The position numbers were made by a program, and so were the translations under genes. Below are positions 1 through 64,000 of a DNA stretch of 64,000 nucleotides, one piece after another; the stretch's first letter is position 1; each line of letters opens with the position of its first letter. Source of the stretch: Azonexus sp. (GTDB taxonomy: Bacteria; Pseudomonadota; Gammaproteobacteria; Burkholderiales; Rhodocyclaceae); assembly GCA_030696345.1 (NCBI GenBank), contig JAUYSK010000019.1, positions 124,001 to 188,000 of the forward strand, written 5' to 3'. The notes beneath the pieces were generated by a model. That model made no database searches. It worked only from the letters and a program-made list of their open reading frames with translations, and was not told the DNA's origin.

Positions 1-1607
1 AACACCGTATAGGTCAGATCGCTCAGCTTGCGATCGAGATCGATCGACTTGTCGGCAAAATTGAACAGGTCGAAATCGTAATATTCCGGGCGACCGCCGC
101 CGCGCTTGCGTTCGTCCTGTTCCTGCTCGATTTCGGGCGTCGCCACCGGCAACACGAAGCGGAAGAATGCCCGGTGTGCCGCCTTTTCGCGTTGGTACCA
201 GACTTCACCACCGTGGCGGTCGATGACATCGCGCAGCGATAGCGGCGTGGTCTCGCTGCCAACCTGCATCGAGTCGATTTCCCAGGTGTAGAAAGTCTCC
301 GACGACATCGCCGGCCCGGCCCAGATCAGATCGAGATAGGCCAGCTTGCCCTCGGCGATCAGGCGGAAACGAAGTTCGCGTGGCTCATAATGATCCTGCA
401 GCCTGGAGGCGAGATAGACCAATGCAAAGACCAGCGAGAAACTGTCGGCCTTGATCCACAGGGCATCATCGAGTTCTTCGGTTTTTGTCGGCAATTTGAG
501 CTTGTCATCGATCCGGCGTTGGGCAGCGGCGATGATATCGATCCCCAGAACGTCCTCCAGCGGCCAGCGCGCTTTCATCGAATCCGAGAATTCGCCCATG
601 GTCTGATCGAGACTCTGGCTCATCTTGGCCACTTCGTCGCCAACGACATGGACGAAACGATCACGCAACTCCGGTTCCATATCCGGGTAATCGATCAGAT
701 TGGCCACAGCGGCGCGGATATTCCCCAGCGCCGAGCGACTGCCTTCGGTCAGCGAATGCATCACCTGATCGCGGCGCGCTTCCTGCTCGATGCTGCGGGT
801 AATGTTTTCCACCGTCAGCACGTAGCCTGACATTGCGGGGTCGCCCTCACCTGCCCCAGCGGCGAGCACCGGCACCATCTGGGCGCGCAGCAACTGGCCA
901 CCACGGGTGGTGGTGATGAAGTTGGAAATAGCTGTCTTGCCGGCAGCCAATCGCTGACGAATCACTTCCTCGGCATGCTCGACCTGACTCTTTTCGAGAA
1001 TCGAGTGAATCGAACGCCCCAGACCAATCAGCGCCCCGCCCGAAACCGACGTTGGCCCCTGAGCCAGCGCCTTGAACTGCAGGCGGGCGCGGTTGTTGTA
1101 GAGCAGGATGCGGCCGTCGAGATTGCACACCACGACGGCCTGTGCGAGTTCGGACATCAGCGCTGCCAGACGATTTTTTTCTTCTTCGACCGAGGCCTTG
1201 GCCCGACCGATCTGGGCGTCGACATCGTCCATCAGCAAATCACGCTGCTGCGCCAGATCATTGGCAGCCAGCGCAAGTTGCTGAACCTCCGGCGGACCTT
1301 CGATGGTGACGCGGAAATTGCGGTTGGCGCCCAGCATCAGGCGCAGCGTTTCCGACATCCGCAACAAGCCTTCGACGTATTGTTTGAAGAGACGGTGCAG
1401 CACCAGCACGCCGATGGCGAAACCGAACAGCGTCATCATCGTCCCCACCGGAAGGCGGGAGACGAGCAGCCCAAGAAGCACCTCGCGCTCGAAATCCTTC
1501 ATGTCCAGCCAGACGAGCAGCGAAGTTACGACAAACGGCCCGGTCATCAGCAGACCGAGGATGATCACGGCAACAATGAAACGATGTATAGCCTTCATGG
1601 CATGCAT
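1..1607 (-). CDS. Membrane PAS/histidine-kinase-like protein continuing into a DnaQ-type 3'-5' exonuclease domain (truncated at left edge)
   Basis: My own translation of the open minus frame from ATG 1607 or 1598: MKAIHRFIVAVIILGLLMTGPF...(TM)...ALMSELAQAVVVCNLDGRILLYNNRARLQF (PAS)...LDLIWAGPAMSSETFYTWEID...; last visible residues LSDLTYTV(F/L), where a DnaQ exonuclease (YTVFDTETTG) would begin. Absent from the ORF track because it has no stop inside the window. Confidence 0.75.
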   Translation of the reverse strand, partial: MHAMKAIHRFIVAVIILGLLMTGPFVVTSLLVWLDMKDFEREVLLGLLVSRLPVGTMMTLFGFAIGVLVLHRLFKQYVEGLLRMSETLRLMLGANRNFRVTIEGPPEVQQLALAANDLAQQRDLLMDDVDAQIGRAKASVEEEKNRLAALMSELAQAVVVCNLDGRILLYNNRARLQFKALAQGPTSVSGGALIGLGRSIHSILEKSQVEHAEEVIRQRLAAGKTAISNFITTTRGGQLLRAQMVPVLAAGAGEGDPAMSGYVLTVENITRSIEQEARRDQVMHSLTEGSRSALGNIRAAVANLIDYPDMEPELRDRFVHVVGDEVAKMSQSLDQTMGEFSDSMKARWPLEDVLGIDIIAAAQRRIDDKLKLPTKTEELDDALWIKADSFSLVFALVYLASRLQDHYEPRELRFRLIAEGKLAYLDLIWAGPAMSSETFYTWEIDSMQVGSETTPLSLRDVIDRHGGEVWYQREKAAHRAFFRFVLPVATPEIEQEQDERKRGGGRPEYYDFDLFNFADKSIDLDRKLSDLTYTV

Positions 1608-1682
1608 TCCGATGAATTTTGGCCTTTTCAGGCCGTCGACCGCGCCCCGCAGGAAGTACCCTTGGGGTGCAGCAGCCTGATC

Positions 1683-2054
1683 TCAGCCAACGCCCAGCAT
1701 GGATTTGACCTTGACGACCAGATCCTTGGTCGAGAAGGGCTTGGTGACGTAAGCATCGGCACCAATCGCCAGCCCTTTGGCCACTTCGGTATCGCGCCCC
1801 TTGGCCGTCAGCATGACGATCAGCAGGCCCGCCCGCGAAGGGTCGCCACGCAAAGCCTCGCAGACCTCGAAACCCGACTTCTTTGGCATCATCACGTCGA
1901 GCAGGATCAGGTCCGGATTGAAGCTCGCCACCTTGGCCAGCGCCTCCTCGCCATCGGTCGCCACGGCAACCTCGAAGCCTTCCTTTTTCATCAGGAATTC
2001 GAGCGAGATAACGATGTTGGGTTCGTCATCGACAATCAAAATTTTGTGAGCCAT
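1683..2054 (-). CDS. Single-domain response regulator (CheY-like receiver)
   Basis: MAHKILIVDDEPNIVISLEFL...DLILLDVMMPKKSGFEV...AYVTKPFSTKDLV; receiver only, no output domain. Confidence 0.9.
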   Translation of the reverse strand: MAHKILIVDDEPNIVISLEFLMKKEGFEVAVATDGEEALAKVASFNPDLILLDVMMPKKSGFEVCEALRGDPSRAGLLIVMLTAKGRDTEVAKGLAIGADAYVTKPFSTKDLVVKVKSMLGVG

Positions 2055-2071
2055 ATCTTTAGTCTCCGTTG

Positions 2072-4783
2072 TTATTCTTCCGGTGCCGGCAAGGGCACCG
2101 TGAAAATGAAATTCGCACCCGCTCCGGGCTGACTTTCAACCCAGAGATTACCACCAAAATATTCGACAATCTGCCGGCTGATCGGCAAGCCGAGACCGGT
2201 TCCTTGCGGCTTGTCCGTCATCGTGTTTCCGCCCTGACGGAATTTCTCGAAAATGACCACACACTCTTCCGCCGTCAGCCCCGGGCCGTTGTCCGAAACC
2301 TCAACCCGAACGACTTTTTCATCCCAACCTACCCTGACGCCGACCCGTCCATTCCCGCCGGGAACGAACTTCACTGCATTTGAAAGCAGGTTGATCATGA
2401 CCTGAGTCAGGCGGTCGCGATCAGCCAGCACGGCGGGACAGGAATCAGGAATATCCCCGGCCAGTTCGACGCCCTTTTCCCGGAACAGCTGACCGAGCGT
2501 CGCCATGCTTTCACGAACGACTTCGCCGATATCGACTTCGCCGGTCGTCCATTCAGCCCGACCGGATTCCATCTTGGCCATATCGAGAATCTGGTTGATC
2601 AGCCGGGTCAGTCGCTCGGCTTCGCTGACGATGATGCCGAGGAAGCGGGTTCGTGCTTCAAGCTCCAGGCGCGGGTCTTCATGCAGCATTTCAGAAAGCG
2701 CCCGAATCGAGGTCAGCGGAGTGCGTAATTCGTGGGTGACCGTCGAGATGAAATCATCCTTCATCCGGTCAAGCTCGCGCAATCGATCGTTCGCCTGACG
2801 GAGGTCGGCAGTTGCCGCTTCCAGTTCCTGCTGCTTGGCTTCCAGATCACGGCTATAGGCACGCACCTGGGTCGCCTCGTCAAGAATATCGAGCACCTCA
2901 TCCAGCCCGAGGTCTTCCTCCTGCGCCACCGACGCCACCATTACCCGGGCACTGGCCGAGCCAATTGCCCCGGCCAGTTCCGCCTCGGCAAAATGGACAA
3001 AGTCGGCATCAGCAGGCAAGCCGTGCCAGTCTTTCGCGCCGCGGGACTGGGCGTAAACCCCCAATTGCTGGCGCGCACGCGCCGGACCGAGAAAGCGCTC
3101 AAGCAGCCCGACCAGTGCATCAACTGAAGCATTGCCCCGCCACAAGCGGCTATCCGTTTCCCGCTGGGCATGCCTGAAAACATCGACAAAACGTTCAGCC
3201 TGACCCGCCTCTACGGCGTCTGGTCGCGAATTGAGCGATACGCCGACATAGCAACCGATATTGGCCAGCAGGCTCCACCACAGACAATGCGAGATCTCGT
3301 CCATTCCGCTCAGACCGAAAAGCGCCTGCGCCTTCATCCAGCTGATGCCGAACAAGCCCTGTTCGACAAATCCACTGGTGATCCAGCCGGACTTGGCAAA
3401 GGATGGCAGCAACAAGGTGTACAGCCAGATACCGAAGCCTGCCAGCAAGCCGGCCACGGCACCTGCCCGTGTCCCCTGCTTCCAGTACATGCCGCCAAAC
3501 ATCGCCGGCGCGAACTGCGCTACAGCGGCAAATGAAATCAGGCCAATGCCAACCAGGGCGTAAGCCTCACCGGCTGCCCTGAAATAAATGTAGCCAAGCA
3601 ACAGGATCACCGCGATGGCAACGCGCCGGATGCCGATCAACAGCCCGGAAAGGTCCTGTCGTTTTTCGACCTGCAGCCACGTTGACCGCAGCAACCAGGG
3701 CATGACCAGATCGTTGCAGACCATCGTCGACAAGGCGATGGTTTCGACAATGACCATCCCGGTCGCCGCCGACAGTCCGCCGATGAAGACGAGCAACGCG
3801 AGCGCTTCGGCCCCACGAGCCATGGGCAGGGTAAGTACGAAGGTGTCAGGATTTAAATTCTGCCCCTGAAAATGCAGCAGGCCGCCCAGCGCCAGCGGCA
3901 GCACAAAAATATTGATCAGCAGAAGATAGAGCGGAAAAAGCCAGACCGCCCGCTTGAGATGTGACTCATCAACATTCTCGACAACGATGATCTGGAACTG
4001 ACGCGGCAGAAAGATGATTGCCAACCCGGAGAGCAAGATCATCGCCGTCCACGTCCCGGCCCGGCTCGAATCAAGTTGCAGCAGACGAGCAAGTTCCGGA
4101 CTCTCGGCGGCGCGCTGGAAAAGATCCGAGAAGCCGCCAAACATGCCGTAGGTAACGAACAAGCCGACGGCCATGAAGGCCACCAGTTTGACCACCGACT
4201 CGAAAGCTACCGCAGCGACCATGCCTTCGTGCCGTTCGGTTGCATCAAGGTGGCGGGTCCCGAACAAAATGGTAAAAAGAGCAAGCACTGCGGCAATCAG
4301 CAGCGTCGAGTCCAGCCACCAGGGCAGAAATTTATCGTCCGAGTACTGAAACAGCACATCAAGGCTGGCAGAAACCGCCTTGAGTTGCAGCGCGATATAA
4401 GGCACCACGCCGATCACCGCAATCACCGTTACCAGGCCGGCCAGTAGCTGGCTCTTGCCGTAACGTGACGCAATGAAGTCGGCAATCGACGTAATGCGAT
4501 AGGCCTTGCTGATGCGAATCATCTTGATGATGACCCCGACAAACATCAGCATCAGCGTCGGACCGATATAGATGGTCAGGAATGACAGACCACCGGAAGT
4601 CGCCCGGCCGACACTGCCGTAAAAAGTCCAGGAAGTGCAATAGACCGCCAGCGACAGGGCATAGACGTTGGCCGAAATGATCGACCGGCCGGCATCGGCC
4701 CGCGCATCGCCAAAGCGGGCAACCGCAAACAGCACCAGAACGTAGGCGGTCGACAGCGCGGCAACGAACCAACCCGAAAGCAA
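2072..4783 (-). CDS. Sodium:solute symporter-histidine kinase hybrid (CrbS/CbrA family)
   Basis: N-terminal multi-TM SSS region; C-terminal HisKA H-box (FISTVTHELRTPLTSIRALSEML) and HATPase (NLLSNAVKF, VSDNGPGL, GTGLGLPISRQIV); next to acs. Confidence 0.9.
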   Translation of the reverse strand: MLSGWFVAALSTAYVLVLFAVARFGDARADAGRSIISANVYALSLAVYCTSWTFYGSVGRATSGGLSFLTIYIGPTLMLMFVGVIIKMIRISKAYRITSIADFIASRYGKSQLLAGLVTVIAVIGVVPYIALQLKAVSASLDVLFQYSDDKFLPWWLDSTLLIAAVLALFTILFGTRHLDATERHEGMVAAVAFESVVKLVAFMAVGLFVTYGMFGGFSDLFQRAAESPELARLLQLDSSRAGTWTAMILLSGLAIIFLPRQFQIIVVENVDESHLKRAVWLFPLYLLLINIFVLPLALGGLLHFQGQNLNPDTFVLTLPMARGAEALALLVFIGGLSAATGMVIVETIALSTMVCNDLVMPWLLRSTWLQVEKRQDLSGLLIGIRRVAIAVILLLGYIYFRAAGEAYALVGIGLISFAAVAQFAPAMFGGMYWKQGTRAGAVAGLLAGFGIWLYTLLLPSFAKSGWITSGFVEQGLFGISWMKAQALFGLSGMDEISHCLWWSLLANIGCYVGVSLNSRPDAVEAGQAERFVDVFRHAQRETDSRLWRGNASVDALVGLLERFLGPARARQQLGVYAQSRGAKDWHGLPADADFVHFAEAELAGAIGSASARVMVASVAQEEDLGLDEVLDILDEATQVRAYSRDLEAKQQELEAATADLRQANDRLRELDRMKDDFISTVTHELRTPLTSIRALSEMLHEDPRLELEARTRFLGIIVSEAERLTRLINQILDMAKMESGRAEWTTGEVDIGEVVRESMATLGQLFREKGVELAGDIPDSCPAVLADRDRLTQVMINLLSNAVKFVPGGNGRVGVRVGWDEKVVRVEVSDNGPGLTAEECVVIFEKFRQGGNTMTDKPQGTGLGLPISRQIVEYFGGNLWVESQPGAGANFIFTVPLPAPEE

Positions 4784-4978
4784 TTATTTCCCCCGCCGCT
4801 CGGCCACCCAGGTCGCAAGCGCAATCAGGCCGGCCCAAACACCGAACAGGTAAAGATAAGTTGCCGGAATACCGGCCAGGCTGCCGCCCGGCAAACTGAG
4901 CAGGGGATAGGTCAGCAGTGGCACGCCAAGCAGGCCAAGCGCTGCAAACCGCTGACGAACTGGGCTGGCTCTCTTCAA
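4784..4978 (-). CDS. Small two-TM protein upstream of the symporter-kinase (CbrX-like)
   Basis: 64 aa, two hydrophobic segments, abuts the start of the symporter-kinase gene; same position as cbrX in pseudomonads. Confidence 0.65.
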   Translation of the reverse strand: MKRASPVRQRFAALGLLGVPLLTYPLLSLPGGSLAGIPATYLYLFGVWAGLIALATWVAERRGK

Positions 4979-4998
4979 GACACACTCCCGGAAAAGAA

Positions 4999-5029
4999 AA
5001 CGGTCGACACGCCAAGCGTGCCGACCGTT
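4999..5029 (-). terminator. Stem-loop and T-rich tract downstream of acs
   Basis: Minus strand AACGGTCGGCACGCTTGGCGTGTCGACCGTTTTCTTTTC. Confidence 0.6.
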
Positions 5030-5161
5030 GTTGGCATGCAGTCTGAAACGACCACACGGGAGGCCACCTTAAGGGCGACCATTGTCTCCTCCTTGCCTGT
5101 TGTTTGTTGGAGGCAGCGTGGCAAGCTCGCCGCCTCCTTGGCTCATTACTGAGCTGAAGGA

Positions 5162-7123
5162 TTAACCCTTCAGCTGTTCCAGAATGGCCGGGTTTTCCAG
5201 CGTAGACGTGTCTTGCGTCAGTTCCTCGCCCTTGGCCAGACCGCGCAGCAAACGACGCATGATCTTGCCCGAACGGGTCTTTGGCAGGTTGTCACCGAAA
5301 CGGATGTCCTTCGGCTTGGCGATCGGACCAATTTCCTTGCCAACCCAGTCAGACAGTTCCTTGATGATGCGCTTGGCGTCGTCACCGGTCGGGCGCTGCC
5401 CCTTGAGTACGACGAAAGCGACGATGGCTTCACCGGTCAGGTCGTCCGGGCGGCCAACAACGGCAGCCTCGGCCACCATCGGATTGGAAACCAGTGCGGA
5501 TTCGATTTCCATCGTACCCATACGGTGACCGGAAACGTTCAACACGTCGTCGATACGGCCGGTGATGGTGAAGTAACCAGTATCCTTGTCGCGGATCGCG
5601 CCGTCGCCAGCCAGGTAATACTTGCCCTGGAAGTCAGCCGGGTAGTAGGACTTGACGAAGCGCTCATCGTCATTCCAGATCGTGCGGATCATCGACGGCC
5701 ACGGCTTCTTGCAAACCAGGATGCCGCCCTGGCCCCACGGCAGATCGGCACCGGTCTCATCGACCACGGCGAACTGGATACCCGGGAACGGCAGGGTGCA
5801 GGAACCCGGAACCAGCGGGGTGGCGCCCGGCAGCGGGGTGATCATGTGACCACCGGTTTCGGTCTGCCAGAAAGTATCGACGATCGGGCAACGGCCACCG
5901 CCAACGTTCTCGTAGTACCACGTCCAGGCGGCCGGATTGATTGGCTCCCCGACCGAACCGAGAATCCGCAGGGAGGACAGATCGTAGGCTTTCGGATGGA
6001 CTTCCGGTTTGCTGTCGCAAGCCTTGATCAGCGAACGAATGGCCGTAGGAGCGGTGTAGAAAATTGTAGCCTTGTGATCCTGAATCACTTTCCAGAAACG
6101 GCCAGCATCCGGATAGGTCGGGACGCCTTCGAAAACGATTTCGGTGGCGCCACAAGCGAGCGGGCCATAAGTGATGTAGGTGTGGCCAGTAACCCAGCCG
6201 ATGTCGGCCGTGCACCAGAAGACGTCCGTCGGCTTGATGTCGAAGGTCCACTTCATGGTCATGATGGCGTGCAGCAGGTAGCCGCCGGTGGAGTGCTGAA
6301 CGCCCTTTGGCTTGCCGGTGGAGCCGGACGTGTAGAGCAGGAACAGCGGATGTTCGGCTTCAACCCATTCCGGTTCGCAAACATCGGACTGGTTGGCGAC
6401 GGCTTCGTGCAACCAGGTGTCACGACCGGCAACCATGTTGACTTCAGATCCGGTGCGCTTGAGAACGAGCACGTTCTTGATCGATTCGCAGCCGCCCATG
6501 GCGAATGCTTCGTCAGCGATCGGCTTGAGCGGGATGGTCTTGCCACCGCGGAACTGGCCGTCGGAGGTGATCAACGCAACAGCGCCGGCATCGTTGATAC
6601 GATCACGCAGGGACTGAGCGGAGAAACCGCCGAAAACGATAGAGTGGATGGCGCCGAGGCGAGCACAGGCCTGCATGGCGCAGACGCCTTCAACGGTCAT
6701 CGGCATGTAAATGACGACGCGATCACCCTTCTTGACACCCATGCCGCGCAGGGCATTGGCAAACTTGGCGACCTTGGAGAGCAGTTCCTTGTAGGTAACT
6801 TTGGTCACTTCGCCGTTGTCGGCTTCGAAAATCAGGGCAACCTTGTCACCCAGACCGGCTTCAACATGACGATCAAGGCAGTTGTAGGAAACATTCAGCT
6901 TGCCGTCGGCAAACCATTTGAAAAACGGAGCGTTGGATTCATCAAGTGACTGGGTAAACGGTTGCTTCCACGTGATCATTTCACGGGCGCGTTTAGCCCA
7001 GAATTCCGGATAATCGGCTTCCGCTTCCGCGCACAGCGCCCGGTAGGCGTCCATCCCCGAAACCGCTGCGTTCTTGACCATTTCGTCAGACGGATAAATT
7101 AGCTGCACGGACTCATTCGACAT
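5162..7123 (-). CDS. acs: Acetyl-CoA synthetase
   Basis: [24 protein letters not shown]...[21 protein letters not shown]...[23 protein letters not shown]-forming Acs. Confidence 0.97.
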
Positions 7124-7376
7124 ATTCTTCTCCTCTGCGGTACATCGCAATTATGTTGAAACAACCGATCTGATCCCAAGACAAAACCCGGGACAATTTA
7201 AAGCCGCACAAGCTGGAGGCAATCCCACTCCCCTCGCCAGCATTGAGGCGGCATTAGACGTCTATATTCTTACAAACGCCTTACGAAATCACGCTGCGGC
7301 GCAGCAATTCAGCAGATCAGGGCAGTACGACGGCTGCGTGATAAAATGGCCCACCCGAAAAATGCGAATACATACA

Positions 7377-7913
7377 ATGCGCTCTCCAATCAAATCCCTA
7401 GAGTCAATAATTTTTGCCAGCCGCTGGATCCAGGCGCCGCTCTATCTTGGCCTGATCGTCGCCCAGATTGTTTATTGCTGGCTATTCATGGTTGAACTGA
7501 GCCATCTGGTTGTCGGCGCTTTCACGACTACGCACATCAGCGAAGCCGATGTCATGCTGGTTGTTCTTGGCCTGATTGACGTCGTGATGATTGCCAACCT
7601 GCTCGTCATGGTCATTGTCGGTGGTTACGAAACCTTCGTTTCCCGCCTTGATCTTGACGACCACCCGGACCAGCCGGAATGGCTCTCCCACGTCAATGCC
7701 GGCGTCCTCAAGATCAAGCTATCGACGGCGATCATCGGCATTTCGTCGATCCACCTGCTGAAGAGCTTCATCAATGCCGCCAACCTGTCAGAGCACACGC
7801 TGATGTGGCAAGTGATCATTCACGTCGTATTCCTTTTCTCCGCCCTGGCCATGGCGATGGTTGACAAGACCATGACCCAGACCCTCGCTCTTCAACACCA
7901 GAAAACCCACTGA
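7377..7913 (+). CDS. YqhA family (UPF0114/TIGR00645) membrane protein
   Basis: [35 protein letters not shown]...[34 protein letters not shown]. Confidence 0.9.
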
Positions 7914-7926
7914 CCCGGAGTTGCGC

Positions 7927-9459
7927 ATGACCGCCATCAAACAAGAAGACCTGATCCAGTCCGTTGCCGATGCTTTCCAGTACATCAGCTATTACCACCC
8001 GCTCGATTACATCAAGGCGCTGGGTGAAGCCTATGACCGCGAGGAAAGCCCGGCCGCCAAGGACGCCATCGCCCAGATCCTGACCAATTCGCGGATGTCG
8101 GCCGAAGGCCACCGCCCGATCTGTCAGGACACCGGCATTGGCATGGTCTTCATCAAGGTCGGCATGCAGGTCACCTGGCCGGATGCGACGATGAGCATCC
8201 AGCAAATGATCGACGAAGGCGTCCGTCGCGCCTATGGCAACCCGGACAATCCGTTGCGCGCCTCGGTGCTGGCCGACCCGGCCGGTACTCGCAAGAACAC
8301 CAAGGACAACACCCCGGCCGTCGTCCATTTCGAAATCGTTCCCGGCCATCACGTTGAAGTGATCTGCGCCGCCAAGGGCGGCGGTTCGGAAGCCAAATCG
8401 AAGTTCGCCATGCTCAACCCGTCCGACGACCTCGTCGATTGGGTGCTGCACAAAATCCCGGAAATGGGTGCTGGCTGGTGCCCGCCAGGCATCATCGGCA
8501 TCGGCATCGGCGGCACGCCGGAAAAGGCCATGTTGCTGGCCAAGGAATCGATTATGGCGCCGGTCGACATCCATGAGTTGAAGGCCAAGGCCGCTACCGG
8601 TGCCAAGCTGACCCGTCCGGAAGAACTGCGCCTAGAACTGTTTGAGAAAATCAACGCGCTGGGCGTCGGCGCCCAGGGCCTGGGCGGCCTGACCACCGTG
8701 CTTGACGTCAAGGTGCTGGATTACCCGTGCCACGCCGCCAACCTGCCGGTTGCCCTGGTACCAAACTGCGCTGCCACCCGCCACTGCCACTTCCACCTCG
8801 ATGGCTCTGGTCCTGCCAAACTCGAAGTACCGAAGCTCGAAGACTGGCCGGCAGTCACCTGGACGCCAGACCTCAAGTCAGCCACCCAAGTTAACCTGAA
8901 CACCCTGACCAAGGCAGAAGTTGCTGCCTGGAAGCCGGGCCAGAAGCTGCTGCTCAATGGCAAGATGCTGACCGGCCGCGACGCTGCACACAAGCGCATC
9001 GCCGACATGCTGGCCAAGGGCGAAAAGCTGCCGGTCGACTTCACCAACCGCGTCATCTACTACGTCGGCCCGGTTGATCCGGTGCGTGACGAAGTCGTCG
9101 GCCCAGCCGGCCCGACCACCGGCACCCGCATGGACAAGTTCACCCGCATGATGCTGGAACAGACCGGCCTGATTTCGATGATCGGCAAGTCGGAACGTGG
9201 CCCGGTCGCCATCGAAGCGATCAAGGACAACAAGTCGGCCTACCTGATGGCCGTCGGCGGTGCCGCCTATCTGGTCGCCAAGGCGATCAAGTCGGCCAAG
9301 GTCGTCGGCTTTGCCGATCTGGGCATGGAAGCCATCTACGAGTTCGATGTCGAGAACATGCCTGTGACTGTTGCGGTGGACTCTTCCGGGATCAGTGTTC
9401 ACGAGACCGGCCCGAAGGAGTGGCAGATCAAGATCGGCAAGATTCCGGTTTCCGCATAA
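7927..9459 (+). CDS. Class I fumarate hydratase
   Basis: RPICQDTGIGMVFIKVG...AAKGGGSEAKSKFAML...GPAGPTTGTRMDKFTRMML; single-subunit class I (iron-sulfur) fumarase. Confidence 0.93.
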   Translation: MTAIKQEDLIQSVADAFQYISYYHPLDYIKALGEAYDREESPAAKDAIAQILTNSRMSAEGHRPICQDTGIGMVFIKVGMQVTWPDATMSIQQMIDEGVRRAYGNPDNPLRASVLADPAGTRKNTKDNTPAVVHFEIVPGHHVEVICAAKGGGSEAKSKFAMLNPSDDLVDWVLHKIPEMGAGWCPPGIIGIGIGGTPEKAMLLAKESIMAPVDIHELKAKAATGAKLTRPEELRLELFEKINALGVGAQGLGGLTTVLDVKVLDYPCHAANLPVALVPNCAATRHCHFHLDGSGPAKLEVPKLEDWPAVTWTPDLKSATQVNLNTLTKAEVAAWKPGQKLLLNGKMLTGRDAAHKRIADMLAKGEKLPVDFTNRVIYYVGPVDPVRDEVVGPAGPTTGTRMDKFTRMMLEQTGLISMIGKSERGPVAIEAIKDNKSAYLMAVGGAAYLVAKAIKSAKVVGFADLGMEAIYEFDVENMPVTVAVDSSGISVHETGPKEWQIKIGKIPVSA

Positions 9460-9471
9460 GCCGATTCTTCA

Positions 9472-9510
9472 GGCAAATAAAAACCGGCTTCGGCCGGTTT
9501 TTTATTTGCC
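9472..9510 (+). terminator. Rho-independent terminator after fumarase
   Basis: GGCAAATAAAAACCGGCTTCGGCCGGTTTTTTATTTGCC: long near-perfect stem with TTCG loop. Confidence 0.92.
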
Positions 9511-9548
9511 CTATGCAAGTCTGGCTGGGACTCAAAGCTCTTTCTCCA

Positions 9549-10745
9549 CTATATCGAGCATTCCTCGCCTTCCGAATCCAATGCACAGAGCGAACTTTTA
9601 CCTTCTGCACGCAAAGTCCGGCAGGCGCTGCAAACCGAAGTTACCCAACCCTTGCATGACATCCTGGTTTCCGGAGGGGATTTGGCGAGCATTTCCTTCA
9701 GGCGATCAAAAAATTCATCCTGACTGACACTGTCGCCGCCGCAACCGGTCACAAAAACAACCCGGTTTCCTCCGGCAAGCACTGCAGCATCAAGACGACT
9801 GGCCGCCAGGCGCAATAATTCGTCAGTACTGGTTGCCGCACTGTCTTCAGGCAAGGCTGCGACACCGGCACTAACCGTGGCTTCGACTTTCTCCCCGCGC
9901 AACGAAATATTGGCTGCTACCAATGCCTTGCAAATTCGCCTGGCAAAACCCGCACACTGTTCACGCCCAGCAGTCGACGAAATAATGGCAACACGGCCTC
10001 CCACCAAGTGCAGGATGCTTTCCTGATCATGAATTTTCCCTTCCAGCATGCGGGAAAATTTCATGACTATCTTGTCGGCAAGCTCAGAACCATAGCGAAC
10101 CCTGAAGCCCTCGTAGCCATCTAGGCCAAAGACCAGTACCGCAACAGGCTGCCCCCCCTTCAGGGCCGAAAGAGAGGCTTGCAGGCATGGCTCGCCAGTT
10201 ACATTGGTCTGCGCCAGCGCGGGCGCTTCATCGGTCAACCCCGCCATCCCACCAACGCGTGACATGAAATCGCTTATGCCAACCTCTGTCTGACTCCCGA
10301 ATTCGTCGGAGACAGCGGCATCCGGAACATCAGAACTGGCGGCAACAGGCTCAGCCACTCTGTCGGGATAGACCAGATTGACCAGAAGACGCATGATCTC
10401 CGGGCCGGCTGTCTTTTTCGGGACAAATTGGGAAACACCGATCCGGGTTGCCAGTTCTCGTCCGGCATCGGGAAAACTGTCGGAAACAAGCAGAAAGAAT
10501 GGCAGGCGATTGAGGCGGGCCAGTTTGCTTGCACGCAGGCGCTCGACCAGTCCGGAACCGTCAAGATGGGTAATATCCAGCCCGGAAACAACTGCCGTGA
10601 TCGAAGAATCGAGCACAAGACTTTGCCAGGCCGACTCAGCGTCGCCCTCTTCGCAGACGTCGAAATTCCCGCGCAAATGCTTGGCCAGCGAGGCGCGGAC
10701 CACGCGGGAACCATCGACAATCAATACCTTCAGCAACTTCGTCAT
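9549..10745 (-). CDS. Response regulator with C-terminal degenerate GGDEF domain
   Basis: MTKLLKVLIVDGSRVVRASLAKHLRGNF...; GGDEF-like fold with HLVGGRVAII in place of GG(D/E)EF; Cys-rich tail. Confidence 0.8.
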   Translation of the reverse strand: MTKLLKVLIVDGSRVVRASLAKHLRGNFDVCEEGDAESAWQSLVLDSSITAVVSGLDITHLDGSGLVERLRASKLARLNRLPFFLLVSDSFPDAGRELATRIGVSQFVPKKTAGPEIMRLLVNLVYPDRVAEPVAASSDVPDAAVSDEFGSQTEVGISDFMSRVGGMAGLTDEAPALAQTNVTGEPCLQASLSALKGGQPVAVLVFGLDGYEGFRVRYGSELADKIVMKFSRMLEGKIHDQESILHLVGGRVAIISSTAGREQCAGFARRICKALVAANISLRGEKVEATVSAGVAALPEDSAATSTDELLRLAASRLDAAVLAGGNRVVFVTGCGGDSVSQDEFFDRLKEMLAKSPPETRMSCKGWVTSVCSACRTLRAEGKSSLCALDSEGEECSI

Positions 10746-10972
10746 ATCTCTTCCATACACAATCGATCGTTCTGCGCGATCGCTAAAATGCTATGACCAA
10801 TTGGATAGTCTAATTCATTCGGCAACAACGCGTTCAGTTATTGATATGCCATTTTGCGAACGCGGTTGAACTTATCGATTACATCTCGGTCAGATTTCGC
10901 AGCCTGTTGATTTTTTCCCTGTCTTAAGCCACATTTCAACCTCGCCTCTCCAAACTGATCCCCCATCCAACA

Positions 10973-11077
10973 ATGATCATAAAACGCCCACGCTCTCTGC
11001 ATTATCTGGTAGCACCGTCGGTCGTCGTGCGCGTCGTTGTCGTAGGCGTCGTAACACACGCGTCGCGGATCGGTTAA
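10973..11077 (+). CDS. ilvBN leader peptide (Val-rich, 34 aa)
   Basis: MIIKRPRSLHYLVAPSVVVRVVVVGVVTHASRIG*; 10 Val codons, followed by a strong terminator immediately upstream of ilvB. Confidence 0.88.
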   Translation: MIIKRPRSLHYLVAPSVVVRVVVVGVVTHASRIG

Positions 11078-11100
11078 GGAAGAGCAGACAGATTTCCCCA

Positions 11101-11136
11101 AACCCCGCCGGCGCAAACCGGCGGGGTTTTGTTTTT
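11101..11136 (+). terminator. Attenuator terminator of ilvBN
   Basis: AACCCCGCCGG-CGCAAA-CCGGCGGGGTTTTGTTTTT: 11-bp perfect stem and T-tract between leader ORF and ilvB. Confidence 0.92.
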
Positions 11137-11176
11137 GGAGCCCGCCGGTTGAGCCAACAACCCCAAGGAGAACTCC

Positions 11177-12847
11177 ATGACAGAAACCCTGAACGGTGCC
11201 CAGATCACCATCCACCTGCTTGAACGCCAAGGTATTCGTACCGTGGCCGGCATACCGGGCGGCGCCATCCTGCCTATTTACGATGCACTGGGACAGTCGA
11301 CCATCATCCACCATGTGCTGGCCCGTCACGAACAAGGGGCTGGCTTCATGGCGCAAGGAATGGCCCGGGTTACCGGCCAGGCTGCTGTCTGCCTTGCCTC
11401 CTCCGGCCCCGGCGCGACCAACCTGCTGACCGCCATCGCCGACGCCAAACTTGATTCGATTCCACTGATCGCCATCACCGGTCAGGTGCCACGTGCCATG
11501 ATCGGCACCGACGCCTTTCAGGAAGTCGATACCTACGGTTTAAGCATCCCGATTACCAAACACAATTTTCTGGTGTCCTCCGCCGAGGAACTGCTGGCGG
11601 TGATTCCCCGCGCTTTCCAGATTGCCACCTCCGGACGGCCCGGCCCGGTGCTGATCGACATTCCCAAGGATGTGCAGACTCAGGCGATCGAGATCACCGA
11701 ATGGCCGGAACCCGGTACCGCCCTGCCCGCCATTCCTGCTGATTCGCGGCTGATCGCCGAAGCAATCTCGATGATCAATGCCGCCGAGCGGCCCATCCTT
11801 TACCTCGGTGGCGGAGTGGTGCACTCCGGGGCAGCGAGTGCTGCGGTCGACCTCGCAGAAAAGGCAAATTTGCCTACCGTGATGACCCTGATGGCGCTCG
11901 GCGCAATGCCGGTTGATCACCGACTATCGCTCGGCATGCTGGGAATGCACGGGGCCCGCCACACCAATCTGGCGCTCGATGAATGCGACCTGTTGATCGC
12001 CGTCGGCGCCCGCTTCGACGACCGGGCAACCGGCAAGGTTGCCGCGTTTTGCCGCAACGCGAAGATCATCCATATCGACATAGACCCGGCCGAACTCGAC
12101 AAGATCAAGGCAGCGCATATCGGCATCACGGCCGATGTGAAGGAGGCGCTGAATCAGCTTCTGCCCGGCGTCGAGAGGAATAGCCGAAAAATCTGGGTTG
12201 ACCGCATCGACCAGTTGCAGGCTCAGTTTCCTTTCCGCATCCCGGAGGACGACAACCCACTGTCGCACTTTGGTCTTATCCGCACTGTGGCCGCCTGCCT
12301 CGATGACGACGCGATCATCGCCACCGACGTCGGCCAGCACCAGATGTGGGTGGCGCAGTATTACCCGCTACGCCGGCCACGCCAGTGGCTGACTTCCGGC
12401 GGACTGGGCACGATGGGCTTCGGCGTACCGGCCGCCATCGGCGCTGCGCTGGCGGCTCGCGATAAAACCGTTGTCTGCTTTACCGGTGACGGATCGATCA
12501 TGATGAATATTCAGGAACTGGTTACCGCTGCCGAGGAAAACGTCAATCTGAAGATCGTGCTGATGAACAACGCTACGCTGGGTCTGGTACATCAGCAGCA
12601 GACGCTGTTCTACGGTGAACGCCTGTTCGCCTCCCAATTCAAATCGATGCCTGATTTTGTCAAAATCGCCCAGGGATTCGGCATTGCTGCGGTCGACCTC
12701 GATCTGGCGACAAATCCCTGCGCTGCCCTGATGGAGGCCATCGCCCGCCCCGGCCCCTGCCTGATCCACGCCAGCATCGACGCCGAGCAGAAAGTCTTCC
12801 CGATGGTTCCACCCGGTGCCGCCAACCACGAAATGATTGGACATTGA
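11177..12847 (+). CDS. ilvB: Acetolactate synthase large subunit
   Basis: MTETLNGAQITIHLLERQGIRTVAGIPGGAILPIYDAL...GDGSIMMNIQELVTAAEENVNLKIVLMNN; ThDP-binding AHAS. Confidence 0.95.
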   Translation: MTETLNGAQITIHLLERQGIRTVAGIPGGAILPIYDALGQSTIIHHVLARHEQGAGFMAQGMARVTGQAAVCLASSGPGATNLLTAIADAKLDSIPLIAITGQVPRAMIGTDAFQEVDTYGLSIPITKHNFLVSSAEELLAVIPRAFQIATSGRPGPVLIDIPKDVQTQAIEITEWPEPGTALPAIPADSRLIAEAISMINAAERPILYLGGGVVHSGAASAAVDLAEKANLPTVMTLMALGAMPVDHRLSLGMLGMHGARHTNLALDECDLLIAVGARFDDRATGKVAAFCRNAKIIHIDIDPAELDKIKAAHIGITADVKEALNQLLPGVERNSRKIWVDRIDQLQAQFPFRIPEDDNPLSHFGLIRTVAACLDDDAIIATDVGQHQMWVAQYYPLRRPRQWLTSGGLGTMGFGVPAAIGAALAARDKTVVCFTGDGSIMMNIQELVTAAEENVNLKIVLMNNATLGLVHQQQTLFYGERLFASQFKSMPDFVKIAQGFGIAAVDLDLATNPCAALMEAIARPGPCLIHASIDAEQKVFPMVPPGAANHEMIGH

Positions 12848-12848
12848 A

Positions 12849-13160
12849 ATGAACGCCATCAACCGCAATGAACAACAAGCCATTTCCCGCGCCGTGCTGG
12901 AAATTGATGTCAATAATCATCCGGGCGTGATGTCGCATGTCGTCGGCCTCTTCTCCCGGCGCGCCTGCAACGTCGAGGGCATTCTCTGCCTGCCGCTCGA
13001 AGACGGAAAGCAGAGCCGGATATGGCTGTTGCTGAACGAAGACGCGCGCCTGCCGCAAATGGTCAAGCAGGTGGAGAAACTGGAAGACGTCATCAGGGTT
13101 CGACGCCACCCTGGCGATCACGCCGTCTTCTGTCAGTTGGAGGGATTCTTCCGGCCCTGA
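12849..13160 (+). CDS. ilvN: Acetolactate synthase small subunit
   Basis: [57 protein letters not shown]-domain IlvN. Confidence 0.93.
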
Positions 13161-13179
13161 ATCCGGCCCGGCGGACTCG

Positions 13180-13551
13180 TTAAAGCGGGTCTGCCGATGC
13201 CTGCAAGCTTCGATGCTTCCTCACCTGGATCAAGGTTTCGTAGGCATGGATGATCTGCAACTGCTCATCGCTGATCGACTCGAAACGCAAGCCAACCAGA
13301 TGCTGATGACCGACGCGACGGATGCGCATCACGCTGACATAAGCCTCGACCGGACTGGCCAGATCAGGCGAGTCGATGGTGCAGAGGCCGACTTCACCAC
13401 TCGGCTTGGCACCAAGCACCGCAACATCAAGCATGACGCCGACGCCCGAGATGGAAATGTCAGCCGCGGGAAACTCAAAGTTCTGCCCGCCGATCTGCAA
13501 TTGCACCCGGCCTTTCAGATTGAAGCGAAGGGAACGGCGACGCTCTCTCAC
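13180..13551 (-). CDS. PilZ domain protein
   Basis: GTG start; [17 protein letters not shown]...[13 protein letters not shown]; PilZ R-rich and DxSxxG motifs. Confidence 0.8.
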
Positions 13552-13698
13552 GATGGTCTTTCGTGTTTTAACGAAGAAGCATTTTCCCACGCTCCCGAGT
13601 TCATCGCAAAATTGATTCCAGCCAACCCGACACAGCTCAAATTGGCCAGGCCATGGCAAAGCTATACTTCCGGAACGCCCAACCCGATCAGCACCACG

Positions 13699-14526
13699 AT
13701 GACGACAAGCAACCCAACCTGGCAGAGCATCCGCGATTACTCGGACATCCTTTTTGAAACCGCCGAAGGCATTGCAAAAATCACCATCAATCGCCCCGAG
13801 AAGCGGAATGCCTTCCGGCCGGAAACGGTCGTTCAGTTGATCGATGCCTTTCATTGCGCCCATCACGACAACAGCATTGGCGCCATCATCCTGACCGGTG
13901 CCGGCAACGAGGCATTCTGCTCCGGCGGGGACCAGACAGTTCGCGGCAATGAAGGTTACATCGACGAAGGCGGAACACCGCACCTCAATATTCTCGATCT
14001 GCAGATGCAAATTCGCCGTTGCCCGAAACCGGTCGTTGCCATGGTTGCCGGCTACGCCATTGGTGGCGGCCATGTCCTGCATCTGGTCTGCGACCTGAGC
14101 ATCGCCGCCGAGAATGCCCGCTTCGGCCAGACCGGCCCACGCGTCGGCAGCTTTGACGCCGGGCTCGGGGCCGGCTTGCTGGCACGTAGCATCGGCATGA
14201 AACGAGCCAAGGAAATCTGGCTCCTGTGCCGTCAATACGACGCCGCAACGGCACTCGACTGGGGCCTGGTCAATGCAGTTGTCCCGGTTGAAAAACTGGA
14301 AGACGAAACCGTGGTCTGGTGCCGCCAGATGCTGCAATTGTCGCCAATGGCCCTGCGCCTGATCAAGGCCGGTTTCAACGCCGACACCGACGGCCTTGCC
14401 GGCATTCAGGAACTCGCCGGCAATGCTACCGGCCTCTTCTACATGACCGAAGAAGGCCAGGAAGGCCGCAATGCCTGGCTGGAGCGCCGCCCGCCCGACT
14501 TCGGGAAGTACCGCCGACGGCCGTGA
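13699..14526 (+). CDS. menB: 1,4-dihydroxy-2-naphthoyl-CoA synthase
   Basis: [74 protein letters not shown]...[23 protein letters not shown]. Confidence 0.93.
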
Positions 14527-15500
14527 ATATCGTTGCCGCCGATTGGCTACCCTACAGCTTGCCGCTCAAGCGCTCCTGGCAAACCAGCCAGGGAGTTCTC
14601 AGTGAGCGCCGCGGCAAGCTGCTCAGATTGCGCACCAGCGATGGTAAATTCGGCTGGGGTGACTGCGCCCCCTTGCCTGATTTTGGCATCGACGAGGCCT
14701 CCGCTGAAGCCTTCGCCGAGGAAACTGCCCAGTTGGATCTCGTCGCCCAAAAAGCCGGCTTGCCGCTCAATTCATGGCTCAGTGGACAGTCACCAATTGA
14801 GAGTCTTGCGGTCAACGCCAATTTAGGGGCTATTTCCAGTATTGGTGAAAGCGAACTGAATCTGGCACTAGCGGCTGGATATTCGGTGCTGAAGATAAAA
14901 GTCGGCCTGGGTGACTGGCAGGAGGAAGCTGTCCAACTGAAACGACTTGCCGGGCAGCTCCCTGCTGGCGGGCAATTTCGCCTCGATGCAAATGCCGCCT
15001 GGAACATGCCGGATGCCCGCGCTTTCCTGATCGCCTGCAACGAACTACCCATCGAAGGACTGGAAGAGCCGCTAAGGCAGCCGACCGCACAGGAACTAGC
15101 TTCCCTGCAGTCACTGGTAAATTTCCCGCTTGCCATCGACGAATCGGTTCGACTACTTGATCAGGCATTTTTTCATCACCCGCCAGTACGTCGCCTGATT
15201 CTCAAACCGGCCCGCCACGGGGGCTTACTTGCGACGATGAAAATTGGTCTGCAAGCAGGGACCGCGGGTATTGAATGTGTTGTTACTTCAAGTCTGGAAA
15301 GTAGCTGCGGCCTGCTTGCCTGCGCCCATCTTGCGGCTACGCTGGCGCCTCGATCAACGCACGGCCTGGCGACCGGCGATTGGCTGGCCAAAGATACCGG
15401 CCAACCACCCTCAATCAGCGAGGGGCGTTTATGGTTGCCGAAAGATGTGGGGTTGGGATTTATTCCGACACTTGATCAACGTATCGGGGAGTCCGCGTAA
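14523..15500 (+). CDS. menC: o-succinylbenzoate synthase
   Basis: Enolase superfamily: [10 protein letters not shown]...[10 protein letters not shown]...EGLEEPL...LAIDES...[13 protein letters not shown] start overlaps the menB stop. Confidence 0.88.
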
Positions 15501-15573
15501 GTTTTTTCCCGAACCGATATTGCTTTTGTCGCAATCTGCCTAATTGAGCGCGGCCGGTTAAACCGGCCGGAAA

Positions 15574-16128
15574 TCACTTTTCGACGCTGTCGCCCGGATT
15601 GAACTGGAAGCCGGTAAACATGGTTCGGGTCTGGCTCTGCAGCTTGTCCTGCATCGTCTGGAACATTTTCGAGGACTGGTCCATGTAAGTCGACATCATG
15701 CTCTGCATGGCCGGCTGCTGGAAATTCAGGAACTGGGTCCAGAAATCCGTCTGCATGTTGGTGTTGTCGCCATTGCCGTAAATGGTGCGCGACTTGTCCT
15801 GCAGCTTGTTCTGGAAATCAACAAAGGTCTTCATGTTGTTTTCCAGATATTTGCCCAGCATTCCCTGCATGGCGCTACCGTAAAAACGAATGAAGCCCGA
15901 CAGCAATTCGCTGGAGAACATCGGCATACCGCCGGTTTCTTCTTCGAGAATAATCTGGAGCAGGATGCTGCGCGTCAGATCTTCGGCGCTCTTGGCATCA
16001 ACCACCATGAACAATTCAAACTTGAGAACCAGTTCCTTGACATCACTGAGCGTGATGTATGCACTCGTCTTGGTATCGTAAAGACGACGATTTGGGTATT
16101 TTTTGATCAGGCGGACAGGTTCAGTCAT
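15574..16128 (-). CDS. phaR: Polyhydroxyalkanoate synthesis repressor
   Basis: MTEPVRLIKKYPNRRLYDTKTSAYITLSDVKELV...; PHB/PHA accumulation regulator domain. Confidence 0.95.
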   Translation of the reverse strand: MTEPVRLIKKYPNRRLYDTKTSAYITLSDVKELVLKFELFMVVDAKSAEDLTRSILLQIILEEETGGMPMFSSELLSGFIRFYGSAMQGMLGKYLENNMKTFVDFQNKLQDKSRTIYGNGDNTNMQTDFWTQFLNFQQPAMQSMMSTYMDQSSKMFQTMQDKLQSQTRTMFTGFQFNPGDSVEK

Positions 16129-16179
16129 GCAAAGATCCTCAATACAAGTTTGTGTGCAGTGCAACATTATAGCGAAAAA

Positions 16180-16203
16180 AATAGGCACCCGGAGGCGCCT
16201 ATT
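16180..16203 (-). terminator. Intrinsic terminator at the end of the pha operon
   Basis: Minus strand AATAGGCGCCTCCGGGTGCCTATTTTTTTCGC. Confidence 0.85.
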
Positions 16204-16262
16204 GCTGTTGCAATGCAAAAATTCAGCAATGTTTCATGCCAAACCCTGCAACATTTTCTGGA

Positions 16263-17006
16263 TCACTGGTAGTACAAGCCACCGTTGATGTTCATCGTCG
16301 CACCGGTCATGAAACCAGCGATGTCGGAAGCCAGGTAAGCGCAGGCGCCACCAATTTCTTCCGGCTTGGCCAGACGCTTCATCGGCACGGTATCGATGAT
16401 GGATTGCAGCACTTCCGGCTTGATCGCCATAACCATCTTGGTCGCGACGTAACCCGGGCAGATGACGTTAACAGTCACGCCCTTGGCGGCCAGTTCGGCA
16501 GCCAGTGCCTTGGAGAAGCCGATTACGCCAGCCTTGGCTGCGGAGTAGTTGGTCTGACCAGCCTGACCCTTGACGCCGTTGACGGAGGAGATGTTGATGA
16601 TACGACCCCAGCCGCGGCCGGCCATCTTGGCGGACACTTGCTTGGTCATATTGAACAGTGAGGTCAGGTTGGTGGAAATAACTGCATCCCAGCCGTCCTT
16701 TTCCATCTTGGCAAACATCTTGTCGCGGGTGATACCGGCGTTGTTGATCAGGATGTCAACCGGACCAGCAGCAGCTTCCGCTTCGTTGACCATCTTTTCG
16801 CAATCTTCCAGGGAAGAAACGTCGCCGGCAACACAGACGAAATCATTGAAACCAGCAGCAGCCATTTCCTTCAGCCACTCATCCTTGTTATCGAATTGCG
16901 GATGGTAAGAAGCGACCACCTTGTGACCAGCCTTGGCCAATTCCTGACAAATTGCGGTACCCAGACCACCCATAGCGCCGGTTACGAGAGCAACACGTTG
17001 AGTCAT
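16263..17006 (-). CDS. phaB: Acetoacetyl-CoA reductase (first copy)
   Basis: SDR: RVALVTGAMGGLGTAICQ...NNAGITRDKMFAKM...TNYSAAKAGVIGFSKALAAE. Confidence 0.93.
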   Translation of the reverse strand: MTQRVALVTGAMGGLGTAICQELAKAGHKVVASYHPQFDNKDEWLKEMAAAGFNDFVCVAGDVSSLEDCEKMVNEAEAAAGPVDILINNAGITRDKMFAKMEKDGWDAVISTNLTSLFNMTKQVSAKMAGRGWGRIINISSVNGVKGQAGQTNYSAAKAGVIGFSKALAAELAAKGVTVNVICPGYVATKMVMAIKPEVLQSIIDTVPMKRLAKPEEIGGACAYLASDIAGFMTGATMNINGGLYYQ

Positions 17007-17056
17007 AGTTATTCCTTCCTGTTGTTGGTTTGAAAGCGGGGTAAATAATACGCCGG

Positions 17057-17797
17057 TCAGTACATGTGCTGGCCGCCGTTGATGGAAATATTAGCCCCAG
17101 TGACAAACGCCGCTTCATCAGAAGCGAGGTAAGCCACGAGGCCGGCGATTTCTTCCGGTTTCCCCAGTCGGTTGACCGGGATCTGCGGCAGAATTTTTGA
17201 ATCAAGAATTTCCTGCGGAATAGCCGTCACCATCTTGGTGCCGATATACCCCGGCGAAATGGTGTTGACCGTGACACCCTGCTTGGCCACCTCTAGCGCC
17301 AGCGCCTTGGTAAAACCGTGCATCCCGGCCTTGGCAGCCGAATAATTGGTCTGGCCGAAAGCACCTTTCTGGCCGTTGACCGAGCCGACGTTGATCACCC
17401 GGCCCCATTTACGTTCAATCATGCCATCCATGACCTGCTTGGTCATGTTGAAAACCGAATCAAGATTGGTGTGAATCACCGCATCCCAATCCGCCTTGGT
17501 CATTTTCTTGAAGGTCATGTCGCGAGTGATGCCGGCATTGTTGACCAGTACATCGACCGGGCCAACTTCCCTGGTCACGGTTTCGATACAGGCACACGCC
17601 GAGTCAAAATCGGTGACATCGCACGGATAGGCCTTGAAACCATAGCCCATGTTGTTCATGGCCTTCAACCAGTCCTGAACCTTGGCGTTGCCAGGCGAAT
17701 AGGTGGTAACCACTTTCATGCCCAGTGCAGCGAGCTTGACGCAAACCGCTTCGCCAAGCCCACCCATTCCACCTGTAACCAATGCAACTCGCGACAT
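17057..17797 (-). CDS. phaB: Acetoacetyl-CoA reductase (second, diverged copy)
   Basis: SDR: RVALVTGGMGGLGEAVCV...NNAGITRDMTFKKM...QTNYSAAKAGMHGFTKALALE. Confidence 0.93.
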   Translation of the reverse strand: MSRVALVTGGMGGLGEAVCVKLAALGMKVVTTYSPGNAKVQDWLKAMNNMGYGFKAYPCDVTDFDSACACIETVTREVGPVDVLVNNAGITRDMTFKKMTKADWDAVIHTNLDSVFNMTKQVMDGMIERKWGRVINVGSVNGQKGAFGQTNYSAAKAGMHGFTKALALEVAKQGVTVNTISPGYIGTKMVTAIPQEILDSKILPQIPVNRLGKPEEIAGLVAYLASDEAAFVTGANISINGGQHMY

Positions 17798-17823
17798 CGT
17801 TTCTCCTCCAGAAGCCCGACTTT

Positions 17824-19599
17824 TTATACGGCCCGTTCCTTGACGTAGCGACCCGGCGCCGGTTCGATCGGCTTGTACTTGGCATTACCGGGTTTGCGTG
17901 GCGCCCGCAGATCGCCAGCCAGCGGCTTGAGCCAGGCTGCCCAGTCGGTCCACCAGCTACCTTTTTTCTCCTCTGCTGCGGTCAACCACCCCTCAGCGTC
18001 CTTTTTCACATCTTCATTGATCCAGAAGCTGCGCTTGTTCTTGCTGGCGGGGTTGATCACACCGGCAATGTGGCCTGAAGCGCCCAAGACAAAGCGCACC
18101 TTGCCACCAAGAATTCGTGTGCTCTCATATGCCGACTGCCACGGAACGATATGATCTTCGCGGGTAGCCAGCAGATAGACCGGCATTTCAAGTGAGCCGA
18201 GATCGACGCTCTGGCCGCACATCTGAAGCTTGCCCGGGACGCGCAGGCTATTGTTCAGATAAAGGTTGCGCATATACCAGCAGGCGAACGGCCCCGGCAG
18301 ATTGGTCGAATCCGAATTCCAGTACAGCAGGTCAAAAGCCTGTGGTTTCTGGCCTTTCAGGTAATTGCCGGTAACGTAGTTCCAGACCAGATCATTGGCC
18401 CGCAGGAAAGAGAAGGTATTCTGCAGATCGCGCGCCGGTAACAGACCGCCATTGCCGATCGATGATTCACGAGCGGCAAGCCCCTGCTCATCGATAAAGA
18501 GGCCAATCTCGCCGGTATCGGAGAAATCAAGCAGCGTCGTCAGCAAGGTCAGCGATGCAACGATGTCTTCGCCACGCGCTTTCAGCACGGCCAGCGATGA
18601 AGTCAGGATCGTGCCGCCAACACAGAAACCAAGCGCATTCACCTGCTTGACCTTGCAGATTTCCTGAGCAACATGCAGCGCCGCAATCGGGCCTTGCTCC
18701 AGGCAATCATCCCAGGTCACGTGACCCTGTTCTTCCTTGGGGTTACGCCAGGAGACGAGGAAAACCGTGTTGCCCTGATCGACCATGAAGCGGATCAGGG
18801 AATTATCCGGCTGCAAATCCATGACATAAAACTTGTTGATGCAGGGCGGCACAACCACCAGCGGCCGCGTACCAACCTTGGGGGTGAGCGGCGTGTATTG
18901 AATGAGCTGCATCAGCTCGTTTTCGAACACGACAGCGCCTTCAGTGTTGGCAATGTTTTTGCCGACTTCGAACACCGATTCGTCGGTCATCGAAATACGA
19001 CCTTTTTCAAAGTCCTTGATCAGATTATTGATGCCGTCGGTAATGCTCTGGCCCTTGGTTTCGACAGCCAGCTTGATGAATTCCGGGTTGGTCGCAGCGA
19101 AATTGGAGGGGGCCATGGCATCAGTCACTTGACGCGCCAGGAAGCGCATGCGGTTCTTGGCTTTGTCATCTTCAGCCGGAATCACTTCAACCACTTGCTT
19201 GAGGTATTGGGTATTCAGCAGATAAGCCTGATGCAGGTAATCGTAAATCGGGCTATCACGCCATTCGGGCGCCGAGAAGCGACGATCACCGGGCTCCGGC
19301 GCCACCTTGAAGCTCTGTTCCTGACCCGGCTGCTTGGCCAGCACGGCCTGCCAGAGCGACATCTGTTGATCCATGAACTGCTTCTGCAAGGCCGTCATGG
19401 CTTGCGGATCAATGGTCGGGGGCGCAGCAGCAGGAGCCCCAGTCTTGCCGAGATACTCCATGAACTGCTGCGTCATGTTCTGCCCTGCCTGCATGAACTG
19501 CATGGCAGAACCCAAAAATACGTCGTTATCCTTCGGTCCCTGCGCCATGGGAAGACTCGTCTGTGTAGTTGTAGGGGTTGGAACTTTTGGATTCTGCAT
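17824..19599 (-). CDS. phaC: Class I polyhydroxyalkanoate synthase
   Basis: Lipase-like box NALGFCVGGTILTSSLA; VVVPPCINKFYVMDLQPDNSLIRFMVDQG. Confidence 0.96.
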   Translation of the reverse strand: MQNPKVPTPTTTQTSLPMAQGPKDNDVFLGSAMQFMQAGQNMTQQFMEYLGKTGAPAAAPPTIDPQAMTALQKQFMDQQMSLWQAVLAKQPGQEQSFKVAPEPGDRRFSAPEWRDSPIYDYLHQAYLLNTQYLKQVVEVIPAEDDKAKNRMRFLARQVTDAMAPSNFAATNPEFIKLAVETKGQSITDGINNLIKDFEKGRISMTDESVFEVGKNIANTEGAVVFENELMQLIQYTPLTPKVGTRPLVVVPPCINKFYVMDLQPDNSLIRFMVDQGNTVFLVSWRNPKEEQGHVTWDDCLEQGPIAALHVAQEICKVKQVNALGFCVGGTILTSSLAVLKARGEDIVASLTLLTTLLDFSDTGEIGLFIDEQGLAARESSIGNGGLLPARDLQNTFSFLRANDLVWNYVTGNYLKGQKPQAFDLLYWNSDSTNLPGPFACWYMRNLYLNNSLRVPGKLQMCGQSVDLGSLEMPVYLLATREDHIVPWQSAYESTRILGGKVRFVLGASGHIAGVINPASKNKRSFWINEDVKKDAEGWLTAAEEKKGSWWTDWAAWLKPLAGDLRAPRKPGNAKYKPIEPAPGRYVKERAV

Positions 19600-19633
19600 A
19601 CCGGCCAGAGCGCTGTCAATGCATAATTAAGGC

Positions 19634-19864
19634 ATGTACATTATCGCCATCGGCTGGCTCTACGTGACAGTGCTCGTTGCTGCCAACGAACCCAGCATTA
19701 TCGCCGGGATCATCTCTTTTTCCTTCTATGGGTTGTTGCCCTGCGGCCTGCTGCTCTGGATGAGCGGAACCAAGGTTCGTCGCCAGCGCCGTGCACACCA
19801 GGAGCTACTCGCCAACCAGCGCCTGAACGACAGCAATCGAAGCGATCCCGAGGCTGATCAGTAG
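19634..19864 (+). CDS. Small membrane protein, 76 aa
   Basis: ORF with hydrophobic N-terminal half; divergent from phaC; 3' end overlaps the convergent ZIP gene. Confidence 0.55.
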   Translation: MYIIAIGWLYVTVLVAANEPSIIAGIISFSFYGLLPCGLLLWMSGTKVRRQRRAHQELLANQRLNDSNRSDPEADQ

Positions 19865-20572
19865 CACCTGCTGAATTGTCGCTTTCAGATCCGTTCGCTT
19901 GTGCAGGCCCGGAATAAGGTCTGCCACGGCAACATAGATCATGCTGGCGGCGGCCAGCCCAAGCAATGTCGGAATCCATTCCTCCATGCCGGAAAGCGCG
20001 AAATAAGCCAGCAATGCTCCCACCAGGGTAGCAAGACTGGACAGCAAGTTGAACGCTAAAGCCTTCATCCGGCTGTAGCCGGAATGCAGCAGGATCAGAT
20101 AGTCGCCCACCTCCTGTGGAATTTCATGGGCAATGATGGCCAGTGCCGTGACGATGCCGAGTTCGGTGCTCTGCAGGAAAGCAGCGGCAATCAGGATGCC
20201 GTCAACAAAATTATGGAAGGTGTCGCCGACCAGAATGAGCAGACCTGAGCGTCCGTGGTCATGTGCCGGCGCTTGGGCGTCGTGCGCTTCGCAATGGTCG
20301 TGATGACAATGCCGCCACAAAACCAGCTTTTCCAGCACGAAGAACACCATAATACCGAACAGCACTGTCGCTGCCATACGACGCGTATCACCGTGTTCAA
20401 AGGCATGCGGCAGGATTTCCAGAAAGGCTGCACCAAGCAACGCACCGATAGCATAGGAAATCAGTACGTTGATGCGCTGCGCCCCCATTGCAGCCCCCAG
20501 CGCAGCCGCTGCGGCCACGCTGAGAATGCCGCCGGCTAGAGAGACGGTAATGATCCAGGCAAGAGTACTCAA
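19805..20572 (-). CDS. ZIP family metal transporter
   Basis: 8-TM pattern; GDTFHNFVDGILIAAAF, IAHEIPQEVGDYLILLHSG motifs; His-rich loop HCHHDHCEAHDAQAPAHDHG. Confidence 0.92.
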   Translation of the reverse strand: MSTLAWIITVSLAGGILSVAAAAALGAAMGAQRINVLISYAIGALLGAAFLEILPHAFEHGDTRRMAATVLFGIMVFFVLEKLVLWRHCHHDHCEAHDAQAPAHDHGRSGLLILVGDTFHNFVDGILIAAAFLQSTELGIVTALAIIAHEIPQEVGDYLILLHSGYSRMKALAFNLLSSLATLVGALLAYFALSGMEEWIPTLLGLAAASMIYVAVADLIPGLHKRTDLKATIQQVLLISLGIASIAVVQALVGE

Positions 20573-20640
20573 AAGAATCAGCTAACTAAGAGAGGCGCGG
20601 ATTATACGCCCTGACCCCATTATCCTGCCGACCGGCGAAC

Positions 20641-23600
20641 TCAGTGAAGCCACTGCTCCAGATGCTCGGGCGACATCGGACGGGCAAAGTGGAACCCCTG
20701 AATATTGGTCACCCCTTCAGCTTTCAGAAAATCCACTTGGCCAAGCGTTTCTGCACCCTCGGCAACGACTTCCACGTTGAAACTCGCCCCCAGCGCGAGA
20801 ATGGTACGGACAATGGCCACATCGGCACCGTTCCCGGGAATACCATCGACAAAGGATTTGTCGATCTTGAAACAGGTGATGGGGAACATCTTGAGATGCG
20901 ACAACGACGAGTAGCCGGTACCAAAATCATCAACCGCCAAGGTCACTCCCAAGGCCCGTAATTCAGCAGTGATTTTGCGTGCCAGTTCACCAGACTCGAG
21001 GGCGCCTTCCGTAATTTCAAGCTCCAGTTGATTGGGCCTGATCTGCCATTTCCTGATCGCATGATCGACTTCGACGACGAAAGAGTCCTTGAGTTGTGAC
21101 GGGGCCACATTGATTGAGACCTTGGGTACCGGCACAGAATGATCGCTCCATTCCTTCATTTGCCGACAAGCTTCGTTGAGCACCCACTGACCGAGCTCGC
21201 CGATCAAGCCCATCTCCTCGATCATCGGAATGAACGCTACTGGCGGCAAGACGCCTCGCACCGGGTGACGCCAGCGCGACAAGGCTTCTACGCCCTTGAT
21301 GACACCACTCCTTGGGTCTACTTGCGGCTGATAAACCAGAAAAAACTGTTGCTCCTGCAGCGCATGGCGAAGTTCACTGCTCATTTGCAGTTTGGCCCCC
21401 AGATCCTGTGCCATTTCCTTCGAGTAAAACTCGAAACAATTGCGGCCACGCTGCTTTGCACCGTACATCGCGGTGTCGGCTGCCTTGATCAATTCGGCCG
21501 AATGCCGTCCGTCGTTGGGATACATGGCTATGCCGATGCTCGCCGTCGGGATCAGTTCATGTCCTGCCAGATGAATCGGCTCGGCAAGTTGCAGCAACAT
21601 TCGGCTCAGCGCTTCGCCGATGGCATGCAAATCATCGATTCCCTCCATGACCAGCACGAATTCATCGCCGCCCCAACGGGCCAACAGATCCTGCTTTCTG
21701 GTGGCTACCAGAAGACGTTCGGAGACAGCTTTGAGGTACTTGTCACCCACGGCGTGGCCAAGCGTATCGTTGATGATCTTGAATCGATCGAGATCGATAA
21801 ACACCACCGCAGCCCCGCAGTTGTGGCGCTTGCAACGCTGGATGGTCTGCGCCAGGCTCTCGGTAAAATTCATCCGGTTGGGCAGGTTGGTCAAGGTATC
21901 GTGATTGGCCATGTGAAAAAGCCGCTCCTCGGCCTGTTTGGCCTTGGAAATATCCGAAAACACCGCCACATAGTTCTGCAACTTGCCGGCATTATCAAGA
22001 ATGGCTGAAATGCTGCCCCATTGAGGATAAATCTCGCCATTTTTGCGACGATTCCAGACTTCCCCGACCCAGCGTCGTTTTTCAGTAAGCACCCGCCACA
22101 GATCGTCGTAAAAATGCGGTGTATGCACGCCGGATTTCAGCAGCCTTGGACTTTGCCCCAGCGCCTCCTCGACGCCATAGCCGGTAATTTCCGTAAAAGC
22201 ACGGTTCACCGAGGTTATCCGGCCAGCAGCATCGGTCACCATGACCGCTTCAGCCGCTTCATCAAGAATCACTTCCGTTGCTGCACTGTGATCTCCGGCC
22301 GCTTTTGATGCCGACTCACCAAAAACAACGACACAACCTGAAATACGTTCATTCTCAAGTAGTGGCGTACAAACATACTGCGCCTTCAGCGGTGCACGGC
22401 TCTCGCTGGATCCCAGGGTCTGAATTCCCTGACGTGTTTCCCCATCCTGCAAGGTGGCAATGAACGGACAGGCCACATGGGCAGAGTGATCGCCCTTCCC
22501 CGCCTGAGACCAGCAGAAAACTTCGCAGCAATATTCTCCTACAAGATCATCTTCGTCACGCCCAAGGAGCTTTGCAGCCACCTCGTTGGCATAGACAACG
22601 TAGCCCTGCTTGTTCAGGCTGACCAAGCCTTCGCCGGCAGCTTCAAGAATCTGGGTATGGCGCCGATGAACATCTTCAATCGCCAGTTGATAGTTGTAGC
22701 GCTGGGTCACATCCCGGGCATTGAGCAGGATTTCGCTTTCGCCATGGGCGCCGAGGATATGTTTCAGCGTTGCCTCGACCCAAAGATCCAACCCATCCAG
22801 CCGCTTGCCGCGCATTACCCTGGTAGTCATCGCCCCCAGCGGTTTTAACAAAAAGATCAACGCATCCATGCTTTCGGCCGACTCTTGAACGACATCGGCC
22901 AGATTCAACCCGACCAACTGCTCGCTCTCGCGTCCGAACAACTCACGACAGGCTGGTGAAGCAAATCGGAAACTGCCGTTCATCTCCAGTCGGGCAATCA
23001 TGTCCGTAGAGTTCTCGGCCAGCAGGCGATAGCTCTCTTCGCTGCTCTTCAATGCTTTTTGCGCCAGCACCTCGATCAATGCCATGGACAGGGAATTAGC
23101 GGCATCGATCTCGGCCTGTGACCAGGGCAGCGATTTGTCCTGATAAGTCTGTATCCATGTTTCAAAGGAGGTGCGAGGCGAAATATAAACACCCGACGCG
23201 TCACGAACCATGGATTTTTGCGGATTGCCAGCCCAGCGCAAAGTCCGCAAAATTCCCTGGCGAAACCACATGACGAAATTGTTCATCTGGTGATCAAGCG
23301 GCGCAACCAGAAGACCGCTGACCCCGTCCGTAGAATGAACATCACTGCCCGCCTCAAGGAACAATCGCGCCAGATCGTCCGTCGAGAAAACTGGCGCGGC
23401 AGGCCTCTCTCTCAGCACATCCAGGAGTCGGTCCATGACGGGTTCTGAAGGCACCTCTCCCAACAAGTGGCGTGTTCCATCAATCACCAACACTGCGCCG
23501 GCTGAGCGTACCAGGCCCAATAGCTTGTCCTTGAGGAGGGCGATTACCGAATCAAGGTCATGTGACGAACGGATCAATTCCGTCAAGTCGTACAACACAT

Positions 23601-24621
23601 CGCGGATGCTGCGATTCAGCGACTCCCGCTCCATGTTGTCCATGTTGATCAGCTTCAGCGACACCACCCGGCCGATGAACTCGTCCATTTCACGTGATCT
23701 CAGACCGACGTATTTCGGCGTCATGTGATGACAGGCAATCAAGCCCCACAGACGGTCGTTCTGAACCAGGGAAATGCTCAAGCTCGCGCAAACCCCCATA
23801 TTTCGCAGGTACTCGACATGGACTGGCGACATGCTGCGCAACCATGAGTGGCTGAGATCAATGGACCCAACGGGCTGCGTGCTGCCAGCCGAAACCAGAG
23901 GAACGGGCTCGGCATTGACGTCAGCGATCACTCGTACCAAATTCCTGGTGTAAAGCTCTCGCGCCTGCGGCGGGATGTCGGAGGCGGGGAAGCGGTTACC
24001 CAGGTACGAATCGGCTTCTTCGGCCTTGCACTCGGCAATGACTTCGCCGTCCCAGTTGTTGTCGAAACGGTACATCATCACCCGGTCAAAGCCGGTCAAA
24101 ACGCGGACTTGCTCGACCGCCATCTGGGCATAGCGACCCAGATCGGCTTCAGAATCCAGTTTCCAGAGGGCATCGCGAATCGGGATGAACAATTTGTGGA
24201 ATACGTCGCCGCTCGGCGGCTGACGATGCTCCACTTCAATGACAAACAGGTCACCAGACACAAAGACCTGCGCATCGTGCTGAACAATTTTTCCGTTGTA
24301 CGGCAGAGAAACCGACCAAACCTTGGCCCCTTCCCAAGGCCCCAGGCTGATCATTGTCTCAACCCAGCCCAGTTGCGCATTGCCAATCAGGTCGCACAGA
24401 GGTTTGCCGATCACCTGATCGGCGGTACCCGGGAAAATACTCGACAAATTCTGACTGGCAGCACGAATCAGCAGCGTCTCGCAGTCCACCGCCAGCAACA
24501 CGCCGACAGGCTGAATTGTGCCGACCAGATGAATTGGCTCACTGGCACATATTTTCAGCGCCTCCTCAAGGGCTTGCTGCTGCCTGATCTCAGTTGGCAT
24601 GGCGGTCGAGGTAGTCATCAA
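20641..24621 (-). CDS. Bacteriophytochrome with PAS2-GAF-PHY-PASx3-GGDEF-EAL architecture
   Basis: ICASEPIHLVGTIQPVG; FPASDIPPQARELY; LWGLIACHH; SPRTSFETW (PHY PRxSF); RWGGDEFVLVME; GVEALSRWRHP; DDFGTGYSSL. Alternative start ATG 24600. Confidence 0.93.
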   Translation of the reverse strand: MMTTSTAMPTEIRQQQALEEALKICASEPIHLVGTIQPVGVLLAVDCETLLIRAASQNLSSIFPGTADQVIGKPLCDLIGNAQLGWVETMISLGPWEGAKVWSVSLPYNGKIVQHDAQVFVSGDLFVIEVEHRQPPSGDVFHKLFIPIRDALWKLDSEADLGRYAQMAVEQVRVLTGFDRVMMYRFDNNWDGEVIAECKAEEADSYLGNRFPASDIPPQARELYTRNLVRVIADVNAEPVPLVSAGSTQPVGSIDLSHSWLRSMSPVHVEYLRNMGVCASLSISLVQNDRLWGLIACHHMTPKYVGLRSREMDEFIGRVVSLKLINMDNMERESLNRSIRDVLYDLTELIRSSHDLDSVIALLKDKLLGLVRSAGAVLVIDGTRHLLGEVPSEPVMDRLLDVLRERPAAPVFSTDDLARLFLEAGSDVHSTDGVSGLLVAPLDHQMNNFVMWFRQGILRTLRWAGNPQKSMVRDASGVYISPRTSFETWIQTYQDKSLPWSQAEIDAANSLSMALIEVLAQKALKSSEESYRLLAENSTDMIARLEMNGSFRFASPACRELFGRESEQLVGLNLADVVQESAESMDALIFLLKPLGAMTTRVMRGKRLDGLDLWVEATLKHILGAHGESEILLNARDVTQRYNYQLAIEDVHRRHTQILEAAGEGLVSLNKQGYVVYANEVAAKLLGRDEDDLVGEYCCEVFCWSQAGKGDHSAHVACPFIATLQDGETRQGIQTLGSSESRAPLKAQYVCTPLLENERISGCVVVFGESASKAAGDHSAATEVILDEAAEAVMVTDAAGRITSVNRAFTEITGYGVEEALGQSPRLLKSGVHTPHFYDDLWRVLTEKRRWVGEVWNRRKNGEIYPQWGSISAILDNAGKLQNYVAVFSDISKAKQAEERLFHMANHDTLTNLPNRMNFTESLAQTIQRCKRHNCGAAVVFIDLDRFKIINDTLGHAVGDKYLKAVSERLLVATRKQDLLARWGGDEFVLVMEGIDDLHAIGEALSRMLLQLAEPIHLAGHELIPTASIGIAMYPNDGRHSAELIKAADTAMYGAKQRGRNCFEFYSKEMAQDLGAKLQMSSELRHALQEQQFFLVYQPQVDPRSGVIKGVEALSRWRHPVRGVLPPVAFIPMIEEMGLIGELGQWVLNEACRQMKEWSDHSVPVPKVSINVAPSQLKDSFVVEVDHAIRKWQIRPNQLELEITEGALESGELARKITAELRALGVTLAVDDFGTGYSSLSHLKMFPITCFKIDKSFVDGIPGNGADVAIVRTILALGASFNVEVVAEGAETLGQVDFLKAEGVTNIQGFHFARPMSPEHLEQWLH

Positions 24622-25255
24622 GAATGCTTTCCATCATTACGAAGGTCGATTTGGCGGTATTCGTCGCGTCATTTTTCATTTCATCATGCGTCAAAGTGTC
24701 ATCCATGAATTCCTGGAACTGACTCCAGAATTCCGGAATACGCCTGCCATAGCCGTAAAAGAAGCGCGCGCCCTTTTCCGGAGTCAGCCCCATATGTGTT
24801 TCCAGATGTTGGGAAATCACCTGCCCGCCGAGTGAGGACCCTTCAATGGTGTACAGCACGCCAACCAGTTGTCCAAGATTTAGCGAGCCCGGCAGGGCAA
24901 TTGGCGAATTCGGCCGATAGATCTCATCTTCCGGATTGATTTCGAAGTACGAAAGGTCGTCTTTGATCCATGGAAGCTTGCGTCTCGGCTCATACGAAAA
25001 AGCAACGCCCTGCTCGATTAGTGAGCGATCAATCGCCGCTTCGATGGCACCGTAAAAATGGAAATAAGCGGCCAATACTTGTTGGTACATTGATAAGGGA
25101 TAACCCGACTTGGTGATTCCGCGAAGCAAGCCATGCTGGTTGAGGCGAACGTGCTCTGCATGTGTGCCATCACGCAGCATGCGACGAACTTCAGAGATAG
25201 CTGTCGACCCTTCCGGTGCGGAATAGCCCTTGATCGATTTATCCATTGCTTTCAC
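24590..25255 (-). CDS. Biliverdin-forming heme oxygenase (BphO-like)
   Basis: RRMLRDGTHAEHVRLNQHGLL...LVGVLYTIEGSSLGGQVISQHLE; heme oxygenase fold motifs; GTG start; overlaps the phytochrome start. Confidence 0.82.
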   Translation of the reverse strand: MKAMDKSIKGYSAPEGSTAISEVRRMLRDGTHAEHVRLNQHGLLRGITKSGYPLSMYQQVLAAYFHFYGAIEAAIDRSLIEQGVAFSYEPRRKLPWIKDDLSYFEINPEDEIYRPNSPIALPGSLNLGQLVGVLYTIEGSSLGGQVISQHLETHMGLTPEKGARFFYGYGRRIPEFWSQFQEFMDDTLTHDEMKNDATNTAKSTFVMMESILDDYLDRHAN

Positions 25256-26160
25256 GCGGCCATTTCCTCAACGCGGCCATGCAGAGCTTTCGCCGCTTCA
25301 CGCAAATCAGAGAAGACACGAACCCCCTTGATGGCGCGCTTGATCGTCGCTGCCCCTGCCCCACCCGCCCAGATTTCAACTGCCTCGGGCAGTATCTGGC
25401 GCAATTGCTCAAGAAGCGGGCGAATACGGTGCTTGGGGTAGGCAAAGCTGAAAGACATGGCAACGATATCGGCACTGCATCCCCGGGCGGCCAGGTTCAG
25501 ATCTCCCAGCGGAATTTGCGGCCCGATACTGATGCAATGTGCGCCATGATCGGCAAGAACGGCCTGCGCCATCAACAGGCCCAGGACATGAAACTCCTCG
25601 CTGGGCGTTGCGAAAATGATGCGCGGAAAACCTGCTTTGGGCTGCACTGAGCCAATTTCCCGGAACAGGTGCTGGACCAGCGCGGAGGTACACAAATGTT
25701 CCTGGTAAACCGCAATTTCGCCTTTTGCCCAGGCTTTGCCAAGATCAACAGCGAGCGGCGCAACGGTCAGTTCCACGAAATCTGTCAGACTTTGCCGGCT
25801 TCTTTCACGTTCCAGAAACCGATCCAGACCTTGCAGGTCATGCTGCTTCAGATAATCAAGCGCTTCCATTGTCGAGGCCGACGGCAAGGCACTCTCAGCG
25901 TTGCAGGCGAGCGTTGGAATCAGTTGTTCCAGTTGTTCGTGGGACTTCCCGACAATGTGACCAGGGCGAAAACCGCCGTCCAGAAGCCGCTTGATCAGGC
26001 GCAACTGGGCAACCTGCTCCCGTGCATAGCCTTGCTCGCTACCGCTTTCCTTGAACGGAACCGGAAAGCCGTAACGTGAACGCCACTTGCGTAGAAGGTC
26101 TTTGCCAAGGCCGGTTTCACGTTCCAGATCAGTCGCACGAACTATATTCAAAATACTCAT
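25252..26160 (-). CDS. MerR-family regulator with cobalamin-binding domain (CarH/LitR-like)
   Basis: MSILNIVRATDLERETGLGKDLLRKWRSRYGFPVP (MerR HTH); WAKGEIAVYQEH (Wx9EH); SEEFHVLGLLMAQAVLADHG (ExHxxG). Confidence 0.88.
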   Translation of the reverse strand: MSILNIVRATDLERETGLGKDLLRKWRSRYGFPVPFKESGSEQGYAREQVAQLRLIKRLLDGGFRPGHIVGKSHEQLEQLIPTLACNAESALPSASTMEALDYLKQHDLQGLDRFLERERSRQSLTDFVELTVAPLAVDLGKAWAKGEIAVYQEHLCTSALVQHLFREIGSVQPKAGFPRIIFATPSEEFHVLGLLMAQAVLADHGAHCISIGPQIPLGDLNLAARGCSADIVAMSFSFAYPKHRIRPLLEQLRQILPEAVEIWAGGAGAATIKRAIKGVRVFSDLREAAKALHGRVEEMAA

Positions 26161-26185
26161 GGCCGTAGATGATACGTGAACAAAG

Positions 26186-26216
26186 AAATGTCCGTGACAC
26201 TCCGCCACGGACATTT
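26186..26216 (-). terminator. Hairpin terminator after pgeF
   Basis: AAATGTCCGTG-N9-CACGGACATTT 11-bp perfect stem; minus strand followed by CTTTGTT. Confidence 0.75.
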
Positions 26217-26265
26217 ATTTATTTTCAGGGCACGGTGTTGGTTTTTAACCCACCTGCTTGCCAGG

Positions 26266-27012
26266 TCAGGATTGGTGGAGGACCTGACTTTCAAACCAGA
26301 TCAAGGTCGCCATCCGCCCGGTCACACCATCACGCCGATAGGAAAAGAAACTCTCTTCTTCGCTGAAAGTGCAGCGATCACCGCCGGAAATATTCACAAT
26401 GCCAATACTTTCCAGTCGCTGGCGGGCAAGCAGATAAAGGTCAGCCAGCCATTTACCGCTTGCGCCAGCGATAAAAGCCGATGCAGCCAGCGGATCACGG
26501 GAAAGAAAAGCCGCCCGGACCTCGTCGCCGACCTCAAAAAATTGTGGCCCAATAGCCGGACCAAGCCAGGCGAGGATCTCACCGGGATTGGTAGCCATGG
26601 CCTTGACGGTGGCCTCCAGCACGCCAGCCTCCAGGCCCCGCCAGCCAGCATGGGCGGCCGCGACGACACTGCCTGCCCGATTGCAGAAGAGGACCGGCAG
26701 ACAGTCGGCAGTCATCACGGTACAAACCACCCCAGCCGTGCGGGAATAGGCTGCGTCGGCACTGATGGAAAATGGGCTTTTTGCAGCGTCGACCGCAGCA
26801 ATGCCATGTACCTGATTCAACCAGAGCGGTTCCGCCGGCAACAGCTGACGCAGCGCCGCGCGATTGGCCACGACGTTCTCCGACGCATCGCCGACATGAT
26901 CACCCAGATTGAAACTATCCCACGGGGCTGGACTACAACCGCCGGAGCGTAGCGTCTGCAACGCCCGAACATTGACCGGCGCCGGCCAGTCGGGGATCAG
27001 CAGATCAGCCAC
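26266..27012 (-). CDS. pgeF: Peptidoglycan editing factor PgeF (laccase-domain/YfiH family)
   Basis: VVCTVMTADCLPVLFCNRAGSVVAAAHAGWRGLEAGVLEATV. Confidence 0.93.
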   Translation of the reverse strand: MADLLIPDWPAPVNVRALQTLRSGGCSPAPWDSFNLGDHVGDASENVVANRAALRQLLPAEPLWLNQVHGIAAVDAAKSPFSISADAAYSRTAGVVCTVMTADCLPVLFCNRAGSVVAAAHAGWRGLEAGVLEATVKAMATNPGEILAWLGPAIGPQFFEVGDEVRAAFLSRDPLAASAFIAGASGKWLADLYLLARQRLESIGIVNISGGDRCTFSEEESFFSYRRDGVTGRMATLIWFESQVLHQS

Positions 27013-27949
27013 CGCGCAAGCTGTCGAGCAGGTTGCGCATGTCTTCCGGCATTGGAACTTCCCATTGCATCTTCAAACCGGTCAAGGGATGCACCAGGCC
27101 AAGCCGGGTAGCATGCAAAGCCTGACGGGGGAACGCCGGCAATTTCGGATTGGCCTTGCCGTAGACCTGATCGCCCACCAGAGGATGGTTGATTGAGGCC
27201 AGATGCACGCGTATCTGATGCGTCCGCCCGGTTTCCAGCGAACATTCGATATAGGTGCAATAGGCAAACTTTTCCATGATCCTGAACCAGGTCATCGCCG
27301 GCTTGCCGCCGCGGCTTTCCGGCACGACCGCCATCTTGACCCGCTGTACCGGATGCCGGCCAATCGGCGAATCGACCCCACCGCCGGTCATCATCGCCCC
27401 GGCCGCAATCGCCAGATAGACCCGGCGAACGGTACGAGCCTGTAACTGACGAACGAGATCGGTCTGCGCCTCCAGCGTCTTGGCGACCACCAGCAAACCA
27501 CTGGTTTCCTTGTCCAGCCGATGCACGATACCTGCCCGCGGCACGGCAGAGATGCCCGGCACATGGTGTAGCAACGCATTCATCAGCGTCCCGCTCCAGT
27601 TGCCGCTGCCGGGATGCACGACCAGTCCGGCCGGCTTGTTGATGACGAGCAGCGTTTCATCCTCGAAGACAACGTTGAGCGGGATGTCTTCCGGCTGCTC
27701 AGGCAGGGTTCGGGCATCATGCAATTCGGTGACAAGCAGGCGTTCACCGCCCAGCATCTTGCGTTTGGGCTCGTTCTCGACCTTGCCTTCAACCAGCACA
27801 CAACCTTCACGCACCCAGGTTTGCAGGCGATTGCGGGAATGTTGGGGCAGCGCCTCGGCCAGGATCTGATCGAGGCGGCGGCCATAGGAGGCATCTGGAA
27901 CCGTCAATTTAAGCGGTTCAGTTCGGCTATAATCGCCGGAGTTTTCCAT
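27005..27949 (-). CDS. rluD: 23S rRNA pseudouridine synthase RluD
   Basis: S4 domain, then INKPAGLVVHPGSGNWSGTLMNALL...GIVHRLDKETSGLLVVAKT. Confidence 0.93.
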   Translation of the reverse strand: MENSGDYSRTEPLKLTVPDASYGRRLDQILAEALPQHSRNRLQTWVREGCVLVEGKVENEPKRKMLGGERLLVTELHDARTLPEQPEDIPLNVVFEDETLLVINKPAGLVVHPGSGNWSGTLMNALLHHVPGISAVPRAGIVHRLDKETSGLLVVAKTLEAQTDLVRQLQARTVRRVYLAIAAGAMMTGGGVDSPIGRHPVQRVKMAVVPESRGGKPAMTWFRIMEKFAYCTYIECSLETGRTHQIRVHLASINHPLVGDQVYGKANPKLPAFPRQALHATRLGLVHPLTGLKMQWEVPMPEDMRNLLDSLRGG

Positions 27950-27959
27950 AGGATCTTTC

Positions 27960-28787
27960 ATGATGCGAAGTTTAGCCGCATTCCGGCCTTTCCCTGCCTT
28001 CTTCAGTCTGTTGACCGCGCTTTTCCTTGCCCTGGCAGTAACCGGATGTAGTTCTTTTGGCAACACCCCTGATGAAACCGTCGGCTGGTCTGCCGCCAAG
28101 CTGTACTCGGAAGCCAAGGACGCGCAAGCCGACGGCACTTACGACAAGGCGGCCAAGTATCTGGAAAAGCTCGAATCCCGTTTCCCGTATGGCCGCTTTG
28201 CTCAGCAGGCCCAGTTGGAGCTGGGATATGTCTACTGGAAAGCCAACGAAGCCGGTTCAGCGCTGGCGGCCTGTGACCGCTTCATCAAACTCCACCCGAA
28301 TCATCCGGCGGTCGACTACGTCTATTACCTGAAAGGCCTGATCAACTTCAATGAAGATCTGGGACTGATCGGACTGATCAGTTCGCAGGATCCTACCGAG
28401 CGCGACCCCAAGGCCGCCCGCGAGTCATTTGATGCCTTCAAGGAACTGGTTACCCGCTACCCGAAAAGCAAGTACACCCCGGATGCCATCCTGCGCATGG
28501 ATTATCTGGTCAATGCGCTGGCTTCGATGGAAGTCCACGTTGCGCGTTATTACACCAAGCGTGGCGCCTATATCGCTGCCGCCAATCGCGCTCAGTTCGC
28601 CGTCAAGACCTACCCGCGCGCACCGGCCATTGAGGAAGCAATGTTCATTCTGGTCACCGCATACGACAAGTTGGGCTTGAACGATCTGCGCGATGATTCC
28701 GAACGCATCATGCGCCAGAACTTCCCGAACAGCCGCTATTACAAGGACGGCCTGGATCGCAAAGTGGCCTGGTGGAAGCTCTGGTAA
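27960..28787 (+). CDS. bamD: Outer membrane assembly lipoprotein BamD
   Basis: Lipobox LAVTGCSS; YLEKLESRFPYGRFAQQAQLELGYVYWKANE TPR-like. Confidence 0.94.
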   Translation: MMRSLAAFRPFPAFFSLLTALFLALAVTGCSSFGNTPDETVGWSAAKLYSEAKDAQADGTYDKAAKYLEKLESRFPYGRFAQQAQLELGYVYWKANEAGSALAACDRFIKLHPNHPAVDYVYYLKGLINFNEDLGLIGLISSQDPTERDPKAARESFDAFKELVTRYPKSKYTPDAILRMDYLVNALASMEVHVARYYTKRGAYIAAANRAQFAVKTYPRAPAIEEAMFILVTAYDKLGLNDLRDDSERIMRQNFPNSRYYKDGLDRKVAWWKLW

Positions 28788-28788
28788 A

Positions 28789-31176
28789 TCAGCTGCCCTG
28801 CTTGATGGCCAGAATGGCCTGATTACGCAGGGTCCGGAGCAGAGAGAGTTCTTTTTCCGGAATCGTTATGCCACCGGGTTCATCCCGGTCGGCGTAGATC
28901 AAAGCCACCGGATTACCCTTGATATTCAAGGGAAATAACACAAACGAGTGAGCCGGCACGGCCTTGCGATACCACGCCGGAATGCGCTCGGCGATCTTAG
29001 GATCATTGATGTCGCTGATCAGGATATCGACCCCTTTCGAAGTCGCAGCGTGGAAGATGTCCGGTGCAAAGCTCAGCGGAAAACGGAAAGCCTTGGCGAT
29101 CTCGTTCGCCTCCGGCCCAAAACCGAAACGCCCCTGCATCGTCCCCGACTTTGCGTCACGGATGCACAGCACGACTCGTTTGAAACCCATTGCCCGATAC
29201 ATGGTTTCAAGAATGATGCGCAGGATATCGTTGAGCTTGAACCCGTCAACCAGCGTATTGCTGATGTCCTGAATCCCCGCCGTCAGTACCGACTGGGCAT
29301 CGAGTTGCTGACCACCACCCTCTGTCAGGTCGCCATCGACACCACTGAGCGGATCATTTTCGCGTAGCAGTGTACCGTCCATGGAATTGGTCACTTCCTG
29401 CTCGTCTACCGCAGCAGTCTCGCCACTACTGCCACGGGCGAACTGACGCATCTGCTTGCCGAAGGTGGTCTGTTGCAGATTGAGGTGGATGATCTTGGCG
29501 AAGTCGGCAACCTCCTCGACAGCCCGTTGCACGGTCTGGAGAACCTCTTTCTGGTCGAGCTCGATGGCACCGGCAAAACGCGCCATCGTTTTCTTCATTT
29601 CGCGATCCCGCGCCTCGGGTGTTGACTTGGCGATGACATCGCACAACTCGTTGGCAAAGCCTGATAGCAGGCACAGCCGGTCCTCTTGCGTTACACCTTT
29701 CCTGACCGGACCCGACGGCAGTTTGCGCATGCTGCCGACAATCAGCGGCGGAAAACCCCACTGTCGGGCCACGGCAATACCCATATCTTCAAAGGAAATG
29801 CCGAGCACCTGCAAAGCGGCGCTTTCTTCAGGGCAATTCTTCTGTTCCATGATGCGTCGAATCTCATCGGACTCATCCGGAAAATAAAACTGGGAAAGCA
29901 AACGGCCCAGACTATTGAATAGCGAACAGATGAAAGTCTGTTCGAGATCGCGCATCTTGGCCGTGGCGCCGATATCCTTGGCCAGAATGCCTGCCAGATT
30001 GGCCCGCAGAAAGTCTTCCTTGAGCTGGTTCGCGTTAGCCTTGTTCTGCAGATGTTCAAAAAGCAATACGGTAATCGCAATATTGCGCACCGCCTCGAAG
30101 CCAAGCACGATTACCGCCCGCGAAACGGTGCTGATGCTGCCGCCACCGGCCGGCCGGAAATAAGCCGCGTTCACCAGACGCAGGATCTTGTTGGTCAGCG
30201 CGAAATCCTTGAGGATGGAATTGGACAGCTTGTTGATGCTCTCCGTCTCGCTGTTGGCGATCTTGTTGATGGCGCTGACCGACTCCGACAACGCCGGAAA
30301 ATCGCTCTTGTGGCGCATCCGCCGGAGCAGAAAATCGAGTGTCGATTTCTTCCCTTCCCCAGATTTGCCGTCGTCTTCCGGGTCAAGATAGTTATCCAGC
30401 GCCTCGGCAAACTGTGCCGCAGTCTGGTAGCGCAATGCTGGATCCCGCGCCAGGGCCTTGTACAAAATACTGCCCAAACGCTCGTCCACCGCAGCACTCG
30501 CCGGCAACTTCATGTCTTCGTTGGCGATCTGGTGCATCACCTGAAAAATGTTGTCGCCCTCCACCGCGCGACGCCCGGCGAGCATCTCGAACAGGATCAG
30601 GCCAGCCGAGAAAATATCCGACCGTTCACTGTTCTGGCGATGCTCGATGTATTCGGGCGCCATGTAGGCTGGCGTGCCGGTGTATTCCTCGGCATCGTCA
30701 TTTGGGCTGTCAACGCGAGTGGCAATACCGAAGTCCATGACGCGTGGCGTAGCGTTTTCATCCAGCAGAATATTGGAGGGTTTGAGGTCGCGATGGATGA
30801 TGCCCTGCGCATGGGCGTGCGCGACGGCGTCAAGCACCGGCCGCATAATGCTGACAGCCTTGACTGGCGACAAGGCGCCACTACCGCGCAAAAATTCCGC
30901 CAGATTCTTGCCCGGCACGTATTCGAAAACCAGATACAAATCACCAGCAGCCTCGCCCGCCTCGAAAATCGGCACGATGTTCGGGTGGCGTAACTTGCTG
31001 ACCATCCGCGCTTCATCAAGCAGTACCTGATTCTGTGCCGGATCGGACTTGCTGAAATGCACTGTTTTAATGGCGATTTCGCGCTGCAACTGGGGGTCAA
31101 AACCAAGGTACACCGTACTTTGGGAACCGCGCCCCAGTTCCTTGCGCAGATCAAAGCGGCCAATTCGACGATTCAT
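28789..31176 (-). CDS. Ser/Thr protein kinase-HDOD-GAF fusion
   Basis: Kinase motifs EIAIKTVH, IIHRDLKPSNILLD, VMDFGIA; HDOD region LLRRMRHKSDFPALSESVSAINKIA...LTNKILRLVNAAYF...; C-terminal GAF-like region. Confidence 0.88.
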   Translation of the reverse strand: MNRRIGRFDLRKELGRGSQSTVYLGFDPQLQREIAIKTVHFSKSDPAQNQVLLDEARMVSKLRHPNIVPIFEAGEAAGDLYLVFEYVPGKNLAEFLRGSGALSPVKAVSIMRPVLDAVAHAHAQGIIHRDLKPSNILLDENATPRVMDFGIATRVDSPNDDAEEYTGTPAYMAPEYIEHRQNSERSDIFSAGLILFEMLAGRRAVEGDNIFQVMHQIANEDMKLPASAAVDERLGSILYKALARDPALRYQTAAQFAEALDNYLDPEDDGKSGEGKKSTLDFLLRRMRHKSDFPALSESVSAINKIANSETESINKLSNSILKDFALTNKILRLVNAAYFRPAGGGSISTVSRAVIVLGFEAVRNIAITVLLFEHLQNKANANQLKEDFLRANLAGILAKDIGATAKMRDLEQTFICSLFNSLGRLLSQFYFPDESDEIRRIMEQKNCPEESAALQVLGISFEDMGIAVARQWGFPPLIVGSMRKLPSGPVRKGVTQEDRLCLLSGFANELCDVIAKSTPEARDREMKKTMARFAGAIELDQKEVLQTVQRAVEEVADFAKIIHLNLQQTTFGKQMRQFARGSSGETAAVDEQEVTNSMDGTLLRENDPLSGVDGDLTEGGGQQLDAQSVLTAGIQDISNTLVDGFKLNDILRIILETMYRAMGFKRVVLCIRDAKSGTMQGRFGFGPEANEIAKAFRFPLSFAPDIFHAATSKGVDILISDINDPKIAERIPAWYRKAVPAHSFVLFPLNIKGNPVALIYADRDEPGGITIPEKELSLLRTLRNQAILAIKQGS

Positions 31177-31598
31177 TGTTCTTCTATCCAGATCAGGCGT
31201 GGAATGGCGTCTGAGCCACCACATATCAGGGCATTCTGTCCGAAATCCTCGGCCAGCGCACAGGCATCTTCAAAGGTAATGTCAGGTACGAAACAGCTTT
31301 CTTCAAGCAACTCATCAGCCTGATCCGGCACATTCTCGCCGGCATAAGGCTCGTAATTACCTTCCAGCAGCTCACACTCTAGCTGCGACTGACGCTCGGC
31401 ATTCGTCGCCGCAGCAAGCGGCTGTGAGCCAGGGTTGCAAGCCGTGATGATCGCAAAGGTCGAGCAGCCGACTTTCTCCACCCAAGCCTTCAAAACCTCA
31501 TTGGGCTGATCGATGCGCAACTCGGCGTGACCTCCCGGCAAAAATACCCGATAGGTCGTGGCGCGGTAGGCCGCGTCCAGTTCAGTCGTCTTCGCCAT
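31173..31598 (-). CDS. DUF3293 protein
   Basis: MAKTTELDAAYRATTYRVFLPGG...FAIITACNPGSQPLAAATNAERQSQLECEL. Confidence 0.8.
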   Translation of the reverse strand: MAKTTELDAAYRATTYRVFLPGGHAELRIDQPNEVLKAWVEKVGCSTFAIITACNPGSQPLAAATNAERQSQLECELLEGNYEPYAGENVPDQADELLEESCFVPDITFEDACALAEDFGQNALICGGSDAIPRLIWIEEQ

Positions 31599-32916
31599 CC
31601 AGATCCACCACGCCAATCATTTTTTCCGACTCCGCCACCGGCAGTGCCTCGACTTCTTTCAGGCGACGCGACAACTGGCGCGTCCGGGTTTCAGCCTTGG
31701 TGATGCTGTTGCTGGCTTCCTCAAGCTTTTTCTTGGTATGCGCCAGCGCTTCGCCGAATTTGCCAAACTCTGTCTTCACCGCGCCCAATACCGCCCAGAC
31801 TTCAGCCGAACGCTGCTCGATGGCCAGCGTCCGGAAACCCATCTGCAAACTGTTGAGTAGCGCCGCCAATGTTGTCGGGCCCGCCAGGCTGACCCGGAAA
31901 TCGCGTTGCAGCGTTTCAGCCAGCGCCGGTCGACGCAAGGCTTCGGCATACAGGCCTTCAGTTGGCAGATAAAGCATGGCGAAATCGGTGGTGTGCGGGG
32001 GCGAAACGTATTTCTCGCGGATGCTCTTCGCCTCGTTTTTCAGACGCGTTTCGATGGCCTTGGAAGCCTCTTCGACAGCAGCAGGATCGCTGCGGTCCTG
32101 CGCATCAAGCAGGCGCTGGTAATCTTCAATCGGGAACTTGGCGTCGATCGGCAACCAGACCACAGCCCCGTCATCCTTGCCGGGCAAGCGGATGGCAAAA
32201 TCGACCCGTTCGTTGCTATCCGGTCGGGTAGCCACATTGGCGGCAAACTGGTCCGCCGTCAGCAATTGCTCCAGCAACGCCCCCAACTGGACTTCACCCC
32301 AGGTGCCGCGCGTCTTGACATTGGTCAGCACCCGCTTGAGATCGCCCACCCCGGCCGCCAGCGACTGCATTTCGCCAAGACCGCGATGGACCTGTTCCAA
32401 CCGGTCGCTGACCAGCTTGAAGGATTCGCCGAGACGCTGCTCCAGCGTCGCATGCAGTTTTTCATCGACCGTCCGCCGCATTTCTTCGAGCTTGCTGGCG
32501 TTATCAGCCTGAATGGCACTCAGGCGTCCCTCAACCGACAATTTCAGGCGCTCGAATCGCTCGTCCAGCCCGAGTGAAAACCGGTTCAGCTCACGGGCAA
32601 ACGCCTCCAGCCGCTCGGCTTGCAGGGCGCCAAACTGGCCGAATTGCGTTGTTACCGCCTGACCGAGCAAGGTTGAGGATTGCGCCCGCTCCTCGCGGTC
32701 ACGGAAAGACTCCTCGGCATCCTCACGCCGACCTCGCGCCAGTTCTTCGCGCAGCTCCCGCTCCAGCCGGGCGAGTCCTTTTTCCTGCGCTTCCTGTAGA
32801 GCCCGGAGATGCAACTCGTCGTCACCGCGCTTGTTGCCGCGAAGCAATAGCGCAACCTGCAGCAGGATGACCACCACGACGCCGACCAGCAGGGCCAGGC
32901 CCATTGTTTCGCTCAT
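31582..32916 (-). CDS. rmuC: DNA recombination protein RmuC
   Basis: N-terminal TM, coiled coil, then TRGTWGEVQLGALLEQLL...WLPIDAKFPIEDYQRLLDA. Confidence 0.94.
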   Translation of the reverse strand: MSETMGLALLVGVVVVILLQVALLLRGNKRGDDELHLRALQEAQEKGLARLERELREELARGRREDAEESFRDREERAQSSTLLGQAVTTQFGQFGALQAERLEAFARELNRFSLGLDERFERLKLSVEGRLSAIQADNASKLEEMRRTVDEKLHATLEQRLGESFKLVSDRLEQVHRGLGEMQSLAAGVGDLKRVLTNVKTRGTWGEVQLGALLEQLLTADQFAANVATRPDSNERVDFAIRLPGKDDGAVVWLPIDAKFPIEDYQRLLDAQDRSDPAAVEEASKAIETRLKNEAKSIREKYVSPPHTTDFAMLYLPTEGLYAEALRRPALAETLQRDFRVSLAGPTTLAALLNSLQMGFRTLAIEQRSAEVWAVLGAVKTEFGKFGEALAHTKKKLEEASNSITKAETRTRQLSRRLKEVEALPVAESEKMIGVVDLDGEDD

Positions 32917-32925
32917 GCTTGCCTG

Positions 32926-35900
32926 TTACCTCAACGAGAAATCGACACGGCTGCCCTTGGCCTTTTCATCGGCTCCAGCCTTGGGTGGCACGAGGAACAA
33001 ACGCTCCGGAGAAATCTTGCCCTGCTCAACCAGCCAGACCTGAACATTCTCGGCGCGTCGCTTCGCCAGCTGATGAATATCGTCATCGGTCGCCGGCAGA
33101 TTGGCCAGCATCAGCTTCTCCATTTCCTCGACCGGCAAATCCTTCTGCATGCCAACCATATTGCGCGGCTTCGGGAACTTGGCAGCCTTGTAGGCCTTGG
33201 TCAGATAAGTCTGATATTCCTCCGGCGCAATATCGATGTCACGCAGGGAGTCGCCTTCCTCGCTTTTCTTGGCTGAATCCTTCTGCTTCTCCAGCTTCAT
33301 GGCGCGCTCCATGGCAACGCGCTTGATGCCTTCCCTGTCAGCTTCGTGATCAACCCGACCGGTCATTTCCAGCTTCAGCGCCGAACGCTCGGTCAATGCC
33401 TTGGCCATCGTCTCAAGCTTCTTGGCGGCCGTTTCGTTGACTCTGGCGCGACCAGCCGCGAATTCGACATTCGACAACTCCTCGCCGCTGCCAAACATCG
33501 AACCCAGCAGCGCAAACGGAGAAGTCACCGCCTTAACGAAAAGATTGACGATCACCTTGACGATCAGCCCACCCACCGAGAATTGCGGGTCATCCAGCGA
33601 ACCGGCTATCGGCAGATTGATATCGATTTCGCCACGATTATTCTTGAGCAGCGAGATCGCCAGATTGACCGGCAGCTTGGTCGCATCCGGGCTTTCCACG
33701 GCATCTCCGAAAGTGAACTGATCGATGAACACCTTGTTATCCGCCTTAAGCTGGTTGTTTTCCAGCTTGTAGGCAAGATTCAAGGAGAGCTTGCCCTTCT
33801 CGATGTTGTAGCCGGCGTATTTGCCCGAATACGGCGAGAAGCCGGTCAGATCAACCCCGGTCACATCAACTTTGATATCGAGATAAGGCTTGGCCGCCAG
33901 CGGATTCAGCTTGCCTTGAATCTGCACCGGCGCCGTTTTGGCATAACTGCCACGCAGGTCCACATCAGCGACGGTATCGGCCGCTGACGACAGGCCGGTG
34001 ATGCGCCCACCAAGCTTGGTGACATTAACGGTGTAATTTGGCTTGACGAAGAAATCGGAGAAATTGAGCGTGCCATTCTGCAGCGTAATCTTGGCAATCC
34101 TGATCGGCAGCACCTCCCTCGCCGGCGAGGGAGTCGGGGCTGTTGCAGGGGCGATAGCCTTGGCCTCCGGTGCACTCGTCAGCGATGCTGGCGCGGCAGC
34201 GGCAGCGGCCGCCTCGCCTTCCGGCTTCTTGACGATGTCCTGGACGTTGAGTCGCCCAGCCTGATTCAGGATAAGTTTGGAGTAATAATCAGCCAGGGCG
34301 ATTTCGCCGATATTGATCGTCAGCGGCTCCAGCCTGAAGTCTATCCCACCCAGGTAGAGCGATTTCCATTTGAGGAAATCCGCACTGTTTGCCTTGTCGA
34401 CCGCAAGGAAGTCACCCAGCGTTGTCGAACCCTTGTAGCTCGCCTTCAGGCCATCATTGTCGATCCTGGCGATTACCTCACCCTTGTTTGAAACCTGGCC
34501 GCGACTCACTTCGATGTTCAAATGCTCATTGAAATATGGCTGCAGCGGCAACAGCGGAATCGCCTGCGTCTCGATCTTGAGCGCAAGGTCGAGAGGCATG
34601 ATCTGCACACTGCCGCCGACATTGAGGCTTCCCTTTTTGTTGACCTTGCCTTTCAGCACAACACTGCCTTTCTTGCCAGGCTCGTTGGTCATGTTTTCGC
34701 CATGCAGGCTGAAGCCCTCCAGTTCCTGAACTGCGGCCGGCCTGGTTGTCTGGTCCTCGAAGCGGAAAGATAGATCGTCGATATTGAGCTTGGCGACATT
34801 GCCGATCCAGGGCCGCTCGTCCTGAGCCTTCGCATCGGCCGCCCGAATGGTCTTGAGCAGCGGCGAACTGACCCACTCGATCTTGCCGGCCTTGTTGCGC
34901 AGCATGCGCGCCCGGGTCTGACTGTTGGTGACTTCGGCAATATCGATGCGATGGGCCGGCAGATCGATGCGGATGCCCTTGACCGTCATCCGCTCAACCC
35001 GGAAACGCTCACCCAGATCAATCTGATAGCCGGCCTCGGCGATTTCGATCGGATCAGCCAGCTTGCTATCAAGCTTGCCGACCGTCGCATGCAGATCCCG
35101 TACCTCACCAACGATCGGCGTCAGTTTGGAGTCATCCTTCCAGCGAATCAGCCCGTTGCTCAGTGCGAATTCCCCCAGCGACCAGACCAACGGCTTGCCC
35201 GCTGCCGGCTTCGCTACGCTCTCCTTGCCGGAAGGCTTGGCCAGCTTGTCGGCCAGCAGCAGCACATTGAACTCACCAGCGCGATTAACCGACAGCGAAG
35301 AATCCAGTCCATCCAGTGCCACCCGTTTGACCGCAATGTTCTGATTGATCAGATCGGCATTTTCAAGATCAACATCCAGTCGTTTCCAGGCGATCAGCGG
35401 CTGACCATTGCTCTCGACCAACGTCATCCCCGAAACATGGGCGCTACCGACCACCGCCAGAGAGAATACCTTGTCGGACAACTCCTTGAAGACCACCTTC
35501 AATTCCGAATCCAGAATCCCGGCAGCAAGGCGAACAGGTATCGACTCCGGCAGGTAGGGTTGCAGGCCCGCCAGATCAAATCGATCAAGGTCGAGATCGA
35601 GTTCGCTTTCATGGTTGCCACCAAAAGGCTTGCTGCGCCCTTTCAGAACCAGCTGCGAGCCGTTGATGCCGGCTGAAAAACTGGGTTCAACCAGCACCTC
35701 AGCCTGATACGGCAGACTGGAGACAAAAGGCAGCCCCAGATTGATATCGCTGATCGTGTGCTTTCGCCCCTTGGGTTGGTCATCAAACTCGATCTTGCCG
35801 TTGATCAGTTGAATGTTATTGACCGAAAAACGCGGTGTTCCCGTATCCGGTTCATCCTTCGGCTTCATCCACTCGTCGAGCAGATCGGAAATGTCGTAAC

Positions 35901-36306
35901 GCCCCTCAGCAACCCTGGCCACGGCAAGCCGCAAACCCTGCAAGCGAACTTCATCGACGACAGCCGCCAGCTTGAAAATGGAAGCCGACGACAAATTGAC
36001 GAACAATTCGTCAAAGCCGACCACTTCCTTACCCCCTTCAGCCTTGATCGACAAACCGTTGAGTCGCGCCGATAGCGCGTACGGGTTGATGTCGATATTT
36101 TCAATGCTGACTTCGCGGTGCAACTGTTGCCCGAGTTGCTTGAGCAAAATGGATTTAAGCAACGGCGGTGCGGCGAAATAGCCGAGAAGACCGAAAACCA
36201 GCAAAAACCCGCCAATCCACTTGCTGATTGCCTTGCTGCGAGAGGATTTCACGAGCTTACCAAGCTGTGACAATGTCACCGAACTGCTTGCCGTCTCTTT
36301 TGCCAT
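32926..36306 (-). CDS. DUF748 (AsmA/OmpA-like) large envelope protein
   Basis: Single N-terminal TM, repeated AsmA-like beta segments, C-terminal DUF748-type region. Confidence 0.82.
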   Translation of the reverse strand: MAKETASSSVTLSQLGKLVKSSRSKAISKWIGGFLLVFGLLGYFAAPPLLKSILLKQLGQQLHREVSIENIDINPYALSARLNGLSIKAEGGKEVVGFDELFVNLSSASIFKLAAVVDEVRLQGLRLAVARVAEGRYDISDLLDEWMKPKDEPDTGTPRFSVNNIQLINGKIEFDDQPKGRKHTISDINLGLPFVSSLPYQAEVLVEPSFSAGINGSQLVLKGRSKPFGGNHESELDLDLDRFDLAGLQPYLPESIPVRLAAGILDSELKVVFKELSDKVFSLAVVGSAHVSGMTLVESNGQPLIAWKRLDVDLENADLINQNIAVKRVALDGLDSSLSVNRAGEFNVLLLADKLAKPSGKESVAKPAAGKPLVWSLGEFALSNGLIRWKDDSKLTPIVGEVRDLHATVGKLDSKLADPIEIAEAGYQIDLGERFRVERMTVKGIRIDLPAHRIDIAEVTNSQTRARMLRNKAGKIEWVSSPLLKTIRAADAKAQDERPWIGNVAKLNIDDLSFRFEDQTTRPAAVQELEGFSLHGENMTNEPGKKGSVVLKGKVNKKGSLNVGGSVQIMPLDLALKIETQAIPLLPLQPYFNEHLNIEVSRGQVSNKGEVIARIDNDGLKASYKGSTTLGDFLAVDKANSADFLKWKSLYLGGIDFRLEPLTINIGEIALADYYSKLILNQAGRLNVQDIVKKPEGEAAAAAAAPASLTSAPEAKAIAPATAPTPSPAREVLPIRIAKITLQNGTLNFSDFFVKPNYTVNVTKLGGRITGLSSAADTVADVDLRGSYAKTAPVQIQGKLNPLAAKPYLDIKVDVTGVDLTGFSPYSGKYAGYNIEKGKLSLNLAYKLENNQLKADNKVFIDQFTFGDAVESPDATKLPVNLAISLLKNNRGEIDINLPIAGSLDDPQFSVGGLIVKVIVNLFVKAVTSPFALLGSMFGSGEELSNVEFAAGRARVNETAAKKLETMAKALTERSALKLEMTGRVDHEADREGIKRVAMERAMKLEKQKDSAKKSEEGDSLRDIDIAPEEYQTYLTKAYKAAKFPKPRNMVGMQKDLPVEEMEKLMLANLPATDDDIHQLAKRRAENVQVWLVEQGKISPERLFLVPPKAGADEKAKGSRVDFSLR

Positions 36307-36377
36307 GTTAATCTACCGTCGATATAGTTTCTTCTGCGAATTTAGCACACCGGAACCGCCTGAATGGCGGCAAAAAC

Positions 36378-36776
36378 ATGCGCGCAATCATTAAAGAATT
36401 ACAGAACCTCTTCGCCGAACTCAGACGCTGGCAGACCTGGCTGGGTATCGGGCTGATTTGCCTGTTCGCACTGCTTGCCTACCTGGTCAGCTCATACGCC
36501 TTCAAAAGCGACGCCATTCTGATGTTTCTCCGCCATACCGCTGGTTCCTGCCGGGAAATGACCAACAGCATCATCATCTTTCTGTTTTGCGGCATGATTT
36601 TTTTCCTGTTTACCGCCCTATTGACGCTGGGGGAAGTACAACAATATCTGGTGCTCAAACAGCGATCTGCCCATTACCAGGCACGCAAGTCACTCCACTG
36701 GGCAATAATCTGGGGGGTTGTGGCGGTGGGACTCTCCGTCGCCGCGCTGATTTTCTTCAATTCCTATTGCCGTTAG
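36378..36776 (+). CDS. Small multi-TM membrane protein
   Basis: 132 aa with three hydrophobic segments, directly upstream of a response regulator gene. Confidence 0.65.
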   Translation: MRAIIKELQNLFAELRRWQTWLGIGLICLFALLAYLVSSYAFKSDAILMFLRHTAGSCREMTNSIIIFLFCGMIFFLFTALLTLGEVQQYLVLKQRSAHYQARKSLHWAIIWGVVAVGLSVAALIFFNSYCR

Positions 36777-36808
36777 AGATTCTCCCGCCAAGCCACCTGC
36801 TGACCAAA

Positions 36809-37759
36809 ATGAAAATCCTCATTGTCGAAGACAGTCGCGCCAATCTTCTCGTGCTCACCCGTTACGTCGAGCAATACGGCGCGACGGTTCTCCCCGCTGA
36901 AAACGGTCTGTCAGCGGTCGAGGCATTCGAGCGTGAACGGCCGGACATGGTATTGCTCGACGTCATTCTTCCTGACATCGATGGCTTTGAAGTTGCCAAG
37001 CGCATTCGTGGCGCTGAGGGTCCCGGAGACTGGACACCGATCATCTTCCTGTCGGCACTTGGCAAGGACGAAGACATCGAAAAAGGCATTGCGGCCGGAG
37101 GTGACGACTATTTGCAAAAGCCGGTCAGCGAAATCGTGCTCAGCGCCAAGATTCGCGCCATGCAACGCATCATCCAGATGCGTACTTCACTGGTTGTACT
37201 CGCCCGCAAGCTCGACACGGCCAACCAGGAACTGAAACGTCTTTCGGCCAGCGATGGCCTGACCGGCATCGCCAACCGTCGTTTTTTCGATGAGCACATC
37301 TCCCGGGAGTGGCGGCGCGCCCGCCGTAGCGCCAACTGCATTTCATTGATGATGTGCGATGTGGACCACTTCAAGCTCTTCAACGACACCTATGGCCACC
37401 AGGCCGGTGACGACTGTTTGCGTCGGGTTGCCGGAGCGATTGCCTCAAGCCTTGAGCGTGCTGCCGACATTGCTGCGCGCTATGGCGGCGAGGAATTTGT
37501 CGTTGTCCTGCCGGAGACCTCGCTGAGTGGCGCTTTGATCGTAGCCGAAAAAGTCCGTCACGCCGTGCATGGGCTGAATATTATGCATTCCGCTTCGTCG
37601 TTTGGTCGCGTCACGCTGAGCATAGGGCTTGCCGCAGCCATTCCCGAAGTGGACAACTCATATGAAGCACTGATCCTTGCTGCTGATCGCGCGCTCTATC
37701 ATGCCAAACATGAGGGTCGTGACCGCGTATGTCGGTCCGACAAGATGCCCGAGGCCTGA
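36809..37759 (+). CDS. Response regulator-GGDEF diguanylate cyclase
   Basis: MKILIVEDSRANLLVLTRYVEQYG...; RAADIAARYGGEEFVVVLPE (I-site RxxD and intact GGEEF). Confidence 0.93.
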   Translation: MKILIVEDSRANLLVLTRYVEQYGATVLPAENGLSAVEAFERERPDMVLLDVILPDIDGFEVAKRIRGAEGPGDWTPIIFLSALGKDEDIEKGIAAGGDDYLQKPVSEIVLSAKIRAMQRIIQMRTSLVVLARKLDTANQELKRLSASDGLTGIANRRFFDEHISREWRRARRSANCISLMMCDVDHFKLFNDTYGHQAGDDCLRRVAGAIASSLERAADIAARYGGEEFVVVLPETSLSGALIVAEKVRHAVHGLNIMHSASSFGRVTLSIGLAAAIPEVDNSYEALILAADRALYHAKHEGRDRVCRSDKMPEA

Positions 37760-37761
37760 AC

Positions 37762-38154
37762 ATGACCAAAAAACGCATTTCGATAATGATCGTCGACGAC
37801 AACGACATGATGCGGGCAATATTGCGCGGCATTTTGCGTGGAGATGAATACGAGGTCATCGGCGAAGCCCGCAACGGCACTATCGCTGTCGAGATGGCCG
37901 AGCGCCTGAAACCCGAGATCATCTGCCTCGACGTGATGATGCCCGAGAAGAACGGCCTGGAAGCACTCTGCGAAATCAAGGCGGCCCGCCCGGAAACGGA
38001 AATCGTCATGATCACCAGCAATGCTGACCCGGAAACCGTTCAGGAGTCCATCCAGAATGGCGCCAGCGGCTTTATCGTCAAGCCCTTCAACGCGGCTCGC
38101 GTACTCGACACGCTGGAAAAGATCGCGGGCAGAATCCACCCGAAAACGGCTTAA
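37762..38154 (+). CDS. Single-domain response regulator (CheY-like)
   Basis: ISIMIVDDNDMMRAILRGIL...IICLDVMMPEKNGLEAL...FIVKPFNAARV. Confidence 0.92.
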   Translation: MTKKRISIMIVDDNDMMRAILRGILRGDEYEVIGEARNGTIAVEMAERLKPEIICLDVMMPEKNGLEALCEIKAARPETEIVMITSNADPETVQESIQNGASGFIVKPFNAARVLDTLEKIAGRIHPKTA

Positions 38155-38906
38155 AAGACGTTACGCCAGGCACGAATCGCCGCGAAAATTGCCGTTTTTG
38201 AGTGGTCCACCGCAGCATTCTGGATTCCAGCTGCAATAACCACCGGTTCGGCACAACGCAGGAAAGGATTGGTCGCCTTTTCCTCCGCCAATGTTGATGG
38301 CACGCTCGGCAGCCCGGCCGCCCGCAGTGCGGCCACCTTGGCGACACGCTGCTGCAAGGCCGGATTTTCCGGTTCAACCGCCAGCGCAAAGCGCAGATTC
38401 ATCTCGGTGTATTCATGGGCGCAATAGATCAGCGTCTCATTCGGCAAGGCAGCAATGCTCTCCAGCGAGGCAGCCATCTGGGCCGGCGTTCCTTCGAACA
38501 ACCTGCCGCAACCGGCCCCGAACAGGGTGTCACCGCAGAACAGCATGCCCGGTGCGTGATAGGCCAGATGCCCCAGCGTATGGCCAGGTACGGCCAATAC
38601 CCGCATCGTTTGCCCCAGAACATCGATGCATTCACCACCGCAAAGAGGCCGGGTGCAGCCTGTGATAGACTCCTCCGCCGGCGCGAAAACCTCCGCTTGA
38701 TAGCGTGCTTTCAGTTCGGCGACGCCACCCTGATGGTCGGCATGGTGGTGGGTAATCAGAATGCCTTCCAGCTTCAGGTCATCGGCCTCCAGTCTTGCCA
38801 GCACGGGTGCCGCATCACCGGGGTCGACCACGAACGCACGCTGGCCCTGGGTCAGCAGCCAGATGTAATTGTCCTTGAACGAGGGAATGAACGAAACTTC
38901 AAACAT
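38151..38906 (-). CDS. gloB: Hydroxyacylglutathione hydrolase (glyoxalase II)
   Basis: [18 protein letters not shown]...THHHADHQGGV...VPGHTLGHLAYH...CAHEYTEMNLRFA. Confidence 0.95.
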   Translation of the reverse strand: MFEVSFIPSFKDNYIWLLTQGQRAFVVDPGDAAPVLARLEADDLKLEGILITHHHADHQGGVAELKARYQAEVFAPAEESITGCTRPLCGGECIDVLGQTMRVLAVPGHTLGHLAYHAPGMLFCGDTLFGAGCGRLFEGTPAQMAASLESIAALPNETLIYCAHEYTEMNLRFALAVEPENPALQQRVAKVAALRAAGLPSVPSTLAEEKATNPFLRCAEPVVIAAGIQNAAVDHSKTAIFAAIRAWRNVF

Positions 38907-39651
38907 GCCGGAACTATCAAGCCAGGAACGCCGGATGTCAATTCCCGGTCTGGATGCCTGGCTGAATTCCGCGCAGGGTCGATACGTGCTCGCTTGGGAA
39001 CAATCCCGACTGGATGCATTGGTTGCCGACATTTTTGGCTTCAACGCCCTGCAGCTCGGCTTGCCCAATTGCGATTTCCTGCGGACCAATCGTATCCCGC
39101 TGCGCCAGAAGGTCAGCGAATATGGCAAGGCTGATCTCCTTTGCGAGATGGCCGCCCTGCCCTTTGCCTCGCACAGCACCGACCTCGTGATATTGCCCCA
39201 TGTGCTGGAGTTCAGCGACGATCCGCACCAGATTCTGCGCGAAGTTGAGCGCATCCTGATTCCGGAAGGCCAGGTCATCATTCTCGGCTTCAACCCAGTC
39301 TCGATGTGGGGTCTGCAGCGACACCTCAACCGCTCCGGCAACTTTCCGTGGAACGGCAGCTATCTCTCGATGACGCGCCTGAAGGACTGGCTGAAATTGC
39401 TCGGATTCGAGGTCGACCGCGGCACTCCCGGCTGTTACGCACCGCCATTCGAGCAGGAAAAATGGCTGCAGCGCTGGCATTTCATCGAAACCGCTGGCGA
39501 ACGCTGGTGGCGTTTTTCCGGCGGGGTCTATCTGCTTCGCGCCATCAAACGAACTCATGGCATGCATTTGATCACCCCGGATTGGCGCAAGAAAACGGTG
39601 CGCGCCAAGGCGCTACGCCCGGTTGCCCACAAGGAAGGCCATGGCCGCTGA
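38905..39651 (+). CDS. SAM-dependent methyltransferase (class I)
   Basis: [41 protein letters not shown]...[37 protein letters not shown]; alternative start 38935. Confidence 0.85.
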
Positions 39652-40084
39652 AGAAACTGTAGAAATCTTTACCGATGGCGCCTGCAAGGGCAATCCCGGC
39701 CCCGGTGGCTGGGGTGCGATCCTGCGCCTCGGGCCACATGAAAAAGAGCTGTGGGGCGGTGAAAAGGAAACCACCAATAACCGGATGGAGCTGACCGCTG
39801 CCATCCGCGCCATCGAAGCCCTGAAACGTCCGATTGGCGGCAAAATCTATACCGACTCGCAATATGTCCTGAAGGGCATCAACGAGTGGATTCACGGCTG
39901 GAAGCGCAATGGCTGGAAGACCTCGGACAAGAAGCCGGTCAAGAACGCCGACCTCTGGCAACTGCTCGATGCCCAGGTCAAACAGCACAAGCTGGAATGG
40001 GTCTGGGTCAAGGGCCATTCCGGCCATCCGGAAAATGAACGGGCCGATGCCCTGGCCAATCGCGGCATTGAAGAATTGGGGTAG
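39641..40084 (+). CDS. rnhA: Ribonuclease HI
   Basis: [23 protein letters not shown]...[12 protein letters not shown]...[20 protein letters not shown]. Confidence 0.97.
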
Positions 40085-40088
40085 AAGC

Positions 40089-40802
40089 ATGCGCAAAGTA
40101 GTACTCGACACCGAAACCACGGGCCTCGATCCGCGTTCAGGCCATCGCATCATTGAAATCGCCTGCATAGAGATGATCAATCGCCGCCTGACCGGCCGCC
40201 ATCTGCATAAATACACCAACCCGGAACGCGAAATCGATGAAGGCGCCCAGGCAGTTCACGGCATTTCGCTCGAATTTCTCGCTGACAAGCCAAAGTTTGC
40301 CGACATCGCCGACGAATTCCTCGAATTCATCAATGGTGCCGAACTGATCATCCATAACGCCCCGTTCGACCTCGGCTTCCTCAATGCCGAATTGCGCCGC
40401 CTTGACCGCGTGCCGGTCGAGACCATCTGCAGTGGCGTCACCGACACGCTGCGCATGGCCAAGGATCTGCATCCGGGCAAGCGCAACAGTCTTGACGCAC
40501 TATGCGAACGCTACGAAATCGACAACTCCAGCCGCACGCTGCACGGTGCGCTGCTTGATACCGAGTTGCTGGCTGACGTTTTCCTGGCCATGACGCGCGG
40601 CCAGAACAGCCTGATGATCGAACCAGATGCCGAAGTGCGGCCGCAACTGGGCGCCGACGGCATGGCGCGCCAGCGCAAGCCGCTGATCGTCCGGCGGGCC
40701 GCGCCGGAAGAACTCTCCGAGCATGAGCGCCTGCTCGCCGCCATCGACAAGGAGTCGAAAGGCGCCTGCGTCTGGTTACCCAAGGCCGATACGGCCGCTT
40801 AA
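40089..40802 (+). CDS. dnaQ: DNA polymerase III epsilon subunit
   Basis: MRKVVLDTETTGLDPRSGHRIIEIACIEMINRRLTG...HNAPFDLGFLNAEL...HGALLDTELLADVFLAMT. Confidence 0.96.
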   Translation: MRKVVLDTETTGLDPRSGHRIIEIACIEMINRRLTGRHLHKYTNPEREIDEGAQAVHGISLEFLADKPKFADIADEFLEFINGAELIIHNAPFDLGFLNAELRRLDRVPVETICSGVTDTLRMAKDLHPGKRNSLDALCERYEIDNSSRTLHGALLDTELLADVFLAMTRGQNSLMIEPDAEVRPQLGADGMARQRKPLIVRRAAPEELSEHERLLAAIDKESKGACVWLPKADTAA

Positions 40803-40809
40803 GGACATC

Positions 40810-41703
40810 ATGGTTCCTGTTTCACTGCTCATCTGGATCTCGCTGGAAACCTGGGCCTACCTCGCCTTTGGTCGCCATGTACTGCACCTCGACTGGCCGC
40901 TGGCTATTGTCGGTGCGATCAATTGCCTGCTCGGCCTGCGCTTCTGGATGAACGCCACGACCTGGTTTTTTGGCATGAAGTTCGCCTCGCCGGCGCCGAG
41001 CCTCGGCTTTGGCAAGCGGCTCGCCATCATGATCGGCGAATACCTGGCCTTCCTCCTCACCTTCCTGCTGGTCCTTCCCTTTGAGCGCTTGTGGATGCCT
41101 GCTGACCGGCTGCGTCCGGGAACGCACCCCATTCTGCTGGTGCATGGCTACGGCGTCAGCCGTGGCATCTGGTGGCTGCTCCGTCGCCGTCTTGAAGCCG
41201 CCGGCCACACTGTCGCCACGCTCAGTCTGATTCCCCCCTACACCAGCATCGGCAAACTGGTGCCGCAACTGCATCAGCGCATTGAAGAAGTCTGCACCGC
41301 CACCGGCAGCAAGCAGGTCACGCTTTTCGCGCACAGCATGGGCGGTCTGGTCTGTCGTTCCTACCTGGCCCGGCATGGCATTGCCCGTGTCGACAAACTC
41401 GTCACCATGGCCTCGCCGCACGCTGGCACTACGTTGGCGCGTATCGGCATTGGCCAGAACGCCCGCGAAATGGAGCCCGATTCGCTATGGCTGCGCGACA
41501 TGGCCAGCGAAACCATGAAGATCCCCGCCATCGCACTGCGCAACCCCTACGACAATTATTCGATGCCACAGGATAACCAGCGGCTACCGGGCGCTCAGGA
41601 TGTCGAACTTCCACCCATCGGCCACATTGCGATGCTTTATGATAAGCAGGTTGCCAACATCGTCATCGACGCCTGTCGTGACGAAAAACGAAAAATGCCA
41701 TGA
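40810..41703 (+). CDS. Membrane-anchored alpha/beta hydrolase (lipase-like)
   Basis: ILLVHGYGVSRGIWWLL...VTLFAHSMGGLVCRSYLA (GxSxG-type box HSMGG). Confidence 0.85.
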   Translation: MVPVSLLIWISLETWAYLAFGRHVLHLDWPLAIVGAINCLLGLRFWMNATTWFFGMKFASPAPSLGFGKRLAIMIGEYLAFLLTFLLVLPFERLWMPADRLRPGTHPILLVHGYGVSRGIWWLLRRRLEAAGHTVATLSLIPPYTSIGKLVPQLHQRIEEVCTATGSKQVTLFAHSMGGLVCRSYLARHGIARVDKLVTMASPHAGTTLARIGIGQNAREMEPDSLWLRDMASETMKIPAIALRNPYDNYSMPQDNQRLPGAQDVELPPIGHIAMLYDKQVANIVIDACRDEKRKMP

Positions 41704-43004
41704 ACCTTGCCGCGACCGCCCATACCCAGGCCCAGGATCTGCTCGATTTCATCGATGCCAGCCCTAGCCCGTGGCATGCCGTACAGACCTGCGAAACACG
41801 ACTGCAGGCGGCCGGTTTTTGCCGTCTGGCAGAGGTTGACCGCTGGAGTCTGACTGCCGGCGGTCATTACTACGTCGTGCGTGGCGGTTCCTCGATCATC
41901 GCTTTCATTGTCGGCACCCAGCCTGCAGCTGAAACCGGCGTGCGCCTGATCGGGGCCCACACCGATTCGCCCGGCCTGCGGATCAAGCCAAAACCGGCAG
42001 AAGACGCCTCCGGCATGGTCCGGCTTGGCGTCGAAGTCTATGGCGGCCCGATCCTCGCCACCTTCGCTGACCGCGATCTGTCGCTGGCTGGCCGGGTCAA
42101 TGTCCGTACGCCCGGTGGTTTCGAAAGCCGGCTAGTTCGTTTCAATGAGCCGTTGCTGCGCCTGCCCAACCTCGCCATCCACATGAACCGCGAGGTCAAT
42201 GAGAACGGCCTGAAATTCAACAAGCAGACCGAATTGCCCCTGCTGCTGGGCATCTCACAGGATGACGCAAAAGCCGATGGGCGTTTCCGCCAGCCAATCG
42301 CCGAGGCGCTCGGCGTCGAAGCATCCGACCTGCTGACCTGGGAACTCAACGCCTACGACACGCAAAAAGGCACATTCTGGGGCGTCGACCGCGAGTTTGT
42401 TGCCAACGGCCAGCTCGACAACCTCGCCTCCTGCCATGCCGCCCTGAGCGCGCTGCTCGCCAGCGAAAACCCGGCGACAACCAGCCTCTGTGCCTTCTTC
42501 GACCACGAAGAAGTCGGTAGCGAAAGCGCCTCAGGGGCCGGTGGCAGCTTCGTCTCCGACATCATCAACCGCCTCGCCGCCAGCGCCGGTCTCGATGCCG
42601 AGGACCAGCGCCGGATGCTGGCCAACAGTTTTTTCATCAGCGCTGACATGGCTCATGCCTGGCACCCGAACTTTCCGGCGGCTTACGAGCCCTGCCACCG
42701 GGTACTGGTTAATGCCGGCCCGGTCATCAAGAGCAACACCAACCAGCGCTACAGCACCAGCGCCGACACTGCCGCGCGCTTCATGGCATTGTGCGAGAAA
42801 GCTGGCGTGCCGTGCCAGCAATACGCCCACCGCACCGACCTTGGTTGCGGCAGCACCATCGGCCCCATCGTCGCCTCTCGCCTGGGCATTGCCAGCGTCG
42901 ATGTCGGCTCACCGATGTGGGCCATGCACAGCGTCCGCGAAAGCGCTGGCGTCCTTGACCACAATTACATGATTGCCGCACTGACGGCAGCTTTCACGGA
43001 GTGA
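41700..43004 (+). CDS. M18 family aminopeptidase
   Basis: LIGAHTDSPGLRIKPKP...GQLDNLASCHAAL...FFDHEEVGSESASGAGG...DMAHAWHPNF. Confidence 0.94.
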   Translation: MNLAATAHTQAQDLLDFIDASPSPWHAVQTCETRLQAAGFCRLAEVDRWSLTAGGHYYVVRGGSSIIAFIVGTQPAAETGVRLIGAHTDSPGLRIKPKPAEDASGMVRLGVEVYGGPILATFADRDLSLAGRVNVRTPGGFESRLVRFNEPLLRLPNLAIHMNREVNENGLKFNKQTELPLLLGISQDDAKADGRFRQPIAEALGVEASDLLTWELNAYDTQKGTFWGVDREFVANGQLDNLASCHAALSALLASENPATTSLCAFFDHEEVGSESASGAGGSFVSDIINRLAASAGLDAEDQRRMLANSFFISADMAHAWHPNFPAAYEPCHRVLVNAGPVIKSNTNQRYSTSADTAARFMALCEKAGVPCQQYAHRTDLGCGSTIGPIVASRLGIASVDVGSPMWAMHSVRESAGVLDHNYMIAALTAAFTE

Positions 43005-43008
43005 CACC

Positions 43009-43557
43009 ATGAATGAAGTTATCGCCTTTCTGCTCGGTAGTTCCATAATCCTCTGGTGGTCACGTAAATCGCTAGTTACCCCCGGACGCCACGGTTTTTA
43101 CCGCTTCTTCGCTTGGGAAGCCATTCTCGGACTACTGGTACTGAACCATGAACCCTGGGGCAATGCGCCCTCTTCGATACACCAGATGACCTCCTGGGTA
43201 CTGATGGTGCTCAGCGTCCTGCTTGTCCAGCAGGGGCTAACCGCCTTGCGCAGTAATGGCAAGGCCGGCGATCAGCGAACCGACCCGACACTTTACGAAT
43301 TCGAAAAAACCACGGCGCTGGTCACAAGCGGCATCTACAAATACATTCGCCACCCCATGTACGCCTCCTTGCTGGCCCTGGCCTGGGGCGCCTATTTCCA
43401 GAATCCGTCCGTACCGGGCACCATTGTTGCCGCCGTGGCATCGATATTCCTGCTCCTGACCGCAAAGGCCGATGAACAGGAATGCCTGGCATTTTTTGGT
43501 ACGGCTTACGCCGACTATATGCGCCAGACCAGACGCTTCATTCCGGGACTGCTCTAA
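43009..43557 (+). CDS. Isoprenylcysteine carboxyl methyltransferase-family membrane protein
   Basis: LVTSGIYKYIRHPMYASLLALAWGAYFQ...EQECLAFFGTAYADYMRQTRRFIPGLL. Confidence 0.8.
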   Translation: MNEVIAFLLGSSIILWWSRKSLVTPGRHGFYRFFAWEAILGLLVLNHEPWGNAPSSIHQMTSWVLMVLSVLLVQQGLTALRSNGKAGDQRTDPTLYEFEKTTALVTSGIYKYIRHPMYASLLALAWGAYFQNPSVPGTIVAAVASIFLLLTAKADEQECLAFFGTAYADYMRQTRRFIPGLL

Positions 43558-43690
43558 AGTCTGTATCTGTCGGGATCGTTCGGCCAAGAATTCAGGATTC
43601 CTGTAGACCACCGAAGCTCGGTCTAGCGTTCAAAGAGACTGGAAAATTCTGTTTCGATCAGGCGCGAATTAGCTATAATTCGCGCCCCAA

Positions 43691-43766
43691 GCGTTCTTAG
43701 CTCAGTTGGTAGAGCGTCTGCCTTACACGCAGAATGTCGGCGGTTCGAGCCCGTCAGGACGCACCA
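43691..43766 (+). tRNA. tRNA-Val (anticodon TAC)
   Basis: GCGTTCT...AGGACGC acceptor stem, TCTGC-CTTACAC-GCAGA anticodon arm, GGTTCGAGCC T-arm, encoded ACCA. Confidence 0.96.
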
Positions 43767-43906
43767 GATTTCTGCTTCATGACACCTAAAGAAGCACCAG
43801 AACCCAGCTCCGGCGGTGTTTTCCAATTGTGCGTTCATGCAGAAGATCTTGGCTCTCTGCACCTTCCCAGGTACAAGCCATCTTATGAGCCGACTCCGTT
43901 TTCAAC

Positions 43907-44821
43907 TCAGTTTGTCTCGGGCTTGCCAAAGACTTCTCGCCGTGCAGCCTCACTTACCGCGACGATTGCCGGATGCGTCAACCGTCTTTCGGTTGTGATT
44001 GCATAGAGTTGCTCAACAACCGAATCGATGCAGCCGAGCGCCACGACCTCGTACTGCCGACATACCTGATCAGCTATAGCGGTCGGGGCGGTAAATAATC
44101 CAGCACCTGCATGCCCGAAGGCTTTGATCAATGCGCTATCGTCAAACTCTCCGATGATGAATGGCCGAAGATCGTTGTTGTCCAGCCATTGAAGAAGCCT
44201 GGGTCGGATCGCTGCATCTTCTCCCGGCAAGAGAAATGGGGCGTTGTTAAGTAATGCCGGAAATTTTCCGATCAATTGCCTGGTCAAAGACGGCGCACCA
44301 AAGACCGTCAGCCCGCACTCACCCAACAAATGACTGTAGCCGCGCACGTTCAGATTCGTCGGCATGGATCGATCCGCGATAACCATGTCCAGTCGGTGAA
44401 CTGAGAGGTCAGCCAACAGTGTTGCCAAACGCCCTTCCCGGCAAATAAGTCGAACAGGTTCCTGAATATGCAGAGCCGGCTCGAGCAAGCGACATGCAAC
44501 CGACTTCGATACGGAATCCGCGATCCCGATCTTGAACGGGAGTGATTTCTTCGTAGCCTGATCGCGAAGCACATCGAGCAACTCGTCACCAATGGTGAAT
44601 ATTTCATCGGCGTAACTGAGGATGCGTCGCCCAGCCTCGGTCAACTCCAGGCCGCGCCCAACACGGCGAAAGAGTTTCGTTCCGAGGGTTTCCTCAAATT
44701 CACCAAGCTGACCACTGATTGATTGGGGGGTCAGGTGGAGTTGCTCGCCAGCACGGGCAATGCTGCCTGTTTTGGCCACCATCCAGAAATACCGCAAGTG
44801 CTTGAAATTTAGTGTTGTCAT
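43907..44821 (-). CDS. LysR-family regulator, NhaR-like
   Basis: MTTLNFKHLRYFWMVAKTGSIARAGEQLHLTPQSISGQLGEFEETLGTKLFRRVGRGLELTEAGRRI. Confidence 0.88.
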   Translation of the reverse strand: MTTLNFKHLRYFWMVAKTGSIARAGEQLHLTPQSISGQLGEFEETLGTKLFRRVGRGLELTEAGRRILSYADEIFTIGDELLDVLRDQATKKSLPFKIGIADSVSKSVACRLLEPALHIQEPVRLICREGRLATLLADLSVHRLDMVIADRSMPTNLNVRGYSHLLGECGLTVFGAPSLTRQLIGKFPALLNNAPFLLPGEDAAIRPRLLQWLDNNDLRPFIIGEFDDSALIKAFGHAGAGLFTAPTAIADQVCRQYEVVALGCIDSVVEQLYAITTERRLTHPAIVAVSEAARREVFGKPETN

Positions 44822-44997
44822 GATGTCCAGAGGAATAAGTGTTCGGCGCCTGCCCCAACGCCACGATGACGAAGGAAATTCGTTGAATGCCGTCAAATAC
44901 ATCCAAAAACTGGATGTTTCAGTAAATTATATTCGACTGGATCGTTGAATTGTTTATAACTATATTCCGCCGCCTATAGTGTCAATTCGGAGAATAC

Positions 44998-45519
44998 ATG
45001 AGCAAATCGAGCAAGAATCACCCCCTGATCGGAATTGTCATGGGGTCGGATTCCGACTGGCCAGTAATGCAGGCTGCCGCGAAAATGTTGGAGGAACTCG
45101 GCGTTTCCTACGAGGCTCGGGTGGTTTCGGCTCACCGGACGCCAGATCTGCTTTTTGAATATGCATCAACCGCACGCGAACGTGGCATAAAGGCCATTAT
45201 TGCCGGAGCAGGTGGCGCAGCCCATCTTCCTGGCATGCTGGCGGCCAAAACCACCCTGCCCATTCTGGGCGTACCGGTCCCCTCGAAACACCTCAAAGGA
45301 CTGGACTCCCTGCTTTCTATCGTCCAGATGCCCAAAGGCGTGCCCGTGGCTACATTTGCCATCGGCGAAGCCGGTGCTGCCAATGCAGCCCTCTTTGCAG
45401 TCGCCATGCTGACGACCGGGACGGATAGCATGAGTGGTGAGCTGGCCGACAAACTGCATGATTTTCGCCAGCGCCAGGAAGACAAAGTGCTGACCATGCA
45501 ATTGCCGAGGCCAGAATGA
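44998..45519 (+). CDS. purE: 5-(carboxyamino)imidazole ribonucleotide mutase
   Basis: [42 protein letters not shown]...[27 protein letters not shown]. Confidence 0.97.
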
Positions 45520-46670
45520 TCCTGCCACCAGCGACGCTTGGCATGCTCGGTGGCGGCCAATTAGGCCGCTACTTTGTTATTGCCGCACAACAATTAGGTT
45601 ACCGGGTCATGGTTCTCGATCCGGATACCAATAGCACAGCGGGTCGTATTGCAGATCTGCATATTGCCGCAGCCTATGATGATCGGAACGCCTTGTCGCG
45701 CATGGCCAATAGCTGTGCGGCCATCACTACAGAATTCGAAAGCGTGCCCGCCGAGACGCTGGCGTTCCTTGCCCAGTTCGTACCTGTACAACCGAGCGCA
45801 GAAACATTGGCCATTTGCCAGGAACGTTCTGCAGAAAAGGGCTTTTTGAAAGAACACGGCTTTCCGCATGCGCCTTACGCGGATATCCGTTCAGAAAGTG
45901 ACGTTTTGAATGTCTCAACGGATTTGTTTCCGGGCATTCTCAAAGTAGCCCGGTTTGGCTATGACGGTAAAGGTCAGGTTCGAGTCAATGATGCGGAAGA
46001 AACTTTGGCTGCCTTTCGCCGGTTCAAGAACGAGCCTTGTGTTCTTGAAAAAAAAATGGCGCTTGACTATGAGTTGTCACTCGTTCTGACACGATGCGCG
46101 TCGGGCGCCGTAAAATGCTTTCCGGTCGCCGAGAACCATCACCAGCAAGGCATCCTCGATCACTCCATTGTTGCTGCTCAGGGCGGCGCTGCCGGTGAAC
46201 TATCCATCAAGGCGAAAGCGATTGCCGAGAAGATCGCTCTCGCCATGGCTTATGTCGGCACGCTCAGCGTCGAGTTCTTTGTCGTTGATGGCCAACTCTA
46301 CGTTAACGAACTGGCACCACGGCCTCATAACTCGGGGCATTACACCCTGGATGCATGCCTTACCAACCAGTTCGAGCAACAGGTTCGGGCATTGTGCGGC
46401 CTGCCACTCGGCGAGGTCACAGCGCACTCTGCGGCAGTCATGGTCAATCTTCTGGGGGATATCTGGTTCGCCAACAACCCTGAGCAGGCATCCGAGCCGG
46501 ACTGGGAAAAACTACTCGCCTATCCAAGCCTGAAACTCCATCTGTACGGCAAGAGTGAAGCCCGACCGGGGCGCAAGATGGGGCATTTTACGGTGCTCGG
46601 AGAAACGATCGAAAAACCTTACCGAACTGCGATGGAAGCCCGGAAAGCTATTGGGCTCAGTGATTGCTGA
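45516..46670 (+). CDS. purK: 5-(carboxyamino)imidazole ribonucleotide synthase
   Basis: [30 protein letters not shown]...[37 protein letters not shown]. Confidence 0.97.
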
Positions 46671-46861
46671 ATTGAGTCGGGCTTCAGTGAGCTCATATTC
46701 CAGCGGATTTTACATGGCCAGTATTTGCTAATTTCCGTTGCCCGACAACGACCATGAAACCATCGTTTTATTCGATGTATTGATTAGATATATTCGTCTG
46801 GTTCGATGTTTATTTTGTCTCTACGATGAATCCTATTACCAACACAAAGGGATGAAGCTTC

Positions 46862-47272
46862 ATGCATATCGATATTCGGGCAAGAGGGTTTGAACTGACG
46901 GAAGGTCTGCGCCAACATACCGAACGACGCCTGAACTTTGCCCTTGGATGGGCCAGTTACGATGTTCGCAAAATCGCTGTGCGTCTTTTCGATGTCAATG
47001 GGCCTCGCGGTGGCGAAGATAAATGCTGTCGCATTCAAGTCACCCTTCCAAAATCGCAGGATGTCGTGATTGAAGATGTCGAAGCAGATCTCTACGTAGC
47101 AATTGACCGCGCTGTAGAGCGGGTTGAGCGCTCGGTTGCTCGCCGACTGGAGCGGCAACGTGAGCACCAGCACGGCACATTCAAGACGGCCGCACCTAAC
47201 GACGAAGGTGAGGACAAGTCGGGCGCGACTTCATTTGACGACTTATCCGCTACCAACCGAATTCCATCCTGA
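46862..47272 (+). CDS. HPF/RaiA-family ribosome-associated protein
   Basis: MHIDIRARGFELTEGLRQHTERRLNFAL...VVIEDVEADLYVAIDRAVERVERSVARRLERQREH. Confidence 0.82.
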   Translation: MHIDIRARGFELTEGLRQHTERRLNFALGWASYDVRKIAVRLFDVNGPRGGEDKCCRIQVTLPKSQDVVIEDVEADLYVAIDRAVERVERSVARRLERQREHQHGTFKTAAPNDEGEDKSGATSFDDLSATNRIPS

Positions 47273-47285
47273 CCAGGAGTCTGCC

Positions 47286-47969
47286 ATGAATACCGTGCAC
47301 CCACTGCCCTTGCCTGAAACTCCGGAAAATGCCATCGCGTCAGCATCAACCGGCAACAAGGTCATTCGCAACACCTACGCGCTGCTCTCAATCACGCTGC
47401 TGTTTGCCGCAGCTACAGCCGCTGTGTCGGTAGCCATGAAACTGCCACACCCCGGTCTTGTTGTAACCTTGATCGGATATTTCGGTCTGCTGTTTCTCAC
47501 GGCCCGGTTACGCAACAGTAGCTGGGGCCTGCTCTCCGTCTTTGGCCTGACCGGGTTCATGGGCTACACATTGGGGCCGATCGTCAGCCATTACCTCGGC
47601 CTGCCCAACGGAGGGCAAACCGTGATGATGGCCATGGGTTCCACGGCAGCAATATTCCTCGGTCTCTCCGGCTATGCACTGACCACCCGCAAGGATTTCA
47701 GTTTCATCGGTGGCTTCCTGACGGCAGGAATTCTTGTTGCCTTCGTCGCATCCCTGGCAGCTGTGTTTCTCAGCATTCCGGCCTTGTCATTGACCATTTC
47801 GGCGGCATTCGTCTTGTTGATGTCCGGCCTGATCCTCTATGAAACCAGCAACATCATTCATGGCGGGGAAACGAATTACATCATGGCGACGGTGACCCTG
47901 TTTGTGAGCATTTTCAATCTCTTCACCAGCCTGCTGCACTTGCTTGGTTTTGCGAACAACAGTGACTGA
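47286..47969 (+). CDS. Bax inhibitor-1/YccA family membrane protein
   Basis: NKVIRNTYALLSITLLFAAATAAVSVAMKL...GLILYETSNIIHGGETNYIMATVTLFVSIFNLFTSLLHLLG. Confidence 0.93.
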   Translation: MNTVHPLPLPETPENAIASASTGNKVIRNTYALLSITLLFAAATAAVSVAMKLPHPGLVVTLIGYFGLLFLTARLRNSSWGLLSVFGLTGFMGYTLGPIVSHYLGLPNGGQTVMMAMGSTAAIFLGLSGYALTTRKDFSFIGGFLTAGILVAFVASLAAVFLSIPALSLTISAAFVLLMSGLILYETSNIIHGGETNYIMATVTLFVSIFNLFTSLLHLLGFANNSD

Positions 47970-48036
47970 CCTGGGCAGATGAAACAGCATCTGGCTGCTC
48001 TTTGCAGGAGCATCCCGCTTATCGGGTTCGACTAAA

Positions 48037-48975
48037 ATGATTGATGTTGTTGTCTTGTTTTTCTTGTTCGGCTTGCTGGCAGGCCTGGCGCGCTCGGAGC
48101 TAAAACTGCCGGCCGCGCTTTACGAATCGCTGTCCCTGATTCTACTTCTCGCCATTGGCCTCAAGGGGGGTGAAGGCCTCGCCAAGCAGGCACTCAGTCC
48201 GCTGCTGCCGCAGCTGGGTGCGGTGATCGTGCTGGGTGTATTACAGACTTTGATCGCCTTCGCAATTCTCATCAAGCTCGGACGCCTGGGGCGCTCCGAC
48301 GCGGCAGCAACTGCAGCGCATTACGGCTCGGTGAGCGTGGCAACCTTCGCCGTCGGAGCTAACTGGTTGATGACGCGAGGCATCGACTTCGAACCACAAC
48401 TTGCGATTTTCCTGACCGTCATGGAAGTGCCAGCTCTAATTGTCGGCATCATGCTGGCGCGCGGGGTCAGCAAGGACACCGACTGGCGAGCCTTGGCGCA
48501 TGAGAGTTTTCTCGGCAAGGGCGTGACCTTGTTGATGGGCGGCATGGCCATCGGCTGGATTGCCGGACCTGAAGGGCTGACGCCGATCAAAGGCCTGTTT
48601 TATGACCTGTTCAAAGGCGCACTCGCTCTGTTTTTGCTGGAAATGGGATTGATCGTCAGCCGCCAAATTGGCGAGTTGCGCAAACGCGGCGCATTCATCA
48701 TCAGTTTCGGCCTGCTCATGCCCTTGTTCTCGGGCTTGCTTGGTCTGGGGTGTGCCTTGCTGCTTGATTTGTCGGTAGGCGGGATGACCTTGCTGGCTAC
48801 GCTGGCGGCAAGCGCGTCCTACATCGCCGTCCCCGCAACCATGCGCCTGGCGGTTCCGGAGGCAAATCCGGCGCTTTCACTGTCGGCGGTGCTGGGTATT
48901 ACCTTCCCCTTTAATATCATGGCTGGAATTCCGCTCTACCATTATTTGGCCGTACAACTTGCAGGAGCATTCTGA
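48037..48975 (+). CDS. Sodium-dependent bicarbonate transport family permease (SbtA-like)
   Basis: ALYESLSLILLLAIGLKGGEGLAKQ...AAATAAHYGSVSVATFAVG...; followed directly by a PII-like gene. Confidence 0.87.
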   Translation: MIDVVVLFFLFGLLAGLARSELKLPAALYESLSLILLLAIGLKGGEGLAKQALSPLLPQLGAVIVLGVLQTLIAFAILIKLGRLGRSDAAATAAHYGSVSVATFAVGANWLMTRGIDFEPQLAIFLTVMEVPALIVGIMLARGVSKDTDWRALAHESFLGKGVTLLMGGMAIGWIAGPEGLTPIKGLFYDLFKGALALFLLEMGLIVSRQIGELRKRGAFIISFGLLMPLFSGLLGLGCALLLDLSVGGMTLLATLAASASYIAVPATMRLAVPEANPALSLSAVLGITFPFNIMAGIPLYHYLAVQLAGAF

Positions 48976-49283
48976 TGCTGGCGAATATGGAAAAACGTAC
49001 CTTGCTGACCGTAATTACCGAAGCGGTCATCGAGCAAAGCCTCCTCCGCGACCTGGAAAAACATGGGGTACGGGGGTACACCGTATCCGATGCACGCGGC
49101 CGTGGCAGCAGGGGGATACGCGATGCCGCGTGGGACGAGGTCGCCAATATACGCATCGAAGTCATTTGCCAAAGAGCCCAGGCGGAACTTCTGCTGGCAC
49201 ATATTCGAGATCAGTATTACACCGACTACGCCATGGTCGCATTTATGGTGGAGATCGATATATTGCGGGGAGAGAAATTTTGA
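48975..49283 (+). CDS. PII-like protein (SbtB-like)
   Basis: KRTLLTVITEAVIEQSLLRDLEKHGVRGYTVSDARGRGSRGIRD...; start overlaps the sbtA stop. Confidence 0.8.
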   Translation: MLANMEKRTLLTVITEAVIEQSLLRDLEKHGVRGYTVSDARGRGSRGIRDAAWDEVANIRIEVICQRAQAELLLAHIRDQYYTDYAMVAFMVEIDILRGEKF

Positions 49284-50182
49284 ATGCCCGCGCCCCAAAA
49301 CTTCAATCCGGGGGAAAATCACTTTCCTCCAAAGGCCGGAAATCCATCTACGCCGGCCGCAAGATTGCCTTGCTGACAATGCACGGCAAAGAGAAGGTCA
49401 TCCAGCCAGTGCTGACAAAATCGCATGGCTGCCAGGTTGAACTCGTGACCGGGTACGACACTGATCGTTTGGGTACCTTTACCCGCGACATTCCGCGAGA
49501 TGGATCGCAAATTGAAGCCGCCCGCAAAAAGGCGAGAATCGGAATGGAGTTGGCAGGGTTGCCCCTCGGGCTGGCCAGCGAAGGGAGTTTCGGTGCCGAT
49601 CCTTTTGTCGGCATGTTTCCATGGAACCTCGAGTACCTGATTTTCATTGATGACGAGCGTGACCTAGAAGTGGTGGGCATGGCTCAGGGAGCTCCCAAGG
49701 ATCTGCATCTGGCAGCGCATGACTGGGCAGCCGCAAAAGCATTTGTGGTCGAAGCCGGATTCCCCCTGCATCACATGGTCGTGCGCCCCGACGGCCCGAA
49801 CGACCGACGAGTTCGCAAGGGACTTTCAAACTGGCAGGAGTTGGAATACGCCTTTAATTCGGCATTGGCACAATCCAGTAATGGCCAAGTGTTTCTTGAA
49901 AATGATTTGCGTGCCCATGCCAATCCGACCCGAATGAAGAATATCCGGAGTGCTGCCGAGGATCTGGTAAGCAAACTTGCCTCTTTGTGCCCTGAGTGTG
50001 GAACCCCTGGCTTTGGCATTGTTGATCGCATAAAGGGCTTGCCATGCGCTGAGTGCGGCGCTTCGACTCAGGAAGTGCGTGCAGAGGTACACGGATGCAT
50101 CAAATGTTCATTTCGTCAGACCAGGGAGCGACTAGACACCACCACCGCTGATCCTGGTCGCTGTAGTTATTGCAACCCATAG
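49280..50182 (+). CDS. DUF6671-like protein with C-terminal zinc ribbon
   Basis: SIYAGRKIALLTMHGKEKVIQPVLTK...; C-terminal CPECG/CAECG/CIKC/CSYC cysteines; probable TTG start overlapping the PII-like stop. Confidence 0.65.
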   Translation: MNARAPKLQSGGKSLSSKGRKSIYAGRKIALLTMHGKEKVIQPVLTKSHGCQVELVTGYDTDRLGTFTRDIPRDGSQIEAARKKARIGMELAGLPLGLASEGSFGADPFVGMFPWNLEYLIFIDDERDLEVVGMAQGAPKDLHLAAHDWAAAKAFVVEAGFPLHHMVVRPDGPNDRRVRKGLSNWQELEYAFNSALAQSSNGQVFLENDLRAHANPTRMKNIRSAAEDLVSKLASLCPECGTPGFGIVDRIKGLPCAECGASTQEVRAEVHGCIKCSFRQTRERLDTTTADPGRCSYCNP

Positions 50183-50268
50183 ATTAAGCCAACACGAAAA
50201 ATAGACCATGGGCAGCTTCACCAAGTTGCTCTTTTACCACCTGATCAACATCTGGATTCTTTTCACCC

Positions 50269-52968
50269 ATGGACACTGAACATCACCCCTGGCACTCCCT
50301 TTCCGGAAGTGAAGCGGCGCAGGCACTGGAGACACTTCCTGCCGAAGGCTTGACGACATCGGCCGTGAATGAACGGCTAGCCAGGTACGGCGAGAACAAA
50401 CTGGACGAAGCGGCACCGCGCCCCCTCTGGCTCAAATTTGTCGATCAGTTCAAGAACTTCCTGGTCATCGTCCTGCTGCTTGCCGCCGGACTGGCCTGGG
50501 CCATTGGCGACCTGAAGGATGCGGCAGTTATTCTCATCGTCGTGATCCTCAATGCCGGCCTCGGTTTCTGGCAGGAGCACCGGGCAGAACGTACGCTGGC
50601 GGCACTCAAGGACATGCTGGCGGCGCATGCCCGCGTCCGACGCGATGGCGTGGTGTCGGAAATTGACGCCAGCCAGTTGGTACCCGGCGATATCGTCCTG
50701 CTCGAAGCGGGCGACCGGGTGCCGGCCGATGGTCGCCTGCTTGCCGCTCATAACCTCGAAGCAGAGGAAGCCGCATTGACCGGTGAATCACACGCCGTGA
50801 GCAAGCACACCGCTATTCTCGAAGGGGCTGATCTGCCACTGGGTGACCGCCTCAATCTCTTGTTCATGAATACGGTCCTTACCCGTGGCCGTGCCGAGCT
50901 GCTGGTGACCGATACCGGCATGCGTACCGAGATGGGCAAGCTGGCGGGGATGATCGCCAGTGCCGAAGAAGCGGAAACGCCACTACAACGGCAACTGGAT
51001 ACGCTGGGCAAGAAACTGGCGGCAATTGCCGGCGTTGTCGTCAGCGTGATTTTCCTGATCGATTTCATGCGCGGTCTGCCATGGACCGAGGCAGCAATGA
51101 CTGCTGTTGCACTGGCCGTTGCCGCAATCCCCGAAGGATTGCCGGCGGTAGTGACGGTGACGCTGGCCATTGGCATGTGGCGGATGGCGAAGAATCGCGC
51201 CATCCTCAAGAAACTATCTGCCGTCGAAACATTGGGTTCGACCACGGTGATCTGTTCGGACAAGACCGGCACACTCACCTTGAATCAGATGACAGCACGC
51301 GCTGGCTGGTTTGCCGACCAGCGTTTCACGGTCAATGGCGAGGGATACCGGACGGAAGGCGTGATCGAGGCAAAGCCCGCGACAGATTTGCGCCCCTACT
51401 TGTTGCCGATGGCCTTATGCACCGACTCCCGCGTTAACGATGGGCAGTTGATCGGCGACCCGACCGAAGGTGCGTTGTGGGTGCTGGCGCAAAAAGGTGG
51501 CGTCGACCCGGAAACGGAACAGGCACATCGCCCGCGTATCGGCGAAATCCCCTTTGATTCGGCCCACAAATTCATGGCCACCTTCCACCATGCGGGTGAA
51601 GTCGTGGAGATGTTCATCAAGGGGGCGCCGGATGTTTTGCTGGAGCGCGCCTCCCGTTATCTCAGCCCGAGCGGTGAACAGCCTGTCGACAGCACTTCCC
51701 GCCGGCGTATCGAACAAGAAAATCTGGCCTTGGCAGATCAGGCACTACGCGTTCTGGCAGTGGCTCGCCGCATCATCCCCGCGCGTGATTTTGACCCCGC
51801 CGGTGACCTGATGGCGTGGGCTGATGAATTGACCTTCCTCGGCCTTGCTGGCTTGATGGACCCGCCGCGCGCCGAGGCCAAGGATGCAATAGCCTTGTGT
51901 GTCGAGGCGGGCATTCAAGTCAAGATGATTACGGGCGACCACAAGGCAACCGCTGCCGCCATCGCCCGGGAGCTTGGCTTGAATGGCGAAGTGATCAGCG
52001 GTGCGGAACTCGACGGGCTGGACGACGCAGCCCTGGCCACTCGCGTTAACGATATCGCCGTCTTTGCCCGCGTTTCGCCCAGCCACAAGGTTCGCATCGT
52101 CCGTGCACTGAAGGCGCTGGGCCACGTTGTCGCGATGACCGGCGACGGCGTCAACGATGCTCCGGCCCTCAAGGCTGCCGATATCGGCGTGGCGATGGGT
52201 ATCACGGGCACCGCCGTCACTCGCGAGGCAGCAACACTGGTCCTGACTGACGACAATTTCGCCACCATCGTGCGCGCCGTCAAAGAAGGGCGCGTCGTTT
52301 ACGACAACATCGTCAAGTTTGTCCGCTTTCAGTTATCCACCAACATCGGTGCGATTCTGACCGTGCTCGCCGCCACGCTGCTTGGCTGGCCAGCGCCGTT
52401 TACCGCCATCCATTTGTTGTGGATCAACATCATCATGGACGGACCGCCGGCCATGACGCTGGGCATCGAGCCGGCTCGCCCTGAGGTCATGAGCGACAAA
52501 CCACGCTCACAACGGACGCAGATTCTCGACATGGGGCGCCTGCTGCGTCTGGCTCTTTATGGCCTCACCATGATGGTCGGAACCTTGTTCATGTTTCAGC
52601 ACGGCCTCGCCAGTCAAGGCCAGGCCTATGCATTGACGTTGGCTTTCACGACCTTCGTACTCTTTCAGTTCTTCAATGTCTTCAACGCCCGCTCAGAAAA
52701 AAGCACGGTCTTCAACAAGAACTTCTTCAGCAACGGAAAACTCTGGCTTGCTTTGGCCTTCGTACTGGGAATGCAAGTGCTGGCCGTCCAATGGGGGCCG
52801 GCGCAGGCCATCTTCGACACCGTTGATCTGAAATCTGGCGACTGGTGGCTGGCCATCGTTGTTGCATCGTCGGTGCTGATTCTGGATGAAGGACGTAAAT
52901 TTCTGGCAAAACTTATCCAGGGAAATCTGATGACATCCGGCATCACTGACAAGTCAGAGTTCAAATAA
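50269..52968 (+). CDS. Cation-transporting P-type ATPase (PacL/Ca2+-ATPase-like)
   Basis: TTVICSDKTGTLTLNQM phosphorylation motif; VAMTGDGVNDAPALKAADIGVAMG; PEGL. Confidence 0.95.
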   Translation: MDTEHHPWHSLSGSEAAQALETLPAEGLTTSAVNERLARYGENKLDEAAPRPLWLKFVDQFKNFLVIVLLLAAGLAWAIGDLKDAAVILIVVILNAGLGFWQEHRAERTLAALKDMLAAHARVRRDGVVSEIDASQLVPGDIVLLEAGDRVPADGRLLAAHNLEAEEAALTGESHAVSKHTAILEGADLPLGDRLNLLFMNTVLTRGRAELLVTDTGMRTEMGKLAGMIASAEEAETPLQRQLDTLGKKLAAIAGVVVSVIFLIDFMRGLPWTEAAMTAVALAVAAIPEGLPAVVTVTLAIGMWRMAKNRAILKKLSAVETLGSTTVICSDKTGTLTLNQMTARAGWFADQRFTVNGEGYRTEGVIEAKPATDLRPYLLPMALCTDSRVNDGQLIGDPTEGALWVLAQKGGVDPETEQAHRPRIGEIPFDSAHKFMATFHHAGEVVEMFIKGAPDVLLERASRYLSPSGEQPVDSTSRRRIEQENLALADQALRVLAVARRIIPARDFDPAGDLMAWADELTFLGLAGLMDPPRAEAKDAIALCVEAGIQVKMITGDHKATAAAIARELGLNGEVISGAELDGLDDAALATRVNDIAVFARVSPSHKVRIVRALKALGHVVAMTGDGVNDAPALKAADIGVAMGITGTAVTREAATLVLTDDNFATIVRAVKEGRVVYDNIVKFVRFQLSTNIGAILTVLAATLLGWPAPFTAIHLLWINIIMDGPPAMTLGIEPARPEVMSDKPRSQRTQILDMGRLLRLALYGLTMMVGTLFMFQHGLASQGQAYALTLAFTTFVLFQFFNVFNARSEKSTVFNKNFFSNGKLWLALAFVLGMQVLAVQWGPAQAIFDTVDLKSGDWWLAIVVASSVLILDEGRKFLAKLIQGNLMTSGITDKSEFK

Positions 52969-52978
52969 GGAGATAGCA

Positions 52979-53398
52979 ATGCAAACAGTTCTCTTGGCTG
53001 TCGATCAATCTGCATCCGCCTTTGAAGCAACACTCTATGTCGTCAAGTTCATCAAAAAACATGGTCCTTTGGTCGTGCATGTCGCTCACGTTCAATCAGC
53101 CCCGTTGCCATGGCAGACTCAAGACAAGATACAGGAGGCTATCGAGGCCCACATTTCGCTCGAATCTCACACGGCATTGCTACACGATGAACAAGTTTCC
53201 TTCAAGGTTCACGTTCGACAGGGTGCAGCTGGTGAGACTTTAGTGGCGATAGCGGAGGAGCTTGGTTGCGATCACATCATCATGGGCTCTCGTGGGCTAG
53301 GAGGGCTCTCTGGCATTGCACTCGGTTCTGTCACGCAAAAAATACTTCATCTGGCAAACGTTCCTGTCACATGTGTGCCAGGCCATACGCTGCGCTGA
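52979..53398 (+). CDS. Universal stress protein (UspA family)
   Basis: MQTVLLAVDQSASAFEATLYVVKF...DHIIMGSRGLGGLSGIALGSVTQKILHLANVPVTCV. Confidence 0.93.
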   Translation: MQTVLLAVDQSASAFEATLYVVKFIKKHGPLVVHVAHVQSAPLPWQTQDKIQEAIEAHISLESHTALLHDEQVSFKVHVRQGAAGETLVAIAEELGCDHIIMGSRGLGGLSGIALGSVTQKILHLANVPVTCVPGHTLR

Positions 53399-53440
53399 CA
53401 TGTTCGTGGAGATGCGGATGGCATCTCAGAAAGGCAAACC

Positions 53441-54073
53441 ATGTTTTCGATCTACGGTGTAACGGGACAAGTATTCAGCGGAACATTGGAGCAGATGAAT
53501 CGAGTTCGCGCACTATCAAATGCCCGGACTGCCCGGGCGTTAGCAGATGGTGGAGACGAACTGGGTATTGAGGCCATTTCCGGCATCTCCGGCCGATCTC
53601 AGGACGACGCTGTTCGCGCCTACCTGTCGATGCTTCCTCCCGATCTGGAACGTGGTCCACTAATACATGCAAGTCAGATAATGCAAAACCAGGTGGTTAC
53701 CGTCTTCGCCAATGACGCAGTCTCCCTGGCCTGGAGGACTTTGCGAGACAAAGGTATCCATCAGGCACCGGTCCTGGATGAGCGCGCTCAACTGATAGGG
53801 ATTGTCAGTGAACGCGACCTTTTGACTGCGATAGACATTGATGGTGATCAGATCATCGAGAGCATGCGCCGACATGTCAGGGATGTAATGAAGACCCCTG
53901 TGGTGGCAGCGCACCCAATTACCGACATTCGGCGCATTGCCTCGGTCATGTTGGAGAATCGCGTGGATGGAGTGCCGATTGTGAGTGACTCCAGGCGATT
54001 GGTCGGCTTTGTTTCTCGTGGCGATGTACTCAGAGCTGTCGTTACAGACCCCCCGCTCAGTTTGTGGCGTTAA
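53441..54073 (+). CDS. Tandem CBS-domain protein
   Basis: ASQIMQNQVVTVFANDAVSLAWRTLRDKGIHQAPVLDE...DVMKTPVVAAHPITDIRRIASVMLENRVDGVPIVSDSRRLVGFVSRGDVL. Confidence 0.92.
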   Translation: MFSIYGVTGQVFSGTLEQMNRVRALSNARTARALADGGDELGIEAISGISGRSQDDAVRAYLSMLPPDLERGPLIHASQIMQNQVVTVFANDAVSLAWRTLRDKGIHQAPVLDERAQLIGIVSERDLLTAIDIDGDQIIESMRRHVRDVMKTPVVAAHPITDIRRIASVMLENRVDGVPIVSDSRRLVGFVSRGDVLRAVVTDPPLSLWR

Positions 54074-54349
54074 CTTGGATTGCTGCAAAGCTGTTAGTTG
54101 CCAGCCGGGCAAACCCCGGGCTTTTAACGCTCACAATCACCTGCATGATCATCTTTCCACTGCTACAATGCGCCCCGCTTGAGACGTGACCATCTATCGC
54201 GATAGATGTATTGAAAAACGCATCCATTGATCAAGCAGGCAGCAGACGACGGAGTTGTTGATGGCATCCAAAAGATCAAATCAAAAACAACCTGGCAACC
54301 AGAAGCGAATTAGCGGTTACCTTGCCCCCCGTCAGGAGCATCAGGTTTT

Positions 54350-54424
<75 letters not shown>

Positions 54425-54490
54425 CCGCTTTGGGTGGCACCGCCAATCAAAGAGCGGCAGCCGGCAGACCGCCAAGGTCCATCAAACAAA

Positions 54491-54925
54491 TCACTCGCCG
54501 GCTGGCACACCCAGAATCACGTGGCTAGCCTTGATCAGTGCAACAGCGGCAACGCCTTCCTTAAGCCCCAACTCAAGTACCGCCTCGTTGGTAACCACGG
54601 CAAAAACCGTGCTACCGCCGAGCAATGCAATAGCAACTTCTGTATTCACCGCCCCCTTTTGCAGCTTGCAGACCTTACCGGCCAACTGATTGCGGGCTGA
54701 AAATTTCGTGGTCCCTGCACCGGCCAGCAGCATGACCCACGGCGCCTTGACGTAGGCGACAGCCTCGGTGCCGACCACCAAGCCCAGCGATCTGACGCTG
54801 CTCTCTGTCACGATTGCGACAATTTTGTCGCCTCCCGCCAGCGTCAGTTCGACTTCGGCATTGACTACACCATCGGTCAATAAGGTGACTGTTCCCTTGA
54901 ATACATTACGTGCGCTGACATTCAT
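54491..54925 (-). CDS. Molbindin (two TOBE/Mop domains)
   Basis: MNVSARNVFKGTVTLLTDGVVNAEVELTLAGGDKIVAIVT...FSARNQLAGKVCKLQKGAVNTEVAIAL: two Mop repeats. Confidence 0.92.
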   Translation of the reverse strand: MNVSARNVFKGTVTLLTDGVVNAEVELTLAGGDKIVAIVTESSVRSLGLVVGTEAVAYVKAPWVMLLAGAGTTKFSARNQLAGKVCKLQKGAVNTEVAIALLGGSTVFAVVTNEAVLELGLKEGVAAVALIKASHVILGVPAGE

Positions 54926-55127
54926 GTTGTTCCCCTTGCTGAGTTGAGGATTCTGGCCCGGTTTTCGCTATATACAACTACAACCAACGCTTTTTTGTCG
55001 GGTTACGCGCACTTTAGTCCTGGACGTCTAAAAAATTTAACCATGAAACGGAACTATTTCGCAGGAATTTCAACCAGGCAAACCTGGGTTATAGTTATCG
55101 CTATATAAACTTTAATATTACGGAATC

Positions 55128-56706
<1,579 letters not shown>

Positions 56707-56761
56707 TTCGCAAAACAATAAATTTCCCCCTCCCCTGAATGCCCTATAGGTCTGCCACGCC

Positions 56762-57154
56762 ATGAAAATCGCCATCGCCACCAAGAACTACCTGACGGTC
56801 AGCGGCCACGCCGGACAAACCCGGCACTGGCTGCTCTGGGATCTCTCGGAGCATCGCTCGACACAACTTCTGCCAGCCCCACAACGGGTTGAACTGAACA
56901 AGGAACAAATCCTGCACACCTTCGAGGACAAGGGCCCGCACCCGCTTGATGGCGTCGACATCATGGTTGCCGCCAGCGCTGGCGACGGCTTCATTCGCCA
57001 CATGAAATTGCGCGGCACGGAAGTCCTGCTCACCGGCGAAGACGACCCGACCATGGCGATCAGCCGCATCATGGCGGGAGAAGCCCTGCCCGATACGCGT
57101 TTCGACATCACCACCACGCTGTGTAAACTACGCGACCTGTTTTCCCGCCACTGA
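56762..57154 (+). CDS. NifX/NifB-like FeMo-cofactor-binding-domain protein
   Basis: [28 protein letters not shown]...[37 protein letters not shown]. Confidence 0.82.
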
Positions 57155-57156
57155 TC

Positions 57157-57831
57157 ATGGAAAGTGCTGATCTCGCTGCTGTCTGGCTGACCCTCAAACT
57201 GGCCACGGTAGTCACCCTGTTGCTGCTCGTTATCGGAACGCCCATCGCCTGGTGGCTGGCCCGGACACGCTCGGCCTTCAAAGGGGTGATCGGCGCCATC
57301 GTCGCCTTGCCGCTGGTGTTACCGCCAACCGTGATCGGCTTTTACATGCTCGTCGTCATGGGGCCGAACGGGCCGGTCGGACAGTTCACGCAATCGCTCG
57401 GTCTCGGCCTGCTACCCTTCACCTTCCCCGGCCTCGTCATCGCCTCGGTTTTTTACTCGTTGCCCTTTGTGGTTCAACCCATCCAAAACGCCTTTGAAGC
57501 CATTGGCGACCGCCCGCTGGAAGTCGCCGCGACGCTGCGTGCCAGCCCCTGGGATACCTTCTGGTCAGTCGCCGTGCCGTTGGCCAAGCCCGGCTTCCTG
57601 AGCGGAGCGATTCTCGGCTTTGCCCATACCATCGGCGAATTCGGCATTGTCTTGATGATCGGCGGCAACATTCCCGATAAGACCCGCGTTGTCTCGGTAC
57701 AGATTTACGACCACGTCGAAGCGCTCGAATATACCCAAGCCCACTGGCTCTCCGGCGGCATGGTGCTGTTCAGCTTTCTGGTATTGCTTGGGCTTTACAC
57801 CTTCAACCCGGCCCGGCGGAAAGCACTATGA
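57157..57831 (+). CDS. modB: Molybdate ABC transporter permease
   Basis: [26 protein letters not shown]...[26 protein letters not shown]-type permease motif. Confidence 0.95.
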
Positions 57832-58907
57832 ATTCTGAAATTCGGGCCAAATTCCGCGTCGACCGCAGCGATTTCCAGCTGGATGTCGACCTGACGCTGC
57901 CCGGGCGCGGCGTCACCGCCCTGTTCGGCCATTCCGGCTCTGGCAAGACCACCTGCCTGCGCGCCATGGCGGGTCTGGAGCGAGCCAGGGAAGGCTACTT
58001 TTCGATTGGTGATGAGGTCTGGCAGGACGAATCCAAAGGCCATTTCGTACCGCCGCACCAGCGGGCATTGGGCGTAGTTTTTCAGGAGGCCAGCCTGTTC
58101 CCGCACCTCTCGGTACGCGGCAATATGGAATTTGGCCAAAAAAGGGCGTCCACCGCAGCAATGTGTTTCGAGCTACCGGAAGTCGCCGAATTGCTCGGCA
58201 TTGGTCACCTGCTCGAACGCAACCCAACCCAGCTTTCCGGTGGTGAACGCCAGCGCGTGGCGATTGCCCGCGCCCTGCTCGCCGCGCCAAAAATCCTGCT
58301 GATGGATGAACCGCTGGCCGCCCTCGACCTGAAGCGCAAGCTGGAAATCCTGCCCTATCTCGAACGCCTGCACCGCGAGCTGGCGATTCCGATCATCTAC
58401 GTCAGCCATTCACCCGATGAAGTCGCGCGGCTGGCCGACCATCTGGTTCTGCTTGACGAAGGCAAGGTGGTCGCCAGCGGGCCGCTGAAAGACGTCCTTT
58501 CGCGCATCGACCTGCCGGCCGCCTTTGCTGACGATGCAGGCGTGGTGATCGAAGCAGAAATCGTGGCCCATGAAGCAGACGATCTGACGCGGCTTGAATT
58601 CTCCGGCGGATCGATTTTCGTCTCACGCCGCCAGGAGCCGGTTGGCACATGGCGGCGTTGCCGCATTCACGCCCGCGATGTCAGCCTGGCGCTGGTGCCA
58701 CAGACTCAGAGCAGCATCCTGAACTGTGTTTCGGCCATGGTCGTTGATCTGGCCCCGACCAATACGCCGGGGCATGTGCTGGTCAAGCTCGATGTCGCTG
58801 GAGAACCGCTGCTCGCCCGCATCACCCGGCGCTCGGCCGAACGCCTGAATATCCGCCCGGGTCTGGCGCTCAGGGCGCAGATCAAGGCTGTGGCCTTGCT
58901 GGCTTGA
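57828..58907 (+). CDS. modC: Molybdate ABC transporter ATP-binding protein
   Basis: [37 protein letters not shown]-terminal TOBE. Confidence 0.95.
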
Positions 58908-58936
58908 AACTTGGAGGGAACTGCTGACCAGCCGAA

Positions 58937-59131
58937 TCAGTTCGGCTTTTTGCCAGCCCGCTTGAGTTCAGCGAGAAATTCGCTGAAGGAGGTTTCGCGA
59001 ACAGTCATGTCGGCGAGGGCATCACGCAGATCGAAACTGGCCAACTCCTGCTCTCCCGGGCGCGCCACATCACGCCGGGCCGGAGAGCTGGCGCTGGGTG
59101 GTGCAGAGGAATGACGCAGGACAGGGGGCAC
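58937..59131 (-). CDS. Hypothetical short protein, 64 aa
   Basis: Minus-strand ORF convergent to modC with charged C-terminal ADMTVRETSFSEFLAELKRAGKKPN; only open candidate in the gap. Confidence 0.3.
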   Translation of the reverse strand: MPPVLRHSSAPPSASSPARRDVARPGEQELASFDLRDALADMTVRETSFSEFLAELKRAGKKPN

Positions 59132-59222
59132 GATGTTTGACCGGTTGTTGAGGATTCGAGGTCATTTTGCCGCCGATGTGATTCGCTGTCCGTGATCCAA
59201 TTCACGGCAGATCAAACTTTCG

Positions 59223-60107
59223 TCAAACAGCCAGCCCGGCGCCAAGGAAATCCATCAGAACCCGCACCCGGTGCGGCACATGCCGATTGCTCGGCAACAT
59301 GGCATAGATGCCGAGTCCGGGGACGGGGAAGTCGCCCAGGATGACCTCGACCCGCCCGCTCGCGAGGAAGCTTTCAGTGATGAAATCGGGCTGCAAGGTG
59401 ATGCCCAGGCCTTGCGCTGCCGCCTCCATCAGCACATCGCCATTGTTCGCATGGATGCGGCTACGCACCGGAAAACTTTCCAGTTGGCCGGCCACCAGGA
59501 ATTGCCAGTTTTGAAGCGCCCCGCCAGAGGTATAGCCCAGGCATTCGTGATGGATCAGTTCGGACGGATGCTGCGGTTGACCGTGCCTGGCGAGATAATC
59601 CGGCGACGCCACAGCCTGCATCTGGCCCGAGCCTATGCGCCGCGCCACATCGCCGCCCTCGAGCTTGCGAGTAATGCGGATCGACAGATCGATCCCCTCC
59701 TCGATCAGCTTCACCCGGCGATCGGTGTAATCCATGTCAAGGCCGACTTCCGGATAACGCTGCGAGAAATCCAGCAGCATGGGCGCCAGTCGCTTCAAGC
59801 CGAAACTCAGCGGCAGGCTGATCCGGATATTGCCGCGCGGTGCCAGCCGCTCCTCCGCTACATCGCCCTCGGCTGACTCGACCAGATTCAGAATGACCCG
59901 GCATTTTTCCAGATAGGAAGTACCGGCCGAGGTCAGGGAAAGCCGGCGCGTGCTTCTCACCATCAGCTTGACGCCGAGATGCGCCTCCAGTCCGGCAATC
60001 TGCCGCGTCACCACCGAGCGGGCCACGCCCAGTTGCAGCGCAACGGCGGCAAAACTACCGAGTTCGGCGACGCGAACAAAAAGGTGCATGGCATCAAGGC
60101 GATCCAT
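59223..60107 (-). CDS. LysR-family transcriptional regulator
   Basis: MDRLDAMHLFVRVAELGSFAAVALQLGVARSVVTRQIAGLEAHLGVKLMVRSTRRLSLT. Confidence 0.93.
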   Translation of the reverse strand: MDRLDAMHLFVRVAELGSFAAVALQLGVARSVVTRQIAGLEAHLGVKLMVRSTRRLSLTSAGTSYLEKCRVILNLVESAEGDVAEERLAPRGNIRISLPLSFGLKRLAPMLLDFSQRYPEVGLDMDYTDRRVKLIEEGIDLSIRITRKLEGGDVARRIGSGQMQAVASPDYLARHGQPQHPSELIHHECLGYTSGGALQNWQFLVAGQLESFPVRSRIHANNGDVLMEAAAQGLGITLQPDFITESFLASGRVEVILGDFPVPGLGIYAMLPSNRHVPHRVRVLMDFLGAGLAV

Positions 60108-60202
60108 TGTTGCATTTCTGGCAATAATGATTTGCACATTGTCGGCTATTTCGCTTCCAAAAGGAGGACTAAAGTTCGTCCATCGCATCAGGAGTTCCAG
60201 CA

Positions 60203-60997
60203 ATGACATCGACCCAACCCGCGCTCTTCGTTCCCCACGGCGCGCCGACTTTCGCACTGCGTCCGGGCGCCGCCGGCGCGGCACTGGTCAGGATGGCGCT
60301 ATCGTTGTCGCAGCCCCGCGCCATAGTCATCGTCAGCGCCCACTGGGATACCGCCATGCCAACGGTGGGCACTGCCAACCGCCCGGAAACCATCCACGAC
60401 TTTTACGGCTTTCCTGACGAGTTGTACGCCCTGCGCTACCCTGCAACCGGCTGCCGCGAGGCCGCCAACGAAGTCATTGCCGCCATCACGGCTGCCGGCC
60501 TTCCGGTGAAGCAGGATGCCGAACGTGGCCTTGACCACGGTGCCTGGGTGCCGCTGCGCCTGATGTTTCCGGAAGCCGACGTACCGGTGATACCACTTTC
60601 CATTCAAAGCCACGCCGGGACTGAAGGTGCCTATCGGCTTGGCCAAGCGCTGGCGCCGCTCACCGAAAAAGGCTTTCTCGTTATCGCTTCCGGCAACCTG
60701 ACGCACAACCTGCGCGACTACCAGTTGGCGGCCCGCAGCAATGGCCAGACCCCGGCCTATGTGCGCCAATTCACCGACTGGCTGGCAGAACAAATGCATA
60801 CTCACAACATTCCTTCCCTGCTCGACTACCGTCGGCAAGCTCCGGGCGGCGCGCAGGCTCACCCGAGTGATGAACATTTGCTGCCGCTCTTCGTCGCACT
60901 GGGTGCCGGTGGCGATAACGCCAAAGTTGAGCGTTTCCATGCCGGCATCGACGATTACGTCATCGCCATGGATGCCTATTCATTTTTACCCCAATAA
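60203..60997 (+). CDS. Class III (LigB/DODA-type) extradiol dioxygenase family protein
   Basis: ALFVPHGAPTFALRPG...AIVIVSAHWDTAMPTV...LDHGAWVPLRLMFPEADVPVIPLSIQ...ASGNLTHNL. Confidence 0.92.
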   Translation: MTSTQPALFVPHGAPTFALRPGAAGAALVRMALSLSQPRAIVIVSAHWDTAMPTVGTANRPETIHDFYGFPDELYALRYPATGCREAANEVIAAITAAGLPVKQDAERGLDHGAWVPLRLMFPEADVPVIPLSIQSHAGTEGAYRLGQALAPLTEKGFLVIASGNLTHNLRDYQLAARSNGQTPAYVRQFTDWLAEQMHTHNIPSLLDYRRQAPGGAQAHPSDEHLLPLFVALGAGGDNAKVERFHAGIDDYVIAMDAYSFLPQ

Positions 60998-61008
60998 GGA
61001 GGTCGACC

Positions 61009-61551
61009 GTGGCAACTCACTACACCAAAACCGCCAAGGGCCTGCACTGGCTGATGGCCGTCCTGCTCATCGGCCTGATCGCGCTCGGCTTCTACATGCA
61101 CGACCTGCCGCTCTCGCCGGAAAAGCTGAAACTGTATTCGTGGCACAAATGGGCCGGCGTCACCGCCTTCCTGCTCGTGCTGGTCCGCCTTGCCTGGCGT
61201 ATCACCCATATCCCGCCCGCCCTGCCGGTCAATATGCCGAAGCTCATGCAACTCGCCGCCCATGCCGGCCATCTGGCGCTCTACGGCCTGATGCTCGCCA
61301 TCCCGCTTTCCGGCTGGCTGATGAGTTCGGCCAAAGGCTTCCAGACCGTATGGTTTGGTGTATTGCCGATCCCCGATCTGCTCGACAAGAACAAGGAGCT
61401 CGGCGACCTGCTGCAAACCGTCCATATGAGTCTCAACCTGCTCTTCATTATCACCATCGTCGGCCATATCGGCGCGGCGCTGAAACATCACTTTATCGAC
61501 AAGGACGACATCCTGACTCGAATGTTGCCCAAGCACGCCAAGGAGAACTGA
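61009..61551 (+). CDS. Cytochrome b561-family protein
   Basis: YTKTAKGLHWLMAVLLIGLIALGFYMHDLPLSPEKLKLYSWHKWAGV...HAGHLALYGLMLAIPLSGWLMSSAKG; GTG start. Confidence 0.93.
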   Translation: MATHYTKTAKGLHWLMAVLLIGLIALGFYMHDLPLSPEKLKLYSWHKWAGVTAFLLVLVRLAWRITHIPPALPVNMPKLMQLAAHAGHLALYGLMLAIPLSGWLMSSAKGFQTVWFGVLPIPDLLDKNKELGDLLQTVHMSLNLLFIITIVGHIGAALKHHFIDKDDILTRMLPKHAKEN

Positions 61552-61552
61552 C

Positions 61553-62104
61553 ATGAAAAAACTCGCCCTCGCTTTCACCCTCGCCACCGCCTTTTCCGTC
61601 CAGGCCGTCGAATACACACAGGTCCAGGCCGACAAGAGCAGCGTCGCCTTCGTCTATAAACAGATGGGTGTTGCGGTAGACGGCAAATTCAAGCGTTTTT
61701 CCAGCCAGCTGAATTTCGACCCGGCCAAACCGGCGGCTGCCAAAGCCACCTTCGACGTCGAACTGGCCAGCGTCGATACCGGCGCCCCGGAAGGTGACGA
61801 TGAAGTCGCTGGCAAGCCCTGGTTCAACACCAAGGCCTTCCCGACCGCCCGTTTTGTTTCGAGCAGCGTCAAGTCGCTCGGCGGCAATCGCTACGAGGTG
61901 GCTGGCCAGTTGAGCATCAAGGGCAAATCGCAGGATGTCGTCGTTCCCGCCACCTTCACGGCACAAGGCAACAGCGGCGTCTTCGACGGCAGCTTCACCA
62001 TTCGCCGGGCCGACTTTTCAATCGGCGAAGGCTCCTGGGCCAAGTTCGACATCGTCGCCAACGACGTCCTGATCAAGTTCCGCATCACCGCAGCAAGCAA
62101 GTAA
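61553..62104 (+). CDS. YceI family periplasmic protein
   Basis: Signal peptide; VQADKSSVAFVYKQMGVAVDGKFKRFSSQLNFDPAKP... Confidence 0.92.
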   Translation: MKKLALAFTLATAFSVQAVEYTQVQADKSSVAFVYKQMGVAVDGKFKRFSSQLNFDPAKPAAAKATFDVELASVDTGAPEGDDEVAGKPWFNTKAFPTARFVSSSVKSLGGNRYEVAGQLSIKGKSQDVVVPATFTAQGNSGVFDGSFTIRRADFSIGEGSWAKFDIVANDVLIKFRITAASK

Positions 62105-62139
62105 GCCCCCAACCCCAAAGCCATAAACGGAGAACCACC

Positions 62140-62718
62140 ATGCAAAAACTGAGCAAACTCACCGCCGCTCTCATCCTCGCCGCCGTAGCAGCCAGCCCTG
62201 CACTGGCTGCCCCGGAAACCTACGTTGCCGACAGCACCCACACTTTTTCGCGCTTCTCGTACAGCCACTTCGGCTACTCGACCCAGCTCTCCCGCTTCAA
62301 CAAGAACAGCGGCAAGGTCGTTTTCGACAAGGTCGCCAAGACCGGTGCGGTCGACATCGTGATCGACACCAAATCCGTCGATACCGGCGCCGACACTTTC
62401 AACGAGCACATCCAGGGTGAGGATTTCCTCGACACCGCCAAGTACCCGACCGCCACCTTCAAGTCCACCAAGGTCATCTTCGAAGGCGACAAGCCGGCCA
62501 AGATCGAAGGCAACCTGACGCTGAAGGGCGTGACCAAGCCAGTAACCCTGACCGTCACCTCCTTCCAGGCCATGCCGCACCCGATGCTGAAGAAGGACGC
62601 GATCGGCGCCAACGCCTTCACGGTGGTCAAGCGTTCCGAGTTCAACGCCGGCAAATACGCCCCTTACGTTGGCGACGAAGTGCGCATCGACATCGCCATC
62701 GAAGCGATCAAGGAATAA
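62140..62718 (+). CDS. YceI family periplasmic protein (second copy)
   Basis: Signal peptide; ETYVADSTHTFSRFSYSHFGYSTQLSRFNKNSGKVVFD...FKSTKVIFEGDKPAKIEGNLTLKGVTKPVTLTV. Confidence 0.94.
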   Translation: MQKLSKLTAALILAAVAASPALAAPETYVADSTHTFSRFSYSHFGYSTQLSRFNKNSGKVVFDKVAKTGAVDIVIDTKSVDTGADTFNEHIQGEDFLDTAKYPTATFKSTKVIFEGDKPAKIEGNLTLKGVTKPVTLTVTSFQAMPHPMLKKDAIGANAFTVVKRSEFNAGKYAPYVGDEVRIDIAIEAIKE

Positions 62719-62738
62719 GCGGAACCAGCGCTCTCTAC

Positions 62739-62766
62739 GCCGTCCGGAATCCGGGCGGCTTTTTTC
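62739..62766 (+). terminator. Rho-independent terminator after yceI
   Basis: GCCGTCCGG-AAT-CCGGGCGGCTTTTTT. Confidence 0.88.
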
Positions 62767-62833
62767 TCGTCAATACCGTTTTTGAAACGGCGGTCAGGTG
62801 GATTTCTGCTGCGGAAGAAATCCTAGCCGTTAC

Positions 62834-63526
62834 TTACAGACGCTCACGCAGCCGATCAATATTCGAAATATCAATTCGACGGCCATTCACCCTGATGAGC
62901 CCGCTGGCTTGCAATTCCATCAGCAGTCGAGAGAAGTGTTCGGGGCTCAGATTCAAACGGGAGGCCAAAACGCCTTTGGTCGTCGGCAGGGTAACGCTGA
63001 CATTGACGCGACCTGCCTCACTTTCCATTACTTGGTCCAGAAGATAACGGACCGTTCTTTGTGTGCCAGAAAGTAGCGTCAGTGACTCTACTGCCTCCAT
63101 CATCTGCTGCGTGCGGCTCGCCAGGATTTCCATCATCTTCTTGGCCAGATTCTGGTTTTGCAGCATTTCCTCGAAGATTCCATCGGCAGAAACCTTGAGC
63201 AATATCGCATCACACAGCGCTTCTGCTGAAATGCCATAGGGCCTGCCTGAAAACAGGGCAGCCTCGCCGCAGCAATCTCCTTGTTCGAGAATGTCGCAAA
63301 CCTTCTCGTTGCCGTCCGATGAGCTGAAATACCGCTTCACCTGCCCGGCAAGGACGATGAACAGACCGATAAACGACTGCCCCTCGCGAAAAACGACAGC
63401 ACCTTTCCGGAAATGAACCTCCTGCGTGTGTCGCGCAACCCTCGCGAGCGAAGCCTCGTCCAAGGCACAAAACAACGGCGTCTGAAGCAGACGGACCTGG
63501 GGCTTGAAGTTGTGGTTGCCGTGCAT
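62834..63526 (-). CDS. Crp/Fnr family transcriptional regulator
   Basis: cNMP-like domain FRKGAVVFREGQSFIGLFIVLAGQVKRYFSS; C-terminal HTH TTKGVLASRLNLSPEHFSRLLMELQASGLI. Confidence 0.93.
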   Translation of the reverse strand: MHGNHNFKPQVRLLQTPLFCALDEASLARVARHTQEVHFRKGAVVFREGQSFIGLFIVLAGQVKRYFSSSDGNEKVCDILEQGDCCGEAALFSGRPYGISAEALCDAILLKVSADGIFEEMLQNQNLAKKMMEILASRTQQMMEAVESLTLLSGTQRTVRYLLDQVMESEAGRVNVSVTLPTTKGVLASRLNLSPEHFSRLLMELQASGLIRVNGRRIDISNIDRLRERL

Positions 63527-63691
63527 GTCTCACCGCTTAAAACTCAATGCCACCGAGGTTCACATCATTGTGGGCCGTAGGCAATCCGCCTTTGGACCTA
63601 GCCTCGCCCCCACTTGGCTATTTGTGCATAATCCTTTGTAACTATATGAGCGACTTGCTTTAGTCTTGCTTCAACTTCCGGGAGAACCTGT

Positions 63692-64000
63692 ATGCGAGAC
63701 CATCAAACCATCAGTGTCGAAACTCATCTGTCGCATGTGCCGCTGTTTGAAGGCTTGCACGCTGATGAGATTGCCCTTATTGCCAAGGGCACGAGGGAAA
63801 TCCACGCGAAAAAGGGCGAGGTTCTGTTTCACCGGGGAGATGCCTGTACCGGCTTCCATGTCATGGTATATGGACAGGTAAAGCTGGTTTTCAGCTCTTC
63901 CCAGGGAACCGAGAAAGTCGTTGAGGTTATTCGAGAGGGGCAAAGTTTCGGGGAGGCTCTCATGTTTCTTGAGAAGCCTTATATCGTTTCTGCCCATGCA
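63692..64000 (+). CDS. Crp/Fnr family regulator (truncated at right edge)
   Basis: MRDHQTISVETHLSHVPLFEGLHADEIALIAKGTREIHAKKGEVLFHRGDACTGFHVMVYGQVKLVFSS...; runs off the window. Confidence 0.85.
   Translation, partial: MRDHQTISVETHLSHVPLFEGLHADEIALIAKGTREIHAKKGEVLFHRGDACTGFHVMVYGQVKLVFSSSQGTEKVVEVIREGQSFGEALMFLEKPYIVSAHA

Follow-up and report, generated by a model that had tools for sequence, protein, structure and literature searches.

Introduction

In enterobacterial attenuators of the trp and his type, the position of the ribosome on control codons picks between mutually exclusive hairpins, and in Escherichia coli ivbL-ilvBN the control codons form a valine run with a central arginine (VVVRVVVV), followed by a terminator, ilvB and ilvN. 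For proteobacterial attenuators, the principal comparative work is reportedly that of Vitreschak and others from 2004. A leader ORF with alternative terminator and antiterminator structures also stands upstream of ilvB in Corynebacterium glutamicum, where the transcript is leaderless, an antiantiterminator is present and control codons are few (Leu CUU, Val GUA) (PMC11857589, PMC10272879). The acetohydroxyacid synthase (AHAS) I encoded by E. coli ilvBN was found essentially only in gammaproteobacteria in a 2017 survey of 70 genomes, in which each sampled betaproteobacterium had a single AHAS (PMC5727371). Our literature search, which went without many subscription papers, returned no paper on an ilvBN attenuator for the betaproteobacterial family considered here.

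We describe a locus in the window, by which we mean the whole 64,000-nucleotide stretch of Azonexus sp. DNA analysed, whose layout closely follows that of ivbL-ilvBN. We are confident that transcription of ilvBN is controlled here by a ribosome-mediated attenuator that responds to charged tRNA-Val and is homologous to its E. coli counterpart. Systems of this kind are known; the lineage is new, and the attenuator is widespread in the family. It shares with the C. glutamicum attenuator the leader ORF and the alternative structures upstream of ilvB, and differs from it in operon (ilvBNC in C. glutamicum) and in AHAS type.

Results and Discussion

A valine-rich leader and an intrinsic terminator precede an AHAS-I operon

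The leader ORF (10973..11077, + strand) comprises 34 codons and translates as MIIKRPRSLHYLVAPSVVVRVVVVGVVTHASRIG*. Ten of these codons are for valine, and, in agreement with the clustering in the second half pointed out in the earlier note, nine of them fall within the 11 codons of the putative regulatory run VVVRVVVVGVV (11021..11053, +). The corresponding codon pattern, (GTN)3 NNN (GTN)4 NNN (GTN)2, has a single match in the 3.96-Mb genome, which is the leader itself, with zero control matches. The upstream sequence holds no in-frame ATG, GTG or TTG earlier than the ATG at 10973, and no Shine-Dalgarno sequence precedes that ATG, as had already been noticed; a clear one is also missing in the close relatives inspected. 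The frame, the start and the codon bias of the leader are conserved. Upstream of the leader, a putative sigma-70-type promoter (TTGATT - 17 - CACATT, 10907..10935, +) with a weak -10 element resembles the TTGxxx-17/18-[CG]ATA[AG]T of close relatives, where its distance to the leader ATG is about equal to that in the window; we treat it as a lead rather than as proof.

Starting 22 nt after the leader stop codon, an intrinsic terminator hairpin (11100..11129, +; AAACCCCGCCGG-CGCAAA-CCGGCGGGGTTT, then TGTTTTT) folds into a perfect 12-bp stem of -23.9 kcal/mol and runs into a T-tract (11126..11136, +). The perfect hairpin and T-tract described earlier upstream of ilvB are thus borne out, with the stem corrected from 11 to 12 bp and the spacing from 23 to 22 nt. 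The ilvB gene (11177..12847, +), preceded by a Shine-Dalgarno sequence AAGGAG (11165..11170, +), encodes the large subunit of AHAS I (NCBIfam PRK08155, 1010.8 bits against a cut-off of 870), and ilvN (12849..13160, +) encodes the small one (PRK08178, 153.7 bits against 128); as both exceed the AHAS I equivalog cut-offs, the leader precedes an AHAS-I ilvBN operon. On other contigs the same genome carries two further copies of an AHAS large subunit, 41-42% identical to ilvB (contigs C12:416808-418484 and C23:754-2430), whose upstream sequences resemble each other and, inspected by eye, show no valine-rich leader. These copies may reflect a duplication or a mixed assembly, the estimated contamination being 4.66%.

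The leader is present at nearly all AHAS-I loci of the family

AHAS I (E <= 1e-180) was found in 74 of 151 family genomes, about half, giving 75 loci since one genome has two, and at 8 further loci among 369 genomes of the class. For each match we took some 600 bases of upstream sequence and assigned the most valine-rich short ORF in it as the leader, a procedure under which single start-codon assignments may be off. A valine- or valine/leucine-rich leader followed by a terminator hairpin is present at 81 of the 83 loci (73 of 75 in the family, 8 of 8 elsewhere in the class), with mixed valine/leucine leaders at a few of them (L116, L147, L151, L152 and L028). The earlier note had proposed aligning family ilvB leaders and had named relatives without a valine-rich ORF or terminator as grounds against its reading; the alignment shows a conserved valine-rich core, and both elements are there at those 73 loci. 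A leader of this kind likewise occurs in enterobacteria, in Tepidiphilus and in Candidatus Accumulibacter, the best named relative, with an IlvB 75% identical to that of the window. A valine-rich leader with the same terminator arm also accompanies an AHAS-I gene in an Opitutaceae (Verrucomicrobiota) MAG (L014, upstream of position 3001), which points to a unit transferred as a whole or else to mis-binning.

The valine-rich leader is missing at two family AHAS-I loci (L134 and L143). The IlvB proteins of the leaderless loci L134/L178 and L143/L199 pair together (100/100 in both trees), and one leaderless gene is a second copy in a genome (G141) that also has a leader-bearing one.

Valine codon choice in the leaders is skewed. 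GTA accounts for 361 of 644 valine codons (56%) in the leaders of the 73 family loci and for 107 of 1205 (9%) in the 40 long ORFs of the window, where it is rare; the window's own leader uses it for 3 of 10. Attenuators are known to have biased control codons, for which selective charging of isoacceptors has been given as the reason (PMC1183508). The GTA preference may instead, or in addition, keep G-rich GTG runs off the C-rich arm. The window also contains, at 43691-43766, a gene for a tRNA-Val that reads GTA (anticodon UAC).

The end of the leader pairs with the terminator 5' arm

At almost all loci the last part of the leader, around the stop codon, can pair with the 5' arm of the terminator, which is strongly conserved across relatives (CCCCGCCGGCGC). 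In the window this antiterminator consists of 18 pairs, formed between the last leader codons with the stop (GCGUCGCGGAUCGGUUAAGGAAG; 11060..11082, +) and a strand that overlaps the terminator 5' arm (11093..11114, +). In a structure-free MAFFT alignment of 71 loci, pairing holds at its six core positions in 400 of 425 cells (94%). Sliding the strands by 1-3 columns lowers this to 20-45%, and 2000 shuffles give 91.7% (sd 0.4, max 93.4%); the gain over the shuffles is small because the terminator arm is so conserved. The informative part of the pairing evidence lies in compensatory changes: in ten loci GCGYCG:CGGCGC is replaced by GCACCG:CGGTGC, the third pair passing from G-C to A-U, a state that one of the ten, L167, shows outside the family, and the Tepidiphilus type carries its own version of the helix (CCGGAGGG:CCCTCCGG). 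Duplex energies with the own partner are stronger than with swapped ones, none of 10000 permutations, which ignore relatedness, being as good. The folding energy of the whole leader is ordinary (z -0.8 for the window alone, z 1.0 in a second test) and was therefore not used as evidence.

The antiterminator first suggested for this leader, a pairing of UCGGUU with AACCGG, was rejected: AACCGG belongs to the loop and 3' arm of the terminator, and the helix that relatives support is a longer one between the leader end with its stop codon and the 5' arm.

Two other readings leave the peptide without a part. If the hairpin were a plain terminator or insulator next to a chance valine-rich ORF, with ilvBN expressed mainly from a downstream promoter or by constant read-through, the lack of a Shine-Dalgarno sequence would be readily accommodated, as would a terminator that is always the equilibrium fold (see below). 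We nevertheless consider this very improbable in view of valine-rich leaders at 81 of 83 loci in a whole-genome search, the antiterminator covariation, the GTA bias and a valine pattern that occurs once in the genome of the window. A riboswitch, in the sense of a ligand-binding RNA, or a protein-bound leader with an incidental peptide, would likewise explain a conserved structured leader before a biosynthetic operon and an antiterminator that forms in a model lacking the ribosome; here RNA conservation goes no further than the valine codons and the strands of antiterminator and terminator, while the upstream half of the leader varies in length and sequence with its frame kept, and no Rfam family was matched. 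We hold this reading, too, to be very improbable. Searches with the window and seven relatives returned no known RNA family or riboswitch; the window's only hit, to 'sar' and below threshold (21.4 bits, cut-off 43), is on the opposite strand.

A ribosome-position model places the switch at the end of the valine run

To return to the attenuator, folding for mutually exclusive structures, another check put forward in the earlier note, shows in silico that antiterminator and terminator share the 5' arm. We used a model in which the ribosome footprint is blocked codon by codon and the RNA is folded at the stage when the terminator 3' arm has yet to emerge. When the A site is at one of the valine codons of 11021-11048, the antiterminator has a probability of 0.72-0.84, which falls to 0.48 at the last valine codon (11051) and to 0.00 from 11066 to the stop, so that the switch in the model coincides with the end of the valine run, as expected of an attenuator. 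Across relatives, the fold model of the stalled state places the 5' arm in the antiterminator at 86 of 91 loci. Once the 3' arm is present, the terminator is favoured at equilibrium for every ribosome position up to the T-tract (P 0.96); as it is always the equilibrium winner, the choice between the two structures must, according to the model, be kinetic. The antiterminator also forms in a model without any ribosome (P 0.84), and superattenuation is therefore predicted to be absent, a point on which the trp system differs. The control codons, for valine, likewise distinguish the locus from trp- and his-type attenuators, with which it shares the principle of ribosome-position-dependent choice, and the window fold model shows no clear protector (1:2) hairpin.

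From the leader, the terminator, the conserved exclusive pairing and the codon bias read in the sequences, we infer a mechanism that includes leader translation, stalling, termination, a valine response and a kinetic order of events. When valine is plentiful, the ribosome would reach the leader end and mask 11060-11082, keeping the antiterminator from forming, whereupon the hairpin at 11100-11129 would form and transcription would end. When valyl-tRNA is scarce, the ribosome would stall at 11021-11048, the antiterminator 11060-11082:11093-11114 would form ahead of 3' arm emergence, and the polymerase would continue into ilvBN. Leader, terminator and antiterminator are conserved at about 90 loci, which strongly supports the original proposal of an ilvBN attenuator controlled by valine.

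A segment beyond the terminator matches its 3' arm

Downstream of the T-tract, the segment 11141..11150 (+; CCCGCCGGTT) is the full complement of 11116-11125 in the terminator 3' arm, which makes it a candidate read-through lock. Tested against dinucleotide shuffles at 89 loci, the match attains p<0.05 at 24 of them and p<0.2 at 57, compared with 2 and 10, respectively, of 52 unrelated terminators put through the same test, and a control segment upstream of the leader gives a mean z of 0.0. Compensatory changes occur at some loci (CCGAG:CTCGG at L090, L091 and L093; GCCGACGG:CCGTCGG at L159). In the window model with a stalled ribosome, inclusion of the segment (3' end at 11165 instead of 11138) lowers the terminator from 95% to 4-10% of the fold, turning the stalled state into the antiterminator plus a new hairpin; with the ribosome at the stop and the segment included, the fold remains 92% terminator. 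A full flip of this kind was obtained at only 11 of 91 loci, and the claim of a general thermodynamic lock was dropped. Lying beyond the termination point, the segment can have no part in termination as such; it might make the read-through RNA more stable or hold the stretch ahead of the ilvB ribosome site in a single fold. That it acts as a fifth strand, capturing the terminator 3' arm after read-through and locking the antiterminated fold, is a tentative idea that we think rather unlikely to hold.

The attenuator is very probably related by descent to ivbL-ilvBN

The likeness to E. coli ivbL-ilvBN drawn in the earlier note holds for the layout and, beyond it, very probably reflects descent. 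Shared features include the valine run with its central arginine, the order of leader, terminator, ilvB and ilvN, the terminator 5' arm (CCCCGCCGGCG), its pairing with the stop-codon region and the AHAS-I enzyme. The window leader differs from IvbL in its N-terminal half, which is without the Leu-Leu pair found there, in a frame that continues beyond the antiterminator start to a later stop, in the absence of a Shine-Dalgarno sequence and in its host, a betaproteobacterium. The window peptide matches neither PF08049 (IlvB_leader; cut-off 25 bits) nor NCBIfam NF007579, both of which recognise E. coli IvbL. Relatives with leaders ending in VVVRVVVxVGNAP or similar, like enteric IvbL (...VVVRVVVxVGNAP*), give sub-threshold matches to PF08049 (14.7-19.9 bits, E 0.0006-0.025), and the IlvB of these GNAP-type loci groups with enterobacterial IlvB (98/96 in a first tree, 98/97 without long outgroups). 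These two observations make homology of leader, terminator and enzyme to ivbL-ilvBN very likely.

An attenuator functioning as proposed, arisen independently of ivbL by convergence, would account for the unmatched window peptide and the unrelated N-terminal halves of the leaders. Weighing against this are the same AHAS-I subfamily downstream, a near-identical terminator 5' arm and loop (ACCCCGCCGGCGYAAACCGG), an antiterminator at the same place, the stop codon, and the intermediate leaders, whose IlvB is sister to the enteric one; we hold an independent origin to be unlikely.

Enterobacterial IlvB falls inside the betaproteobacterial set (bootstrap 98/97). A tree constrained to betaproteobacterial monophyly of AHAS I, with the enterics excluded, is 9 log units worse, and the AU test does not reject it (p 0.23). 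A transfer of AHAS I from a betaproteobacterium to enterobacteria is thus plausible from these trees. The distribution of AHAS given in the 2017 survey (PMC5727371) fails for the family of Azonexus.

Significance

The textbook attenuator is extended here beyond enterobacteria, to a family in which 74 of 151 sampled genomes have AHAS I, and the compensatory changes in the antiterminator lend it comparative support. Because the leaders favour GTA so strongly, theories of selective tRNA charging can be put to the test in a further lineage. Finally, the placement of enterobacterial IlvB inside a betaproteobacterial set with the same leader bears on the origin of E. coli AHAS I.
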